The notes beneath the pieces were generated by a model. That model was not told the origin of the DNA. It did no database searches and saw nothing but the letters and a program-made list of their open reading frames with translations. Shown here piece after piece: positions 1-64,000 of a DNA stretch of 64,000 nt. Numbering within the stretch: the stretch's first letter is position 1; every line of letters starts with the position of its first letter. Origin of the DNA: Seonamhaeicola algicola (GTDB lineage Bacteria > Bacteroidota > Bacteroidia > Flavobacteriales > Flavobacteriaceae); contig NZ_VOSC01000025.1 in assembly GCF_007997385.1 (NCBI RefSeq), positions 186,292 through 250,291 of the forward strand. Reading direction: 5' to 3'. The translations under genes and the position numbers were made by a program.

Positions 1-760
1 TGTAAAAGCCTTCTGGAATACCATCGCCACCGCCATAAGGGAATCTTTCTGGGTCATCGCCGCTTCCTAAGTTTGCACCTACTGTACTGCCATCATCTGT
101 TCCCCATTGTGGTTGCCATAATCCTTTTTCTTGTAATACTTTAAAGTGACCGTTTTCTGCAAATTTACCTGTATAGTAATATACGCTGCTGTTGCTTTCA
201 TCTCTAAATAGTGGTGGGTTATTATTGTTATTATTCCACCCTGGTGCAGTAGCGTCTCCTACTAAAATATAATCATTAAAAGTGTAGTTGAAATACGGAT
301 ATACTTCAAAACTAACAGTGTTTGATGTAATAGGTTCACTTTGTTGTGTGCCAAGTGAAGCTACTACTCTTGCATATAATGTAGCCCAAGTAAACGGATT
401 TAAACCAGCGTTACCTGCAGCTGTGTTTATTTCGCCAACAGATAATGTTAAAGCTGTTTGGCCAGTAATAGTTGCAGCAACTTCAGTTGTTGTAAAAGCT
501 TCATCTTTTGAAAACTCTATGGCGTAGTTTACGGCTGTTTGTTGGCCGTAATCAGACTCAGACCAATTAAGCGTTACGGCTGGGTTTCCTGTATTAACAG
601 GGTCTAGCTCTAATTCTGTAAAATTTAAATCTGCTAAAATTGGTGCAGAAGGGTCTGTTATGTTAAATGTATCAGTAGTATCATCACAAGATGTTGCAAA
701 GAATAGCATAACCAAACCAATGATACTAACTGCTGAAAATTGTTTTAAATTTTTCATCAT
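1..760 (-). CDS. SusE-like starch-binding outer-membrane lipoprotein (partial)
   Basis: The reading frame stays open from the ATG at 758-760 (a second ATG lies at 755-757) to the window edge, giving about 253 residues; the C-terminal part lies outside. The N-terminus has a hydrophobic segment followed by a lipobox (FFATSC), so it is a lipoprotein, probably at the cell surface. Next comes an Ig-like SusE N-terminal domain (motif TLNWSESDYG), then a binding region beginning near YILVGDATAPGWNN, which is typical of SusE/SusF starch-binding proteins. It follows susD by 15 bp on the same strand, the normal place for a SusE. Its role would be binding maltooligosaccharide or starch at the outer membrane; no catalytic motif is seen. 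Family assignment is firm; glycan specificity is inferred from the locus. Confidence 0.85.
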   Translation of the reverse strand, partial: MMKNLKQFSAVSIIGLVMLFFATSCDDTTDTFNITDPSAPILADLNFTELELDPVNTGNPAVTLNWSESDYGQQTAVNYAIEFSKDEAFTTTEVAATITGQTALTLSVGEINTAAGNAGLNPFTWATLYARVVASLGTQQSEPITSNTVSFEVYPYFNYTFNDYILVGDATAPGWNNNNNNPPLFRDESNSSVYYYTGKFAENGHFKVLQEKGLWQPQWGTDDGSTVGANLGSGDDPERFPYGGGDGIPEGFY

Positions 761-775
761 TTTAAATTTTTAATA

Positions 776-2377
776 TTAATATCCTGGATTTTGAGTAAGA
801 TTAGGGTTTGAAGCTAAACTAGCAGTTGGTATAGGATATAGGTTTAAGTGTGATGCTAATGAAATACCATTGCTACCATTACCTTTCCAGGCCCAATTGT
901 AATTTCCGCCAGTAAATCTGCCGTATCTAATTAAGTCTTGTCTTCTGTGAGCTTCCCAGTGTAACTCTCTTGCTCGTTCATCTAAAATATAATCTAAAGT
1001 CATTTCGCCAGCGGTTAATACAGCAGGATTATTTGCTCTAATTCTTAAAGCATTTAAGTAATCTAATGCTGTTGAAGCGCTTCCGCCTCCGCCTCTTAAA
1101 TGAGCTTCAGCATACATTAGGTATACATCGGCTAATCTAAATAAAGGGAAATCAGTATCAACAAATGTTAAGTCTATACCAAAGCTACCTGTTGTGGTTG
1201 CATTTGAATATTTTTGAATGATATAACCGCTATCTCTATCAGAAATATCATTAATATCAATTGATCTACCTTCAGAAATAATGGTGTTTCTATCATCATC
1301 AGCAAAAGGTCCTTCAAATAACTGAGCAAACTGCTTGCGTACTCTTAGGGCACCGCCCCAACCGCCTTCAGTAACACCAACTTCAGCACCGTTTTGTTCA
1401 ATACTACCAACAGAACCGTTAACCATAACAGTTGTTGGGCCATAGTTTTGTGTTGTAAGACCATCAGAAATTATTGGAAAAATAATTTCATTTACTGCAG
1501 AGTTTGAATTGTTATCTGCCATAAAATTGTGTAGGTAATTTGTGGCTAAAGTAAAGCCGCCACTAATAACTTTTTCACAATATGTTACACAATCGTTATA
1601 TCTGTTTTCGTTTACGTAAACTTCAGCATTTAAATAAATTTTAGCTAAAAGCATGTAAGCAACAGCTTTGTCTGCGCGCCCGTATTCATTTTGTTTAGCA
1701 TCCACTAAATCTGCTTCAATGGCTAATAATTCAGATTCAATAAAGTTGAATAATTCTGTTCTGCCATAAGCAATTGGTTGGGTGTTTAAAGCATCGTTTT
1801 CAGTGGTAAAGTTTGCTTGCCCAAATAAATCCATTAAATAATAGTAGGCCATAGCACGCATTAATCTGGCTTCGGCTCTGTAAGCAGGTATTTGATTTCT
1901 AACTGCAGTTGAAACATTTCTGCTGTCTAATTTAGCATCAGTAGTTTCTCTTAAAAAATCATTAGCTAAAGCAACTGATAGGTGCGCTCTACTAAACATA
2001 CCAAGTAATAATGGGTTTTGCGCTGTCCAGATGTTTCTTTGGATTTCTCTGGTTCCAGGGTCATTTTCGTAAGACCATATCATTTGATCTGCAGCCAAGG
2101 TTTGTGTGTATAGAAGTACGCGCCCAAATTGGCTAGTACCGGCATCAATACCATCTAAGTTAGAGCTTTCAGGTCCGTCTGTTCCAGTAAGTGCTAAGTT
2201 TGCGTATATGCCTGCAAGTACTTGTTTGTAAGCACCTTCGTTGGCGTACAAATCGTTACTAAGTGTTGTTTGGTCGTCGTTTGGAGTTATATCTAAATCG
2301 TCTGTACAAGCTGTTAGCGTTACAACACATAAGAATATAAAACCAAGTGCTTTGTGTATTTTAAATCTTGTTTTCAT
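776..2377 (-). CDS. SusD/RagB-family nutrient-binding outer-membrane lipoprotein
   Basis: This 533-residue protein starts at ATG 2377 with a signal peptide and lipobox (VVTLTAC). It has the RagB/SusD layout: a TPR-rich N-terminal half (for example YRAEARLMRAMAYYYLMDLFG, a typical SusD helix pair) and a C-terminal region with the common RARELHWEAHRRQDLIRYGRF-type segment before a NPGY end. SusD proteins form the lid over the SusC barrel and bind the glycan at the cell surface. It lies 11 bp after susC on the same strand and 15 bp before susE, so the three are surely one transcript. The neighbouring GH65, GH97 and GH13 genes point to maltooligosaccharide or starch as the ligand. Confidence 0.93.
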   Translation of the reverse strand: MKTRFKIHKALGFIFLCVVTLTACTDDLDITPNDDQTTLSNDLYANEGAYKQVLAGIYANLALTGTDGPESSNLDGIDAGTSQFGRVLLYTQTLAADQMIWSYENDPGTREIQRNIWTAQNPLLLGMFSRAHLSVALANDFLRETTDAKLDSRNVSTAVRNQIPAYRAEARLMRAMAYYYLMDLFGQANFTTENDALNTQPIAYGRTELFNFIESELLAIEADLVDAKQNEYGRADKAVAYMLLAKIYLNAEVYVNENRYNDCVTYCEKVISGGFTLATNYLHNFMADNNSNSAVNEIIFPIISDGLTTQNYGPTTVMVNGSVGSIEQNGAEVGVTEGGWGGALRVRKQFAQLFEGPFADDDRNTIISEGRSIDINDISDRDSGYIIQKYSNATTTGSFGIDLTFVDTDFPLFRLADVYLMYAEAHLRGGGGSASTALDYLNALRIRANNPAVLTAGEMTLDYILDERARELHWEAHRRQDLIRYGRFTGGNYNWAWKGNGSNGISLASHLNLYPIPTASLASNPNLTQNPGY

Positions 2378-2388
2378 AGTTAATTTTT

Positions 2389-5307
2389 TTAAAATTTAAA
2401 ATTAGCTCCAGCCAAAATGGTTCTTGGTCTTGGGTAAATTAAGTTGTCTATACCTGGGTCTGTTCCTGTAACTTCAGGGTCTAAGCCAGTGTAGTTTGTA
2501 ATAACAAATACATTTTGTACACCACCCCAAAGTCTAATACTTTTTAGTTTTTTAGAAATGTTGTTGAATGTGTAGCCTAATGTAATGTTGTCCATTTTTA
2601 AGAATGAAGCATCTTCTAAATATAAATCTGAAGTAATAACATCTGAAGTTCGTTGGAAATTAGTGTTAAGCACAGAAGTTGGTACATTACCTAAAACAGC
2701 ATTGTCTTGTAATTGACCTAATTGTGCTCTAGATGAGTTTACGTTGTTGTATACATAGTTGCCTAAGTTGGCACGCATGTTAAAAGATAAATCGAAGTTT
2801 TTGTAGTTAATGTTAGATTGGAAACCTAAAATAACATCGGCACCTGGGTTTTCTTTAATGTAGCGGTCATCATCATTAATAACATTATCACCGTTAAGAT
2901 CTGCATAAGCCCCTTCAATTGGGTTTCCTGCAGTATCATAAAGTTGTTTGTAAACGCTAAATGAATTGGGCGCTTCGCCAATTCTGTGCATTTGAATGTT
3001 ATTACCTGTACCGCCCGCAATACCACCGGTTCTTACGTCTTGCCCTAAGGCTAAATCTGTAATTTCTCTATCTAAAAATGTAGCGTTAAAGTTTACGTTT
3101 ACATTAAAATCTTCTTGTTTAACAACATCGGCATTTAAAGAAAACTCTAAACCTTGTATGCGTAACTCACCAATGTTTTGAATAACGTTGTTTGAAAAGT
3201 TTGCGCCATCGGCCACAGATGCTTCAAATAATAAATCTTTTGAGTTTTTTTGGAAAACGTTTAATGATCCTGATAACTTATTGTCAAATAAACCATAATC
3301 TACACCAAATTCAAAAGTAGTTGTTTCTTCCCATTTTAAATCTGGATTAATTTCAGAAGCAATTAAAGACTGAATAACAGTGTTACCAAATTGGTATTGT
3401 GAGTTAGGGTTACCACCACGGTAGCGGTTTAAAAAGATATCTTTTTGAGATACTTCTTGTTGCCCTGTTATACCATAACCAGCTCTTAACTTTAAGTTTG
3501 AAATAACGTTTGAGTTTTTTAAGAAATCTTCATCGCTAATATTCCAAGCTAAGGCAGCTGCAGGGAAATTACCCCAACGGTTTTCTTCGCTAAATCTTGA
3601 TGATCCATCACGTCTGTAAGTAAGTGTTAATAAGTACTTATCGGCAAAGGTTAAGTTAGCTCTACCAAAAAAGCCAATTAAAACCACGTTAGGATCTGCG
3701 TAAGTATCTGGCGCACTGTTTGGGTCTAATCGGTTCCCTGTATTATTACCTTTAAAAGTGAATTTTTGATATGAGTAACCAGCAGTAAACTCAGAGCGTA
3801 CTTTATTAAACTCTTTTGAGTAGTTTAAATAACCATCAAATAACTCGTTGGTTCTTTTTTCAAATCTATCAAAAACATTACCTCTAACATCATCATTAGT
3901 AGCTACTAAGGCAGATGTTCTTTGTATTTCTTTTGTTTCAGTTTCATCATAACCAATATTTAAAACAGCTTTTAGCTCTGGTAAGAAATGAAATTTATAA
4001 TCTAAATTTAAATTACCGTAAGCTCTGTTTGAATCACCTTGGTTATTAGTTTGTAATAATGATGCTACTGGGTTTGTCGTACCATTTAAAAGAGTGTTTC
4101 CGTTACGGTGTTGATAAAAACCACCAAACGGCGATGTTGGGTCATACACTGGTTGTGTTGGGTCATAGCGTAAAGCTGCACCAATTTGCCCAGAGTCTGC
4201 AAAACGGTTATCTTCAAATGATAAGTTTGCGTTTAAGTTAATTTTTAAATGATCATCAAAAAGGCTTGGGTTTAAGGCTAAGCCTAAATTTCTACGTTCA
4301 AATTCAGAAGTTGTAATTGCGCCTTCTTGATTTGTTATTCCGAAAGAAAATCTAGTAGGAATGGCTTTAAATAAAGATCCTTGTAAAGATAAATTATGCT
4401 GAGAAGAAACAGTGTTTCTAAAAATTTCGTCTTGCCAATTTGTGTTAGCGTTACCTAATAACGTTTCATCTAAGTTTGAACCATTTATAGGTTGCGATGC
4501 TACTAAACTTCTAAAATCGTTAGCGCTAAAAACGTTAATTCTGTCGGTTAATTCGCCAAAGCTATATTGCGAATCTAAAGTAGCGCTAAAAGTAGATTTG
4601 CCTTTTTTGGTTACAATAATAATAACACCATTTGCTGCTCTAGAACCATAAATAGCTGTAGCAGAAGCATCTTTTAATACCGAGAAAGAGTCAATGTCAT
4701 TGGGGTTAATACTAGCCAAAATACCACGAGACCCACGGTTAGAGTCGTTAGTAATTGGTAAACCATCAATAATAATTAACGGATCATTTGATGCGTTAAT
4801 AGAAGAGCCACCACGAATTCTAATTTGAGACCCTGATCCAGGAGCACCACTAGTATTAATACTAACACCAGAAATTCTACCACTTAAAAGGTTTTCAGGC
4901 GTTACTATATTACCTCTTGTGAAATCTTCTGAGGTTATGGCTTCAACTGAGCCTGTGGCATCTTTTTTGGTTGTAGAACCGTAACCTATTACCACAATTT
5001 CATCAAGTAATGCGGCGTCTTCGGCCATTTCAACATTTATTGTTGATTGTCCTGTAAAAGGAATTTCTATTGGTAAGTAGCCAACATAAGAGAATACTAA
5101 AACATCGCCTTTTTTGGCTTGTAATTGGTATTGCCCGTCAAAATCTGTTGATGTACCTGTTGTAGAATTTTTAATTACAACATTTACCCCTGGAAGCGGA
5201 ATGGCTGTTGATTTTTCAGTTACTGTTCCTTTAACAATATTTTGTGCAAATAAACTTATTGGCACAAAAAACAAAAAAAGGAGTAACCCATTCATTGTTG
5301 TTTTCAT
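2389..5307 (-). CDS. SusC/RagA-family TonB-dependent outer-membrane transporter
   Basis: The 972-residue product starts at ATG 5307 with a signal peptide ending near LFAQ. A CarboxypepD_reg-like domain follows (about residues 23-110, with GVNVVIKNSTTGTSTDFDG), then the SusC signature DEIVVIGYG and a TonB plug (about 115-230, with IRIRGGSSINASNDPLIIID). The remainder is a beta barrel ending in a terminal Phe (GANFKF), the usual recognition end for barrel insertion. It imports oligosaccharide across the outer membrane using TonB energy together with the SusD lid. It is the first gene of the minus-strand susCDE operon, divergent from the LacI regulator; a promoter-like pair and a palindromic operator lie upstream. 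Confidence 0.95.
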   Translation of the reverse strand: MKTTMNGLLLFLFFVPISLFAQNIVKGTVTEKSTAIPLPGVNVVIKNSTTGTSTDFDGQYQLQAKKGDVLVFSYVGYLPIEIPFTGQSTINVEMAEDAALLDEIVVIGYGSTTKKDATGSVEAITSEDFTRGNIVTPENLLSGRISGVSINTSGAPGSGSQIRIRGGSSINASNDPLIIIDGLPITNDSNRGSRGILASINPNDIDSFSVLKDASATAIYGSRAANGVIIIVTKKGKSTFSATLDSQYSFGELTDRINVFSANDFRSLVASQPINGSNLDETLLGNANTNWQDEIFRNTVSSQHNLSLQGSLFKAIPTRFSFGITNQEGAITTSEFERRNLGLALNPSLFDDHLKINLNANLSFEDNRFADSGQIGAALRYDPTQPVYDPTSPFGGFYQHRNGNTLLNGTTNPVASLLQTNNQGDSNRAYGNLNLDYKFHFLPELKAVLNIGYDETETKEIQRTSALVATNDDVRGNVFDRFEKRTNELFDGYLNYSKEFNKVRSEFTAGYSYQKFTFKGNNTGNRLDPNSAPDTYADPNVVLIGFFGRANLTFADKYLLTLTYRRDGSSRFSEENRWGNFPAAALAWNISDEDFLKNSNVISNLKLRAGYGITGQQEVSQKDIFLNRYRGGNPNSQYQFGNTVIQSLIASEINPDLKWEETTTFEFGVDYGLFDNKLSGSLNVFQKNSKDLLFEASVADGANFSNNVIQNIGELRIQGLEFSLNADVVKQEDFNVNVNFNATFLDREITDLALGQDVRTGGIAGGTGNNIQMHRIGEAPNSFSVYKQLYDTAGNPIEGAYADLNGDNVINDDDRYIKENPGADVILGFQSNINYKNFDLSFNMRANLGNYVYNNVNSSRAQLGQLQDNAVLGNVPTSVLNTNFQRTSDVITSDLYLEDASFLKMDNITLGYTFNNISKKLKSIRLWGGVQNVFVITNYTGLDPEVTGTDPGIDNLIYPRPRTILAGANFKF

Positions 5308-5368
5308 ACAATAATTTTTAAATTAATGTCTTTTAGTTAGTCTTGAGTATATTTTCACTTCTCGAGAA

Positions 5369-5397
5369 TAAAACTATGTAAAGAAATTGTAAACAAA
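5369..5397 (-). promoter_or_regulatory. Candidate promoter of susCDE
   Basis: Read on the minus strand, TTTG (5394-5397) is followed after 17 nt by TAGTTTTA (5369-5376), one mismatch from the Bacteroidota -7 consensus TAnnTTTG. Transcription would start near 5362, about 55 nt before the susC ATG. Confidence 0.45.
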
Positions 5398-5422
5398 TAA
5401 TTTATAATTACGAAATATTCAT

Positions 5423-5436
5423 CGAAAACGTTTTCG
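5423..5436. promoter_or_regulatory. Perfect 14-bp LacI-family operator palindrome
   Basis: CGAAAACGTTTTCG is its own reverse complement and has the central CG typical of LacI-family operators. It lies 26 bp upstream of the candidate susC -33 box and about 120 bp upstream of the divergent LacI-family gene. At roughly -60 from susC it would suit activation, or repression of both divergent units. A looser set of TTAACAAC/GTTGTTAA repeats (5439-5446, 5493-5500, 5526-5533) surrounds it on the regulator side. Confidence 0.7.
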
Positions 5437-5515
5437 TGTTAACAACTTTTTATTTTAAAGGCTTTATTTTGCTTATTTCATATATTTTGATTGTTGTTAA
5501 CATGTTGTTTTTGTG

Positions 5516-5523
5516 TACCTTTA
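5516..5523 (+). promoter_or_regulatory. Candidate -7 element for the LacI-family gene
   Basis: TACCTTTA matches TAnnTTTG at seven of eight positions and lies 32 bp before the ATG at 5556. TTG-containing sequence (5491-5493) lies 22 nt upstream. The rest of the 5308-5555 gap is AT-rich divergent regulatory DNA. Confidence 0.35.
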
Positions 5524-5555
5524 CTTTAACAACTAAATTGTACTTTTTACACTAA

Positions 5556-6629
5556 ATGAAAAGAAAAATTACACTAAAACAAATAGCAAAAGAGTTAGAT
5601 GTATCAGTTTCCACAGTTTCAAAAGCGTTGAGTGATAGCAAAGAAATTAGCGAAGATACTAAGCAAAAAATACAAGCTTTCGCAAAATTATACAACTACA
5701 GGCCAAATAACATTGCTTTAAGTTTAAAAAACCGAAAAACAAAAACTATAGGTATTTTAATACCAGAAATTGTTCATCACTTTTTTTCTACGGTAATTCG
5801 TGGTATTGAGCGTGTAGCTAACAGGCGTGGTTATAATGTAATTGTTGGGCTTTCTAACGAGTCGTTTACCAAAGAAATTATAAACATGGAAATGCTTGCT
5901 GGCGGTAGTATAGATGGGTTTATTCTCTCTATTTCAAAAGAAACAATGCTTAAGCAAGATTATCATCATTTTAACGCTACTATAGATCAAGGAATTCCAA
6001 TTGTTATGTTTGATAGAGTTGTTGATGAGGTAGATTGCGATAAAGTAATTGTAGATGATTTTAAAGGTGCTGTTAAAGCTACAGAAAAACTTATTGTAAA
6101 CAAATGCAAAAATATAGCGCTTATAACAACCATGGATTATATAAGCGTTGGAAGGTTAAGAACACAAGGGTATTTAGAGGCTTTAAAGAGTAATAATATT
6201 GAGGCAAACCCTAACTTAATTTTAAAAATTGATGATACGTTAGATGTTGAAAATCATATTGAAGTTTTAGAAAATGAAATTGAACAATTTTTTAAAACCA
6301 ATCCTAAAATTGATGGTTTGTTTGCTGTAAATGAGTTGTATGCAGTTACAGCCATGAAAGTTGCCCGAAAATTAGGTTTAAGTATTCCAGAAGATATGCA
6401 AGTTATTGGTTTTACAGATGGTGTTTTGTCTAAACACGCTACGCCAAGTTTAACAACGGTAAGCCAACATGGACAAAAAATAGGAGAGCAATCGGCCAAT
6501 TTATTAATAGATAGATTAGAGGCTATGGATTATGATAAGCCCTCGTATTTGGCTAATAATGAGCCTAAAAAAGATTTTATAAAGTTGGTGATTGAAACAG
6601 AAATCATTGAAAGAGAATCTACTAAATAA
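5556..6629 (+). CDS. LacI-family transcriptional regulator of the maltose locus
   Basis: The 357-residue protein begins with a LacI-type helix-turn-helix (TLKQIAKELDVSVSTVSKAL, about residues 7-26) and hinge-helix region (YRPNNIALSLKNRKT). A periplasmic-binding-protein-like sensor domain follows (about 60-345, with TIGILIPEIVHHFFSTVIRG and DGLFAVNELYAVTAMKVARK). Proteins of this class bind a sugar or sugar phosphate and switch DNA affinity. It is divergent from susCDE, and a perfect palindrome of the type these proteins bind lies in the shared intergenic region. The transporter and enzyme operon starts 133 bp downstream from its own promoter. Maltose or a related sugar is the likely effector, inferred from context. 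Confidence 0.92.
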   Translation: MKRKITLKQIAKELDVSVSTVSKALSDSKEISEDTKQKIQAFAKLYNYRPNNIALSLKNRKTKTIGILIPEIVHHFFSTVIRGIERVANRRGYNVIVGLSNESFTKEIINMEMLAGGSIDGFILSISKETMLKQDYHHFNATIDQGIPIVMFDRVVDEVDCDKVIVDDFKGAVKATEKLIVNKCKNIALITTMDYISVGRLRTQGYLEALKSNNIEANPNLILKIDDTLDVENHIEVLENEIEQFFKTNPKIDGLFAVNELYAVTAMKVARKLGLSIPEDMQVIGFTDGVLSKHATPSLTTVSQHGQKIGEQSANLLIDRLEAMDYDKPSYLANNEPKKDFIKLVIETEIIERESTK

Positions 6630-6635
6630 TTTTTT

Positions 6636-6669
6636 TTTGTAATAGTTTAAAAACTTTTACATATCTTTG
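6636..6669 (+). promoter_or_regulatory. Promoter of the MFS-GH operon
   Basis: TATCTTTG (6662-6669) is a perfect match to TAnnTTTG, and TTTG (6636-6639) lies 22 nt upstream. A start site near 6676 gives a leader of about 87 nt that contains three hairpins. Confidence 0.65.
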
Positions 6670-6679
6670 AGCCAAATTC

Positions 6680-6761
6680 AAAACTTATATTTTCACTTCT
6701 CACATAAGTTTTGATAAGTACATATCGCTTATCAAATAGTATTAATTTAAACATACTATTT
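6680..6761 (+). promoter_or_regulatory. Three back-to-back perfect hairpins in the MFS leader
   Basis: Hairpin A pairs AAAACTTAT (6680-6688) with ATAAGTTTT (6704-6712). Hairpin B pairs TTGATAAG (6711-6718) with CTTATCAA (6728-6735). Hairpin C pairs AAATAGTAT (6734-6742) with ATACTATTT (6753-6761), ending 1 nt before the ATG at 6763. Neighbouring arms overlap by 2 nt, so adjacent stems compete slightly. Occlusion of the start by hairpin C would suit translational control; this is inference. Confidence 0.5.
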
Positions 6762-6762
6762 A

Positions 6763-8139
6763 ATGGAAAAGCGTAAGTTAAGTTTCTGGGAAATTTGGAA
6801 TATGAGTTTCGGTTTCTTAGGAATACAATTTGGTTTCGCACTACAAGGAGGCTTTATGTCTCGCATTTTTCAAACATTAGGAGCTAATCATGATGATATC
6901 CCATTACTCTGGATTGCTGCACCTTTAACAGGTTTGCTAGTTCAGCCTATTGTTGGGTATTTAAGTGACAGAACGTGGCATTCTAAACTTGGTAGACGCA
7001 GACCATACTTTTTAATTGGAGCTGTTTTAAGTTCAATAGCTTTATTTTTTGTACCGCATTCGCCTGCATTATGGGTAGCCGCAGGGTTTTTATGGGTGTT
7101 AGATGCGTCTATAAACATATCTATGGAGCCTTTTAGAGCATTGGTGGCCGATAAGTTGCCAGAATCACAAAGGTCGTACGGTTTTGTTGTGCAAACTTTA
7201 ATAATTGGTATTGGTACTTGGGTGGCTAGTAATTTACCATGGATGGTGTCGCAACTTGGTTATAGCGATGCGGCTCCACAAGGCGTTGTTCCTATGTCAG
7301 TTAAAGTAGCCTTTGCTATTGGCGGCTTTGTTTTTCTATTAAGTGTATTGTACACCATTTTTACTACAAGCGAATATCCTCCAGAAGACCTAAAAGCATT
7401 TCAAAAGGAAAAAGAACAAAAAGGTAGATTCATAAAAGATATTACTGAAAATATTGGAAAAATGCCAAAAACAATGAAACGTCTTGGTGTTATTCAGTTT
7501 TTTTCATGGTTTGCTTTTTTTACCATGTGGAGTTTAGCTAATCCTGCATTAACAGAGCATGTATTTAATGCGCCTGCACCCGTTGAAGCTAATTTTAACA
7601 TGGAAAATATAACTGAAAAAGAAGCCTTCAATGTGGCTAATACGGCGTTTCAAAAGGCGTCTAATTTAGTAGGGTCTGCAATGGGTATTTACGGGTTGTC
7701 ATCTATGGCTTTTGCCTTGTTGTTAACCTTTTACACATCAAAACGAACAATAAACCGTAAATACGTACACATGGTATCACTCATGTTAGGTGGTTTAGGG
7801 TTTATATTAATGTATTTTATAAATAATCCCGATCACTTAAAATATTGCTTTGTACTTATTGGTATTTCATGGGGCAGCATATTATCTATGCCTTATGCCA
7901 TGTTATCAAGCTCTGTAGACCCCAAAAAAATGGGCATGTTTATGGGCATATTTAACATGTTTATAGTTATACCACAAATTATAGCAGCTTTGGGTGGAAT
8001 AAATTTTATTTCAGGATTATTAGGTGAAGAAGCAATAAATGCAATGCTAGTTGCAGGAATGAGTTTAATTGTAGCAGGTTTATGTAACTTTTTAATAATC
8101 AATAAATCTGCCATATCATATCAAACACAAAATGAGTAA
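6763..8139 (+). CDS. MFS sugar transporter (maltose/oligosaccharide permease, SLC45-like)
   Basis: This 458-residue integral membrane protein has about 12 hydrophobic segments. It carries the SLC45/GPH-like signatures PIVGYLSDRTWHSKLGRRRP in the first cytoplasmic loop and NISMEPFRALVADKLPESQR, both common in bacterial maltose and sucrose permeases of this subgroup. It would move maltose or short maltooligosaccharides from periplasm to cytoplasm for the phosphorylase encoded two genes downstream. The ATG at 6763 follows a structured leader, and the 3' end overlaps pgmB by 8 bp, implying translational coupling. Family is firm; the exact substrate is inferred from operon partners. Confidence 0.9.
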   Translation: MEKRKLSFWEIWNMSFGFLGIQFGFALQGGFMSRIFQTLGANHDDIPLLWIAAPLTGLLVQPIVGYLSDRTWHSKLGRRRPYFLIGAVLSSIALFFVPHSPALWVAAGFLWVLDASINISMEPFRALVADKLPESQRSYGFVVQTLIIGIGTWVASNLPWMVSQLGYSDAAPQGVVPMSVKVAFAIGGFVFLLSVLYTIFTTSEYPPEDLKAFQKEKEQKGRFIKDITENIGKMPKTMKRLGVIQFFSWFAFFTMWSLANPALTEHVFNAPAPVEANFNMENITEKEAFNVANTAFQKASNLVGSAMGIYGLSSMAFALLLTFYTSKRTINRKYVHMVSLMLGGLGFILMYFINNPDHLKYCFVLIGISWGSILSMPYAMLSSSVDPKKMGMFMGIFNMFIVIPQIIAALGGINFISGLLGEEAINAMLVAGMSLIVAGLCNFLIINKSAISYQTQNE

Positions 8140-8791
8140 TATAGGTGTAATATTCGATTTAGATGGCGTTATAGTAGATACTGCCAAATACCACTTTTTA
8201 GCTTGGAAAAAATTAGCCGATAGTTTAGGTTTTGAGTTTACCGAAACCCATAATGAGCTTTTAAAGGGCGTAAGTAGAGTACGTTCTTTAGAAATTCTTT
8301 TAGAGGTTGGTAACAAAACCATTACTGAAGCACAAAAACAAGCCTTTTTGGTAAGTAAAAATGAAGATTATTTAGAGTTTATTACAAAAATGACAGCAGA
8401 TGAAATTCTACCTGGTGTGAATAAACTACTAAACTATTTAGATGAAGCAGGCATAAAATACGTATTAGGTTCTGCAAGTAAAAACGCACCATTAATTTTA
8501 AAGCAAGTTGGCTTGTACAACAGGTTTGCAGCTATTGTAGATGGTAATAGTGTAACTAAAGCAAAGCCAGATCCTGAGGTGTTTTTATTAGGTGCCGAAA
8601 AAATGCATATAAAACCAGAGCATTGTGTGGTTTTTGAAGATGCCATTGCTGGTATTGAAGCCGCTAAAAATGCAGGTATGTTTGCTATAGGTGTGGGCGA
8701 TAAGAAAACACTACATAAAGCAGATTATAACGTAAACAACTTAACTGAAATTTCAGAACGTTTTTTTGAAACGTTAATGACATTAAATTGA
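8132..8791 (+). CDS. pgmB: Beta-phosphoglucomutase
   Basis: The 219-residue HAD-superfamily protein has the nucleophile motif near the N-terminus (IFDLDGVIVDTA, with D9 and D11), the helical cap region, the motif II/III segment VLGSASKNAP, and the KPDPEVFLLGAEK and VFEDAIAGIEAAKNAGM motifs of beta-phosphoglucomutases. It converts beta-glucose 1-phosphate, the product of inverting maltose phosphorolysis, to glucose 6-phosphate in the cytoplasm. It overlaps the transporter by 8 bp and sits 7 bp before the GH65 phosphorylase, the standard pairing for this pathway. Confidence 0.94.
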   Translation: MSNIGVIFDLDGVIVDTAKYHFLAWKKLADSLGFEFTETHNELLKGVSRVRSLEILLEVGNKTITEAQKQAFLVSKNEDYLEFITKMTADEILPGVNKLLNYLDEAGIKYVLGSASKNAPLILKQVGLYNRFAAIVDGNSVTKAKPDPEVFLLGAEKMHIKPEHCVVFEDAIAGIEAAKNAGMFAIGVGDKKTLHKADYNVNNLTEISERFFETLMTLN

Positions 8792-8798
8792 AAGAAAA

Positions 8799-11108
8799 AT
8801 GAATCAAGATTATATAAAACCAAATAGCTGGTCTATCATAGAAGAAGGTTTTGATGCTAGTAGAGTAGAGGCTTCAGAAAGTTTGTTTAGTATTGGTAAC
8901 GGCGCCATGGGGCAACGTGCTAATTTTGAAGAAAGCTATTCGGGGCAAACCTTCCAAGGTAGTTATATTGCTGGTGTTTATTATCCAGATAAAACCCGTG
9001 TAGGCTGGTGGAAAAACGGCTATCCAGAGTATTTTGCAAAAGTGTTAAATGCACCAAATTGGATAGGGATAGGTGTTGAAATTAATGGTGAAACTCTAGA
9101 TTTAAATACTTGTACTAACATTGAAGGTTTTAAACGCGAGTTAAACATGAAAGAGGGCTGGTTAGCTAGATCGTTTACGGCAACCATGCCAAACAACATA
9201 AAAGTAAAGGTAGAAAGTCTTCGCTTTTTAAGTTTATCAATAGACGAATTAGGTGCTATTAAATATAATGTTACACCTTTAAATGCCGATGTTGAGGTTG
9301 TTTTTAAACCTTATTTAGATAATGGTATTACAAATAAAGATACCAATTGGGATGATACCTTTTGGGATGTTTTAAACGTAAGCAGTCAAGGTGAACAAGC
9401 ATTTATTGAGGCAAGAACCATGAAAACAGATTTTCATGTGTGTACCTTCATGCAGTCTCAAATTAGTGTAAACGAAAAAGTATTAAACGTAGCACCTTCA
9501 CTTACAACCGAAACAAATAAAATTACATTTTTATATAAGCTCAATGTAAAGCAAGGCGAAACCTGCACTATAAACAAATACGCAGGATATACAGTAGATA
9601 GAAATCACGATAAAAAGGCCTTAATTTCAGCTGCAAAACAAGTTTTAGAGAAGGCACAAACTTTAGGTTTCAATACGCTTTTAAACGACCAAAAGGCGGC
9701 TTGGGCCAACATATGGGAACGTGCCGATATTACTATTAGCGGCGATGTAAAAGCACAACAGGGTATTCGTTTTAATATTTTTCAATTAAACCAAACGTAT
9801 TTAGGTACAGATTCTAGATTAAATATTGGGCCTAAAGGGTTTACAGGTGAAAAATATGGCGGAAGCACTTACTGGGATACCGAAGCCTATTGCATACCCT
9901 TTTACATGGCAACTAAAGATCAAAGTGTTGCAAAAACTTTACTTGAATACAGATACAATCATTTAGATAGAGCTATTGAAAATGCTGAAAAATTAGGTTT
10001 CAAAAATGGCGCAGCATTATACCCAATGGTAACCATGAATGGTGAGGAATGCCACAACGAATGGGAAATTACTTTTGAAGAAATTCACCGTAACGGGGCC
10101 ATAGCTTTTGCTATTTATAATTACCATCGTTACACGGGAGACTACAGTTATATTCCAGAAAAAGGATTGGAAGTTTTAATTGGTATTGCTCGTTTTTGGC
10201 ATCAACGTGCTAATTTTTCAAACGAAAAAAATAAATACGTTATTCTAGGGGTAACAGGGCCAAATGAATACGAAAACAACGTAAACAACAATTGGTATAC
10301 TAACTATTTGGCGCAATGGTGTATTAATTATACGCTAGAAAATTTAGATATTGTAGACTCAAAATACAACGATGATTTTGTAAGAATTGCAGAAAAAGTA
10401 AAACTTACAAAATCTGAAATTGCCTTATGGAAAGCAGTTGCAGATAATATGTATTTTCCATATTCAGAGAAACATAATGTATTTTTACAACAAGATGGTT
10501 TTCTAGATAAAGAATTAATTACTGTAAATAATTTACCAAAAGAAGAACGCCCCATAAACCAACATTGGTCTTGGGATAAAATTTTACGTTCGCCTTACAT
10601 AAAACAGGCCGATGTATTACAAGGGTTTTACTTTTTTGAAGATAAGTTTTCTACAGAAGATTTACAGCGTCATTTCGATTTTTACGAGCCTTATACAGTA
10701 CACGAAAGCTCTCTTTCGCCATGTGTTCATAGTATTCAAGCTGCAAAATTAGGCAGAATGGAACAAGCTTACACTTTCTATTTAAGAACCTCAAGGTTAG
10801 ATCTAGATGATTATAATAAAGAAGTTCATGAAGGCTTACATATTACAAGTATGGCGGGCACATGGATGAGCATTGTTGAAGGTTTTGGTGGTATGCGTGT
10901 AAAAGATAATACGCTTCATTTTGAGCCAAAAATTCCAGAACAATGGGAAGCATTTTCGTTTAAAGTGAATTTTAGAAATCACATTATAAAAGTGAATGTT
11001 ACACAAACCGAAACCAGTTTCGAAATGGTAAACGGTAACGCACTCAATATTTGTGTAAATGGCAAACCACAAATGGTAAAACCAAAGGCACTACAAACCT
11101 CAAACTAA
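8799..11108 (+). CDS. GH65 maltose phosphorylase-type glycoside phosphorylase
   Basis: The 769-residue protein has the GH65 architecture: N-terminal beta-sandwich domain (about 1-270), linker, (alpha/alpha)6 catalytic barrel (about 310-680) and a short C-terminal domain. The catalytic region includes YWDTEAYCIPFY, HNEWEITFEEIHRNGAIAFA and VTGPNEYENNVNNNWYTNY; the Glu of GPNEYEN is the expected general acid. There is no signal peptide, so it acts in the cytoplasm. With pgmB next to it, phosphorolysis of an alpha-glucoside to beta-glucose 1-phosphate is well supported. Maltose is the likeliest substrate, but trehalose, kojibiose or nigerose phosphorylases share the fold. Confidence 0.92.
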   Translation: MNQDYIKPNSWSIIEEGFDASRVEASESLFSIGNGAMGQRANFEESYSGQTFQGSYIAGVYYPDKTRVGWWKNGYPEYFAKVLNAPNWIGIGVEINGETLDLNTCTNIEGFKRELNMKEGWLARSFTATMPNNIKVKVESLRFLSLSIDELGAIKYNVTPLNADVEVVFKPYLDNGITNKDTNWDDTFWDVLNVSSQGEQAFIEARTMKTDFHVCTFMQSQISVNEKVLNVAPSLTTETNKITFLYKLNVKQGETCTINKYAGYTVDRNHDKKALISAAKQVLEKAQTLGFNTLLNDQKAAWANIWERADITISGDVKAQQGIRFNIFQLNQTYLGTDSRLNIGPKGFTGEKYGGSTYWDTEAYCIPFYMATKDQSVAKTLLEYRYNHLDRAIENAEKLGFKNGAALYPMVTMNGEECHNEWEITFEEIHRNGAIAFAIYNYHRYTGDYSYIPEKGLEVLIGIARFWHQRANFSNEKNKYVILGVTGPNEYENNVNNNWYTNYLAQWCINYTLENLDIVDSKYNDDFVRIAEKVKLTKSEIALWKAVADNMYFPYSEKHNVFLQQDGFLDKELITVNNLPKEERPINQHWSWDKILRSPYIKQADVLQGFYFFEDKFSTEDLQRHFDFYEPYTVHESSLSPCVHSIQAAKLGRMEQAYTFYLRTSRLDLDDYNKEVHEGLHITSMAGTWMSIVEGFGGMRVKDNTLHFEPKIPEQWEAFSFKVNFRNHIIKVNVTQTETSFEMVNGNALNICVNGKPQMVKPKALQTSN

Positions 11109-13238
<2,130 letters not shown>

Positions 13239-13240
13239 TT

Positions 13241-15181
13241 ATGATGCAACCACTAAAACTAAACACATTAAAATTAGTACTTTTCACGTTAACTATTTTT
13301 GCTTTATCTTGTAAAAACAACGTTGAAAACGCTGTTGCAAAAGCACCAGTAATTGATGTTGAAAAACACGATATTGAACGAATTGAACCCTTAAATTGGT
13401 GGGTTGGCTTTAAAAACAATGCTTTGCAGTTGTTGGTAAAGCATCCTAATATTTCTAATGCAACACCTCATGTTTCGTATCCGGGTGTGTCTATAAAAAA
13501 GATACACAAAGCAGATAGCCCAAATTACTTGTTTATAGATTTAATTATTGAAGACAATATACCAGCAGGTAAATTCAATATCGTATTTACCGAAGCTAAT
13601 AAAACCGATTTAGTGTACACCTACGAATTAAAAGAACGCACCAAAGCAGCCGAAGATTTTGTAGGTTTTAATAGTAGTGATGCAGTGTATTTAATAACGC
13701 CCGATAGGTTTGCAAATGGTAATACCACCAACGATGTAAACACACAATTATTAGAAAAAACTGTTGATAGAACCAATGATTATGGTAGGCATGGTGGCGA
13801 TATAGCTGGTATTACTAAGCATTTAGATTATATTGATGATATGGGTTTTACTGCCATTTGGCCTTGCCCATTATTAACTAATAATATGCCTAGTTCTTCA
13901 TATCATGGGTATGCAATGACAAATTTTTATCAGGTAGATCCGCGTTTTGGTACTTTAGATGAATACATCAATCTTTCTAAAAAGGCACAAGAACGTGGCA
14001 TGAAATTAATTATGGATCAAGTAGCAAATCACTGCGGTTCAGAGCACTGGTGGATGAAGGATTTGCCGTTTAAAAACTGGTTAAATCAGCAAGATACGTA
14101 TTTAAAAAACAAAGAAAATCTATTCAATTCTAACCACCGAAGAACAGCCAATCAAGATATATACGCTTCTAAAAGTGATAAAGCAATGATGAGTGAAGGG
14201 TGGTTTGTACCAACAATGCCAGATTTAAATCAGAAAAATCCTTTTTTAGCAACTTATTTAATTCAAAATAGTATTTGGTGGGTAGAAACTTTAGAGCTTG
14301 GTGGTATTCGTCAAGATACATACCCATATCCTGATAAAGATTTTATGAGTGATTGGGCAGGAGCCATCATGCATGAGTATCCTAATTTTAATATTGTTGG
14401 TGAAGAATGGAGCTACAACCCATTACTAATTGCCTATTGGCAAGACGGTCACAAAAATAACGATGGTTACGATTCTAACTTAAAATCGACCATGGATTTT
14501 GCAATGCAAGCCAAAATAACCGAAGCATTACGTGAAGAAGAATCTTGGGATGGAGGTTTAGTTAAAATTTATGAAGCACTTGCTAACGATTTTGCTTATG
14601 CAAGGCCTCATGATATTATGGTATTTAATGATAACCATGATATGAGCAGAATTTTTACCCAATTAAAAGGCGATGTTACCAATACAAAAATGGCGTTAAG
14701 TACTATTTTAACATTACCACGCACACCACAAATTTACTACGGTACCGAAATTTTAATGAACGATTTTGATAAACCTGGAGATCACGGTTTGCTTAGAGGA
14801 GATTTCCCTGGAGGATGGGATAATGATACTGTTAATGCATTTACTGGCGAAGGTTTAACCGATGCTCAAAAAGATATGCAAAAGTACCTTAAAACACTTT
14901 TAAATTTTAGAAAAAACAGTAAAGCTATTCATAAAGGTAAAACCATTCATTTTGCACCTAAAAATGGAGTTTACGTACTTTTTAGAATTTTTGAAAACGA
15001 AGTTGTAATGCATGTATTAAATAAAAATGAAGGCAAAACAACTCTTAATTTAGAAAGGTTTGAAGAAATAGGATTGCAAGGTAAAACACTCAAAAATATA
15101 ATGTCTAACCAAACGTTTGTTTGGAATGACGTGTTAGAATTAAACCAAAAAGGAAGTTTCATTTTTTTATATAGGTTATAA
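13241..15181 (+). CDS. GH13 alpha-amylase/neopullulanase-type lipoprotein (SusA-like)
   Basis: The 646-residue protein has an N-terminal signal with lipobox FALSC, indicating a lipoprotein. An N-terminal Ig-like domain of the cyclomaltodextrinase type (about 40-130) precedes the GH13 barrel, whose conserved regions are visible: MDQVANHCG, GGIRQDTYPYP (nucleophile Asp), VGEEWSYNP (acid/base Glu) and FNDNHDMSR (transition-state Asp). It likely hydrolyses alpha-1,4 linkages in starch fragments, cyclodextrins or pullulan-like chains in the periplasm or at the outer membrane. Start and stop lie 2 bp from both neighbours, a tight operon position. Exact specificity cannot be read from sequence. Confidence 0.92.
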   Translation: MMQPLKLNTLKLVLFTLTIFALSCKNNVENAVAKAPVIDVEKHDIERIEPLNWWVGFKNNALQLLVKHPNISNATPHVSYPGVSIKKIHKADSPNYLFIDLIIEDNIPAGKFNIVFTEANKTDLVYTYELKERTKAAEDFVGFNSSDAVYLITPDRFANGNTTNDVNTQLLEKTVDRTNDYGRHGGDIAGITKHLDYIDDMGFTAIWPCPLLTNNMPSSSYHGYAMTNFYQVDPRFGTLDEYINLSKKAQERGMKLIMDQVANHCGSEHWWMKDLPFKNWLNQQDTYLKNKENLFNSNHRRTANQDIYASKSDKAMMSEGWFVPTMPDLNQKNPFLATYLIQNSIWWVETLELGGIRQDTYPYPDKDFMSDWAGAIMHEYPNFNIVGEEWSYNPLLIAYWQDGHKNNDGYDSNLKSTMDFAMQAKITEALREEESWDGGLVKIYEALANDFAYARPHDIMVFNDNHDMSRIFTQLKGDVTNTKMALSTILTLPRTPQIYYGTEILMNDFDKPGDHGLLRGDFPGGWDNDTVNAFTGEGLTDAQKDMQKYLKTLLNFRKNSKAIHKGKTIHFAPKNGVYVLFRIFENEVVMHVLNKNEGKTTLNLERFEEIGLQGKTLKNIMSNQTFVWNDVLELNQKGSFIFLYRL

Positions 15182-15183
15182 TT

Positions 15184-16140
15184 ATGTATAGATTAATAGC
15201 ATTTGTGGGCTTCCTTTTACTTTTTAGCGCTTGTAAAAATGAACCTAAACAAACAACTCAAATTAAGCGCATAAACCCAGTTAAAATAACTGAAAATATT
15301 AGTGGTGGTTTTTTAGAGCGTTATACCAATTTTAAAACCGATTTTATCAAACCAAGAACGGTTGATGTTTGGTTGCCTAATAATTATTCAACAAATAAAA
15401 AATATGCAGTATTATATATGCACGATGGGCAAATGTTATTTGATAGCACAACCACATGGAATAAGCAAGAATGGAAGGTTGATGAGTGGGCAAGTAAGCT
15501 TCAAAATGAAGCCTTAACGCAAGATTTTATTGTTGTAGCAATTCATAATATTGCTGAAATAAGATGGCAAGATTTATTTCCAGAAAAAGCCTTTTCAAAT
15601 TTAAATAAGGAAGAGAAAACCTTGATTTCAACTCAGAAAAATGAAATTAAGCAAACCAGCAATTTGTCTGGTGATAATTATTTGAAGTTCTTAGTAAAAG
15701 AGCTAAAGCCTTTTATAGATAGCCAATACGCAACGTTACCAAGCAAGGAGCATACATTTGTAGCAGGCTCTAGTATGGGTGGTTTAATGAGTATGTATGC
15801 TATTTGCGAATACCCAGAGGTTTTTGGTGGAGCTGCATGCATGTCTACACATTGGCCAGGAGCTGCGCCAATAGACAACAACCCATTACCTAAAGCTATT
15901 TTTACATATGTGAAAAATAATGTGCCTAATGCAAAAAATCATAAATTATATTTTGATTACGGAACCGAAACCCTAGATGCTCATTATCCGCAATACGCTT
16001 CTACCGTAGATAGTATTTTTTTAAATAACGGTTATACAGCTTCAAACTATAAAAATTTAAAATTTGAAGGGACAGACCATAGTGAAAATTCATGGAATAA
16101 ACGCTTAAACGAGCCACTAACATTTCTGCTAAAAAAATAA
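15184..16140 (+). CDS. Alpha/beta-hydrolase esterase lipoprotein (CE1/esterase-D-like)
   Basis: The 318-residue product begins with a lipoprotein signal (LLLFSAC). The fold is that of putative esterases (Esterase_D/CE1-like): RTVDVWLPNNY, YMHDGQMLFDS, the nucleophile elbow GSSMGG (Ser about 200) and a C-terminal His in GTDHSENSW. It sits between two GH13 genes with a 2-bp and a 19-bp spacer, so it belongs to the alpha-glucan operon. Esterases are common companions of alpha-amylases in flavobacterial maltose loci, yet starch is not normally acylated; the substrate is unknown. Removal of acyl groups from modified glucans is one possibility. Confidence 0.82.
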   Translation: MYRLIAFVGFLLLFSACKNEPKQTTQIKRINPVKITENISGGFLERYTNFKTDFIKPRTVDVWLPNNYSTNKKYAVLYMHDGQMLFDSTTTWNKQEWKVDEWASKLQNEALTQDFIVVAIHNIAEIRWQDLFPEKAFSNLNKEEKTLISTQKNEIKQTSNLSGDNYLKFLVKELKPFIDSQYATLPSKEHTFVAGSSMGGLMSMYAICEYPEVFGGAACMSTHWPGAAPIDNNPLPKAIFTYVKNNVPNAKNHKLYFDYGTETLDAHYPQYASTVDSIFLNNGYTASNYKNLKFEGTDHSENSWNKRLNEPLTFLLKK

Positions 16141-16159
16141 ATTTCAATAATAAATACTT

Positions 16160-18034
16160 ATGAAAAAAGTAGTATTTTTAGTATGTTTATTGTCGTTTTT
16201 GTTTATTGTTTGTTGCAAAAATGATAAAGCAGAATTATCCAAAAAAAACATAGTATTGAAAGAAAAATATGTTGTTTATCAAGTGTTTACAAGGCTTTTT
16301 GGAAACACAAACACTACAAATAAACCTTGGGGTACTATACAAGAAAACGGTGTTGGTAAGTTTAACGATTTTACTAATAAAGCACTAAAAGAAATAAAAA
16401 AATTAGGCGTTACGCATATTTGGTACACAGGAGTGCCGCATCACAATGTTATTACAGATTATACCGCTTTTGGTATTACTAACGATGATCCTGATGTGGT
16501 TAAAGGAAGAGCCGGCTCACCTTACGCGGTTAAAGATTATTATAATGTAAACCCAGATTTAGCAGTTAATGTTGAAAATAGGTTAGAAGAATTTAAAGCT
16601 TTGATAGAGCGCACGCACAATGCTGGTTTAAAACTTATTATTGATATTGTGCCCAACCACGTTGCCCGAAATTATAAAAGTCTTACAAACCCTGAAGGTG
16701 TTAAAGATTTTGGAGCTGATGATGATAAAACGGTAACGTATCACGTAAATAATAACTTTTATTATAATCCAGACGAGTCTTTTAAAGTGCCAAATTGGGA
16801 AAATGGTTATTCGCCTCTAGGTGATTATACACATCCGTTAGAAGATGGTTATTTTGATGAGCAACCTGCAAAATGGACAGGTAACGGGTCTAGGTTATCA
16901 CAGCCTAAAATGAACGATTGGTATGAAACTGTTAAAGTTAATTATGGTATAAAACCTGATGGAAGTAAAGATTTTGATACACTTCCGCAAGGTTTCGATG
17001 CTAAAAGTTATAAAGCGCATTTTCAGTTTTGGCAAGATAAAACGGTGCCTAATTCGTGGGTTAAATTTAAAGATATTGCTTTGTATTGGACGTGTATGGG
17101 CGTTGATGGTTTTAGGTTTGATATGGCAGAAATGGTGCCCGTTGCGTTTTGGAGTTATATGAATTCGCATATAAAAACCGAAAATCCTGATGCTTTTTTA
17201 TTGGCAGAAGTTTACAACCCAAAGTTGTACAGAGATTACATAAAAAAGGGAAAAATGGATTATTTGTACGATAAGGTACAGTTATACGATACCATTAAGC
17301 ATATTATGCAAGGGCATGGAAAAACAGATAATATTCCGCCAATACAAGACAGTTTAAAGGATATTGAGCACCACATGCTTCATTTTTTAGAAAACCATGA
17401 CGAGCAACGTATTGCAAGTGCTGAATTTGCTGGAAATGCAGAAAAAGGTAAGCCAGCAATGGTGGTTTCGGCAACCATAAGTACTGCACCAACAATGGTG
17501 TATTTTGCGCAAGAAGTTGGTGAAGATGGTAGCGAAAATGCAGGTTTTGGGCAACCATCAAGAACTTCAATTTTCGATTACATTGGAGTTCCAGCGTACC
17601 AACGTTGGGTAAATAATAAACAATTTGATGGCGGCCAGCTTACCCAAAATGAAAAAAGCCTAAGAGATTTCTACAAGCGCTTGTTAAACCTTACTGTATC
17701 AAATTCTGCTTTGGCAGGTAATTATGAAGATATTCATGTTTACAATAGGAAACATACTGAAAATTATTCTGATAAAGTGTTATCATATTTACGATGGAGT
17801 AACGAACAAACCTTATTAATAGTAACAAATTTTGATGCAAAAAACGCATCAGAATTCAACTTAAAGATTCCTAAAAGTAGTATTGAAGCACTAGGGCTTA
17901 AAAATGGAAATTATAAAATGCATGATATTTTATATAATAATTACAAAACATCTTTAAAAATTGAAAATTTTCAAGGAGAATTAGCACTCCATATTAAACC
18001 CTTGGAATCCTTTATTTTAAAACTTCAAAATTAA
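16160..18034 (+). CDS. GH13 alpha-amylase-family lipoprotein
   Basis: The 624-residue protein has a signal with a CC lipobox region (FLFIVCC), indicating lipid anchoring. GH13 conserved regions are present: IIDIVPNHVARN, GVDGFRFDMAEMVP (nucleophile Asp), FLLAEVYNP (acid/base Glu) and FLENHDEQR (Asp). A long insert between the second and third regions (about residues 190-300) and a C-terminal beta domain are typical of the subfamily common in Bacteroidota. It is the last gene of the maltose operon. It probably has a different chain-length or linkage preference from the upstream GH13 enzyme; that is inference from the duplication. Confidence 0.9.
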   Translation: MKKVVFLVCLLSFLFIVCCKNDKAELSKKNIVLKEKYVVYQVFTRLFGNTNTTNKPWGTIQENGVGKFNDFTNKALKEIKKLGVTHIWYTGVPHHNVITDYTAFGITNDDPDVVKGRAGSPYAVKDYYNVNPDLAVNVENRLEEFKALIERTHNAGLKLIIDIVPNHVARNYKSLTNPEGVKDFGADDDKTVTYHVNNNFYYNPDESFKVPNWENGYSPLGDYTHPLEDGYFDEQPAKWTGNGSRLSQPKMNDWYETVKVNYGIKPDGSKDFDTLPQGFDAKSYKAHFQFWQDKTVPNSWVKFKDIALYWTCMGVDGFRFDMAEMVPVAFWSYMNSHIKTENPDAFLLAEVYNPKLYRDYIKKGKMDYLYDKVQLYDTIKHIMQGHGKTDNIPPIQDSLKDIEHHMLHFLENHDEQRIASAEFAGNAEKGKPAMVVSATISTAPTMVYFAQEVGEDGSENAGFGQPSRTSIFDYIGVPAYQRWVNNKQFDGGQLTQNEKSLRDFYKRLLNLTVSNSALAGNYEDIHVYNRKHTENYSDKVLSYLRWSNEQTLLIVTNFDAKNASEFNLKIPKSSIEALGLKNGNYKMHDILYNNYKTSLKIENFQGELALHIKPLESFILKLQN

Positions 18035-18066
18035 ACCAAAACGCATTTCAAAATAAAATATTGCCT

Positions 18067-18084
18067 AAAAAGTGTAACTTTTTT
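18067..18084 (+). terminator. Weak terminator-like hairpin after the maltose operon
   Basis: AAAAAGT (18067-18073) pairs with ACTTTTT (18077-18083) around a 3-nt loop and runs into T residues. The stem is AT-rich and only 7 bp, so the call is tentative. Confidence 0.35.
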
Positions 18085-18127
18085 AATGTTATGATGTCTT
18101 GTATTTAACGACTAAGTTAAATATTTG

Positions 18128-18135
18128 TAAATTTG
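18128..18135 (+). promoter_or_regulatory. -7 promoter element of the GAF-domain gene
   Basis: TAAATTTG is a perfect TAnnTTTG match 18 bp before the ATG at 18154; a TTG lies 26 nt upstream (18099-18101), a little far. The in-frame TTG at 18133 lies inside this box, which argues for the ATG as start. Confidence 0.5.
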
Positions 18136-18153
18136 CAGCACAAGACGCTTAAC

Positions 18154-20532
18154 ATGATAAATATAAATGACAACATAGAATCTCCCTTAATTCTAAAGGT
18201 GAGCTTTAATAAGCTACTTCAGTATTATGAAGACTTGCTAAAGCATGATGATGAGTTTGTTGTGGCAAAAGCTAAACGTGTTTTAAGTACAGCAAAATCT
18301 TACCCTGTATTGCGTGAGGGCTTTACTGAAACCAAAATTTTAGAAGAAAGAAAAAAAGAAATAGGCATAATTTTACAAGATTCTTTTAGCCCTCTTCTAA
18401 CAAAAAACGAAATAAAAACAGCATCGGTACCATTTCATGATTTAATTTTTAATAAATCTGAAAGGTTTGAAAATATTATAAAAACAGCGGGTAGTAGTTT
18501 TGAACTTCAAATAAAAAATATGCCCGAAGATTACCGATATATTATAGCGTGTACAATAATTTTAAATTTCTGTTATGGCTATGATATAAATTTTAAGCGT
18601 CCGTTTTACTACGAAATTCCTGATGCTAATGGTATTATGCGTTATTATAAAATAATGTACAATGCAGATTTTTGTGAAATTAAACCAACAGGAACAGGAC
18701 CTAAAATTACACAAGAAGATTATGATGAATTACTTGATAATTTTGATAATTTAGAGCTTTGGAAAGAAAAATTTCCACCCAATAGTTATCTTTTTGAAGG
18801 CTTTGTAATTTCTAACATTTTTGATATTACAGATGACCAATCTATATCAAACATAAAATCTACATTAATTAGAGATGACGGAAATAAAGATGAAAGTTTC
18901 ATGGAAAGCTTTTATGAAATATTCCGTTCATTATTAGGTATTAAAGATATTAAAGTAGGTTTTTCAATTTATAATGAAGAAGAAAACAGTTTTGAGCATG
19001 TTTATGGTGTTAAAGCTAGTAGTTATTTGTTAGGTAATATTGAAAAAGAAAATTGTAAAACCACACTTTGCAACTGGTCTTATGACCGAATAATAAACGA
19101 GCATAAAAACGTTTCGGTATCTGATATTGAAAAGCTTTATAAAAAATCTGAGGGTCAATTACCACACATAAAAAAACTACATGACCAAGGTATAAAAAGT
19201 GCCATTTTTGCACCTATAGCAAATGAAAACGGCCTTATGGGAGTTATTGAAATTGTATCAAATAAACCCAAAGTTTTAAACAGTATTAATGCCAACAAAT
19301 TGGTAGATATAATGCCGTACATAGTATCTGCGGTAGAGCGTTCAAAAACTGAAGAAGAAAACTTAATTGAAGCTGTAATACAAAAAGAATGTACATCTAT
19401 ACACCCAAGTGTACATTGGCGTTTTGCAAAGGAAGCAAAAGAGTTTATTAAAAAAGACATGTTAGGTCAACAAGCAAGGTTTAAAAAAATTGCTTTTGAT
19501 GGTGTGTACCCACTTTATGGGCAAATTGATGTTAAAGGATCGTCTGATGCTAGAAATCATGCAACTCAAAAAGACCTGGCACTACAATTAACACTTGTAG
19601 ATAAAATTCTTGATGTTATACCGGCTAATGAAAAATTACCAGTTTATGAGCAGCTTAAGTTTGAAATAGCATCTTTTGATAAAGCTATTAAAACCGATTT
19701 TAAAGTTGATACAGAGCAACAATTAACACGTTTCTTTAAAGAAGAAATAGAGCCTTTATTTATTTTCTTTTTAGAAAAAAAGAATTTTGCTAAAGAAGAA
19801 ATAGAAGATTATTTCAGTAAAGTAGATACCAATCTTGGTGTAATTTATTATTACAGAAAAAATTACGATGATACCATTGCTTTAATAAACAAAAACATGT
19901 CTGCATTACTTGATGAGAAACAAGTGGAGGCACAAAACATGTATCCGCACTTTTTTGAGCGTTTTAAAACCGATGGCGTAGAGCATAACATGTACATTGG
20001 CGAGTCTATTACAAAAGAAGATAGTTTTAATACTATTTATTTGTACAACTTAAGACTATGGCAATTACAGGTAATGTATGAAATGGAAAACAGCTTTTAC
20101 CAAAACCAAAGCGAATACCCAATTGGTTTAGATGTAGCATCAATGATTTTGGTATTTAACCAACCATTATCTATTAGGTTTAGAATGGATGAAAAACAGT
20201 TTGATGTAGATGGTACTTATAATGCGCGCTATGAAGTAGTAAAAAAACGTGTTGATAAGGCCTTTATAAAAGGTACAGATGAACGTGTTACTGCCAAAGG
20301 GAAAATGACTATTATTTACTCGCAAAAAGAAGATGAGGTTGAGTATTTAAAATACATTAGTTTTATGCAATCTAAAAACCTATTTGCAAATGATGTTGAA
20401 ATAGTTGAGTTAGAAGATTTGCAGGGTGTAACAGGTTTAAAAGCTATTAGAGTTAGCATGAATTACCAAAAGCGTGAAAATGAAAACACGTTTTATTCAT
20501 ACGATGATTTAATGAATGAAATTAAGGCTTAA
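18154..20532 (+). CDS. GAF-domain-containing protein of unknown function
   Basis: The 792-residue soluble protein starts at ATG 18154, because the upstream TTG is within a promoter box. A GAF-like sensor domain is visible at about residues 240-400 (KDIKVGFSIYNEEENSFEHV ... SAIFAPIANENGLMGVIEIV), bounded by uncharacterised N- and C-terminal regions; no kinase, cyclase, EAL or GGDEF motif is seen. Such long GAF proteins are common in Flavobacteriia but have no known function. It is convergent with the HD/Pycsar-effector-like gene, and the two overlap by 4 bp at their stop codons. GAF domains often bind cyclic nucleotides, so a link to the neighbour is possible but unproven. Confidence 0.75.
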   Translation: MININDNIESPLILKVSFNKLLQYYEDLLKHDDEFVVAKAKRVLSTAKSYPVLREGFTETKILEERKKEIGIILQDSFSPLLTKNEIKTASVPFHDLIFNKSERFENIIKTAGSSFELQIKNMPEDYRYIIACTIILNFCYGYDINFKRPFYYEIPDANGIMRYYKIMYNADFCEIKPTGTGPKITQEDYDELLDNFDNLELWKEKFPPNSYLFEGFVISNIFDITDDQSISNIKSTLIRDDGNKDESFMESFYEIFRSLLGIKDIKVGFSIYNEEENSFEHVYGVKASSYLLGNIEKENCKTTLCNWSYDRIINEHKNVSVSDIEKLYKKSEGQLPHIKKLHDQGIKSAIFAPIANENGLMGVIEIVSNKPKVLNSINANKLVDIMPYIVSAVERSKTEEENLIEAVIQKECTSIHPSVHWRFAKEAKEFIKKDMLGQQARFKKIAFDGVYPLYGQIDVKGSSDARNHATQKDLALQLTLVDKILDVIPANEKLPVYEQLKFEIASFDKAIKTDFKVDTEQQLTRFFKEEIEPLFIFFLEKKNFAKEEIEDYFSKVDTNLGVIYYYRKNYDDTIALINKNMSALLDEKQVEAQNMYPHFFERFKTDGVEHNMYIGESITKEDSFNTIYLYNLRLWQLQVMYEMENSFYQNQSEYPIGLDVASMILVFNQPLSIRFRMDEKQFDVDGTYNARYEVVKKRVDKAFIKGTDERVTAKGKMTIIYSQKEDEVEYLKYISFMQSKNLFANDVEIVELEDLQGVTGLKAIRVSMNYQKRENENTFYSYDDLMNEIKA

Positions 20533-21809
20533 ATTAATTTATAAGCCTTAATTTTATTAAAGTTTTTTTGGTAATTAGAGTTTATTAAAGTTTCACTAGC
20601 GCCTTCAGGTAAAACATCTTTAAGTTCTGCGTTATTTGTTTTCAAAGCAACACCAAATGACAGTACAGATACAATCATACCTATCATAAAAATAGTATAA
20701 GTAATACGTAAAATACGGTATTTACGTTCTAAAACCTTACCTAAAAAATACAAATCTTTAGTTAATGAGCTGTAAACATAATCTTTGTCTTTTATAAGTT
20801 CTCTTACGGCCCAATCATATTCTTCTAAACTCATTTTATGAAAGTTTCCAAAAAACGTAAGATTTACATTTTTGTTGGCTACATCTTCTTTAGTAAACTC
20901 GCCACTTGTAATGTTAGGGCGTGTGGCAATAATTGATAAAACCATAGAAATAACACACGATAACGTAAATATAGCTGTAGGCCAAACCAAATAAGGGTTG
21001 CTGTCTAATTTTGAAATTAAATTAGCCAAAACCAATGAAATAATAATAGCATTAACAGATAGTAAAATATTGGCTTTAGTATCTGCAATATCACTAAGTT
21101 TAATGTGGTTTCTTAACGCTACGCGATAAAAGGTTTGAATGCCACGTTCCGGACTTTCATTTTTGTACTGTGCTTTGTATTTGGCTTTTATTTCTTCGGT
21201 TTTTAATTTTGTTTTACGCTTTTTCTTAGATTTTATAAGGTTAGCTAAGTTTTTTTCTTTTCTAGGTTGCCAGTTTTTTAAAGCGTAATCGGTGTAAAAC
21301 TCATGTTTTTCAGTAAGTACCGTTATGTTTTCGTTTTCCCATTCAATTGGTGAATAATCGGCAATACCTTGTAGTTCAAATTCTTTACGTAAAAACTCAC
21401 TAGCTTCATCAAAATATTTTTTTCCAAAGTGAGAAGCATCGGCATCACGTATAATTTTGTCTAATTCTGTTTTTGGAGAATCTTTAAATTTAGTAGCCAT
21501 TATACACGCATTAACTGCTGTAATTACTTTTTCATCAGTACCTTGTTCTGTTAAAAATTTAGTAGCTATTTTAACACTTTCTTCCTCGTGGTCATCTCTT
21601 GTTTTTGTATAACCTGTATCATGTAATAAGGCTGCAAGTTCAAGTATTTCAGCATCTTTATCACTCACATCGGTGTTTTCAATAATTTCTCTAGTGCTTC
21701 TTAAAACACGTTCTGTGTGCGTGTAGTTATGGTATAAAAAACTTTGATCTAATTCGTTTTTTAACAAATCAAATACAAATTTTTCGGTCTTTTCAATTAA
21801 TTTCGACAT
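20529..21809 (-). CDS. HD-domain phosphohydrolase fused to a Pycsar-effector-like (PycTM) membrane domain
   Basis: The 426-residue protein starts at ATG 21809; a GTG eight codons upstream is less likely. The N-terminal half is an HD-type metal phosphohydrolase: H31 in HNYTHTERV, H63-D64 in ALLHDTGYTKT, and Asp in IIRDADASHFG near 122-124. After a basic linker (about 185-215) comes IADTKANILLSVNAIIISLV (about 240), the hallmark of the Pycsar system effector family (formerly DUF5706), with two more membrane helices (PTAIFTLSCVISMVLSIIA and the region near IFMIGMIVSVLSFG). Pycsar effectors respond to cCMP/cUMP and damage the membrane; no uridylate or cytidylate cyclase is nearby. It may be a chromosomal nucleotide-signalling protein. 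Domain calls are confident; function is open. Confidence 0.8.
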   Translation of the reverse strand: MSKLIEKTEKFVFDLLKNELDQSFLYHNYTHTERVLRSTREIIENTDVSDKDAEILELAALLHDTGYTKTRDDHEEESVKIATKFLTEQGTDEKVITAVNACIMATKFKDSPKTELDKIIRDADASHFGKKYFDEASEFLRKEFELQGIADYSPIEWENENITVLTEKHEFYTDYALKNWQPRKEKNLANLIKSKKKRKTKLKTEEIKAKYKAQYKNESPERGIQTFYRVALRNHIKLSDIADTKANILLSVNAIIISLVLANLISKLDSNPYLVWPTAIFTLSCVISMVLSIIATRPNITSGEFTKEDVANKNVNLTFFGNFHKMSLEEYDWAVRELIKDKDYVYSSLTKDLYFLGKVLERKYRILRITYTIFMIGMIVSVLSFGVALKTNNAELKDVLPEGASETLINSNYQKNFNKIKAYKLI

Positions 21810-21949
21810 AAAAACAAGTTGAATTTTAACCACAAAGTACTAAAATTTATGTGTAATTTTTGAACTTTATGAATAAAGATTTTGTTTGTAAGAATTACAC
21901 GTAATAAACGACTATTTATTAATTGAATTGTAAAGAAAAATTATTTTAA

Positions 21950-22399
21950 ATGCTTACCTGGAAAGATATTATAAGTTATAGTGTTAACGGAAACCCTAAA
22001 CCTAACAAGCGTGTTGAAAAAACAGAGACCGAATGGCAACAACAACTAACAGCAGAACAATACCGAATTACACGCTTAAAAGGTACTGAGCGCCCGCATA
22101 GTGGTGCACTTTGTACAACTCATGATGCGGGTAAATATAATTGTGTTTGTTGTAATGAGCCTTTGTTTGATTCTACCATAAAATTTAGCTCGGGTACGGG
22201 TTGGCCAAGTTTTACGCAACCAATAGCTGAAAATGCTATTAAATATGAAAAAGACACATCATATGGTATGGTGCGCGTTGAGGTTATGTGTAATGCTTGC
22301 GATGCGCATTTAGGACATGTTTTTCCTGATGGGCCAGAACCTAGTGGCTTGCGTTACTGTATAAATTCAGAATCTATGCAACTAGAAAAAGCTATTTAA
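21950..22399 (+). CDS. msrB: Peptide-methionine (R)-S-oxide reductase
   Basis: This 149-residue cytoplasmic protein reduces the R epimer of methionine sulfoxide in proteins. Zinc-binding cysteines are seen in [11 protein letters not shown] (C65, C68) and [14 protein letters not shown]. The catalytic Cys lies in RYCINSES (C137), and the GTGWPSF substrate motif is present. It starts at an ATG with an A/T-rich upstream sequence and is followed after 1 bp by msrA, so the two epimer-specific reductases are co-expressed. Confidence 0.96.
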
Positions 22400-22400
22400 T

Positions 22401-22937
22401 ATGAGTAAGAATATACAAATTGCTACAGTTGGTGGTGGCTGCTTTTGGTGTACAGAGGCTGTTTTTCAAGAGGTGAAAGGTGTAATAGCTGTGGTTTCAG
22501 GTTATTCTGGAGGCACTGTGCCAGGGCATCCTACGTACAGAGAAATATGTTCTGGGTTAACTGGGCACGCCGAAGTTGTACAAATAACTTTTGATGCTAA
22601 TATTATTTCTTTTGAAGAAATTTTATTAATTTTTATGACCACACATAATCCTACAACTTTAAATAAACAAGGGGCCGATGTAGGTACACAATACCGTTCT
22701 GTTATTTTTTACCATAATGATGTTCAAAAAGATATTGCACAAAATGTAATTAATAAAGTAGCGCCGTATTATAATGATTCTATTGTAACTGAAGTAACAG
22801 CTTTAGAAACATTTTATAATGCCGAAGATTATCATCAAAACTACTATAAAAACAATCCAGATCAAGGGTATTGCAGTTTTGTAATAGCACCAAAGCTTGC
22901 AAAATTTAGGCAATTATATACCGATAAGCTCAAATAA
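22401..22937 (+). CDS. msrA: Peptide-methionine (S)-S-oxide reductase
   Basis: The 178-residue protein has the MsrA active site GGCFWCTE (catalytic C14) and the family motifs VVSGYSGG, GHAEVVQ, HNPTTLNKQGADVGTQYRS and YHQNYY. It reduces methionine-S-sulfoxide using thioredoxin. It starts 1 bp after msrB stops and is followed 10 bp later by the hydrolase-OsmC fusion, forming an oxidative-stress repair cluster. Confidence 0.97.
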   Translation: MSKNIQIATVGGGCFWCTEAVFQEVKGVIAVVSGYSGGTVPGHPTYREICSGLTGHAEVVQITFDANIISFEEILLIFMTTHNPTTLNKQGADVGTQYRSVIFYHNDVQKDIAQNVINKVAPYYNDSIVTEVTALETFYNAEDYHQNYYKNNPDQGYCSFVIAPKLAKFRQLYTDKLK

Positions 22938-22947
22938 TTAATAACAA

Positions 22948-24171
22948 ATGAATAATACAAAACTTGAAATAGATAACAGCAAAGGCCAAAAACTTAGGGC
23001 GTATTTAGAATTGCCAGCAAACCAAAAGCCTAATAATTATGCTGTATTTGCACACTGTTTTACCTGTTCAAGTTCATTAAATGCTGTAAAAAATATTAGC
23101 AGATCACTAACAACCCATGGTTTTGCTGTTTTAAGGTTTGATTTTACGGGGCTTGGGCGTAGTGAAGGTATGTTTGCTGATAGTCATTTTTCAGCAAACG
23201 TAGAAGATTTAGTGTCTGTAAACAATTACCTAAAAACACATTACAAGGCACCGTCACTTTTTGTTGGCCACTCATTAGGTGGTGCAGCAGTATTGGTTGC
23301 GGCTTCAAAACTTGAAAATGTAAAAGCAGTAGCAACTATTGGTGCACCTTCTTCTGTATCGCACGTAAAACACTTGTTTTCTCATGGTATTGATGAAGTT
23401 AAACAAAAAGGTGAAGTAACCGTGAATATTGGAGGCAGGCCTTTTAAAATTGATAATGCGTTTGTTGAAGATTTTGATAAAACTAATTTACCACAAATTG
23501 TTAAAAACTTAAGAAAACCGCTCTTGATAATGCATGCGCCTTTTGATGCTATTGTGGGTGTTAATAATGCACAAGCGCTTTATGAATATGCCCATCACCC
23601 TAAAAGTTTTATAAGTTTAGACGGAGCAGACCATTTATTGAGTAGTGATAATGACAGCATTTACGTTGGCGATGTTATTGGTAGCTGGGTAAAACGTTAT
23701 TTTCCTTTTGAAAACAATGAAATACTTGATATAAAAGGGCAACAGGTTGTAGGTTATTTAAATATTTTAGAAAACAATTTCACAACAACTATTCAAACAA
23801 AAAAACATAGTTTGGTTGCCGATGAACCTGAAGATGTTGGGGGCAATAATTTTGGGCCATCGCCATATGAATTGTTAAGCGCCAGTTTAATTGCTTGTAC
23901 AGCTATGACGCTAAAAATGTATGCCGAAAGAAAACAATGGAATTTACAAGAGGTTTTTGTGTATACTAATCATTCAAAAAAACATAGTGATGATTTAAAT
24001 ATTGAAACTGATACACCTAAGTATTTAGATTTTATAACCAAACGTATAAAACTCATTGGTAATTTAACACAACAGCAAAAAGAGCGCTTAATAGAAATAG
24101 CATCAAAATGCCCAGTGCATAAAACCTTAAGTAATGGAGTTGTGTTTAAAACAGAGCATATTCCAGATTAA
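22948..24171 (+). CDS. Bifunctional alpha/beta hydrolase - OsmC family protein
   Basis: The 407-residue protein fuses two domains. Residues 1-255 form an alpha/beta hydrolase with nucleophile elbow GHSLGG, an acidic residue in [10 protein letters not shown] and His in DGADHLLSS. Residues about 275-407 form an OsmC/Ohr-like domain with [19 protein letters not shown], a Cys in [15 protein letters not shown] and a second Cys in SKCPVHKTL, the expected peroxidatic and resolving pair. OsmC proteins reduce organic hydroperoxides; the hydrolase may release the acyl substrate from esters. It follows msrBA by 10 bp, consistent with defence against oxidised lipids. The fusion is found in several bacterial groups. 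Confidence 0.9.
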
Positions 24172-24177
24172 ATTGCC

Positions 24178-24185
24178 TATTTTTG
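24178..24185 (+). promoter_or_regulatory. -7 promoter element of the metallophosphoesterase gene
   Basis: TATTTTTG matches TAnnTTTG perfectly, 21 bp before the ATG at 24207. An in-frame TTG (24183-24185) overlaps the box, so translation cannot begin there if this promoter is used. No clear -33 element is seen. Confidence 0.4.
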
Positions 24186-24206
24186 TTTCATAAAAATCCC
24201 TCGTTA

Positions 24207-27200
24207 ATGGTAGTCAGGTCACAATATATTTTCACCGTAGTTATATGCTTTTTTTTAAGTGCATGTTCAACCTACAGTCCGCAATACGCAACACCAAATA
24301 AAAACCAACCTAAAACACCATCACAAAGCATAGATAAAACGTTTTATTTAATTGGAGATGCTGGTATATCTCCTCAAAACGGAATGTCTAAAGCCTTAAC
24401 TGCTTTTAATAAGCATATTGAAGGTAGAAAAACCAAAGGTGATTATACCTTGTTTTTAGGCGATAATATTTACCCTGCAGGTTTACCAAACAAAGAAGAT
24501 AAGTATAGGCCAACGGCCGAAAATGCGTTAAATGCTCAAGCAAAATCTGTAAGTAATTTTAAAGGCGAAACTATTTTTATACCAGGAAATCATGATTGGT
24601 ATGCAAACGGGTTAAAAGGATTAAAACGTCAAGAAAAATACATTGAAAACGCTTTAGGTAAAAACACATTTCAGCCTGAAAATGGTTGTCCTTTAGAAAG
24701 TATTGATGTTAGTGAAACCATTCAATTAATAATAATTGATACACAATGGTATTTAGAAAACTGGAATTCACATCCAACCATAAATGATAAATGTGAAATT
24801 AAAACTAGAGACCGTTTTTTTGAAGAAATAGAAGGCGAACTCAAAAAAGCACAAAACAAAACAACCGTGTTTGCAATGCACCACCCAATGTATACTAATG
24901 GTACGCATGGTGGTAAATACCCGCTATCAAAGCATATATTTCCATTTCAACAAAAAATACCATTGCCAGTTATAGGTTCGTTTATAACACAGTTACGTAC
25001 ACAGGGAGGTGTTTCAATTCAAGACCGCTATAATGAACGCTATCATGAGCTTATGAGCCGTTTAGAAACCTTAACCTTAGGCGCTGAAAATGTTGTGTTT
25101 GTATCGGGGCATGAGCACACACTGCAGTATATTGAAAAAGGTAGTATAAAACAAATAGTATCTGGTTCAGGTGCAAAAGAATCGCCAGTAGCTTTGGGTA
25201 AAGATGGGCTTTTTTCATACGGTAAACAAGGTTTTGTAGAACTTAATATATTTAAAAACGGTAGTAGTTGGGTAAAATATTATGGTGCTGAAAATGGAGA
25301 GCCTACATTACTTTTTGAAAAAGAAATTTTTCCTGTAGCCCAAAATTTTGATGTTTCAACATTGCCAGATACATTTCCGCAAGAGGTTGAAGTTTCAATT
25401 TATAAAAAAGAAGAAACTGATGTTTCAGGATTTTTTGAGTCTGTTTGGGGTGAGCATTATCGTGATGTTTACAGTACCAAAATTAAAGCAAAAGTTGTAA
25501 CGCTAGATACCCTTTATGGTGGCTTAGAAGTTGTAAGAAAAGGCGGTGGCCACCAAACACGTTCTTTGCGTTTAAAAACTAAAGATGGTAGAGAATTAAA
25601 TATGCGTGCGCTTAGAAAAAGTGCAACACAATATTTGCAAACCGTACTTTTTAAAGATAATTATATACAAGAAGAATTTGAAAAAACAGCTATTGAAGAG
25701 TTGATTTTTGATTTTTACACAGCAGCACATCCGTATGCTTTTACCGTGGTGCCAGATTTGTCAAATGCCGCTAAAATATTTCACACAAACCCTAAATTGT
25801 ATTTTGTGCCCAAGCATAAACATTTAGGCAAATATAACGCAGAGTACGGTGGTGAGTTGTATATGATTGAAGAAAGACCTGAAGATAATTACGAAGGCAA
25901 GCGTAACTTTGGTTATGCTGATGATATTGAAAGCACGCATGATATTATTGAAAAAGTGCGTAAAGACGAGAAATATAAAATAGCTGAAAATGAGTTTATA
26001 AGAGCGCGTTTGTTTGATATGCTAATTGGTGATTGGGATAGGCACCAAGACCAATGGCGTTGGGCACAGTTTGATCAGTCTAATGGCGATAAATTTTACC
26101 ATCCAATACCAAGAGATAGAGATCAAGTATTTTCAAATTTTGATGGTGCATTGCTAGATGTTATGAAATTTATTTCAGGCTCAACCAAACAACTTCAGGT
26201 ATATGATGCTGAGCTAAAAGATATTAAATGGATGAATAGTGCGGGCATAAAGCTAGACCGTGTACTTATTCAGCAGGCAAATAAAGAGGTGTGGTTAAAA
26301 CAGGCTGAGTTTCTTCAAAAACACATAACAGATGATGTAATAAACAAAGCATTTACAAAAGTGCCTAAAGCAGCACAAGATGAAACTTTAGCCGATATTA
26401 AAACTAAACTAAAAGGCAGGCTTAATAACTTACAAAACATAGCAACCCGCTATTATAATTACTTAAACGAGTTGGTTATTTTAACAGGAACAGATAAAGA
26501 TGATTATATAGAAGTTATTAGAACCGGCAACAAAGAAACTCGCGTAATTATTTCTAGAATTATTGATGGTGAAAAAGGCGAGGTTATTGTTGATAGAACG
26601 TTTAATAGAGATATAACCAAAGAAATTTGGATTTATGGTTTAGATGATAAAGATGTTTTTGAAACATCAGGAAAAGCAAATAATCCAATTTTTACACGTT
26701 TAATTGGCGGACAAGAAAATGATACATACATAATTAAAAACGGAAGGCGCATAAAAGTGTATGACCATGAAAGTAAACCAAATACAATTAAAGAAAACAA
26801 AGGTGCAACCATTAGATTAACTGATGTTTATAACCTTAATTTATTCAATTTCAACAAAAATATTGTTAACACAAGTGTTATTACACCAGCTATTGGTTTT
26901 AATCCTGATGACGGATTTTTACTTGGGCTTCAGTACGTAAGAACCAAAAAAGGTTTTCAACGTAATCCGTTTTCGCAACAACATAAGTTTAAGGGCGGTT
27001 ACTACTTTGCAACTAGTGGTTTTTCATTAAATTATGATGGGGAAATTGCTAATATAATGAACGATTGGAATTTACACGTTGGTGCCAAATTTACAAGTGC
27101 AAATTTTACAAATAACTTTTTTGGTTACGGAAATGAAACCGTAAATAATGATGATGATTTAGACCTAGATTATAACCGTGTTAAAACAGGTATTTATGGC

Positions 27201-27914
27201 GTTAAAGTTGGTATTGTGAAAAAAGGAAACTTTGGAAGCGATTACGGCTTTAGGGCAATTTTAGAAGGTGTTGAAATTGAAGATTCTCCCAACCGTTTTA
27301 TCACAGATTTTATGCCCACAACAAACGAAGAATTTTACAAAACTAGGTTTTTTGGTGGTTTAGAAGCTCAATTTAATTACGAAAGTTTTGATGATAAAAT
27401 AAACCCTAAAAAAGGGATGGCTTTTATGATACAAGTTGGTGGTAAAACAGAGTTTAAAGAAACCAAAAACACATATGGTTACTTAAACTCAAACTTAGGG
27501 TTTTACAATGCATTAACAACAAATAAAAAACTAGTTTTAAAAACCGACGCCCGCACACAAATACGTGTTGGAGACGATTTAATTTTTTACCAAGCAGCTA
27601 ATATTGGAGGTAATAATGGATTAAGAGGTTTTAGAACTGAACGCTTTACAGGAAAAAATGCCTTTGTTGGTAGTGCAGATTTACGCTACAGTTTCAACTC
27701 ATTTAAAACAAGTTTTTTACCAATGCAAATTGGTGTTTTTGGTGGGTTTGATATAGGTAGAGTATGGTTGAAAGGTGATTTTTCAGACAAATGGCATAAT
27801 GATTACGGTGGCGGTTTTTGGGTAACAGCAGCCGAAAGCTTATCTGGTACGTTTAACTTTTTTAATAGTACCGAAGGCTTACGTTTTTCATTTGGGTTTG
27901 GCTTAAACTTCTAA
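24207..27914 (+). CDS. Giant metallophosphoesterase lipoprotein with C-terminal outer-membrane barrel
   Basis: The 1235-residue protein has an N-terminal lipobox (FFLSAC). Residues about 45-390 form a calcineurin-like metallophosphoesterase with ligands in LIGDAGISPQ, LGDNIYPAG, IPGNHDWYANG, MHHPMYTNG and SGHEHTLQY. A middle region (about 420-850) contains a kinase-like MIGDWDRHQDQWRWAQF segment of unknown function. The C-terminal 350 residues resemble a surface-antigen/BamA-type 16-strand barrel ending in GFGLNF. The barrel would place the phosphatase at the outer membrane. The substrate is not known; phospholipid, nucleotide or phosphorylated glycan are options. It overlaps the convergent lipoprotein gene by 4 bp at the stops. 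Confidence 0.82.
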   Translation: MVVRSQYIFTVVICFFLSACSTYSPQYATPNKNQPKTPSQSIDKTFYLIGDAGISPQNGMSKALTAFNKHIEGRKTKGDYTLFLGDNIYPAGLPNKEDKYRPTAENALNAQAKSVSNFKGETIFIPGNHDWYANGLKGLKRQEKYIENALGKNTFQPENGCPLESIDVSETIQLIIIDTQWYLENWNSHPTINDKCEIKTRDRFFEEIEGELKKAQNKTTVFAMHHPMYTNGTHGGKYPLSKHIFPFQQKIPLPVIGSFITQLRTQGGVSIQDRYNERYHELMSRLETLTLGAENVVFVSGHEHTLQYIEKGSIKQIVSGSGAKESPVALGKDGLFSYGKQGFVELNIFKNGSSWVKYYGAENGEPTLLFEKEIFPVAQNFDVSTLPDTFPQEVEVSIYKKEETDVSGFFESVWGEHYRDVYSTKIKAKVVTLDTLYGGLEVVRKGGGHQTRSLRLKTKDGRELNMRALRKSATQYLQTVLFKDNYIQEEFEKTAIEELIFDFYTAAHPYAFTVVPDLSNAAKIFHTNPKLYFVPKHKHLGKYNAEYGGELYMIEERPEDNYEGKRNFGYADDIESTHDIIEKVRKDEKYKIAENEFIRARLFDMLIGDWDRHQDQWRWAQFDQSNGDKFYHPIPRDRDQVFSNFDGALLDVMKFISGSTKQLQVYDAELKDIKWMNSAGIKLDRVLIQQANKEVWLKQAEFLQKHITDDVINKAFTKVPKAAQDETLADIKTKLKGRLNNLQNIATRYYNYLNELVILTGTDKDDYIEVIRTGNKETRVIISRIIDGEKGEVIVDRTFNRDITKEIWIYGLDDKDVFETSGKANNPIFTRLIGGQENDTYIIKNGRRIKVYDHESKPNTIKENKGATIRLTDVYNLNLFNFNKNIVNTSVITPAIGFNPDDGFLLGLQYVRTKKGFQRNPFSQQHKFKGGYYFATSGFSLNYDGEIANIMNDWNLHVGAKFTSANFTNNFFGYGNETVNNDDDLDLDYNRVKTGIYGVKVGIVKKGNFGSDYGFRAILEGVEIEDSPNRFITDFMPTTNEEFYKTRFFGGLEAQFNYESFDDKINPKKGMAFMIQVGGKTEFKETKNTYGYLNSNLGFYNALTTNKKLVLKTDARTQIRVGDDLIFYQAANIGGNNGLRGFRTERFTGKNAFVGSADLRYSFNSFKTSFLPMQIGVFGGFDIGRVWLKGDFSDKWHNDYGGGFWVTAAESLSGTFNFFNSTEGLRFSFGFGLNF

Positions 27915-28723
27915 TTTAAACTAAACGTATAAATATTACCGCCAGTACTGTTTTTTTGCTCGTCAGAAATAACTACCGTATTGTTGTTGGTAAAACAAAT
28001 ACCTTCTTTTTGCGAGTTATGTTTAAAGGCATGAGCAGTAATATCACCGTTAAAAAAATTATCACCTTTAAAGTTTGTTAATTTCCAAAGTTTATCATGG
28101 TTCAATAGCACTACAGTTTTTCTATCTGGGCTTATAGCAGCCGATGTTACTTTGTTGTCTTTACCGTCATCAAGTTTAAATTCTGTAATAAGTTCTGCTG
28201 TGTGTTTACCAATGCTATTAGGTACTTTAAGTAAAACGTTTTTTTTGTTGTCTTTACTAAAAATATAAAAGGCGTTGTTAAGTAAAAAGAAGGCTTCAAA
28301 ATCTTCAGATTTTACACCTTTTGGCATTTTAAAATCAATAATGTCGGCGTTGGTTTCATCGGTTTTATTGGCAATGTTGCTTATTTTGTATATGGTAAAT
28401 GTTTTTCGCTTTTTACTATTATTACCAAAATCACCAATGTAAATATTACCCATTGTATCAGATGTTAAATCTTCCCAATCATCATTTTTTGCATTATCAA
28501 CATCAATATCTTTAATTATATTTCCTTTTAAATCTAAGCCATAAATATTGTTTTTGTTTCCGGCGTCTTCAATAGTCCATAGTAAATCTGAGCCTTTAAC
28601 AAGTTCAATTGCAGAGGCTTCTTTAAGTTCAGAATCTATACTTGCTACAAGGTTTAAATTACCTGTTTTACATGCGCTTAACAGTAATGTTGAAAATATA
28701 ATGGTTTTGTGAATAATGTTCAT
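27911..28723 (-). CDS. Propeller-like lipoprotein (SdiA-regulated-like)
   Basis: The 270-residue protein is taken from ATG 28723, where a proper lipoprotein signal begins (TLLLSAC); an upstream in-frame start would add a non-signal leader. Repeated blade-like segments (NNIYGLDLKGNIIKDI, GNIYIGDFGNNSKKRK, KTVVLLNHDKLWKLTNF, NNTVVISDEQKNSTGG) suggest a beta-propeller like SdiA-regulated or esterase-like lactonase-type proteins. No catalytic residues can be assigned. It is convergent with the metallophosphoesterase gene. Confidence 0.65.
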   Translation of the reverse strand: MNIIHKTIIFSTLLLSACKTGNLNLVASIDSELKEASAIELVKGSDLLWTIEDAGNKNNIYGLDLKGNIIKDIDVDNAKNDDWEDLTSDTMGNIYIGDFGNNSKKRKTFTIYKISNIANKTDETNADIIDFKMPKGVKSEDFEAFFLLNNAFYIFSKDNKKNVLLKVPNSIGKHTAELITEFKLDDGKDNKVTSAAISPDRKTVVLLNHDKLWKLTNFKGDNFFNGDITAHAFKHNSQKEGICFTNNNTVVISDEQKNSTGGNIYTFSLN

Positions 28724-28828
28724 AATAGTATGTTTTCTTCCGCAGAAAATATAAGTATTTTGCAATGCTTAAAAAAAATATAACACTTAAATTAGTGCTA
28801 AAATTTAATAGGCAAAATAAACGAAAAC

Positions 28829-30031
28829 ATGAATGAAATTATTGTAATTGGTGGTGGTGCAGCAGGTTTTTTTGCCGCTATTAACATTGCAGAACAGCAT
28901 CCGCAAGCAAATGTTACTATATTAGAAAAAGCTAAGCAAGGCTTACAAAAAGTTAAAATTTCTGGAGGCGGACGCTGTAATGTAACACATGCTGAGTTTA
29001 TTCCGCAAGAATTGGTAAATAACTACCCAAGAGGAAAAAAAGAACTATTAGGGCCGTTTCATCAATTTATGACGGGCGATACTATTGCATGGTTTGAAAG
29101 TAGAGGTGTTGCACTTAAAATTGAAGATGATGGGCGTATGTTTCCAGAATCTAACACATCACAAACCATTATAGATTGTTTTTTAAACGAAGCTAATAAG
29201 TTTGGAGTAAATATTAATTATAGTTGTGGTGTAAAATCTGTTAAAAAAGAAGGTTCTACTTGGTGTATTGATACTAATGCAGGTGTTTTTACTGCAGATA
29301 AACTGGTTGTAGCAACAGGCAGTAGTGTAAAAATTTGGGAAATTTTAAAAACCTTAAATCATACTATAGTAAAGCCTGTTCCGTCATTATTTACCTTTAA
29401 TGTAAAAGATGCACGTATTACAAATATTCCAGGTGTTGTGGCGCAAAACGTAACTGTAAAAGTAGTGAATACTAATTTAGAATCTCACGGGCCTTTATTG
29501 GTTACACATGTTGGTTTTAGTGCGCCAGCAATTTTAAAACTTTCGGCTTTTGGTGCGGTAGAACTTGCCCAAATGGATTATAAATTTCAAATAGAAATTA
29601 ATTTTATTCAACAAGATTTTAATGGTTGTTTAAGTAGTTTAAAAAACCTAAAACAAACATTGGCAAAAAAAACAGTATTTAAGTTTTCGCAATTTGATAT
29701 GCCAAAACGTTTATGGCAACAATTGGTTTTAGCAGCAAATATTGGTGATGGTACCACGTGGGCAGATTTAAATAAACATCAGTTAGAGGCTTTAGCAGCA
29801 CAACTTACTAAAGCTATTTTTAATGTTAATGGAAAAAGTACTTTTAAAGAAGAGTTTGTTACTGCAGGTGGTGTAGATTTAAAAGAAGTTAATTTTAAAA
29901 CATTTGAAAGTAAGTACCATAAAAACCTATATTTTGCTGGCGAAGTTTTAAATATTGATGCGGTTACAGGCGGCTTTAATTTTCAAAATGCATGGACAAG
30001 CGCTTTCATTGTAGCAAAAAATATAATGTAA
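28829..30031 (+). CDS. NAD(P)/FAD-dependent oxidoreductase, HI0933/BaiN family
   Basis: The 400-residue protein has the Rossmann FAD motif IVIGGGAAGFFAAI at the N-terminus, the family signature KVKISGGGRCNVTH, and the C-terminal FAD motif LYFAGEVLNIDAVTGGFNFQ with AWTSA. Members of this HI0933/YhiN family include BaiN, but most have no known substrate. It starts a plus-strand run followed by a DUF1697 gene (4 bp) and mvaD, though a functional link is not evident. Confidence 0.88.
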   Translation: MNEIIVIGGGAAGFFAAINIAEQHPQANVTILEKAKQGLQKVKISGGGRCNVTHAEFIPQELVNNYPRGKKELLGPFHQFMTGDTIAWFESRGVALKIEDDGRMFPESNTSQTIIDCFLNEANKFGVNINYSCGVKSVKKEGSTWCIDTNAGVFTADKLVVATGSSVKIWEILKTLNHTIVKPVPSLFTFNVKDARITNIPGVVAQNVTVKVVNTNLESHGPLLVTHVGFSAPAILKLSAFGAVELAQMDYKFQIEINFIQQDFNGCLSSLKNLKQTLAKKTVFKFSQFDMPKRLWQQLVLAANIGDGTTWADLNKHQLEALAAQLTKAIFNVNGKSTFKEEFVTAGGVDLKEVNFKTFESKYHKNLYFAGEVLNIDAVTGGFNFQNAWTSAFIVAKNIM

Positions 30032-30035
30032 TTAA

Positions 30036-30569
30036 ATGAAAACATACATAGCTTTATTGCGCGGTATTAATGTTAGCGGAAAAAACAAAGTACCTATGGC
30101 AGAACTAAGAGCACTGTTAAGCAAGTTGGGTTTTGCTAATGTGCAAACGTACATTCAAACAGGTAATATAATTTTTCAATCTGCAAATAATAATACATTG
30201 GTTTTAGCGGCTGAAATTGAAAAAGGTATACAATCTTGTTTTGGTTTTCAAGTGCCTGTTTTAGTTTTGCAACCAAGTACATTGCATACAATATTTAACA
30301 AGTGTCCGTTTCCGCAAAGCGAAAATGAAAACAGCTATTTTATGTTGCTTTTTGCTAAACCCAATAATGCATTAATAAATGATGTGTTACAAATTAATTG
30401 CCCTAATGAAACATTCAGTATAACAAATAAATGTGTGTATTTTTACTGTAAAACTGGCTACGGAAAGGCAAAATGTAACAACAATTTTTTTGAACAAAAA
30501 TTAAAAGTAACCGCAACAGCAAGAAATTATAAAACAATGTTAAAGTTGTTATCTTTGTCTACTCAATGA
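30036..30569 (+). CDS. DUF1697 domain-containing protein
   Basis: The 177-residue protein has the DUF1697 N-terminus (YIALLRGINVSGKNKVPMAEL), the FANVQTYIQTGNIIFQS strand-turn, and a C-terminal TARNYKTMLKLL, all typical of this family. The function is unknown; the fold is ferredoxin-like. Its ATG lies 4 bp after the oxidoreductase stop, and its 3' end overlaps mvaD by 4 bp (ATGA), implying co-translation. Confidence 0.85.
   Translation: MKTYIALLRGINVSGKNKVPMAELRALLSKLGFANVQTYIQTGNIIFQSANNNTLVLAAEIEKGIQSCFGFQVPVLVLQPSTLHTIFNKCPFPQSENENSYFMLLFAKPNNALINDVLQINCPNETFSITNKCVYFYCKTGYGKAKCNNNFFEQKLKVTATARNYKTMLKLLSLSTQ
30550..30557 (+). promoter_or_regulatory. Internal -7 element before mvaD
   Basis: TATCTTTG is a perfect TAnnTTTG match inside the 3' end of the DUF1697 gene, 8 bp before ATG 30566 and 17 bp before ATG 30575. 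It may allow separate expression of the mevalonate genes; no TTG is seen at the proper upstream distance. Confidence 0.35.
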
Positions 30570-31660
30570 AAATTATGACAGCACAAAATTTCATCCCAAA
30601 ACCCTATACCAAAACCATAGAAAACGGTAGTGTAACTTGGCAAGCACCCAGTAATATTGCCTTGGTAAAATATTGGGGGAAAAAGGAAAACCAAATTCCA
30701 GCAAATCCATCTATAAGTTTTACTCTAAGTGGTTGTAACACAAAAACAACCTTAACTTATTCAAAAAAAGATACGAATAATACCTTTTCTTTTGATGTTT
30801 ATTTAAGCGGCGAAAAGCAAGATAGTTTTAAACCTAAAATTGAAACCTTTTTTAAGCGTATTGAAATTTATATGCCTTTTTTAAAAGATTTTCATTTTAA
30901 AATTGAAACCGAAAATACATTTCCGCACAGTTCCGGTATTGCTTCATCGGCTTCTGGTATGAGTGCTTTAGCCTTGTGTTTAATGGATTTAGAGCGTTTG
31001 TTAAGTGATGCTGAAATAAGCAATAACTACTTTGGCCAAAAAGCCTCTTTTTTAGCACGTTTAGGCTCGGGTAGCGCATGCCGTAGTATTGAAGGAAGTT
31101 TAGTGGCTTGGGGTGAGCATCATGATATTTCAGAAAGCTCAAATTTATTTGGGGTTAAATATCCGTTTGAAGTGCATGATAATTTTAAGGATTACCAAGA
31201 CACCATTTTGCTAGTAGATAAAGGCGAAAAGCAAGTTAGCAGTTCAGTAGGTCATGGTTTAATGCATAATCACCCATTTGCTGAACAGCGTTTTAAACAA
31301 GCGCATCAAAATCTTTCAGCTTTAATTACAATTTTTAAAACAGGTAATTTAGAGGCGTTTATAAAAATTGTTGAAAGTGAAGCTTTAACGCTTCATGCAA
31401 TGATGATGACAAGTATGCCGTATTTTATTTTAATGAAACCCAATACATTAGAAATTATAAATAAAATATGGACTTATAGAAGCAGCACAGGCTCAAAGTT
31501 ATGTTTTACGCTAGATGCTGGTGCCAATGTGCATCTTTTATACCCAGTTAACGAAAAACAAGAAGTGCTAGAATTCATTAATAATGAATTAGTTGTATAT
31601 TGCCAAAACGGACATTATATTTGCGACCAAATTGGCTTAGGTGCCAATAAAATAGATTAA
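30566..31660 (+). CDS. mvaD: Diphosphomevalonate decarboxylase
   Basis: The 364-residue GHMP-kinase-family protein has the MVD N-terminus (TWQAPSNIALVKYWGKK), the phosphate-binding loop FPHSSGIASSASGMSALA, and the signature RLGSGSACRSIEGSLVAWG with its conserved Arg and Ser. It converts mevalonate diphosphate to isopentenyl diphosphate with ATP. ATG 30566 overlaps the upstream gene by 4 bp; ATG 30575 is the alternative start. The next gene is a mevalonate-kinase-like gene and then a UbiA prenyltransferase, supporting a mevalonate isoprenoid branch. Confidence 0.93.
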   Translation: MKIMTAQNFIPKPYTKTIENGSVTWQAPSNIALVKYWGKKENQIPANPSISFTLSGCNTKTTLTYSKKDTNNTFSFDVYLSGEKQDSFKPKIETFFKRIEIYMPFLKDFHFKIETENTFPHSSGIASSASGMSALALCLMDLERLLSDAEISNNYFGQKASFLARLGSGSACRSIEGSLVAWGEHHDISESSNLFGVKYPFEVHDNFKDYQDTILLVDKGEKQVSSSVGHGLMHNHPFAEQRFKQAHQNLSALITIFKTGNLEAFIKIVESEALTLHAMMMTSMPYFILMKPNTLEIINKIWTYRSSTGSKLCFTLDAGANVHLLYPVNEKQEVLEFINNELVVYCQNGHYICDQIGLGANKID

Positions 31661-31668
31661 AAACTTGG

Positions 31669-31725
31669 TTTTTGTTTAAAAATACTGTAATTTTATTAAA
31701 CAAAAATTAAGGTAACGCCCCTTAA
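31669..31725 (+). promoter_or_regulatory. Two intergenic hairpins between mvaD and the mevalonate-kinase-like gene
   Basis: TTTTTGTTTAA (31669-31679) pairs perfectly with TTAAACAAAAA (31696-31706), an 11-bp stem. Next to it TTAAGG (31707-31712) pairs with CCTTAA (31720-31725). The region fills most of the 79-bp gap. It could be an attenuator, a processing site, or a terminator for mvaD; the T-run after the stems is poor. Confidence 0.4.
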
Positions 31726-31739
31726 TCTGACTGGAAATT

Positions 31740-32669
31740 ATGAAAGGACCATTATTTTATTCTAAAATTTTACTCTTTGGTGAGTATGGAATTATTAAAG
31801 ATTCCAAAGGGTTATCAATACCATATAGTTTTTATAATGGTGCTTTGAAAACTGATGAAAATCCATCAGAAACTGCTATAAAATCTAATCAAAGTTTAAA
31901 AAAGTTTACAGATTATTTAGCTACAATTGATGCTAATTTAGTGTCTTTTGATATTGAAGCCCTAAAAAATCATGTAAATGCGGGTATGTATTTTGATTCT
32001 TCAATTCCGCAAGGTTATGGTGTTGGTAGTAGTGGTGCTTTAGTTGCTGCCATTTATGATAAATATGCCCATGATAAAATTACCGTTTTAGAAAACTTAA
32101 CAAGAGAAAAGCTTTTAAAGTTGAAAACCATTTTTTCGGCAATGGAATCTTTTTTTCACGGAAAATCATCAGGCCTAGATCCTTTAAATAGTTATTTAAG
32201 TATTCCTATTTTAATAAATTCAAAAGATAATATTGAAGCTACAGGAATTCCTTCGCAAAAAGCAGATGGTAAAGGTGCTGTATTTTTATTAGATAGTGGT
32301 ATTATTGGAGAAACGGCACCAATGATTAGCATTTTTATGGAAAATATGAAGCAAGAAGGTTTTCGTAAAATGATTAAAAATCAATTTATAAAACATACCG
32401 ATGCTTGTGTGGAAGATTTTTTGAAAGGCGATGTGAAATCATTATTCAACAATACAAAGCAATTATCAAAAGTAGTTTTAAGTCATTTTAAACCTATGAT
32501 TCCAGTGCAATTTCATGAGCTTTGGAAAAAAGGATTAGAAACAAATGACTATTATTTAAAGCTTTGTGGTTCAGGTGGCGGCGGCTATATTCTTGGTTTT
32601 ACTGAAGATATTCAAAAGGCAAAACAAGCACTTTCCGATTATAAATTAGAAGTAGTTTACAACTTTTAA
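31740..32669 (+). CDS. GHMP kinase, mevalonate-kinase-like
   Basis: The 309-residue protein has a GHMP-kinase N-terminus (YSKILLFGEYGIIKDSKGL), the glycine/serine phosphate loop SIPQGYGVGSSGALVAAIY, the acidic helix segment GKSSGLDPLNSY, and the C-terminal CGSGGGGYILGF motif. It is best read as mevalonate kinase, phosphorylating mevalonate; phosphomevalonate kinase is a less likely reading. It lies between mvaD and a UbiA-type prenyltransferase, matching the flavobacterial mevalonate cluster. Confidence 0.85.
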   Translation: MKGPLFYSKILLFGEYGIIKDSKGLSIPYSFYNGALKTDENPSETAIKSNQSLKKFTDYLATIDANLVSFDIEALKNHVNAGMYFDSSIPQGYGVGSSGALVAAIYDKYAHDKITVLENLTREKLLKLKTIFSAMESFFHGKSSGLDPLNSYLSIPILINSKDNIEATGIPSQKADGKGAVFLLDSGIIGETAPMISIFMENMKQEGFRKMIKNQFIKHTDACVEDFLKGDVKSLFNNTKQLSKVVLSHFKPMIPVQFHELWKKGLETNDYYLKLCGSGGGGYILGFTEDIQKAKQALSDYKLEVVYNF

Positions 32670-32676
32670 TACCTTT

Positions 32677-32705
32677 ATATTATCTAGCGTTTTTTAAGAT
32701 AATAT
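32677..32705 (+). promoter_or_regulatory. Perfect 9-bp hairpin before the prenyltransferase gene
   Basis: ATATTATCT (32677-32685) pairs with AGATAATAT (32697-32705) around an 11-nt loop, ending 12 nt before the ATG at 32718. Like the previous gap, it is an AT-rich perfect stem between operon genes. Confidence 0.4.
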
Positions 32706-32717
32706 ATTCCATTTTTT

Positions 32718-33620
32718 ATGCTTTCACGAAAACAGAAATACATATTGTTGAAGTTTTTTAGTATGTTTTCTGTGGTTAGAGGCTACAATATTTTGGTTGT
32801 TGTAGTGGCGCAATATTTAACATCTGTTTATATTTTAGCCCCAGAAAAACAGTTAAGAACCGTGGTTTTTGATGTTAATTTGCTTATGCTTGTATTAGCA
32901 TCGGCAGCAGCAATTGCTGGAGGTTATATTATTAATAACTTTTATGATTCTGAAAAAGATTTAATCAACAGGCCAATTAAATCTAAACTAGATAAATTAA
33001 TAAGCCAAAATACCAAACTGTCTTTTTATTTTGTGCTCAATTTTATAGCCGTAATATTAGCCAGCTATGTTGCGTTTAATGCGGTTTTATTTTTTTCGGT
33101 ATATATTTTTGGTATTTGGTTTTATTCGCATAAATTAAAAAAAATGCCAATGGTTGGTAATGTTACTTCGGCGGTGTTAACCATATTACCTTTTTTTGCC
33201 ATTTTTATGTACTACAAAAATTTTGACACCGTTATTTTTGTACATGCTACTTATTTATTTTTAATAGTTTCAATGCGCGAGCTCACAAAAGATTTAGAAA
33301 ATATTAAAGGAGATTTAGCTCAAAATTATAAAACAATACCCATTACTTACGGTGAAAAGGCATCAAAAGCAATGCTAACCATATTGTCGGCTTTAACATT
33401 AATACCAACATATTTACTACTGTTTAAATACAGCATTGGGCACATGTACCTTTTCTTTTATTTAAGTATTGCATTACTACTTTTGTTTTTAATTATACTT
33501 TGGAAATCACAAACAAAAACACATTATTTAATACTTCACAACATTTTAAAATTTATTTTATTAGTAGGTGTTTTTAGTATTTTATTAATTGATGTAGGTG
33601 TTATTTTGAATAGAATTTAG
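32718..33620 (+). CDS. UbiA-family prenyltransferase (geranylgeranylglycerol-phosphate geranylgeranyltransferase-like)
   Basis: The 300-residue membrane protein has about nine hydrophobic segments and the two UbiA aspartate motifs: NNFYDSEKDLINRPIKSKL for prenyl diphosphate and Mg2+ binding, and RELTKDLENIKGDLAQNYKT as the second. It joins a prenyl chain to an acceptor in the membrane. The position next to mevalonate genes and the NRPI motif fit the geranylgeranylglycerol-phosphate geranylgeranyltransferase group, but a quinone or heme prenyltransferase cannot be excluded from sequence. Confidence 0.85.
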   Translation: MLSRKQKYILLKFFSMFSVVRGYNILVVVVAQYLTSVYILAPEKQLRTVVFDVNLLMLVLASAAAIAGGYIINNFYDSEKDLINRPIKSKLDKLISQNTKLSFYFVLNFIAVILASYVAFNAVLFFSVYIFGIWFYSHKLKKMPMVGNVTSAVLTILPFFAIFMYYKNFDTVIFVHATYLFLIVSMRELTKDLENIKGDLAQNYKTIPITYGEKASKAMLTILSALTLIPTYLLLFKYSIGHMYLFFYLSIALLLLFLIILWKSQTKTHYLILHNILKFILLVGVFSILLIDVGVILNRI

Positions 33621-33711
33621 AGCTGTTTTAAGGTGTTGAAACAGTTTTTTTAATGGCTTCTAATCAAATATAAATCAGTTGATAAAAAATCGAAAATCAC
33701 AATTTAAAGCA

Positions 33712-33719
33712 TATCTTTG
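33712..33719 (+). promoter_or_regulatory. -7 element of the pseudouridine-synthase-like gene
   Basis: TATCTTTG is a perfect TAnnTTTG match 15 bp before ATG 33735. An in-frame TTG (33717) lies inside it, so ATG 33735 is the better start. The leader would be about 10 nt. Confidence 0.5.
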
Positions 33720-33734
33720 TCAAAAATTTCAAGT

Positions 33735-34559
33735 ATGAATAGGCAACGCGGAGGAAAACCACAAGGCAGAAAAGCATTTAGTAAAAATGCAAAAGATAAT
33801 GAAAAAGATAGAGCGCCAAAACCCAAACCACAGGTAAAAAATAATAGTAATAGTACAGATATTAGGTTAAATAAATACATTGCTAATGCGGGTATTTGTT
33901 CACGTAGAGAAGCTGATGTACACATTGCCACAGGTTTAGTTACCGTAAATGGAAAAGTGGTAACTGAAATGGGTTATAAAGTAAAACCAACTGATGAAGT
34001 GCGTTATGATGGTTCTAGAATTAGCCCAGAGCAAAAAGCGTATGTGCTTTTAAATAAACCAAAAGGATTTGCTACCACCACTAGTGAGGGTAAAGGAAGA
34101 ACAGTTATGGATTTGGTAGCAAACGCCACATCATCTCGTATTAAACCTATTGGTCGTTTAGGGCGAAACTCAAAAGGATTATTACTCTTTACAAACGATA
34201 AAGATATTGAAGACAAATTTAAAAGTTCAAAAAAAGGCGTGCCACGTTTATTTCATATTGAACTAGATAAAAATTTGAAATTAGAAGATTTAAAGAAAAT
34301 TCAAAACGGTTTCAAAATTCAAGATAAATTAATTTCTGTTGAAGAAATTAGCTATGTTGATGGCTCATCAAAAAAAGAAGTTGGTTTAAAAATTAAAAAT
34401 ACGGGTAACACAATAATTCGTACAATTTTTGAGCATTTTAATTATGATATTTTAAGTATAGATTGTGTTGCTATTGCACATTTAACCAAAAAAGATATAC
34501 CACGCGGGCATTGGAAACACCTATCAAAAGAAGAACTTACCATGTTAAAAATGATATAA
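33735..34559 (+). CDS. RsuA/RluB-family pseudouridine synthase homologue lacking the usual catalytic Asp
   Basis: The 274-residue protein has a basic low-complexity N-terminus (1-42), an S4 RNA-binding domain (about 43-90: IRLNKYIANAGICSRREADV) and a synthase domain. At the catalytic position the family has GRLDxxT, but here it reads GRLGRNSKGLLLFTND, with Gly143 where Asp is expected (codon GGG at 34161-34163, two changes from either Asp codon). The rest of the domain is intact, including IFEHFNYD and KKDIPRGHWKHLSKEE. It may bind RNA without modifying it, or use another residue. ATG 33735 is chosen because the upstream TTG lies within the promoter box. A strong terminator follows. Confidence 0.82.
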   Translation: MNRQRGGKPQGRKAFSKNAKDNEKDRAPKPKPQVKNNSNSTDIRLNKYIANAGICSRREADVHIATGLVTVNGKVVTEMGYKVKPTDEVRYDGSRISPEQKAYVLLNKPKGFATTTSEGKGRTVMDLVANATSSRIKPIGRLGRNSKGLLLFTNDKDIEDKFKSSKKGVPRLFHIELDKNLKLEDLKKIQNGFKIQDKLISVEEISYVDGSSKKEVGLKIKNTGNTIIRTIFEHFNYDILSIDCVAIAHLTKKDIPRGHWKHLSKEELTMLKMI

Positions 34560-34560
34560 A

Positions 34561-34595
34561 AAAAAGCCACACTAATTTACAGTGTGGTTTTTTTT
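34561..34595 (+). terminator. Intrinsic terminator after the pseudouridine-synthase-like gene
   Basis: CCACACT (34567-34573) pairs with AGTGTGG (34581-34587), preceded by an A run and followed by eight T residues. Confidence 0.85.
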
Positions 34596-34759
34596 AAAGT
34601 TAACAATTACATAATACAACCGTTTTATTTTTCATGTTTCATTTGTAGCGGCGTTATAAACAATAATTTTCAATTTATTTTTTAGTTGTTTTTAAAAATA
34701 ATTTTTAATTTAACACTATTGTTTAAGTAACCATTTTACCAAATAACCCCAAAAATAAA

Positions 34760-35056
34760 ATGATACGTAAAATTGTAGATTACCAAAAACTGAATCAAGA
34801 TATTTTAAATCTTCTTGTAGAAAAGTTTCCTGATGGGTATGATGATGATGACATTATATCGTTCAGAAATGCTAAAAACGAAATAATTGAAGCTGTTGAA
34901 GTTAAAACAGATGATACCGTTTATTTAGTAAAAGTTGGTAAGCGCCTGGTACAGGCAATGCAAGATTTTGGAGACGATGATGATGATAATGATGACGACT
35001 CTAATGACACGCCACCACCAACGCCAGAAGGCGACTTTGATGACGATGAAAATTAA
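34760..35056 (+). CDS. Small acidic protein of unknown function
   Basis: The 98-residue protein begins with a mixed alpha/beta region (about 1-70: RKIVDYQKLNQDILNLLVEK ... TVYLVKVGKRLVQAMQDFG) and ends in a very acidic low-complexity tail rich in Asp (about 71-98, GDDDDDNDDDSND). I recall similar small proteins in Flavobacteriia, sometimes labelled DNA primase without good reason; no primase motif is seen. It may be a small nucleic-acid-mimicking or chaperone-binding protein. It stands 24 bp before another small gene, perhaps as a pair. The 200 bp upstream show only AT-rich DNA with no clear promoter. Confidence 0.7.
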   Translation: MIRKIVDYQKLNQDILNLLVEKFPDGYDDDDIISFRNAKNEIIEAVEVKTDDTVYLVKVGKRLVQAMQDFGDDDDDNDDDSNDTPPPTPEGDFDDDEN

Positions 35057-35080
35057 TTATAAGATTCCTTTTTACAACGC

Positions 35081-35311
35081 ATGAAAACCGCAGTTTTTAA
35101 ATCATATCAAAACGGATACTTTACGTTTTGGTTTGATAATGGGGATGAATTGGCTTTTGAAGAAGTGCATCCCAAAGCTTTATACAAATACAACTTAAAA
35201 GAAGATAAAGCTCTAATAGACCAAACATTTAAATTAACCTATTCTGAAATATATGATGATTTAGATAGTTCTGTAATTTACAGAATAGACTCGCTTACGC
35301 TACTTGCTTAG
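35081..35311 (+). CDS. Conserved hypothetical 76-residue protein
   Basis: The ATG at 35081 follows the acidic-protein gene by 24 bp. The product is small, mixed and acidic (KSYQNGYFTFWFDNGDELAFEEV), with no signal or membrane segment and no motif I recognise. Its 3' end overlaps the convergent membrane glycosyltransferase gene by 17 bp. The codon use and A/T-rich start look genuine for this genome. Confidence 0.6.
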   Translation: MKTAVFKSYQNGYFTFWFDNGDELAFEEVHPKALYKYNLKEDKALIDQTFKLTYSEIYDDLDSSVIYRIDSLTLLA

Positions 35312-36737
35312 GTTGGTTAAAAATTTCCCAAATAAATACGCTGTAAACAATTAAATACTCAATACCAATTATAATGAGGTTTTCTTGTTTGCTAGCATTA
35401 CCTATTTGTATGTACGCTAAATAGCTTAAAATAATTATATAGCTCCAAACTAACGGAAATTTATAATTTGTAAAAATAGATAGTGCTAGAAGTGTAACCA
35501 CATACCAAGGGTGTACAGTGGTAGATATAAAATAATAAAAACTTAAAGCCATTAGCATGGCTACAATAAGTTGTTGTAGGCCAATACGTTTTTTTAAAAA
35601 GGTGTTAATTAATACAAATAAAATTACCAAAATAGGTATGGCTTTGCCAATAATAGCTATTTCATTATAACCTCTAAATGTATAACCAACAGCGCGTGCT
35701 ATGTAATAAATACTAGCATTAAACTCAAAGTTTTTAAACCACAACCCAACCGTTTGAGTGTAGTTAGAAACAAATTGTAAAGAAAAAAATGGCGCAAAAA
35801 GTAAAACTGTGGTAATACCTACTACAGTATAAAACACAATAAGTTTTTTTATATTTTTGAATAGTAATGATTTATTAATGCTGTGTTTATCATGATGTTT
35901 TAAATTACTTTTAAGATGTAATATTTTACTAGTATTTAATGGATACGTAGTAAACCATTGAAAAAATAAAGGTAAAAATAGTAATGGTATTAATTTAGTA
36001 GCTATTGATAGTGCTAAAACTACAGCACTCCAAATCCAATTTCCTTTTTGAAGTAAATATAAACTCCAAATTAAAAAGAAAACCATAACACCTTCAAAAT
36101 GTAAATTTCCGGTTAGTTCAATAATAATAAACGGGTTTAACAATAGCCAAAATATATTGTGTATGGGTAAGCCAAGGGCTTTAAGTAATTTTTTTCCAAA
36201 GTAAAAAGATCCAAAATCAGCAGCAATTATAATAAGTCGTAAGCCAATTACGGAGCTTAAAATACTATTTCCTGGTATTAGGTTGGCCAAAACAAAGCAA
36301 AACTGGTTTACTGGTGGGTAGTTTGTAAAGTGGCTAGCATTTAAATAGCCCATGCCATAATAAAGGCTTAAAGCGTTTTCAAAAGGGTAATTATTAGCAT
36401 CTATAAAACTAGAAACGGTGTGTAAGTAGGGGTTGTAACCTTCTAAAATCATGTTGCCATCCCAAATAAAACGGTAAAAATCTTGTGATAAATTAGGTAT
36501 AGCTACAATAAAAACGGCTCTAAATAAAAATGTAAAAGCTGTTAAAAGGGTAATGTTTTTTTTATAAGTACTAACAAGCCAATAAAAAAAGGCAAAAAGC
36601 GCTGTGTAAAGTGCGGTAAGTTTTAAGTATTCTGTACGTTGTAAGTTATAAGCAAAATTAAAATACACAAATAAGCTTAATACACTTAATAGAATTGGTG
36701 TTTTAAGAGGTTTTAGAATAGAAAGATTAATTTGCAT
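35295..36737 (-). CDS. GT-C-type membrane mannosyltransferase-like protein
   Basis: The 480-residue protein has at least ten hydrophobic helices. Motifs fit GT-C glycosyltransferases that use polyprenyl-phosphate sugars: an early loop FIWDGNMILEGYNPYLH with an Asp (near residue 93), FTNYPPVNQFCF, and HFEGVMVFFLIWSLYLLQ followed by SIATKLIPLLFLPLFF. This suggests a mannosyltransferase of the MptB/DUF2029 type acting on glycolipid or glycan at the membrane. It runs opposite to its neighbours and overlaps the small upstream plus-strand gene by 17 bp at the 3' end. Substrate unknown. Confidence 0.7.
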   Translation of the reverse strand: MQINLSILKPLKTPILLSVLSLFVYFNFAYNLQRTEYLKLTALYTALFAFFYWLVSTYKKNITLLTAFTFLFRAVFIVAIPNLSQDFYRFIWDGNMILEGYNPYLHTVSSFIDANNYPFENALSLYYGMGYLNASHFTNYPPVNQFCFVLANLIPGNSILSSVIGLRLIIIAADFGSFYFGKKLLKALGLPIHNIFWLLLNPFIIIELTGNLHFEGVMVFFLIWSLYLLQKGNWIWSAVVLALSIATKLIPLLFLPLFFQWFTTYPLNTSKILHLKSNLKHHDKHSINKSLLFKNIKKLIVFYTVVGITTVLLFAPFFSLQFVSNYTQTVGLWFKNFEFNASIYYIARAVGYTFRGYNEIAIIGKAIPILVILFVLINTFLKKRIGLQQLIVAMLMALSFYYFISTTVHPWYVVTLLALSIFTNYKFPLVWSYIIILSYLAYIQIGNASKQENLIIIGIEYLIVYSVFIWEIFNQPKQVA

Positions 36738-36840
36738 AGGTTAAATATACTACTATTTGTTTGTAGTGAGAATTTTATAAAACTTACCTAAATATTTAAA
36801 AAAGGTGATTGAATAGTGTATAAGTATAACCATTAAAAAA

Positions 36841-36864
36841 AGAGCACTTAATGTGCTCTTTTTG
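36841..36864 (-). terminator. Terminator after leuB (potentially bidirectional)
   Basis: AGAGCAC (36841-36847) pairs with GTGCTCT (36853-36859). A-rich and T-rich flanks make it work on either strand; it ends the minus-strand leuAB transcript. Confidence 0.75.
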
Positions 36865-36913
36865 TTTCGGACGTCTGTAGTTTTAATTGTGTTTTGGCGA
36901 CTAACTCAAATAA

Positions 36914-38023
36914 TTAAATGATTGTTGACTGTCCTAAATGTATGTTAGTAAAGTTTAGATTGGTCTCGTCTGGATTATGAATAAAATCTTCAATAAAATC
37001 ACCCACTTTAGTGGTGCTTATATTGTCATATTTTGTATTCAAATCTGGTGTTGTAATGTGTAGTTTTAAAGCTTTATCAACACCTTCTCTAACCAAAGAT
37101 GCCTCGTCATATAAACCAAAATGATCTAACAACATGGCAGCTGATAAAATAGATGCTATTGGGTTTGCAATACCTTTATTAGTAGCTTTTGTGTATGCAC
37201 CGTGAATAGGTTCAAACATAACATGGTTGTCTCCTATTGAGGCTGAAGCTAATAAACCAATGGAACCAACAATTACACTGGCTTCTTCAGATAAAATATC
37301 GCCAAACATATTTTCAGTTAAAATAACATCAAACTGTCTGGGGTTAATAATTAGCGCCATGGCTACATTATCAATATAACGGCATTCTAAAGTTACATCG
37401 GGGTATTCAGTAGCAATTTCTTTAACTACTTTACGCCAAAGCCTTGAGCTAGCAAGTACGTTGGCTTTGTCAACTAATGTTAATTTTTTCTTGCGTCCCT
37501 GAGCTGCTTTAAATGCTTGGTGCGCTATACGCTCAATTTCTTTACGGGTATATTTGCAAACATCAGAAGCTTCGGTATCACTGTAGTGTTTGTCTCCAAA
37601 ATAAATACCACTGGTAAGTTCTCTGTAAATTAAAATATTAGTACCCTTTATTTGTTTTACTTTTAATGATGATTTGTTTAATAAATCTTCATAAGCAATA
37701 ACGGGCCTAATATTGGTGTGTAAATCAAAGGTTTTGCGTAAGCCTAAAAGACCTTGTTCTGGGCGTACATCAACTGATGGGTCATCGTACTTTGGGTTTC
37801 CAATGGCGCCAAATAAAATAGCATCTGCTTTGTCACAAGTGCTAATAGTTTCTTCGGGTAATGGTACACCAGTTTTTTCTATGGCACTAGCACCAACTAT
37901 AGCTGTTTTAAAAGTAAATACATGGTTAAACTCCATAGCTATAGCTTTTAAAACCTTAACGGCTTGTGCTGTAACTTCGGGTCCTATACCATCGCCTGGT
38001 AAAACAGCTATATTTAGTTTCAT
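36914..38023 (-). CDS. leuB: 3-isopropylmalate dehydrogenase
   Basis: The 369-residue enzyme oxidises and decarboxylates 3-isopropylmalate in leucine synthesis. Seen motifs are the N-terminal AVLPGDGIGPEV, substrate Arg cluster LRKTFDLHTNIRPV and RELTSGIYFG, DKANVLASSRLWRKVV, and the metal/NAD region TENMFGDILSEEASVIVGS, with GPIHGAYT-like EPIHGAYTKATNKGIANP. It follows leuA by 11 bp on the minus strand; leuC and leuD are not in the window. Confidence 0.96.
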   Translation of the reverse strand: MKLNIAVLPGDGIGPEVTAQAVKVLKAIAMEFNHVFTFKTAIVGASAIEKTGVPLPEETISTCDKADAILFGAIGNPKYDDPSVDVRPEQGLLGLRKTFDLHTNIRPVIAYEDLLNKSSLKVKQIKGTNILIYRELTSGIYFGDKHYSDTEASDVCKYTRKEIERIAHQAFKAAQGRKKKLTLVDKANVLASSRLWRKVVKEIATEYPDVTLECRYIDNVAMALIINPRQFDVILTENMFGDILSEEASVIVGSIGLLASASIGDNHVMFEPIHGAYTKATNKGIANPIASILSAAMLLDHFGLYDEASLVREGVDKALKLHITTPDLNTKYDNISTTKVGDFIEDFIHNPDETNLNFTNIHLGQSTII

Positions 38024-38034
38024 ACCTATTATTT

Positions 38035-39210
38035 TTATGCCGAAACGATATCTTTGTAAACAGAGCTAGACTCTACAATTTGATGAATATCATTATCGTC
38101 TATTTCTTTTTTCTTATCAGCAAATTCTAAAAATTTAGTGTAAACTTCATCTAATTGAAGTTTTGTTAACTCATAACCTACATTTTTAGCTCTGTAGGCT
38201 AATGCAGCTCTACCACTTCTAGCTGTTAATACAATAGCAGATTCTGTTACACCAACATCTTTTGGGTCTATAATTTCATAAGTTTCACGGTTTTTAATTA
38301 CACCGTCTTGGTGTATGCCAGAACTGTGTGCAAATGCATTGGCACCAACAATAGCTTTATTTGGCTGTGTGTAAATACCCATGCTATCTGAAACTAATTG
38401 GCTTAAACCGTAAAGCATTTCAGATTTTATGTTTGTATCAAGATTTAAGTAAGGGTGTTGTCTTAAAATCATTACTACTTCTTCTAAAGCGGTGTTTCCT
38501 GCGCGTTCACCAATACCGTTAATTGTACACTCAATTTGTCTGGCGCCGTTAATTACACCTTCAATTGAATTAGCGGTTGCTAAACCTAAATCATTGTGGC
38601 AATGACAAGATAATATGGCTTTATCAATACCTTTTACATTTTCTTTTAAATATTTAATTTTTGCACCGTATTCATGCGGTAAACAGTAGCCTGTAGTATC
38701 TGGAATGTTTAAAACTGTAGCACCAGCTTTAATAACAGCTTCACAAACACGTGCTAAATATTCATTATCAGTTCTACCAGCATCTTCAGCATAAAACTCA
38801 ACATCTTCAACAAACGATTTTGCATAACTTACAGCCTTTACTGCACGTTCAATAATAGCTTCTTGGGTAGATTTAAATTTGAATTTTATATGAGATTCAG
38901 AAGTACCAATACCAGTATGTATTCTTGGTTTTTTAGCAAGTTTTAATGCCTCTGCCGCAACTTTTATATCGTTTTCAACTGAGCGTGTAAGTCCACAAAC
39001 AGTTGCGTTTTTAACTATTTTTGAAATAGCTTCAACAGATTTGAAGTCACCAGGACTAGAAACAGGGAAACCAGCTTCAATAATATCAACGCCTAAAAGA
39101 TCAAGCTGTTCAGCAATAACTAACTTTTGTTCAGTATTTAGTTTACAACCAGGAACTTGCTCGCCATCTCTTAGCGTAGTGTCAAAAATTTGTACCTTAT
39201 TATCAGACAT
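38035..39210 (-). CDS. leuA: 2-isopropylmalate synthase, short form without the leucine-binding domain
   Basis: The 391-residue protein has the DRE-TIM catalytic barrel: [40 protein letters not shown] and an [13 protein letters not shown] segment. It ends at about residue 390, so the C-terminal leucine allosteric domain of the 500-residue enzymes is absent. Homocitrate synthase is another possibility in this family, but the leuB partner 11 bp downstream supports isopropylmalate synthase. Regulation is therefore more likely transcriptional; an inverted repeat lies just upstream. Confidence 0.9.
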
Positions 39211-39234
39211 TTATTAAAATATATTTTCTTATTC

Positions 39235-39265
39235 TTTTACGAATGTATATTTTGGTTTCGTAAAA
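39235..39265. promoter_or_regulatory. 9-bp inverted repeat upstream of leuA
   Basis: TTTTACGAA (39235-39243) and TTCGTAAAA (39257-39265) are perfect inverted copies separated by 13 nt, in the divergent gap between leuA and the 39360 gene. It could be an operator or an RNA hairpin in the leuA leader. Confidence 0.4.
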
Positions 39266-39323
39266 CACAGAACTTTAATTGCTTTTTTTACGATGTTTAA
39301 CCAGTTAGCTTTAGGGTTAAATA

Positions 39324-39352
39324 TTTGTTTTACAGTATTTTAACTATGTTTT
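39324..39352 (+). promoter_or_regulatory. Candidate promoter of the 514-residue unknown gene
   Basis: TTTG (39324-39327), then 17 nt, then TATGTTTT (39345-39352), one mismatch from TAnnTTTG. It ends 7 bp before the ATG, so the transcript would be nearly leaderless. Confidence 0.3.
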
Positions 39353-39359
39353 TAAGCCT

Positions 39360-40904
39360 ATGACAAGAGAGCAAAAAGATAATTTGTTTGTTTTGGTAAA
39401 ATCATTATCTAAGTCAGAAAAAAGACAATTTAAACTTTATGTTGGCCGATTGGGGGTGAATGAAGACTCAAAATTTTTGTTATTATTTAATATTTTAGAT
39501 AAACTAACCAAATATGATGAGGCTGCCATACTAAAAAAGGGTATTGTAAAAAAGCAGCAGCTATCAAACCTAAAAGCGCATTTATACAAGCAAATACTAA
39601 TAAGTTTAAGGTTAAACCCATCACACCAAGATGCACGCATACAAATACGCGAACAGCTTGATTTTGCTACTATTTTATACCATAAAGGGCTTTATAAACA
39701 AAGTTTAAAAATATTAGAAAAAGCTAAAAACATGGCCATAGCAAATGAAGAAAAAAACATTGCTTATGAAATTGTTGAGCTTGAAAAAATAATTGAATCA
39801 CAATACATTACACGTAGTTTAAGCAATAGGGCTGATGAGCTTACCATACAAGCCAAAGCGTTAAGCCAGCAAAATGTTGTAGCAAGTAAATTGTCTAATT
39901 TATCACTGCAATTGTACGGGTTGTTTTTAAAAACAGGCTATGTTAAAAACGATGCCGAAACCAAACGTATTACAGAATATTTTAATGCCAGATTACCAGA
40001 ATATGATATAAACGATCTTGGTTTTAGAGAAAAACTATGGCTTTACAAAGCGCATTTATGGTATAGTTTTTTAACACAAGATTTTTTATCATGCTACAAA
40101 TATGCTACAAAATGGGTTACTTTATTTTATGACAATAAAGACATGATAGTGCTAAATCCCGTATTCTTTTTACGCGGAAATCATTATTTATTAGAAGCAT
40201 TGTTTTACCTACGCCAGCATGAAAAATTTAAAGAGTATTTAAATAAATTAGAAACAGTAACCCAAGAAAAATGGTTCCCGTCTGATGATAATATTGAAGG
40301 CTTAACCTTTTTGTACTTATACACAAATAGGTTTAATCTTCATTTTATTGAAGGTAGTTTTAACCAAGGATTACCCTTAATTGATGAGGTTTTAGAACAG
40401 TTGAAAAATTATCAAGACAGAATTGATGAACACCACATAATGGTATTTTATTATAAAATTGCCAGTATGTATTTTGGTGCCGGAAACAATAAAGGATGTA
40501 TTGTGTATTTAGAAAAAATAATAGATAATAAATCACTACAAATGCGAGAAGATTTATTATGTTTTTCGCGTATTTTAAATTTGGTAGCGCACTACGAAGC
40601 TGGTTTAGATTATAATTTAGACACCCTAATAAAAAGTACCTATAAATTTTTAATAAAAATGGAAGATTTATACGAAGTACAAAAAGAGTTTATTAAGTTT
40701 TTACGAAGATTGGGTGATATTTATCCGCATGAGGTTAAAAATGAATTTATAAAACTACACAAAAAACTAAAAGAGTTTGAAGAAGACCCTTACCAAAGCA
40801 GAGCATTTTTGTATTTAGATATTATTTCGTGGTTAGAATCTAAAATTGAAAATAAACCAATAGGACAAATTATTAGAGGTAAATTTGAAAAGAATTTAAA
40901 CTGA
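39360..40904 (+). CDS. Conserved flavobacterial protein of unknown function
   Basis: The 514-residue, soluble, helix-rich protein has a conserved N-terminus (REQKDNLFVLVKSLSKSEKR, RQFKLYVGRLGVNEDSKFL). Repeating helical pairs along its length (KGLYKQSLKILEKAKNMAIA, KGCIVYLEKIIDN) suggest a tetratricopeptide-like solenoid used for protein contacts. No signal, membrane segment or catalytic motif is seen. It is divergent from leuA and precedes the SAM-I riboswitch and metY by about 90 bp, but has no obvious pathway link. Confidence 0.75.
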   Translation: MTREQKDNLFVLVKSLSKSEKRQFKLYVGRLGVNEDSKFLLLFNILDKLTKYDEAAILKKGIVKKQQLSNLKAHLYKQILISLRLNPSHQDARIQIREQLDFATILYHKGLYKQSLKILEKAKNMAIANEEKNIAYEIVELEKIIESQYITRSLSNRADELTIQAKALSQQNVVASKLSNLSLQLYGLFLKTGYVKNDAETKRITEYFNARLPEYDINDLGFREKLWLYKAHLWYSFLTQDFLSCYKYATKWVTLFYDNKDMIVLNPVFFLRGNHYLLEALFYLRQHEKFKEYLNKLETVTQEKWFPSDDNIEGLTFLYLYTNRFNLHFIEGSFNQGLPLIDEVLEQLKNYQDRIDEHHIMVFYYKIASMYFGAGNNKGCIVYLEKIIDNKSLQMREDLLCFSRILNLVAHYEAGLDYNLDTLIKSTYKFLIKMEDLYEVQKEFIKFLRRLGDIYPHEVKNEFIKLHKKLKEFEEDPYQSRAFLYLDIISWLESKIENKPIGQIIRGKFEKNLN

Positions 40905-40991
40905 TTTTTAAAATTTCTTGTTAAAAATTTGGAAAATACACTTTTCTATTTGAATATTTGCATTCACAAAGTTCAAAACACTTATTGAAAT

Positions 40992-41113
40992 GTTATCAAG
41001 AAAGGTGGAGGGAATAGACCCTGTGAAGCCTTAGCAACCTCCCGAATTTATCGGAAAAGGTGCTAAATTCTACTTAAACTACCAATTCATTTATTGGTGT
41101 TTGGATAGATAAC
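40992..41113 (+). promoter_or_regulatory. SAM-I riboswitch aptamer before metY
   Basis: P1 is formed by GTTATC (40992-40997) and GATAAC (41108-41113). The core CAAGAAAGGTGGAGGGAATA, CCCTGTGAAGCC and TTAGCAACC segments match the S-box consensus, and GGTGCTAAATTCTAC is the conserved P3-P4 region. S-adenosylmethionine binding would reduce metY expression. The 399-bp gap from 40905 to 41303 holds this element, the terminator at 41119, a small GCTTCA/TGAAGC hairpin at 41172-41186 and AT-rich leader. Confidence 0.93.
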
Positions 41114-41118
41114 TTAAC

Positions 41119-41150
41119 AAAACTACTTCCTGTAGTTTTATATTTCTTTA
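41119..41150 (+). terminator. Riboswitch expression-platform terminator
   Basis: AAAACTAC (41119-41126) pairs with GTAGTTTT (41132-41139) around a 5-nt loop, directly after the SAM-I P1 stem, followed by T-rich sequence. Confidence 0.65.
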
Positions 41151-41303
41151 TAACATTTTTCTATTAAGTACGCTTCATTTTGAAGCATATTTGGCTTTTT
41201 GTTTACAAAAGAATTTTAAGATGTTTTTCATCTATATTCTTTAAAAATGAATATTCTTACAAAAACGAGAATTTATATAATTAACTAAAAAGATATTAGA
41301 AAA

Positions 41304-42578
41304 ATGAGTAATCAAAAATTAGCAACAAACGCATTACACGCAGGGCATGATGTAAAAGCAAACGGAGGTACAAGGGCAGTGCCTATTTACCAAACAACAT
41401 CGTATGTTTTTAATAACTCTGATCACGCTGCAAACCTGTTTTCATTACAAGAATTAGGCTTCATTTATACACGTTTAAATAACCCAACAAATCAAATTTT
41501 GCAAGAGCGTTTAGCTGCTGTTGAAGGTGGTATTGGTGCGGTTGTGTTTGCATCAGGTACAGCAGCTATTTCAACAGGTTTATTAACACTTTTAAAAGCG
41601 GGCGATCATATTGTAGCTTCAAGTAGTTTATATGGTGGTACTTACAATTTGTTAAATGTAACTTTACCGCGTTTAGGAATTACAACTACATTTGTTGATG
41701 CCTCTAACCCTGATAATTTTAAAGATGCAGTGCAAGATAATACTAGAGCCTTTTTTGTTGAGTCTTTAGGAAACCCTAAATTAGATGTGTTAGATTTAGA
41801 AGCTATTGCTGCACACTCAAAAACAGCTGGTGTACCGTTTATTGTTGATAACACAGTGGCTACACCTGCATTGTTAAACCCAATTAAGCATGGTGCTAAT
41901 ATAGTAATTCACTCATTAACAAAATACATTGGTGGGCAAGGTACATCACTTGGTGGTGCTATTATTGATGCTGGAACTTTTGACTGGGCAAACGGGAAAT
42001 TCCCTGAATTTACTGAGCCTTCAGCGGGTTACCACGGGTTAAAATACCATGAAACACTTGGTGCAGCATCATACACATTTAAACTAATTTTAGAAGGCTT
42101 GCGTGATTTTGGTGGTGCTATTAGTCCTACTAATGCGTTTAATATTTTACAAGGTTTAGAAACTTTACCAGTTAGAATTAAACAACATAGTGAAAATGCC
42201 TTAGAGTTAGCAAAATGGTTAGAAGCCCAAGATGAAGTTGCATGGGTAAACTATCCTGGTTTAGAAAGTAGTAAGTATAATGCTTTAGCTAAAAAGTACT
42301 TACCTAAAGGGCAAAGCGGTATTGTTACTTTTGGCCATAAAGGTGGTTTTGATGCGGCTAAAACTATTGCAGACGAAACTCAAATTTTCTCATTATTAGC
42401 CAATATTGGCGATACAAAATCTTTAATAATCCATCCGTCAAGTACTACGCACCAACAGTTAGATGAAGCGCAACAAGCTAGTGCGGGTGTATCTCCAGAT
42501 TTAATTAGGTTATCTGTTGGTATTGAAGATATTGAAGATTTAAAAGCAGACCTTAAACAGGCTTTTGCTAAAATATAA
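41304..42578 (+). CDS. metY: O-acetylhomoserine aminocarboxypropyltransferase (sulfhydrylase)
   Basis: The 424-residue PLP enzyme has the MetY/MetZ-family layout: YQTTSYVFNNSDHAANLF, TRLNNPTNQILQERLAAVEG, the PLP loop SLTKYIGGQGTSLGG with its Lys, and HPSSTTHQQL. Its length and sequence match O-acetylhomoserine sulfhydrylase, which makes homocysteine directly from sulfide and O-acetylhomoserine. It follows a SAM-I riboswitch, so methionine status controls it, and is ended by a strong terminator. The acetyl donor substrate would come from the MetX domain encoded next. Confidence 0.94.
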   Translation: MSNQKLATNALHAGHDVKANGGTRAVPIYQTTSYVFNNSDHAANLFSLQELGFIYTRLNNPTNQILQERLAAVEGGIGAVVFASGTAAISTGLLTLLKAGDHIVASSSLYGGTYNLLNVTLPRLGITTTFVDASNPDNFKDAVQDNTRAFFVESLGNPKLDVLDLEAIAAHSKTAGVPFIVDNTVATPALLNPIKHGANIVIHSLTKYIGGQGTSLGGAIIDAGTFDWANGKFPEFTEPSAGYHGLKYHETLGAASYTFKLILEGLRDFGGAISPTNAFNILQGLETLPVRIKQHSENALELAKWLEAQDEVAWVNYPGLESSKYNALAKKYLPKGQSGIVTFGHKGGFDAAKTIADETQIFSLLANIGDTKSLIIHPSSTTHQQLDEAQQASAGVSPDLIRLSVGIEDIEDLKADLKQAFAKI

Positions 42579-42593
42579 TTAACATTTATACAC

Positions 42594-42630
42594 AAGCCTG
42601 CAAGAAACATAAACTTGCAGGCTTTAATTG
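42594..42630 (+). terminator. Intrinsic terminator after metY
   Basis: AAGCCTGCAAG (42594-42604) pairs perfectly with CTTGCAGGCTT (42614-42624), an 11-bp stem followed by T-rich sequence. Confidence 0.8.
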
Positions 42631-42648
42631 ATATTGGCAGGTATACCT

Positions 42649-42825
42649 GCGTTAGGGATAGAAACGGCATCCTTTTTTGTGTAGCCAAATATGCCGCTGT
42701 TACGAGGTGGCACAACGAAGTAATCTGTTGCTATTAGGAGATTGCTTAACAATGTTAGTAATGACATGATGAACTATAAAACAAAAAAGATATAGTGTAT
42801 AGCCCGACCTGATAAGGTAACGCCC
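42649..42825 (+). ncRNA. Structured RNA copy 1 (Flavo-1-like) before the MetX-AK-HSD gene
   Basis: Outer stem GCGTTA (42649-42654) pairs with TAACGC (42818-42823). GGAT (42656-42659) pairs with ATCC (42669-42672), and CTTTTTTGT (42672-42680) with ACAAAAAAG (42781-42789). The conserved core GATATAGYG, then AGCCCGACC, and a small ACCT/AGGT hairpin follow. The same element, with shared unpaired blocks and compensated stems, recurs at 46309. From memory it matches the Flavo-1 motif (RF01705). The loop of the second stem is expanded by about 90 nt of repeat. It ends 15 nt before the TTG start at 42841, so it lies in the 5' UTR. Confidence 0.7.
42697..42766. repeat. Degenerate palindromic repeat inside the structured RNA
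   Basis: AAGTAATCT (42718-42726) pairs with AGATTGCTT (42739-42747) with one wobble. Flanking GTTACGAGG (left) and GTAATGAC (right) resemble decayed arms of the widespread Bacteroidota intergenic palindrome with CATTGCGAGG and GAAGCAATCT parts. Resemblance is from memory. Confidence 0.5.
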
Positions 42826-42840
42826 AAAATTTATAATACT

Positions 42841-45800
42841 TTGAAAAACGAATTGCAACATATAACAATTAGTAATTACACTACCGAAAGTGGTGTTACT
42901 AACCCCGAAATTAAGCTTAGTTATCAAGTGTTTGGTAAGGCTTTAGGTACAGCGCCAATAGTATTGGTAAATCATGCACTAACGGGCAATAGTAACGTGG
43001 CAGGGAATGATGGTTGGTGGAAAGATTTAATTGGAGAAAATAAGGTGATTGATACAAATACGTATTCAATTTTAGCCTTTAATATTCCAGGAAATGGGTT
43101 TGATGGTTTTGTAATAGATAATTATAAAGATTTTGTAGCGCGCGATGTTGCTAAACTTTTTTTACAAGGTTTGCAGATTTTAAAAACAGGAAAGGTTTTT
43201 GTTACCATTGGCGGCTCTTTAGGAGGCGGAATTGCTTGGGAAATGGCTGTTTTAAAACCTGATTTCACTGAGCATTTGGTAGTTGTGGCAACCGATTGGA
43301 AATCTACCGATTGGTTAATTGCTAATTGCCAAATACAAGAGCAGTTTTTATTGAATTCTAAAAACCCAGTGCATGATGCTCGCATGCATGCTATGTTGTG
43401 TTACCGCACGCCAGAGTCATTTAAAGAGCGTTTTAAACGTACTAAAAATGAAGATTTAGAGATTTTTAATGTAGAGAGTTGGTTGTTGCACCATGGAAAA
43501 AAATTGCAAGAACGTTTTCAATTATCGGCTTATAAATTGATGAATCAATTATTAAAAACTATTGATGTTACTAAAGGCAGAGAAGAAGATTTTAATGTGT
43601 TAGATAACATTAAGGCTAATATACATATTGTTGGCGTAGATTCAGATTTGTTTTTTACAGCAGAAGAAAATAGAGAAACACACAAACAATTAGCTTTAAC
43701 ACACCCTAATGTTACTTACAACGAAATTCACTCTGTTCACGGGCACGATGCTTTTTTAATGGAGTATGAGCAGTTAGAGCATATTATTGAGAGTATTTTT
43801 GTGCCAAACTCTAAAAATAAACGCATAAAGGTGTTGAAATTTGGTGGAAAATCTTTAGCCAATGGCAAAGGTTTAGAAACCGTATTGTCTATTATTGAAG
43901 CTAAAGTAAATGCCGGAGAGCAAATAAGTGTTGTGGTATCGGCAAGAGGTTCAGCTACTGATGATTTAGAGGCTATTTTAAACAAAGCCATTAAGGGTAA
44001 ACCTTATAAAAACGATTTAGAGGCTTTTAAAAAATACCAACAGTTACCTGCTGAAAGTATAGATTTTTCAGAAGAATTTTTATTGTTAGATAAGTTATTT
44101 GAAGGGGTTAGTTTGTTAGGAGACTACAGTAAAAAAACAAAGGATAATATTTTGGCGCAAGGCGAATTATTATCGGTTAAACTTATTGCTAATTTATTAA
44201 ATGCTCGTGGTATAAAGGCTAAAGCTACCGATGCGCGAAACTTAATAAAAACCGATGCCGCTTTTGGTAATGCACAACCGCTATCAAAACTTTCAAAAGA
44301 AAACACAAAAAATTATTTCAAACAAAATACAGGTGTTGTAAATATTGTAACAGGTTTTATTGCTTCAAATTTAAATAATGAAACTACTACTTTGGGTAGA
44401 AACGGCAGTAATTATACAGCGGCTTTATTAGCTAATTTTTTAGATGCCGAAGAGCTTCAAAACTACACACATGTTAACGGTATTTATACCGCCGACCCTA
44501 ATTTAGTGCCCGATGCTAAACAAATTAGAGAACTCTCTTTTAGTGAAGCTAATGAGTTGGCAAACTTTGGTGCCTCTGTTTTACATGCTAAAACTATTAT
44601 TCCGCTGGTTGAAAAAAACATTAACTTACGTATACTAAATACGTTTAATGCAAATGATGAAGGTACATTAATTACGGCTAAACCAAGTGCCAAGGAAGTA
44701 ACATCATTATCTGTGTTAGATAATGTGGCGCTTTTAAACTTAGAAGGCCGTGGGTTATTGGGTAAAATTGGCGTAGATGCAAGAATTTTTGGTGCATTAG
44801 GTAGTTCGGGTATTAGTGTAAGTATTGTATCTCAAGGCTCTTCTGAAAGAGGTATTGGCTTAATTATAGATGCAAATCAGGCAGCACAAGCGGTAGCTGC
44901 TCTAGAGCGCGAGTTTGCAACCGATTTTCAATCGCAAGATGTAAACAATATTGCTGTAAATAATGATGTGGCTGTTATATCTATTGTAGGTATTGAGTTG
45001 GCCTCGTTTCATAAACCTTTCAACGCATTAATAAAAAACCAAATTACACCATTGTTATTTAACAATACAGTAACGGGTAAAAATGTAAGTTTAGTTGTTA
45101 AAAAAGCACAATTACACAAAGCGTTAAATGTTATACATGGCGAAGTATTTGGAGTTTCTAAAAAAATAAACATAGCCATTTTTGGTCATGGTGGTGTTGG
45201 TGGTGCGTTAATTAATCAAATATTAAAATCAAAAAACGATATTGAAAAACGCAAGGGCATCAATTTAAATGTGTTTGCTATTGCTAATTCAAAAAAACTA
45301 CTGCTAAATAAACAAGGCGTAAATGCCAATTGGGAGCAAGCTATAATTGATAGTCATACAGAAAGTAGTGTTAATGATGTTATATTGTTTGCTAAAAATA
45401 ATCATTTAGAAAACCTGATAGCTGTAGATAATACTGCTAGCGGTACATTTCATAATAACTACAAACCTTTAGTTGAAGCTGGTTTTGATTTAGTGTCGTC
45501 AAACAAAATAGCAAATACTATTTCGCATGCATTTTACAAAGATTTGCGAGTGCATTTAAAAGAACATAAAAAGCAATACCTTTATGAAACTACTGTTGGT
45601 GCAGGTTTGCCCTTAATTGATACAATTAAATTATTACATGAGTCTGGTGAAAATATAACCAGGATACGCGGTGTGTTTTCTGGAACCTTAAGTTATCTAT
45701 TCAATAATTTTTCGGTTGAAAATAAGCCGTTTAGTGAAATTATACAGGAAACAATTGATAAAGGTTTTACAGAACCCGATCCGCGGGAAGATTTCTCTGG

Positions 45801-46239
45801 AAATGATGTGGCTAGAAAATTATTGATTTTAGCCAGAGAGTTAGATTTGCAAAATGAGTTTGAAGATGTTGCTGTGCAGAATTTAATTCCAGAGGCTTAT
45901 CAAAACATATCGGTTGCAGATTTTTTAAGTCAGTTAAATGTTCTGGATGCGCAATACCAACAAATAAAAGATAGCCAAAAAGCAGGACATGTGTTGCGCT
46001 ACGTGGGCGATTTATCGGGTGATTTATCGCAGGATAAAGGTAATTTAGAAGTAAAATTAGTATCTATACCCGAAGATAGTACCTTGGGGCATGTAAAAGG
46101 GAGCGATGCTATTTTTGAAATTTTTACTGAGAGCTATGGCAAACAACCCATTGTAATACAAGGTGCTGGTGCAGGTGCTGAAGTTACAGCGCGTGGTGTT
46201 TTTGGTGATATTTTAAGGTTGAGTAAGTATATTAATTAG
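42841..46239 (+). CDS. thrA: Three-domain fusion: MetX-like homoserine acyltransferase, aspartate kinase, homoserine dehydrogenase
   Basis: The 1132-residue protein starts at TTG 42841, as no ATG occurs near the start. Residues about 1-325 are an alpha/beta hydrolase of the homoserine O-acetyltransferase type: NHALTGNSNVAG, nucleophile Ser in GGSLGGGIAWE, Asp in VGVDSDLFF, His in SVHGHDAFLME. Residues about 327-770 are aspartate kinase (KFGGKSLANG, LGRNGSNYTAALLANFL) with ACT domains. Residues about 775-1132 are homoserine dehydrogenase (IAIFGHGGVGGALI, NKIANTISHAFYKDL). One polypeptide thus covers aspartate activation, homoserine formation and homoserine acylation, feeding MetY and MetZ on both sides. 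The kinase signature has Lys instead of the common Thr in KFGGTS. Confidence 0.92.
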   Translation: MKNELQHITISNYTTESGVTNPEIKLSYQVFGKALGTAPIVLVNHALTGNSNVAGNDGWWKDLIGENKVIDTNTYSILAFNIPGNGFDGFVIDNYKDFVARDVAKLFLQGLQILKTGKVFVTIGGSLGGGIAWEMAVLKPDFTEHLVVVATDWKSTDWLIANCQIQEQFLLNSKNPVHDARMHAMLCYRTPESFKERFKRTKNEDLEIFNVESWLLHHGKKLQERFQLSAYKLMNQLLKTIDVTKGREEDFNVLDNIKANIHIVGVDSDLFFTAEENRETHKQLALTHPNVTYNEIHSVHGHDAFLMEYEQLEHIIESIFVPNSKNKRIKVLKFGGKSLANGKGLETVLSIIEAKVNAGEQISVVVSARGSATDDLEAILNKAIKGKPYKNDLEAFKKYQQLPAESIDFSEEFLLLDKLFEGVSLLGDYSKKTKDNILAQGELLSVKLIANLLNARGIKAKATDARNLIKTDAAFGNAQPLSKLSKENTKNYFKQNTGVVNIVTGFIASNLNNETTTLGRNGSNYTAALLANFLDAEELQNYTHVNGIYTADPNLVPDAKQIRELSFSEANELANFGASVLHAKTIIPLVEKNINLRILNTFNANDEGTLITAKPSAKEVTSLSVLDNVALLNLEGRGLLGKIGVDARIFGALGSSGISVSIVSQGSSERGIGLIIDANQAAQAVAALEREFATDFQSQDVNNIAVNNDVAVISIVGIELASFHKPFNALIKNQITPLLFNNTVTGKNVSLVVKKAQLHKALNVIHGEVFGVSKKINIAIFGHGGVGGALINQILKSKNDIEKRKGINLNVFAIANSKKLLLNKQGVNANWEQAIIDSHTESSVNDVILFAKNNHLENLIAVDNTASGTFHNNYKPLVEAGFDLVSSNKIANTISHAFYKDLRVHLKEHKKQYLYETTVGAGLPLIDTIKLLHESGENITRIRGVFSGTLSYLFNNFSVENKPFSEIIQETIDKGFTEPDPREDFSGNDVARKLLILARELDLQNEFEDVAVQNLIPEAYQNISVADFLSQLNVLDAQYQQIKDSQKAGHVLRYVGDLSGDLSQDKGNLEVKLVSIPEDSTLGHVKGSDAIFEIFTESYGKQPIVIQGAGAGAEVTARGVFGDILRLSKYIN

Positions 46240-46308
46240 TAAAACAAACAGCAAAAAGCTTGTAAATAAACCTGGTGTTTGGGTTTGAAATTATACTTAG
46301 CATTTGGT

Positions 46309-46388
46309 GCATTAGGGATTGAAGCGGCATCCTTTTTTGTTTTTCTCAAAAAAGATATAGCGTAAAGCCCGACCTGAAAGGGAATGCC
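46309..46388 (+). ncRNA. Structured RNA copy 2 (Flavo-1-like) before metZ
   Basis: GCATT (46309-46313) pairs with AATGC (46383-46387); GGAT (46316-46319) with ATCC (46329-46332); CTTTTTTG (46332-46339) with CAAAAAAG (46347-46354). The blocks GATATAGCG, AAAGCCCGACC and CCTGAAAGG match copy 1 at 42649. In this compact copy the variable loop is only 7 nt. It lies 64 nt upstream of the metZ ATG. Confidence 0.75.
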
Positions 46389-46451
46389 AAAAAATAATAA
46401 TTAAATTAAAGTTTTTAAGGTTTTAATGACTTTTTAAAGTGAATAGATAAG

Positions 46452-47624
46452 ATGAGCAAAGAAAAAAAACAGTTTGAAACAGAATCAATACGAACACAGT
46501 CTGAAACCACGCAGTTTTCAGAACATTCAGTACCATTATACATAACTTCTGGTTTTGTGTTTGATGATGCTGAAGAAATGCGCGCATCATTTGCAGAAGA
46601 AAAACAACGCGATTTATATAGCCGTTACAGCAACCCTAATACAAATGAATTTATTGATAAGGTATGTAAAATGGAAGGGGCAGAGGCTGGTTTTGCTTTT
46701 GCAAGTGGTATGGCAGCTGTGTTTTCAACGTTTGCGGCATTACTAAGTGCAGGAGATCATGTGGTGTCATGCAGCTCGGTTTTTGGTGCTACGCACGGGT
46801 TGTTTACTAAATACTTACCAAAGTGGCATATAGATTTTTCGTATTTCAATATTAATGAACCCGAAACTATTGAGGCTTTAATTAAGCCAAATACAAAGTT
46901 TATTTATGCCGAAACACCAACAAATCCGGGGGTTGATGTGTTAGATTTAGAGTTTTTAAGTGCGCTTTGTAAAAAGCACAATTTATTGTTAATAATTGAT
47001 AATTGTTTTGCTACACCGTATTTACAAAACCCTATAAAGCACGGTGCAGATTTGGTAGTGCATTCGGCTACTAAATTAATGGACGGACAAGGGCGTGTAC
47101 TAGGTGGTGTTACTGTTGGTAAAAAAGAACTTATTAGAGACATATACTTGTTTTCGCGTTTAACAGGGCCATCTATGAGTCCGTTTAATGCTTGGGTATT
47201 ATCAAAATCTTTAGAAACCTTGGCTGTGCGTGTAGAAAAGCATTGCGAAAATGCTTTAAAATTAGCAACGTTTTTAGAGGGGCACCCAAAAATAACATGG
47301 GTTAAATATCCGTTTTTAAAATCGCACCCAAAATATGATATTGCCAAAAAACAAATGCGTTTAGGTGGTAATATTGTAGCTTTTGAAGTTGAAGGAGGTA
47401 TTGAAGGCGGGCGTAATTTTTTTGATAACATAAAAATGTGTTCGCTTTCTGCAAATTTAGGTGATACACGCACCATTGTAACACATCCTGCAAGTACCAC
47501 ACACGCCAAAGTAGAACCCGAGGTTAAAGCTGCTGTAGGCATTACTGATGGCATGGTGCGTTGTTCTCTTGGTTTAGAACATATTGATGATATTATAGCA
47601 GATTTTGAACAGGCTTTGAAATAG
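46452..47624 (+). CDS. metZ: O-succinylhomoserine/O-acetylhomoserine sulfhydrylase-type PLP enzyme
   Basis: The 390-residue protein is a trans-sulfuration-type enzyme: YSRYSNPNTNEFIDKVCKME, ATHGLFTKYLPKW, FATPYLQNPIKHGADLVVH, PLP loop SATKLMDGQGRVLGG, and HPASTTHAKV. It is shorter than MetY and falls in the MetZ group, which joins sulfide to an acylated homoserine to give homocysteine; cystathionine synthase activity is an alternative. It sits after the MetX-AK-HSD gene with its own structured leader, and is closed by a terminator. Confidence 0.9.
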   Translation: MSKEKKQFETESIRTQSETTQFSEHSVPLYITSGFVFDDAEEMRASFAEEKQRDLYSRYSNPNTNEFIDKVCKMEGAEAGFAFASGMAAVFSTFAALLSAGDHVVSCSSVFGATHGLFTKYLPKWHIDFSYFNINEPETIEALIKPNTKFIYAETPTNPGVDVLDLEFLSALCKKHNLLLIIDNCFATPYLQNPIKHGADLVVHSATKLMDGQGRVLGGVTVGKKELIRDIYLFSRLTGPSMSPFNAWVLSKSLETLAVRVEKHCENALKLATFLEGHPKITWVKYPFLKSHPKYDIAKKQMRLGGNIVAFEVEGGIEGGRNFFDNIKMCSLSANLGDTRTIVTHPASTTHAKVEPEVKAAVGITDGMVRCSLGLEHIDDIIADFEQALK

Positions 47625-47674
47625 TTGAAAAAATGTCAGCCTGAAATTTTTTCAGCTATTTAAATGTAATATTG

Positions 47675-47708
47675 AACAGTAATTTTAAATAATTACTGTT
47701 TTTTTTGT
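47675..47708 (+). terminator. Terminator after metZ
   Basis: AACAGTAATT (47675-47684) pairs with AATTACTGTT (47691-47700) and runs into a T tract. Confidence 0.8.
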
Positions 47709-47747
47709 TTAAAAAAACTGACAAATTTTCATTTATGATTTCACATC

Positions 47748-47777
47748 TTGTTAAAAAAACAGTTGTAAATAGTTTTG
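47748..47777 (+). promoter_or_regulatory. Promoter of the hsp20 pair
   Basis: TTG (47748-47750), 19 nt, then TAGTTTTG (47770-47777), a perfect match in sequence and spacing to the Bacteroidota consensus. Transcription would start near 47784, leaving a leader of about 108 nt. Confidence 0.7.
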
Positions 47778-47789
47778 GTATTTTTTTTG

Positions 47790-47844
47790 TTAAAATTATT
47801 CTATAAAGATTTGTAGAAAAATCATCTTCTTAGAATAGTTTTAA
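47790..47844 (+). promoter_or_regulatory. Long AU-rich hairpin in the hsp20 leader (possible RNA thermometer)
   Basis: Arms 47790-47803 and 47831-47844 form 14 pairs with a single G-U; after a 2x2 internal loop, AAGAT (47806-47810) pairs with ATCTT (47824-47828) in the same register, leaving a 13-nt loop. It lies 47 nt upstream of the ATG. Confidence 0.45.
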
Positions 47845-47891
47845 CTACAACCAGTTATTAGTTTTTTGTTTAATTATTATAATTTTTTATT

Positions 47892-48278
47892 ATGGAAATA
47901 AATAATTTTAATAAGTATGTGAAAAGCTTAAAATCTCAGCCAATAAATAGCTTTAAGCTTACGCAACTAAAAATGGATTTTGAAAATGATAACCTACTCA
48001 AAGTTCAATTAAAAGCACCTTTGCTAAATAATGGCAATTACAAAGTTGATATTTCTAATGGAATTTTAACATTAAAAGTAATGATTGCAAAAATTGAAAG
48101 TAATTTTGGTGTTGTTAAAAAGAAACCTGTTTTTGTAGAAAGCTTTTTAGTTTTGCCTAGTTCAGAATTTAGCGAACTTTTGAATGCAAAATTTCATAAT
48201 AATGAATTAATTATAACAATAGCTAAAAATAATGACATGCCTTTTGTTTCAAGAACAAACGTAGCAGGCGTGGCATAA
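47892..48278 (+). CDS. Divergent alpha-crystallin-like (Hsp20-related) protein
   Basis: The 128-residue protein lies 51 bp before a true hsp20. Its middle (DNLLKVQLKAPLLNNGNYKVDISNG-like strands, then ILTLKVMIAK, ESFLVLPSS, NNELIITIAKN) follows the strand pattern of an alpha-crystallin domain, but the usual A-x-x-x-n-GvL motif is eroded and the N- and C-terminal extensions are short. The sequence was matched by pattern, not by search. It may be a co-chaperone that mixes with the canonical Hsp20, sharing its promoter. Confidence 0.6.
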   Translation: MEINNFNKYVKSLKSQPINSFKLTQLKMDFENDNLLKVQLKAPLLNNGNYKVDISNGILTLKVMIAKIESNFGVVKKKPVFVESFLVLPSSEFSELLNAKFHNNELIITIAKNNDMPFVSRTNVAGVA

Positions 48279-48329
48279 TATTAAAATAATATCTGTTTAA
48301 TTTTATTTGTTTAACTAAATTTTTTAATC

Positions 48330-48800
48330 ATGAGCAACTTAGTAACAACTCAAAAAAATGGAAGTTTAGCGAAAGCAGATGGGTTTGCTGATTTTCCAGC
48401 TTGGTCAAATTGGATTGACAGAATGTTTACATCTGATTTACCGTCAATTATGATGTCAAACTTTAACACGGGTATAACCCTGCCAAAAGTTAATATTAAA
48501 GAAACGGCTGATGCCTTTTATGTTGATATGGCAGTGCCAGGAATGAAAAAAGAAGATTTCTCTATTGATTTAGATAATCAAGTATTGTCTATTGCCTCTG
48601 AAACGAACAAGGCAGAGGTTGAAGAAAGTTATATCCGTCAAGAATTTGGTTATGCTTCTTTTAAAAGAACATTTTCGTTACCAGAATACATTGAAGAGTC
48701 TAAAATAAAAGCAACTTATAATGATGGTATTTTGAGTGTGCACTTGCCTAAAAAAGAAGAAGCCAAACAAAAACCGCCACGTACAATAACAATATCTTAG
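48330..48800 (+). CDS. Hsp20/alpha-crystallin small heat-shock protein
   Basis: The 156-residue protein has the alpha-crystallin domain from about residue 55 (PKVNIKETADAFYVDMAVPG) to 145, the conserved ATYNDGILSVHLPK motif, and a C-terminal ITIS tail with an I-x-I-type anchor used in oligomer assembly. It holds unfolding proteins during heat stress. It is the second gene of the hsp pair, closed by a strong terminator. Confidence 0.93.
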   Translation: MSNLVTTQKNGSLAKADGFADFPAWSNWIDRMFTSDLPSIMMSNFNTGITLPKVNIKETADAFYVDMAVPGMKKEDFSIDLDNQVLSIASETNKAEVEESYIRQEFGYASFKRTFSLPEYIEESKIKATYNDGILSVHLPKKEEAKQKPPRTITIS

Positions 48801-48816
48801 TTTTAAAAAGTGAATT

Positions 48817-48845
48817 AAAAGCCTCATTTATTGAGGCTTTTTTAT
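48817..48845 (+). terminator. Terminator after hsp20
   Basis: AAAAGCCTCA (48817-48826) pairs with TGAGGCTTTT (48832-48841) and is followed by T residues. Confidence 0.9.
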
Positions 48846-48893
48846 GTTTAATCTAATTTGTATTTAGTTTTTTATTTTATCTATATTAGCAAC

Positions 48894-49307
48894 ATGCTAT
48901 CTAAAAAAACTAAATACGGGCTAAAAGCTTTAACCTTTATTGCTAGAAACGAAGGAGAAAATCCTGTTAGAGTAGGTGAAATTGCTGAGAGCGAAAACAT
49001 ACCACAAAAATTTTTAGAAAGCATTCTTCTAACCTTACGTAAAGCAGGACTTTTAGGATCAAAAAAAGGAAAACACGGTGGTTACTATTTACGAAAAGAA
49101 CCAGCTGATATTTTAATGACTGATGTTATGCGCGTGCTTGAAGGCCCAATAGCTATGGTGCCATGTGTAAGCTTAAATTTTTACGAAAAGTGCGATGATT
49201 GCCCAGACGAACATCAATGCAGCGTGCATAAATTAATGATTGAAGTTAGAGATAGTACGCTTAATGTGTTTAAAAACACAACCTTAGCCGATTTGTCGGG
49301 TGTTTAG
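48894..49307 (+). CDS. Rrf2-family regulator of sulfur assimilation
   Basis: The 137-residue protein starts at ATG 48894 (an upstream TTG would add a hydrophobic, unlikely leader). The winged-helix region (about 8-70: YGLKALTFIARNEGENPVRV, QKFLESILLTLRKAGLL, KGKHGGYYL) matches Rrf2/IscR/CymR proteins. Four cysteines, C91, C100, C103 and C109, could hold an iron-sulfur cluster; IscR has three. It is immediately before the sulfate-assimilation operon, whose promoter has an inverted repeat over the start site. It probably senses cysteine, O-acetylserine or Fe-S status, as CymR or IscR do. Confidence 0.88.
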   Translation: MLSKKTKYGLKALTFIARNEGENPVRVGEIAESENIPQKFLESILLTLRKAGLLGSKKGKHGGYYLRKEPADILMTDVMRVLEGPIAMVPCVSLNFYEKCDDCPDEHQCSVHKLMIEVRDSTLNVFKNTTLADLSGV

Positions 49308-49423
49308 TATTAGCAAATTCTCAAAATTTAAAAAAATCATTATGTATTTTGGTACGTTAAACCTAAAATAGTTTCATTATTCTAAAAAGTTGTTAATTAG
49401 GTTTTTTATCTAAAAAAAAGTTT

Positions 49424-49431
49424 TACATTTG
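49424..49431 (+). promoter_or_regulatory. -7 element of the sulfate-assimilation operon
   Basis: TACATTTG is a perfect TAnnTTTG match. Transcription would start near 49438, within the inverted repeat that follows. No well-spaced TTG is visible; the nearest is 31 nt upstream, which could fit an activated promoter. Confidence 0.5.
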
Positions 49432-49457
49432 TAATCCCTATTAAATTGATAGGATTA
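49432..49457. promoter_or_regulatory. Candidate Rrf2 operator
   Basis: CCTAT (49437-49441) and ATAGG (49449-49453) are inverted, and TAATCC (49432-49437) mirrors GGATTA (49452-49457), in two registers one base apart. The site overlaps the predicted start site, fitting repression by the Rrf2 protein encoded upstream. Confidence 0.45.
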
Positions 49458-49474
49458 ATATAATAAAACGACAA

Positions 49475-49732
49475 ATGATAGCGCAAATGTTATTAAAAAG
49501 TAAAGAAAAATCTACTTACAAAGAAGATACTGCTGGTGAAAAACCAATTAGAAGCGTTGCTAAAGCATTAAGTTGGAGAGTAGTTGGTACTTTAGATACG
49601 TTAGTTGTTTCTTATTTTTTAACAGGAAAAATAGCGGTTGCAGCGTCAATTGCATCGGTAGATTTTATTACAAAATTAATTTTATACTTTTTTCATGAAC
49701 GCGTGTGGAACGCTATTAAATGGGGAAAATAA
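49475..49732 (+). CDS. DUF2061 small membrane protein
   Basis: The 85-residue protein has the DUF2061 pattern: RSVAKALSWRVVGTLDTLVV, a short loop with TGKIAVAASIASVDFITKLIL, and FFHERVWNAIKWGK at the C-terminus, giving two membrane helices. The family is widely found next to sulfur-assimilation genes, though its function is not established. It is the first gene of the sulfate operon and overlaps a possible early cysH start by 13 bp. A second ATG lies at 49487. Confidence 0.85.
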   Translation: MIAQMLLKSKEKSTYKEDTAGEKPIRSVAKALSWRVVGTLDTLVVSYFLTGKIAVAASIASVDFITKLILYFFHERVWNAIKWGK

Positions 49733-49743
49733 TATATAAAAAC

Positions 49744-50364
49744 ATGTTTACAGAAGAACAAATACAAGGTTTAAACAAGGAATTTAAAAACGCTACACCT
49801 TCAGAAATTATAAAAAAAGCTTTTGAACTTAATACTAAAGCTGTAGTAACAACAAATTTTAGGCCGTACGAAGCTGCTATATTACATGCAGTTAGTAAAG
49901 AGGTTAAAGATATTCCTGTAGTATGGTGTGATACTGGTTATAATACACCGCAAACATATAAACATGCAGAGCAAGTTATTAAAGACTTGAGTTTAAACGT
50001 ATTCTTGTATGTGCCAAAACAAACAGCCTCACATAGAGATGTGGTTATGGGTATACCAAGTATAGATGATCCAAAACATGCTGAATTTACAGAGCAAGTT
50101 AAATTAGAACCATTTAGAAGAGCTATGGAGGCGCATAAGCCAAAAGTGTGGTTTACAAACTTGCGCCAAGGGCAAACAGCTTTTAGAAATAGTATTGATA
50201 TTTTTAGTTTAAGTGCCGATGGTGTTCTTAAAGTAAGTCCGTTTTACTATTGGTCTGATGAGAAATTAGATGCCTATTTAGAAGAAAATAATTTACCAAA
50301 CGAATTTAAATATTTTGATCCAACAAAAGCATTAGCAAATAGAGAATGCGGATTGCACGCTTAA
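49744..50364 (+). CDS. cysH: Phosphoadenylyl-sulfate (PAPS) reductase
   Basis: The 206-residue protein reduces the activated sulfate to sulfite. Seen are the nucleotide-binding TNFRPYEAAILHAVSKEV, PVVWCDTGYNTPQTYKHAEQ, WFTNLRQGQTAFR and the C-terminal ECGLHA with the catalytic Cys. The two-Cys pairs that hold a 4Fe-4S cluster in APS reductases are absent (LEPFRRAM where CCxxRKxxPL would be), so it looks like a PAPS-type enzyme, although no cysC is nearby. The ATG at 49744 is preferred for its A-rich context; ATG 49720 is the alternative and would overlap DUF2061. Confidence 0.9.
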   Translation: MFTEEQIQGLNKEFKNATPSEIIKKAFELNTKAVVTTNFRPYEAAILHAVSKEVKDIPVVWCDTGYNTPQTYKHAEQVIKDLSLNVFLYVPKQTASHRDVVMGIPSIDDPKHAEFTEQVKLEPFRRAMEAHKPKVWFTNLRQGQTAFRNSIDIFSLSADGVLKVSPFYYWSDEKLDAYLEENNLPNEFKYFDPTKALANRECGLHA

Positions 50365-50376
50365 CAACATAAGATT

Positions 50377-51282
50377 ATGAAGAAAGATACATCATATATT
50401 AACGCTTTAGAAAACGAAGCTATTTACATTATTAGAGAAGTAGCTGCTCAGTTTGAAAGACCAGTTTTATTATTCTCAGGAGGAAAAGATTCTATAACAC
50501 TTGTAAGGTTAGCGCAAAAAGCATTTTATCCGGCAAAAATTCCGTTTCCTTTAATGCACATTGATACAGGACATAATTTCCCTGAAACTATAGAATTTAG
50601 AGATAGGCTAGTTGAAGAATTAGGTTTAGAGCTTATTGTTAGAAACGTACAAGATTCTATTGATCAAGGAAAAGTAAAAGAAGAATCTGGCCGTTATGCA
50701 AGTAGAAATATGCTGCAAACAACCACACTTTTAGATGCTATTGAAGAATTTAAATTTGATGCTTGTATTGGTGGAGCCCGTAGAGATGAAGAAAAAGCAA
50801 GAGCAAAAGAACGTATTTTCTCTGTTCGTGATGATTTTGGGCAATGGGATGAAAAAAACCAAAGACCAGAATTGTTTGATATGTTAAACGGTGAAATTGA
50901 ATTAGGGCAAAACGTTCGCGTATTCCCAATTTCAAACTGGACAGAGTTAGATGTGTGGTCTTACATTGAAAAAGAAAACATTGAAATTCCGTCAATTTAT
51001 TTCGCACACAAACGTAAAGTATTCTTAAGAGACGGTATGATTTGGTCTGCTGAAGATGGTATTGTTTATAGAGACGACGAAGAAGAAGTAATTGAAGAAA
51101 TGGTGCGTTTTAGAACTGTTGGAGACATGAGTTGTACAGCAGCTGTATTGTCTGACGCTACAACTATAAACAAAGTAGTTGAAGAAATTAGAGATTCTTC
51201 AATTTCTGAACGTGGTGCCAGAATTGATGATAAACGTTCTGAAGCCGCTATGGAAAAACGTAAACAACAAGGGTATTTTTAA
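50377..51282 (+). CDS. cysD: Sulfate adenylyltransferase subunit 2
   Basis: The 301-residue small subunit of ATP sulfurylase has the PP-loop LLFSGGKDSITLVRLAQKA, HIDTGHNFPETIEFRD and SLRARRDEEKARAKE-type ARRDEEKARAKERIFS motif, with SNWTELDVWSYIE. Together with CysN it makes APS from sulfate and ATP. It follows cysH by 12 bp and is separated from cysN by an 81-bp gap that carries a palindromic repeat. Confidence 0.97.
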   Translation: MKKDTSYINALENEAIYIIREVAAQFERPVLLFSGGKDSITLVRLAQKAFYPAKIPFPLMHIDTGHNFPETIEFRDRLVEELGLELIVRNVQDSIDQGKVKEESGRYASRNMLQTTTLLDAIEEFKFDACIGGARRDEEKARAKERIFSVRDDFGQWDEKNQRPELFDMLNGEIELGQNVRVFPISNWTELDVWSYIEKENIEIPSIYFAHKRKVFLRDGMIWSAEDGIVYRDDEEEVIEEMVRFRTVGDMSCTAAVLSDATTINKVVEEIRDSSISERGARIDDKRSEAAMEKRKQQGYF

Positions 51283-51293
51283 TAGACCGATTT

Positions 51294-51318
51294 GTCATTT
51301 CCGCGAAAGCGGAAATCT
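51294..51318. repeat. Short palindromic interspersed repeat between cysD and cysN
   Basis: ATTTCCGC (51297-51304) and GCGGAAAT (51309-51316) flank a GAAA tetraloop, within GTCATTT...ATCT ends. It resembles, from memory, the common Bacteroidota intergenic element with CCCGCGAAAGCGGG core. Such a stem inside an operon may alter the cysD:cysN ratio. Confidence 0.65.
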
Positions 51319-51363
51319 TTTAAACGAATTAAAATTTAGGCTAAAAGCCAACAACAATATAAC

Positions 51364-52611
51364 ATGGAAGTATTAAAAATTGCAACAGCAGGAAGTGTAG
51401 ATGACGGTAAGAGTACATTAATAGGTAGAATTCTATATGATACAAAATCATTAACTACAGATAAGCTTGAAGCTATTGAAAAAACAAGTAAACAACGTGG
51501 GTATGATTATTTAGATTTTTCTTTAGCTACCGATGGTTTAGTGGCAGAAAGAGAACAAGGTATCACCATTGATGTAGCTCATATTTATTTTTCAACAAAA
51601 AAGAAAAGTTACATAATAGCAGATACACCTGGGCATGTTGAGTATACACGTAACATGGTAACTGGTGCATCAACATCACAAGCTTCAATTATTTTAATTG
51701 ATGCCAGAAAAGGTGTTATAGAGCAAACCAATCGTCACTTTTTTATTAATAACTTATTACGCATTAAAGATGTTGTAGTTGCTATTAATAAAATGGATTT
51801 AGTTGATTACTCTGAAGAAGTTTACAACAAAATTAAAGCAGATTTTGAAGATTTAATGAGTAAACGAGATTACCAAGGACAAAACATTTCATTTATACCA
51901 GTAAGCGCTTTAAAGGGCGATAATGTTGTAAATAAATCTGAAAAAATGTCTTGGTATAAAGGAGAATCATTATTAGAGCATTTAGAAAAATTAGATAAAG
52001 CCGATATTTTTAACACAGGCACACCGCGTTTTCCAGTGCAATATGTAATTCGTCCAAAAACTGAAGAGTACCATGATTACAGAGGGTATGCTGGTAAAGT
52101 TTATGGTGGTAATTTAAGTGTTGGTGATGAGGTTGTGGTATTACCATCGCAAACAAAATCTAGAATAAAAGATATTTATTTCTACAACGAAAAGTTTGAA
52201 ACAGCATCAAGACGCTCTTCAGTTACTATAACTTTAGAAGATGATGTAAACGTTAGCAGAGGCGATATGATTGTTAAAGCTGATGATTTACCAACAATTG
52301 AAAAGCAATTTACAGCAAATGTATGTTGGATGGATTCTAAGCAATTAACACCAGGTGCAAAATATACAGTACAACATGGTGTAAATAAAGTATTAGCTAA
52401 AGTAAATGCTATTCACCATAAAATAAACCCAGACTATTCAGGTATAGAAGAAGATGTAACAGGTATAGGAATGAATGATATTGCTGAGGTTAGCTTCAAA
52501 TTAAACAAACCTATTTTTTACGATAAATTTAAAGATCACAGAACAAACGGTTCATTTATAATTATAGATCCGCAGTCAAACAGTACAGTTGGTGCAGGTT
52601 TTATACAGTAA
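51364..52611 (+). CDS. cysN: Sulfate adenylyltransferase subunit 1 (GTPase)
   Basis: The 415-residue GTPase subunit has G1 TAGSVDDGKSTLIGRILY, the DTPGHVEYTRNM G3, NKMDLVD G4, and elongation-factor-like beta domains at the C-terminus. GTP hydrolysis drives APS formation by CysD. The length matches stand-alone CysN without the CysC kinase fusion. A 171-bp non-coding unit with inverted repeats separates it from the sulfite reductase gene. Confidence 0.96.
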   Translation: MEVLKIATAGSVDDGKSTLIGRILYDTKSLTTDKLEAIEKTSKQRGYDYLDFSLATDGLVAEREQGITIDVAHIYFSTKKKSYIIADTPGHVEYTRNMVTGASTSQASIILIDARKGVIEQTNRHFFINNLLRIKDVVVAINKMDLVDYSEEVYNKIKADFEDLMSKRDYQGQNISFIPVSALKGDNVVNKSEKMSWYKGESLLEHLEKLDKADIFNTGTPRFPVQYVIRPKTEEYHDYRGYAGKVYGGNLSVGDEVVVLPSQTKSRIKDIYFYNEKFETASRRSSVTITLEDDVNVSRGDMIVKADDLPTIEKQFTANVCWMDSKQLTPGAKYTVQHGVNKVLAKVNAIHHKINPDYSGIEEDVTGIGMNDIAEVSFKLNKPIFYDKFKDHRTNGSFIIIDPQSNSTVGAGFIQ

Positions 52612-52616
52612 AATTT

Positions 52617-52767
52617 AGTTAAAAGTAATAAGTTAAAAGTTAGTCAGCTTTTTAATTTAAAAAGAAATTTATAAACAAGAATAACAAGTTAAAAGCATAA
52701 AATATTAAAGTAAAGTGCAAACGTATTAAGTTGTAGCACGGAACTTTAAACCTTATACTTTTCAACT
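52617..52767. repeat. ORF-less unit bounded by imperfect inverted repeats
   Basis: The left arm 52617-52643 (AGTTAAAAGTAATAAG, then TTAAAAGTTAG) is an imperfect inverted copy of the right arm 52740-52767, whose reverse complement begins AGTTGAAAAGTATAAGG and continues TTTAAAGTTCC. About 23 of 28 positions match with small indels. It starts 5 bp after the cysN stop. No ORF is seen in the 96 nt between the arms. Style resembles the GTTA-rich arms of the unit at 60326. Confidence 0.55.
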
Positions 52768-52782
52768 TTAAAACTTATACAA

Positions 52783-54876
52783 ATGCAAAGTTTTGAAACA
52801 GAAATAGAAAATCCGGTTGTTCAAAAAGATATAATTGAATTAGCTAAAAAAATTGAATTATTTCACAACGGAAAAATTGATGAAGAAAAATTTAGAAGTC
52901 TTCGTTTAGCGCGTGGTGTGTATGGGCAGAGACAAGAAGGCGTTCAAATGATTCGTATTAAAGTGCCTTACGGTAAATTAAAAAGTAATCAATTACGCCG
53001 TATTGCTGATGTTTCTGATGAATATTCTCGTGGGCGTTTGCACATAACAACACGTCAAGATATCCAAATTCACTACGTAGATTTAAATAGAACACCAGAG
53101 CTTTGGGCAGAACTTGAAAAAGATGAAGTTACCGTGCGTGAAGCTTGTGGTAACGTGGTAAGAAACGTAACTGCTTCTGAAACTGCAGGTATTGATGTTA
53201 ATGAACCTTTTGATGTATCACCATATGCAGATGCTTTGTATAAATTCTTTTTACGAAACCCAATTTGCCAAGAAATGGGCCGTAAATTTAAAGTGTCTTT
53301 CTCGTCTTCTAATGCAGATACAGGTTTATCATATTTACATGATATTGGATACATTGCTAAAGAAAAAAATGGTGTTCGTGGTTTTAAAGTGATGGTAGCT
53401 GGCGGACTTGGGTCTCAGCCACGTCATGCCGATGTGTTGTATGATTTTGTTGAAACCGATAAAATCATCCCAATAATGGAAGGTGTTTTAAGAATTTTTG
53501 ATCGTTACGGTGAGCGTAAAAGTCGTGCCAAAGCAAGAATGAAATTCTTAGTAAAAGATATAGGTTTAGAAGCATTTAAAGAACTAATTGATAACGAACA
53601 AAAAGCCATAGAGTTTAAAAGTGTTCCAATTGATGCCAATGCTTACGTAGCATCTAAACCAGTTCAAGTTGAAGCACCTAAAGTTGAAATTAAAAACGAA
53701 GAAGCGTTCAATTTATGGAAATCTACAAACCTAATACCTCAAAAGCAAGCAGGTTATGTTGCTATTGGTATTAAAGTTTTATTAGGTGATTTCTATACAG
53801 ATAAAGCACGTTTATTAGCCAAATTAGTAGATAATTATGCAGCTGGCGAAGTGCGTTTAACATTACGCCAAAACATAGTAATTCCTTTTGTTAAAGAAGA
53901 ATTAGTGCCATTTTTCTATCAAGAATTAGAAAAGTTAGGTTTTGTAGAGGCAGGTTACAACAAAGCAGTTGATATTACAGCATGCCCAGGTACAGATACA
54001 TGTAATTTAGGTATTGCAAGTAGTACAGGAATTGCCGAAGAGTTAGAGCGCGTTATAAAAACCGAATATCCGCAATATTTAAAAAACGAAGATTTAGTTA
54101 TTAAAATTAGTGGTTGTATGAATGCTTGTGGGCAACACAATATGGCAAATATTGGTTTCCAAGGTATGACAGTGCGCACACCAGATAAATTAGTGGCGCC
54201 CGCTTTACAAGTGCTTTTAGGTGGAGGAAACCAAGGAGATGGAAATGCAACTTTTGCTGATAAAGTTGTAAAAGTACCAAGTAGAAGAGGGCCTGAAGCT
54301 TTACGAAGAATTTTAAATGATTATGAAGCTAATGCAAACGGAAAACAGTTTGTTGAGTACTATTTAGAGAAAGGACAGAAATATTTTTACGACTTCTTAC
54401 AAGACTTACAAGACGCAACCAATTTAACAGAATTAGATTTTATTGATTGGGGTACAGAAGAAAAGTACGTTAAAGCTATTGGTGTAGGTGAATGTGCCGG
54501 TGTAGTTATAGATTTAATTGCTACATTGTTTTTTGAAAGCGAAGAGAAAATAGATAATGCTAAAGAATCTTTTGAAAATGAAGTATATTCGGGGGCAATC
54601 TATTTAGCATATCAGTCGTTTGTAAATTCTGCCAAGGCACTATTGCTAGCAGAAAACAAAAAAACAAACACACATGCAGGTATTATTTCACAGTTTGATG
54701 AAGTTTTTGTTGAAAGCGAAAAAATTAATTTAGGAGCATCTTTTTCTGATATAATTTATCAAATAAATAAAAATGCGCCGTCTAAAGAATTTGCTATAAA
54801 CTACATTGCTAGTGCCGAAAAATTCTTAGCTGCAGTAAGAGCTTTTAGAGAAGCTGAACAAACTAAAACTGCTTAA
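52783..54876 (+). CDS. Ferredoxin-type sulfite reductase with a C-terminal HEPN-like domain
   Basis: The 697-residue protein has two ferredoxin-like/nitrite-sulfite reductase repeats (about 1-540), with RGRLHITTRQDIQIHYVDL, ITACPGTDTCNLGIASSTG and ISGCMNACGQHNMANIGF; Cys near 400, 406, 445 and 449 bind the siroheme-4Fe-4S centre. It reduces sulfite to sulfide (nitrite reductase is an alternative, but the operon argues for sulfite). The C-terminal 140 residues (about 555-697; ECAGVVIDLIATLFFESEEK, YLAYQSFVNSAKALLLAEN) look like an alpha-helical HEPN domain, absent from usual sulfite reductases. Downstream genes make siroheme and a flavoprotein electron donor. Confidence 0.9.
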   Translation: MQSFETEIENPVVQKDIIELAKKIELFHNGKIDEEKFRSLRLARGVYGQRQEGVQMIRIKVPYGKLKSNQLRRIADVSDEYSRGRLHITTRQDIQIHYVDLNRTPELWAELEKDEVTVREACGNVVRNVTASETAGIDVNEPFDVSPYADALYKFFLRNPICQEMGRKFKVSFSSSNADTGLSYLHDIGYIAKEKNGVRGFKVMVAGGLGSQPRHADVLYDFVETDKIIPIMEGVLRIFDRYGERKSRAKARMKFLVKDIGLEAFKELIDNEQKAIEFKSVPIDANAYVASKPVQVEAPKVEIKNEEAFNLWKSTNLIPQKQAGYVAIGIKVLLGDFYTDKARLLAKLVDNYAAGEVRLTLRQNIVIPFVKEELVPFFYQELEKLGFVEAGYNKAVDITACPGTDTCNLGIASSTGIAEELERVIKTEYPQYLKNEDLVIKISGCMNACGQHNMANIGFQGMTVRTPDKLVAPALQVLLGGGNQGDGNATFADKVVKVPSRRGPEALRRILNDYEANANGKQFVEYYLEKGQKYFYDFLQDLQDATNLTELDFIDWGTEEKYVKAIGVGECAGVVIDLIATLFFESEEKIDNAKESFENEVYSGAIYLAYQSFVNSAKALLLAENKKTNTHAGIISQFDEVFVESEKINLGASFSDIIYQINKNAPSKEFAINYIASAEKFLAAVRAFREAEQTKTA

Positions 54877-54889
54877 GCAATAAAATAAA

Positions 54890-55651
54890 ATGAGTATAAA
54901 AACCCCAATATTAACAGTTGTAGGCGCGGGCCCAGGTGATGAAGATTTAATAACACTTAAAGCAATTAAGGCTATAGAATCTGCAAACGTTATCCTATAT
55001 GATGCGCTTATAAATGAAAGTTTACTAAAATATGCTTCTGCTGATGCAGAACTTATTTTTGTAGGTAAACGTAGGGGTTGCTATGCGTTTCAGCAAGAGC
55101 AAATAAATGAACTCATTGTATCAAAAGCCAAAGAAAAAGGTCATGTTGTAAGGTTAAAAGGTGGTGATCCATTTATTTTTGGTCGTGGTGCCGAAGAAAT
55201 TGACTATGTGAGACAATTTGGGTTAGAAACTTTTGTGGTTCCTGGCATTTCGTCATCAATTGCGGTGCCGGCATATCAAGGTATTCCGTTAACAAAACGT
55301 GGCGCAGCCGAAAGTTTTTGGGTAATTACAGGCACAACCAAACAACATAAATTATCTAATGATGTTGCTTTAGCTGCAAAATCAACGGCCACAATAGTTA
55401 TTTTAATGGGTATGGGTAAGCTAGGTGAAATAGTAAACATATTTTCAAAAGAAAATAAACAAAACACACCCATTGCTATTATTCAAAATGGTACGCGAGA
55501 TAACGAAAGTGTAGGGATTGGCACTATTCAAACCATAGAAAAAATTGTTGAAGAAAAACAATTAGCAAACCCAGCAATTATTGTTATTGGAGATGTTGTA
55601 AAAGAAAGAGCAATATTAACTCAGGTTTACCAAGAAGTAACTGGAAATTAA
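54890..55651 (+). CDS. cobA: Uroporphyrinogen-III C-methyltransferase
   Basis: The 253-residue SAM-dependent enzyme makes precorrin-2, the first step to siroheme. Motifs include VGAGPGDEDLITLKA, YDALINESLL, GCYAFQQEQIN, VVRLKGGDPFIFGRGAEE and GTTKQHKL. It follows the sulfite reductase by 13 bp and is 3 bp before the next siroheme gene, so cofactor supply is tied to the enzyme that needs it. Confidence 0.96.
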   Translation: MSIKTPILTVVGAGPGDEDLITLKAIKAIESANVILYDALINESLLKYASADAELIFVGKRRGCYAFQQEQINELIVSKAKEKGHVVRLKGGDPFIFGRGAEEIDYVRQFGLETFVVPGISSSIAVPAYQGIPLTKRGAAESFWVITGTTKQHKLSNDVALAAKSTATIVILMGMGKLGEIVNIFSKENKQNTPIAIIQNGTRDNESVGIGTIQTIEKIVEEKQLANPAIIVIGDVVKERAILTQVYQEVTGN

Positions 55652-55654
55652 ATT

Positions 55655-56245
55655 ATGGAACGCAATAATTTATACCCTATTTTTTTAAAGGTAAAACAGC
55701 TTAATGTACTAATTATTGGCGGTGGTAATGTTGCTGAAGAAAAATTAACGTTCTTATTAAAGTCTAGTCCAGATGCTTGTGTAACAATGGTGTCACCAAT
55801 GTTTAGAAACGGCACTGTATATTTAGCAAAAAAAGGTAATGTTACACTAATAAATGATGTTTATAAAAAAGACTATTTACAAGGGCAACACATGGTAGTT
55901 GCTACTACCGATGTTCCAGAGGTAAATGTACAAGTGTATAAAGATTGTAGGGCAGAAGCTAAATTGGTAAACGTAGCAGATAACCCGCCCTATTGCGATT
56001 TTTACATGGGTGGTATTGTTACCAAAGGCAACGTTAAAGTGGCAATAAGTACCAATGGGAAATCGCCAACAATGGCAAAAAGATTACGACAGTTTTTTGA
56101 GGAAGTCATTCCTGAAAACATTGATGATCTTGTGAAAAATTTAAATGAATATAGAAAAACAATAAAAGGGGATTTTGAAGAAAAAGTTGAAAAACTTAAT
56201 GAATTCACCAAAGGAATAATTGAAAACAAAGATTCAGAGAAATGA
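55655..56245 (+). CDS. Siroheme synthase dehydrogenase/ferrochelatase (MET8/CysG-N-like)
   Basis: The 196-residue protein has an NAD-binding N-terminus (NVLIIGGGNVAEEKLTFLL), followed by CDFYMGGIVTKGNVKVAISTNGKSP, as in the CysG N-terminal domain and MET8. It oxidises precorrin-2 to sirohydrochlorin and may insert iron. It overlaps the reductase gene by 4 bp (ATGA). Confidence 0.9.
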   Translation: MERNNLYPIFLKVKQLNVLIIGGGNVAEEKLTFLLKSSPDACVTMVSPMFRNGTVYLAKKGNVTLINDVYKKDYLQGQHMVVATTDVPEVNVQVYKDCRAEAKLVNVADNPPYCDFYMGGIVTKGNVKVAISTNGKSPTMAKRLRQFFEEVIPENIDDLVKNLNEYRKTIKGDFEEKVEKLNEFTKGIIENKDSEK

Positions 56246-57297
56246 TTAAAACAGATATAATAATAATTGGAGCAGGCCCAACAGGGTTATTCACAGTATT
56301 CGAAGCTGGATTATTAAAACTAAAATGCCATTTAATTGATGCATTGCCACAACCAGGTGGACAGTGCTCTGAGTTATATCCAAAAAAGCCTATTTATGAT
56401 ATTCCAGGGTTTCCTGAAATTTTAGCAGGCGATTTAACAAAAAACTTACTAGAACAAGGTAAGCAATTCGAGCCTGGATTTACTTTAGGCGAGCGTGCTG
56501 ATACTATTGAAAAACAAGAAGACGGTTCGTTTATTGTTACAACAAATAAAGGAACGCAACACCAAGCGCCAGTGGTAGCAATTGCTAGTGGTTTAGGTAG
56601 TTTTGAGCCACGTAAACCACAACTTGAAAACCTTGCCGATTATGAAGATAAAGGTGTAGAGTACATGATAAAAGAGCCAGAAATGTACCGCGATAAAAAT
56701 GTGGTAATTGCTGGTGGAGGTGACTCTGCTTTAGATTGGAGTATCTTTCTAGCCGATGTTGCAAAAAGTGTAACATTAGTACACCGCCGTAATGAATTTA
56801 GAGGGCACTTAGATTCTGTTGAAAAAGTTGGAGAATTAAAAAGAGAAGGGAAAATAAACCTTATTACACCTGCCGAAGTAACAAATATTTTAGGCAACGG
56901 TAAAGTTGAAGCTATTGAAATTACAAAACAAGGTGAAGCTCCTTATACTTTAGAAACCGATCATTTTATTCCACTATTTGGCTTATCGCCAAAACTAGGT
57001 CCAATAGCAAACTGGGGCTTAGAAATTGAAAAAAATGCTATTAAAGTTAATAATGCTTTAGATTATCAAACTAACATTCCAGGTATTTTCGCCATAGGCG
57101 ATGGTAATTATTACCCAGGAAAGTTAAAGTTAATACTTTGTGGTTTCCACGAAGCAACAATTATGTGTCAAGCAGCATATAAAATTATCAATCCTGGTAA
57201 AAAATTCGTATTAAAATATACAACAGTTTCAGGTGTAGATGGTTTTGATGGTACACGTAAAGAAGCCCCAAAAGCAGTAGTGCAAGCTATAGATTAA
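56242..57297 (+). CDS. Ferredoxin-NADP+ reductase-like flavoprotein (thioredoxin-reductase type)
   Basis: The 351-residue protein has an FAD motif (IIIGAGPTGLFTVFEAG), DALPQPGGQCSELYPKKPIYD, the NADPH motif VVIAGGGDSALDWSIFLA with HRRNEFRGH, and the C-terminal FAD motif GIFAIGDGNYYPG. There is no CxxC, so it is of the ferredoxin/flavodoxin-NADP+ reductase type, not thioredoxin reductase. It likely supplies electrons to the sulfite reductase, as cysJ is absent. A 13-bp terminator stem follows. Confidence 0.9.
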   Translation: MIKTDIIIIGAGPTGLFTVFEAGLLKLKCHLIDALPQPGGQCSELYPKKPIYDIPGFPEILAGDLTKNLLEQGKQFEPGFTLGERADTIEKQEDGSFIVTTNKGTQHQAPVVAIASGLGSFEPRKPQLENLADYEDKGVEYMIKEPEMYRDKNVVIAGGGDSALDWSIFLADVAKSVTLVHRRNEFRGHLDSVEKVGELKREGKINLITPAEVTNILGNGKVEAIEITKQGEAPYTLETDHFIPLFGLSPKLGPIANWGLEIEKNAIKVNNALDYQTNIPGIFAIGDGNYYPGKLKLILCGFHEATIMCQAAYKIINPGKKFVLKYTTVSGVDGFDGTRKEAPKAVVQAID

Positions 57298-57323
57298 AAC
57301 GTTCAGTAAAATACTATAAAATT

Positions 57324-57365
57324 AAATCCTGCAAGGCTTCATTTACCTTGTAGGATTTAATATTT
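57324..57365 (+). terminator. Terminator of the sulfate-assimilation operon
   Basis: AAATCCTGCAAGG (57324-57336) pairs with CCTTGTAGGATTT (57346-57358), 13 bp with one G-U, followed by T-rich sequence. Confidence 0.85.
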
Positions 57366-57368
57366 TTG
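57361..57368 (+). promoter_or_regulatory. -7 element of cysE-cysM
   Basis: TATTTTTG matches TAnnTTTG, 31 bp before the cysE ATG, and abuts the upstream terminator. No clear -33 box is seen, so this is tentative. Confidence 0.35.
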
Positions 57369-57399
57369 AAACATACGTTTCTTTATAAATAATAAACTA

Positions 57400-58140
57400 A
57401 TGAAAAGTTACAACGTTTGTTTAAAAGACACCGTTAAAACATTTACTAAAAAATTGTTTTATTCGTTGTTTGATTGTGAACAGGAAGAAGAACACGGTAA
57501 ATATTTAGAAAAAACGTTTTTAAAAGTTCTAAAAAAATTGAACGTTGAAAACGCCGAACAAATTTGGAAAACCTTTAAAACTAACTTGCCCGATATTAGA
57601 AGGCGGTTAGATTTAGATGCTATTGCTTTTGAAAACAATGATCCTGCATCACACAGTTTAGAAGAAATTTATTTGGCTTACCCAGGCTTTCATGCCATTT
57701 CAATTTACCGTTTAAGTCATGCGCTTTACAAATTGAAAGTGCCAATTTTACCAAGAATGATGAGTGAATATATTCATGGTATTACAGGTATTGATATTCA
57801 TCCAGGGGCAACCATTAATGATTCTTTTTATATAGATCATGGAACAGGTATTGTAATTGGAGAAACTTCAATAATTGGTAAAAATGTAAAAATTTATCAA
57901 GGTGTAACATTGGGGGGCATATCGGTGGCTAAAAGTTTAGCATCAACAAAACGGCATCCTACCATTCAAGATAATGTATGCATTTATGCAAATGCAACCG
58001 TTTTAGGGGGCGATATTGTTATAGGAGCAAACAGTATTATTGGTGCCAATGTTTGGATAACACAATCAGTTCCTGAAAATTCATTAGTAACGTATCAAAC
58101 CGAAATAAAAATCAGACCAAAAAAAAATGGCATTAAATAA
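57400..58140 (+). CDS. cysE: Serine O-acetyltransferase
   Basis: The 246-residue protein has an N-terminal helical domain and a left-handed beta helix of hexapeptide repeats: GIDIHPGATINDSFYIDHG, TGIVIGETSIIGKNVKIYQG and VTLGGI. The catalytic His/Asp pairs (YIDHGTG and IDIHPGA) are seen. It makes O-acetylserine, the cysteine precursor and a common effector of sulfur regulators. It overlaps cysM by 14 bp, so the two should form the cysteine-synthase pair. Confidence 0.94.
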   Translation: MKSYNVCLKDTVKTFTKKLFYSLFDCEQEEEHGKYLEKTFLKVLKKLNVENAEQIWKTFKTNLPDIRRRLDLDAIAFENNDPASHSLEEIYLAYPGFHAISIYRLSHALYKLKVPILPRMMSEYIHGITGIDIHPGATINDSFYIDHGTGIVIGETSIIGKNVKIYQGVTLGGISVAKSLASTKRHPTIQDNVCIYANATVLGGDIVIGANSIIGANVWITQSVPENSLVTYQTEIKIRPKKNGIK

Positions 58141-59017
58141 CACAATTATTGATTTTATAGGCAATACGCCTTTAGTTGATGCTAGTCATTTAGTGTCTAA
58201 AAAAGACGTAACATTACTTTTGAAATTAGAAGGTAATAACCCTGGAGGTAGTGTTAAAGATCGGCCTGCTTTTAATATGATTAATGAAGCGTTAAAACGT
58301 GGCGATATTAAAAAAGGAGATACGTTGGTTGAAGCAACTAGTGGTAATACAGGTATTGCTTTGGCATTATTTGCGCAAGTTTTAGGGTTGAATATGGTAC
58401 TTGTTATGCCCGAAAATTCTACCGAAGAACGCGTTAAAACTATGAGAGCTTACGGTGCTGAAGTAATTTTAACGTCATCAGATGTTGGAATTGAAGGCTC
58501 ACGAGATTTAGCATTCAAATTACGAGATGAAAAAGGTTACACGCTTTTAAATCAGTTTGAAAATGACGATAATTGGAAAGGGCATTACAAAACCACAGGG
58601 CCTGAAATTTGGAATGATACTAATGGCAAAGTCACCCATTTTGTGTCTGCCATGGGAACCACAGGAACTATTATGGGGGTTTCAACCTATTTAAAAGAAA
58701 AGAATAAAAATATAACCATTGTTGGCGCGCAACCCGATGATAATTCTAGAATTCCGGGTATTCGTAAATGGCCAGAAGAATATGTGCCTAAATTTTTTAA
58801 TAGAAATAAAGTAGATCAGGTTATTGAAGTTACACAAGCACATGCAAAAGCTACAACCCAACGTTTAGCTAAAGAAGCCGGCGTTTTTGCTGGTATGAGC
58901 AGTGGCGGCTCAGTGTATTGTGCGTCGCAAGTAGCAAAATCTATTGATAAAGGTGTTATTGTTGCTATTATTTGTGATAGGGGTGATAGATATCTATCAT
59001 CAGATTTGTTTGAATAA
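58127..59017 (+). CDS. cysM: Cysteine synthase (CysM type)
   Basis: The 296-residue PLP enzyme has LKLEGNNPGGSVKDRPAF with the PLP lysine, EATSGNTGIALA, GTTGTIMGVSTYL and GMSSGGSVY. The NPGGSVKDR variant places it in the CysM rather than the CysK group; CysM can use thiosulfate besides sulfide. It is encoded with overlap after cysE. It is followed by a 321-bp gap that holds a promoter box and a SAM-I riboswitch before metH. Confidence 0.94.
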   Translation: MALNNTIIDFIGNTPLVDASHLVSKKDVTLLLKLEGNNPGGSVKDRPAFNMINEALKRGDIKKGDTLVEATSGNTGIALALFAQVLGLNMVLVMPENSTEERVKTMRAYGAEVILTSSDVGIEGSRDLAFKLRDEKGYTLLNQFENDDNWKGHYKTTGPEIWNDTNGKVTHFVSAMGTTGTIMGVSTYLKEKNKNITIVGAQPDDNSRIPGIRKWPEEYVPKFFNRNKVDQVIEVTQAHAKATTQRLAKEAGVFAGMSSGGSVYCASQVAKSIDKGVIVAIICDRGDRYLSSDLFE

Positions 59018-59056
59018 TAGAAATTTAATTAAATAGGAAAACAAAAATATAGTTAG

Positions 59057-59064
59057 TATTTTTG
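59057..59064 (+). promoter_or_regulatory. -7 element of the metH transcript
   Basis: TATTTTTG, a perfect TAnnTTTG match, lies 37 bp upstream of the SAM-I aptamer, a suitable place for its promoter. No clear -33 box is seen. Confidence 0.4.
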
Positions 59065-59101
59065 TGCTCCAAACTAGGTATGAGTTCTTAAATGTAATAT
59101 T

Positions 59102-59206
59102 GTTATCAAGAAAGGTAGAGGGAATAGACCCAATGAAACCTTGGCAACCCTTTAACTTGTAAAGAAGGTGCTAAATTCTACTAATTCATAAAATTAGGAA
59201 GATAAC
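59102..59206 (+). promoter_or_regulatory. SAM-I riboswitch before metH
   Basis: GTTATC (59102-59107) pairs with GATAAC (59201-59206) as P1. The conserved AGAAAGGTAGAGGGAATA, CCCAATGAAACC, TTGGCAACC and AAGGTGCTAAATTCTAC segments match the S-box. A second GATAAC (59233-59238) downstream could compete for P1. No clean terminator is seen, so control may be translational. Confidence 0.92.
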
Positions 59207-59339
59207 GAAGCGTTTTTCTATTTGCTTTTCACGATAACTTACAGAACAATAATAAAACATATCAATCTTAACGCGCTTAGGTTTGATATTAAATAAATTC
59301 ATTCTGTTGATTTGTCTTCAGATGAAAAATGCAAACGAA

Positions 59340-60341
59340 ATGTCAGATATTAGAAAGGCTTTACAAAACCGTATTTTGGTGTTAGATGGTGCCATGGGAA
59401 CCATGCTACAGCAGTATAAATTCACCGAAGATGATTTTAGAGGCGAACGCTTTAAAGATTACCCTATACCGCTACAAGGAAACAACGATTTGTTGTCTAT
59501 CACACAACCCGAAGCTATAAAAACCATTCACGCAAAGTATTTCGATGCCGGTGCCGATATTATTGAAACCAATACCTTTTCGGGTACAACCATTGCTATG
59601 GCCGATTATCAAATGGAAGATTTGGTTTACGAACTTAACTACGAATCTGCTAAAATAGCCAAAGAAGTTGCTGTAGAATTCACAAAAAAAGAACCGCATA
59701 AACCACGTTTTGTAGCAGGTTCAATTGGGCCAACAAACCGTACAGCAAGTATGTCGCCCGATGTAAACGATCCGGGTTACAGAGCCGTAACGTTTAATGA
59801 ATTACGAATAGCATACAAACAACAAGTTGAAGCTTTAATGGATGGTGGTGCAGATATTTTATTAGTTGAAACCGTTTTCGATACATTAAATGCAAAAGCA
59901 GCTTTGTTTGCAATAGAAGAAGTAAAGGACGAAAGAAATTTAGATATTCCAATTATGCTTAGTGGTACCATTACCGATGCTTCAGGGCGAACTTTATCAG
60001 GCCAAACCGCCGAAGCGTTTTTAATTTCGGTGTCGCATGTGCCATTGCTTTCTATTGGGTTTAATTGTGCTTTAGGAGCTAATTTGTTACAGCCACATTT
60101 AGAGGCCATTGCCAATAAAACCGAATTTGCAATTTCGGCACATCCAAATGCAGGTTTACCTAATGCTTTTGGTGAGTACGATGAATCTCCAGAAGAAATG
60201 GGCGAGCAAATTGAAGCTTACTTAAAAAAGAATTTAATAAATATTATTGGTGGTTGTTGTGGTACAAGTCCAGAACATATTCGCGTTATAGCTAATATTG
60301 CGGCGAAATATAAACCGAGGGAATCGGTTGTTAGTTGTTAG
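59340..60341 (+). CDS. metH: Methionine synthase, homocysteine methyltransferase module (split MetH N-part)
   Basis: The 333-residue protein starts at ATG 59340 (MSDIRKALQNRILVLDGAMG); ATG 59322 would add six residues. It is the homocysteine S-methyltransferase barrel with zinc ligands in FNCALGANLLQPH and GGCCGTSPEHIRVIA, and ETNTFSGTTIAMADYQ, VAGSIGPTNRTASMSPDV. With the downstream module it moves a methyl from methyltetrahydrofolate to homocysteine via cobalamin. Bacteroidota commonly split MetH this way. The last residues (ESVVSC) are encoded by the repeat that begins here, so the natural C-terminus has been altered. The leader carries a SAM-I riboswitch. Confidence 0.93.
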   Translation: MSDIRKALQNRILVLDGAMGTMLQQYKFTEDDFRGERFKDYPIPLQGNNDLLSITQPEAIKTIHAKYFDAGADIIETNTFSGTTIAMADYQMEDLVYELNYESAKIAKEVAVEFTKKEPHKPRFVAGSIGPTNRTASMSPDVNDPGYRAVTFNELRIAYKQQVEALMDGGADILLVETVFDTLNAKAALFAIEEVKDERNLDIPIMLSGTITDASGRTLSGQTAEAFLISVSHVPLLSIGFNCALGANLLQPHLEAIANKTEFAISAHPNAGLPNAFGEYDESPEEMGEQIEAYLKKNLINIIGGCCGTSPEHIRVIANIAAKYKPRESVVSC

Positions 60342-60801
60342 TTGTCAGTTAGAAGTGATTAGTTATTAAATATCGACAACTAAAATAGAATAATTTAAAA
60401 AATGAAATCATATCGAGATTTAGATGTATGTGAGGAAGCCAGAAAATTGGTTAGTATTGTATATGCATCAACTCAAGAATATCCTAAAGAAGAAATTTAC
60501 GGAATAGTAAGCCAAATGAGAAGGTGTGCAATTTCTATCCCTTCAAATATAGCAGAAGGATGTGGTAGGCAATCTTCAAAAGAAACAATACATTTTCTAT
60601 ATATTTCAAGAGGTTCTTTATATGAGTTAGAAACACAATCTTTTTTGTCTAAAGATTTAAATTTTCTTTCTGAAGAAAAACTAAATAAAATATTAGAACA
60701 AATAGAAGCTTGTATGAAGTTGCTTAACGGATTTATCAACTATTACAAGAAGTTATAAGCATGGATACAACAAGTAACAAGCAACGAACAACAATTAACC
60801 A
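60326..60801 (+). mobile_element. Putative IVP element: GTTA-rich imperfect inverted repeats around a four-helix-bundle gene
   Basis: The left end (60326-60352; GGTTGTTAGTTGTTAG, then TTGTCAGTTAG) shows a 7-nt periodicity. The right end (about 60768-60801) ends in AACC, and its reverse complement begins GGTTAATTGTTGTTCG; it has the same style. The unit separates two halves of a single pathway gene and supplies both the last codons of the first and the first codons of the second. No transposase and no clear target duplication are seen. The call is an inference. Confidence 0.45.
60402..60758 (+). CDS. Four-helix-bundle protein (23S rRNA intervening sequence family)
   Basis: The 118-residue protein has the family pattern [58 protein letters not shown] and a C-terminal helix with [13 protein letters not shown]. 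Such S23/IVP proteins were first found in 23S rRNA intervening sequences and are also scattered through genomes; their role is unknown. Here the gene lies between the metH halves, 60 bp after the first and 2 bp before the second, in the same direction. Confidence 0.9.
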
Positions 60802-63460
60802 AAGTCGTTATATGAAGTTATCTGGTTTAGAGCCTTTGGTTTTAAACGAAAACAGCAACTTTATAAATGTAGGTGAGCGAACTAACGTAGCAGGTTCACG
60901 TAAATTTTTACGCTTAATTAAAGAAGAAAAATTTGATGAAGCTTTAGATATAGCACGTCATCAAGTAGATGGCGGTGCGCAAATTATCGATATTAATATG
61001 GACGACGGACTTATAGACGGTAAAGAGTCTATGGTTCGTTTTTTAAATCTTATTGCCGCAGAACCAGATATTTGTCGTGTGCCAATAATGATTGATAGTT
61101 CTAAGTGGGAAATTATCGAAGCTGGGCTTCAAGTAGTACAAGGTAAATGTGTGGTAAATTCCATTTCGTTAAAAGAAGGCGAAGAAAAATTTATTTGGGA
61201 AGCCAAACAAATAAAACGCTACGGTGCCGCAGTAATTGTAATGGCTTTTGACGAAGTTGGGCAAGCCGATAATTATGAAAGACGCATTGAAATAGCCGAA
61301 CGATCTTACGATGTTCTGGTAAACAAAGTAGGTTTTCCATCAGAAGATATCATTTTCGATTTAAATATTTTTCCGGTAGCAACCGGTATGGAAGAGCATC
61401 GCAAAAACGCTATCGATTTTATTGAAGCAACCCGATGGGTGCGTCAAAATCTTGAAAATGTTAGTGTAAGTGGAGGTGTAAGTAACGTGTCGTTCTCGTT
61501 TAGAGGAAACAATGCGGTTCGCGAAGCAATGCATTCCGTATTTTTATATTATGCTATTCAAGCAGGTATGAATATGGGTATTGTAAACCCAACTATGTTG
61601 GAAGTTTACGACGATATTCCTAAAGATTTATTAGAGCATGTTGAAGATGTTATTTTAGACAGAAGAGACGATGCTACCGAACGTTTGCTAGAATTTGCTG
61701 AAACTGTAAAAGGCTCAAAAGCCGAAAAAACAGTCGATTTATCTTGGCGAGAAAACCCGTTACAAGAAAGAATTACGCATGCTTTAGTAAAAGGTTTAGA
61801 TGCTTTTATTATTGAAGATATTGAACAAGCGCGACAAGAATCCGAAAAACCAATTGATGTTATTGAAGGCCATTTAATGATTGGTATGAATGTGGTTGGC
61901 GATTTGTTTGGCGAAGGTAAAATGTTCTTACCACAAGTAGTAAAATCGGCACGTGTAATGAAAAAGGCCGTGGCTTACTTAAATCCTTTTATTGAAGCCG
62001 AAAAAACTGAAGACTCAGAGCCTGTTGGTAAAATTTTAATGGCAACAGTAAAAGGCGATGTGCACGATATTGGTAAAAATATTGTAAGTGTGGTGCTGGC
62101 CTGTAATAACTACGAAATTGTAGATTTAGGCGTTATGGTGCCACCAGAAAAAATTATTGAAACAGCCATAAAAGAGCGTGTTGATGCTATTGGTTTGTCT
62201 GGTTTAATTACACCATCGTTAGATGAAATGGTGTATTTAGCTAAAGAAATGCAACGCGAAAATTTCGACATTCCATTGTTAATAGGTGGTGCAACAACAT
62301 CTAAAGCGCATACGGCTGTAAAAATAGATACGCAGTATAAAAACGCGGTAGTTCATGTAAATGATGCGTCTAGGGCGGTAACAGTAGTGGGTGATTTGTT
62401 AAACAAACAAACAGCACATGAATATGTTGCTAAACTTAAACAAGATTACGACGAATTTAGGACTAAGTTTTTAAAACGAGGTAAAGAGAAATCGTATATA
62501 ACTATAAACGAAGCTAGAGCGCGTAAATATAACATCGATTGGGAAACTTCCGAAATTGTAAAGCCCAAAGCTATGGGAGTGCAAATGTTTAAGCAATTAA
62601 GCTTAAAAGAATTGTTGCCGTTTATAGATTGGAGTCCGTTTTTTAGAAGTTGGGATTTGCACGGTAAATATCCAAATATTTTAAAAGATGATGTTGTTGG
62701 CGAGCAAGCTACAGTGCTTTTTAATGAAGCACAAGACATGATTCAAGACATTATAGCTAAACAACTATTAAAACCTAAAGCGGTTTTCGGTTTGTTTGAA
62801 GCTAATACCATAAACGATGATGATATTTCTGTTAAAAAGAAGGGTGAAGAAATTGCCGTTTTTAGAACATTAAGACAGCAATTAAAAAAACGAGAAGGTA
62901 TACCAAATCATGCTTTAGCCGATTTCATTGCACCAGAAAGTTCTGGAAAAACCGATTATATTGGCGCATTCTGTGTTGCTATTTTCGGGGCTCAAGAATT
63001 AGCCGAAAGTTATAAAGCTAAAGACGATGATTATAGCGCCATTATGGCACAGGCCATTGCAGATAGATTTGCTGAAGCTTTTGCCGAATATTTGCATAAG
63101 GAAGTAAGAACAAAACATTGGGGTTATGCTGAAAATGAAGATTTAACCAACGACGATTTAATTAAAGAAAGCTATAAAGGCATTCGTCCAGCACCAGGAT
63201 ATCCTGCGTGTCCAGATCATTTAGAAAAAGAAACCATTTGGGAATTGCTGGAGGTTGAAAAAATTATTGGCGTAACGCTAACAGAAAGTTTAGCCATGTG
63301 GCCAGCAGCTGCGGTTTCGGGGTATTATTTTGCAAATTCTGAAGCAAAGTATTTTGGTTTAGGTAAAATAACCGATGACCAAGTTAAAGATTATGCAGAG
63401 CGAAAAGGTATAGCTTTAGAGAAAGCTAGAAAATGGTTGCACCCCAATTTAGCAGATTAG
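60761..63460 (+). CDS. metH: Methionine synthase, folate/cobalamin/activation module (split MetH C-part)
   Basis: Up to 899 residues. A pterin-binding domain (about 20-330: [32 protein letters not shown]) comes first, then the cobalamin domain with [20 protein letters not shown] (DxHxxG) and a C-terminal SAM-binding activation domain ([36 protein letters not shown]). The ATG at 60761 adds 17 residues rich in Asn, Thr and Gln coded by the inserted repeat; ATG 60812 ([10 protein letters not shown]) better matches where homologues begin. It works with the separate homocysteine methyltransferase module encoded upstream. Confidence 0.95.
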
Positions 63461-63468
63461 AAAATAAG

Positions 63469-63705
63469 ATGAAATTTATAGAGTTAACTTTAGGAAGCCA
63501 TATGGTATGCCATGGTTTTGATGAAAATAATAAAGAAATATTAGAACGTGTTGATTTAGATGGTTTTTCAAAAAAGTTGGTTGCTGTTTCTAGAATAAAA
63601 TCGGTGAGTGAAAAATATATTTTAATCGATTATTTAGATGGTAGATGGGTGTATTGGGAATATGAAGATGATTACGAAACGGTAAAAAATTTATTGAATG
63701 GTTAA
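63469..63705 (+). CDS. Small hypothetical protein
   Basis: The 78-residue product starts at ATG 63469, 8 bp after metH ends; an in-frame upstream TTG or GTG would overlap metH. It is acidic and soluble (FIELTLGSHMVCHGFDENNK, YILIDYLDGRWVYWEYEDDY), without a known motif, and may be a small beta-rich protein. It probably shares the metH transcript. Confidence 0.65.
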   Translation: MKFIELTLGSHMVCHGFDENNKEILERVDLDGFSKKLVAVSRIKSVSEKYILIDYLDGRWVYWEYEDDYETVKNLLNG

Positions 63706-63775
63706 CTTAACAATTTGTTGCTTTTTCGGTAACAAATTGAAGCTTTACAAATAAGAATTTTGCAGCAAAAAAACG

Positions 63776-63874
63776 ATGAAAATGAATAGACTTAAATTTT
63801 CTGCAGAGGTTAAATTTTTTATTCAGCTTTTAATGTTAACAGTTGCTGCGTTAACGGTTTCTTATTTTGTGTAA
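63776..63874 (+). CDS. Candidate 32-residue membrane peptide
   Basis: ATG 63776 (or 63782) opens a 32-codon frame ending at TAA 63872-63874. It has a basic start (MKMNRLKF) and a single hydrophobic helix (FFIQLLMLTVAALTVSYFV). A GAATTTTG box with TTG 15 nt upstream (63737-63762) could be its promoter. It is the only coding candidate in the 295-bp terminal gap. Confidence 0.4.
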   Translation: MKMNRLKFSAEVKFFIQLLMLTVAALTVSYFV

Positions 63875-63889
63875 CAACACGTTGGATGT

Positions 63890-63915
63890 GTCATCCTGAA
63901 CTTGTTTCAGGATCT
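63890..63915. repeat. Short palindromic interspersed repeat at the right edge
   Basis: ATCCTGAA (63893-63900) and TTCAGGAT (63906-63913) are inverted around CTTGT, with GTC before and CT after. From memory, this is a common intergenic palindrome in Bacteroidota. The sequence after it to the window end shows nothing I can assign. Confidence 0.6.
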
Positions 63916-64000
63916 TTTTAAAGTTAACGTTGTTTTCTTGTTCTGATTTTTTGTTGGGATTGTAACAAAATTTCGGTATTAGAACTGTAAGGTTTTTATA

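Follow-up and report, generated by a model that had tools for sequence, protein, structure and literature searches.

The closest described relatives of the protein considered here are known from two sides, as siroheme reductases and as HEPN proteins. Mycobacterium tuberculosis NirA (PDB 1zj8) and the plant nitrite and sulfite reductases (NiR and SiR) are ferredoxin-type siroheme reductases with chains of approximately 535–570 residues and no HEPN domain. A K-x-K motif at the active site marks the sulfite reductases, with K-x-N found in the nitrite reductases. In the dissimilatory system a separate protein, DsrC, ends in a flexible arm whose next-to-last residue is an invariant cysteine; crystal structures show this arm extending to the siroheme, and it is able to bind sulfur (PMC3397948). 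Among HEPN proteins (PF05168), AF0298 (PDB 2hsb) stands alone and represents a type in which an alternative catalytic histidine is known (PMC3710099). The closest prior record is the family HEPN-T (Cpin_6617) in Table 1 of Anantharaman et al. (2013), entered as 'No' for the Rx4-6H motif; the fusions noted for it, in Bacteroidetes and Nitrospirae, are to a 'dyad of ferredoxin domains' (gi: 381187024; PMC3710099). The absent motif and the ferredoxin-dyad fusion both resemble the protein described below, and the row probably represents the same fusion of a sulfite reductase (SIR) to HEPN, as SIRs contain a pair of PF03460 'ferredoxin-like half domains'. It differs from the present account in making no mention of the enzyme, of a GEC motif, of TusA or of a partner protein X, and the enzyme is taken to be unnamed in that survey because 'reductase', 'siroheme' and 'sulfur' are missing from its main text (PMC3710099). 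In a search of the open-access literature (subscription journals lay outside it), sulfite reductases were nowhere described with HEPN, the GEC motif, X or the TusA form. The fusion appears to be an already recorded architecture, with its spread, joint motif, TusA form and X appearing to be new.

The window, i.e., the whole stretch of 64,000 nucleotides of Seonamhaeicola algicola (NZ_VOSC01000025.1) that was analyzed, contains such a SIR-HEPN fusion among the following genes:

49720–50364, + strand: cysH, PAPS/APS reductase (PF01507; NCBIfam PRK02090/TIGR02057 below cut-off)
50377–51282, + strand: cysD, sulfate adenylyltransferase small subunit (TIGR02039 over cut-off)
51364–52611, + strand: cysN, sulfate adenylyltransferase large subunit (TIGR02034 over cut-off)
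52783–54876, + strand: SIR-HEPN fusion gene, 697-aa siroheme/[4Fe-4S] assimilatory sulfite reductase with a C-terminal HEPN domain (Pfam PF03460 and PF01077, two copies each, and PF05168; AlphaFold/Foldseek)
54890–55651, + strand: cobA, uroporphyrinogen-III methyltransferase for siroheme synthesis (TIGR01469 over cut-off), 13 bases past the SIR stop codon
55655–56245, + strand: cysG N-terminal/Met8-type precorrin-2 dehydrogenase for siroheme synthesis (TIGR01470 over cut-off)
56242–57297, + strand: thioredoxin-reductase-like pyridine nucleotide oxidoreductase (Pyr_redox_2)

The order cysH-cysD-cysN-SIR-cobA-cysG(N-terminal)-FNR-like represents a complete sulfate-assimilation and siroheme operon. 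It is followed, 3' of the FNR-like gene, by a hexapeptide serine-acetyltransferase-like gene and then a cysteine-synthase-like gene. From its fold class and its place in the operon, the product of 56242–57297 is probably a ferredoxin-NADP reductase (FNR) feeding the SIR, and is likely to be the electron donor for the ferredoxin that serves it. A thioredoxin-reductase-like FNR gene was also identified within the SIR operons of two other loci (L086 and L087). The only other NIR_SIR protein of the genome lies within an 848-aa frame and by its length is probably a NirB-type nitrite reductase.

The fusion protein can be divided as follows:

52783–54498, + strand: SIR core, residues 1–572, with two NIR_SIR_ferr and two NIR_SIR copies (Pfam)
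54487–54498, + strand: G-E-C-A joint, residues 569–572, invariant in 60/60 sequences and forming the C-terminus in a tail-less sister class
54499–54873, + strand: HEPN domain, residues 573–697 (PF05168, E 1.6e-7; 2hsb, TM 0.79), with helices at 578–598, 602–623, 631–643, 654–662 and 668–696 in the AlphaFold model
54748–54768, + strand: expected position of the HEPN nuclease motif, where D656...N662 replace R...H (columns aligned to the wide family described below)

The paired modules of the core, its four [4Fe-4S]-siroheme cysteines and its active-site K-x-K place it within the siroheme assimilatory sulfite reductases (CysI/NirA type). The cluster cysteines (C401, C407, C445 and C449) and R167-K168-x-K170 were found to be invariant in an alignment of 60 sequences. 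Foldseek returned NirA (1zj8) and the plant NiR and SiR as top matches of the core model, with the match to the fusion protein covering the core only. The cut-offs of the curated NCBIfam equivalogs for named SIR/NIR proteins were not reached (231 bits of 523 for the NirA family; 229 of 594 for ferredoxin-nitrite reductase), and by its sequence the core is a divergent subfamily lying below them. Its operon and residues suggest that the enzyme would reduce sulfite to sulfide.

With regard to the C-terminus, PF05168 was matched at residues 583–647 (E 1.6e-7, 31.9 bits against a Pfam cut-off of 22). The best solved relative of the tail by sequence is 2hsb (E 5.8e-4), which a nine-sequence profile found at E 1.3e-5. 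An AlphaFold model built on 60 sequences from genomes (mean pLDDT 86.9, pTM 0.86) predicts a helical bundle for the tail, and Foldseek aligned it with 2hsb (TM(target) 0.79, rmsd 2.5 Å), 1ufb (0.71) and the sacsin HEPN domain 3o10 (0.64). On the strength of the sequence match above cut-off, the profile match and the predicted fold, the tail is a genuine member of the HEPN superfamily. The first-pass annotation had described a helical, HEPN-like C-terminus on the basis of the letters alone, had proposed HMM and structure comparison of the tail, and had named a fold unrelated to HEPN as the outcome that would speak against it; both comparisons gave HEPN proteins. Its boundaries of 54450–54876 began slightly early, as the last SIR residues (...WGTEEKYVKAIGVGECA) are still encoded by 54450–54498, and held for the remainder, with the HEPN part at approximately 54499–54873.

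Core and tail are joined at G-E-C-A 569–572. All 60 rows of the alignment share this motif, among them the tail-less protein of one Bacteroidota genome (G187). In the AlphaFold model, residues 571–576 form a low-confidence loop, and confidence is lowest at the joint. GEC was present in 165 of 171 proteins, the six without it being five CysI-type Pseudomonadota proteins and the protein of locus L286. Thirteen tail-less relatives from three phyla end at GEC or at most 12 residues past it, typically as ...GEGECAV. Proteins of this tail-less class (L262–L266, L280–L283, L287–L289 and L078) end in ...GEGECA(V/T/A), with an invariant cysteine near the terminus that is reminiscent of the arm of DsrC. 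It should be noted that DsrC is a separate protein serving a dissimilatory enzyme. The likeness is an analogy and carries no claim of common descent, and the GEC arm may or may not enter the active site.

The combination of HEPN with a siroheme reductase had been regarded as unexpected, and its distribution in the Bacteroidota had been suggested as a check. The tail was found in 78 of 151 sampled genomes of the host's family, always within a frame of approximately 700 aa or, on very short contigs, a shorter one, with the exception of one weak extra match. When 396 genomes of the phylum were searched with the core alone, 54 SIRs were found at ≥48% core identity; 53 of them lie in frames of 694–746 aa, and the remaining one (G344) is cut by the contig edge. 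Of the SIRs at 37–44% identity in the phylum, five have longer frames with the tail and one (G187) is tail-less. None of the members of the host's family that lack the tail in the phylum sample has a SIR of the window's clade. Among the sampled Bacteroidia SIRs of this clade, all complete ones carry the tail.

A profile centered on a distant Bacteroidota tail was run against GTDB species genomes, which gave at least 561 confirmed relatives. The best 80 of these are records from Chloroflexota, Myxococcota, Acidobacteriota, Actinomycetota, Verrucomicrobiota, Cyanobacteriota, Pseudomonadota, Neomarinimicrobiota, Binatota and Sumerlaeota, and include the complete cyanobacterial genome of Picosynechococcus sp. 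PCC 7117. Because most of the records are MAG contigs, individual phylum assignments may be in error. One contig filed as Bifidobacterium breve (L175), whose SIR groups with the Miltoncostaeales, is probably a mislabelled or contaminated MAG. These wide-type tails are fused to a SIR core wherever the contig allows. They are mostly missed by the Pfam HEPN model, and their own profile independently finds 2hsb (E 4.7e-5). Bacteroidia-type and wide-type tails are homologous by hhalign (E 3.2e-7, probability 93%). When the cores alone were placed in a maximum-likelihood tree, the two types each formed one clade (SH-aLRT 100) and were sisters at 92, this being a quick tree with long branches.

A tail on every SIR relative outside the Bacteroidota was considered and rejected, as the scan had required the tail and core-only searches revealed tail-less relatives in Chloroflexota and Acidobacteriota. 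In 201 Chloroflexota genomes the tailed type occurs only in the genome on which the search was centered, and approximately 22 genomes hold relatives at 37–44% identity, mostly in frames of 600–700 aa. Approximately 16 of 199 Acidobacteriota genomes carry the tailed type, with a few tail-less relatives near 600 aa. Among the Cyanobacteria it was found in 2 of 146, the rest having at most distant Sir/NirA-like relatives. From these searches the fusion is general in the Bacteroidia SIRs of the window's clade and patchy elsewhere. The joining of HEPN to a SIR is thus real, as the first-pass annotation had held, and is not an isolated oddity: as judged from sequence comparison, the HEPN tail is an old, conserved part of one class of assimilatory sulfite reductase spread over about ten phyla.

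Two further proteins are associated with the position behind the tail. The first, termed protein X (approximately 195 aa), is encoded by the next gene after SIR-HEPN in 80 of 80 wide-clade loci, a set chosen by the tail, at a median distance of 14 nt in the 71 measurable cases. It is also the next gene in six of six Acidobacteriota loci found by the core alone, and among the 201 Chloroflexota genomes it is confined to the single genome that has the tailed SIR. An example of its loci is L197:5704–6267 in Picosynechococcus sp. PCC 7117, with 79 more within L133–L212, and the residues D42, V43, H48, P53, G73, D125 and R126 of X are invariant. Its structure was modeled with confidence (pLDDT 95.5). 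No relatives of X were found in Pfam, NCBIfam or PDB sequences, nor by Foldseek at E ≤1e-3 in PDB or BFVD.

The second is the sulfur carrier TusA (PF01206). A TusA domain is fused behind the helical segment of the SIR in many Pseudomonadota with small genomes, and the Acidobacteriota sample contributed one such protein. Profile comparison detected the domain in all 11 proteins retrieved, and a Pfam scan of four of these gave E 1e-14 to 6e-20. SIRs with C-terminal TusA were seen at L275–L279, L290–L294 and L285, mostly in small Pseudomonadota genomes. The link between the helical segment of these proteins and HEPN is only weak (hhalign probability 51%, E 1.5e-4, 50 columns). In two Bacteroidota (L076 and L077) a separate TusA gene lies directly after SIR-HEPN. 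Neither X nor TusA was found anywhere in the genome of the window, where the gene after SIR-HEPN is not X and the protein belongs to the sister type that lacks it.

It is suggested, with confidence somewhat short of even, that the HEPN tail has no catalytic activity and serves for docking or as a scaffold at the end of the SIR where sulfur is handled. The bundle, following directly on the GEC(A) arm, would fix this one-cysteine arm beside the SIR core and offer a docking surface at that end of the enzyme, on which TusA (fused or as the next gene) or X would dock in other lineages. The cysteine arm may then reach the siroheme while HEPN contacts TusA or X, by which sulfur transfer would be affected. 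In the Bacteroidia, whose tested genomes lack TusA and X, HEPN would retain only a holding or assembly role, and the docked protein could be ferredoxin or FNR. The docking idea rests on other lineages, because the window's genome has neither TusA nor X, and the many SIRs that work without any such tail count against it.

A more specific form of this proposal, drawn by analogy and considered unlikely, would make the GEC cysteine, Cys571 in the window's protein, an in-cis counterpart of the DsrC arm. The cysteine would hold sulfur, HEPN would dock the carrier (TusA or X), and the sulfur would be passed on protein-bound rather than as free sulfide; in the Bacteroidia the arm and HEPN would remain, with another protein as carrier.

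The tail may instead serve assembly only, through dimerization of the SIR or anchoring of ferredoxin or FNR, with no role in sulfur transfer. Many HEPN domains dimerize, the conservation of the tail lies mostly in hydrophobic core residues, and the operon contains an FNR-like gene. However, the TusA domain or gene or X behind the tail, and the invariant GEC, are left unexplained, and this reading is held to be rather unlikely. It is less probable that the tail is a regulatory domain tuning SIR activity through a bound ligand, i.e., a nucleotide such as PAPS, APS or ppGpp. The pathway does contain nucleotide intermediates, and the sacsin HEPN domain has been reported as a nucleotide binder. The tail columns common to Bacteroidota-type and wide-type at ≥85%, however, are Ala, Tyr, Leu, Ile and Phe, with no conserved charged cluster shared by the two groups, and the partner genes TusA and X are again left unexplained; a regulatory role of this kind is thought to be unlikely.

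An RNase or toxin-type HEPN, tying sulfur assimilation to RNA cleavage or defence, appears highly improbable, although the HEPN superfamily consists mostly of RNases (PMC3710099). The canonical R and H columns are both filled in 25 of 74 wide-type tails, but the pair occurs in none of the 57 Bacteroidota-type tails, in line with the missing RxxxxH motif reported earlier for the window's protein. The R column of the wide group varies between R, Q, N, S and H. Counts of Rx4-6H there equal those of shuffles (38 seen, 37.5 expected), and in the Bacteroidota-type tails, with the motif allowed at any position, they are near shuffle level (13 seen, 8 expected). An RNase role through the Rx5H of distant tails had seemed real in three Bacteroidota sequences, with an RYLFSRH-like motif in the right place, and was rejected as the R is unconserved over the 74 wide-type tails and the counts match shuffles. 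The alternative catalytic His of AF0298 (PMC3710099) aligns with His631 of the tail, which is unconserved: 29 of the 57 Bacteroidota-type tails have H there, 27 have Q and one has Y, and H never occurs in the wide group. Neither Rx4-6H nor an alternative His with a basic residue is therefore conserved as in HEPN ribonucleases. Of the binding rather than nuclease role put forward in the first-pass annotation, the non-nuclease part is the better reading, and the data bear neither for nor against the RNA or nucleotide binding.

The association with toxin and defence systems was not borne out. PADLOC gave no match for the tail or the SIR, the two sequences searched, and the adjoining genes are those of housekeeping sulfate assimilation and siroheme synthesis, with no MNT antitoxin, restriction-modification or other defence genes among them. 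A docking or scaffold role fits better than RNA cleavage or defence, because a non-nuclease HEPN follows an invariant cysteine motif within a sulfur operon and, in other lineages, TusA or X occupies the slot behind it. That the tail is an old fusion carried along neutrally, with no function, is scarcely credible: tail-less relatives exist, but dN/dS against six relatives is 0.07–0.13 for the tail and 0.06–0.08 for the core (dS being near or above saturation in several pairs), which indicates that purifying selection keeps the tail, and it is retained across the class and several phyla, all complete members found in the Bacteroidia and wide clades having it.

HEPN, usually read as a sign of toxins or defence, is here an integral component of a housekeeping enzyme of sulfur metabolism, and a HEPN annotation alone is therefore insufficient for calling a defence gene. 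The sulfite reductase class is marked by a core that ends in an invariant cysteine motif, by TusA fusions and by a conserved, unannotated partner protein, and it opens the direct question of whether an assimilatory sulfite reductase passes sulfur to a protein carrier. Elsewhere in the host genome (L002:1486–3243; genome G000, contig C2) there is a second HEPN protein of 586 aa, in which the match is N-terminal and which is not a SIR. Small stand-alone ORFs with weak matches to the tail profile (E 1e-7 to 1e-3) were also detected in other Bacteroidota (L080–L085), and it is possible that these are relatives of the HEPN domain before its fusion.
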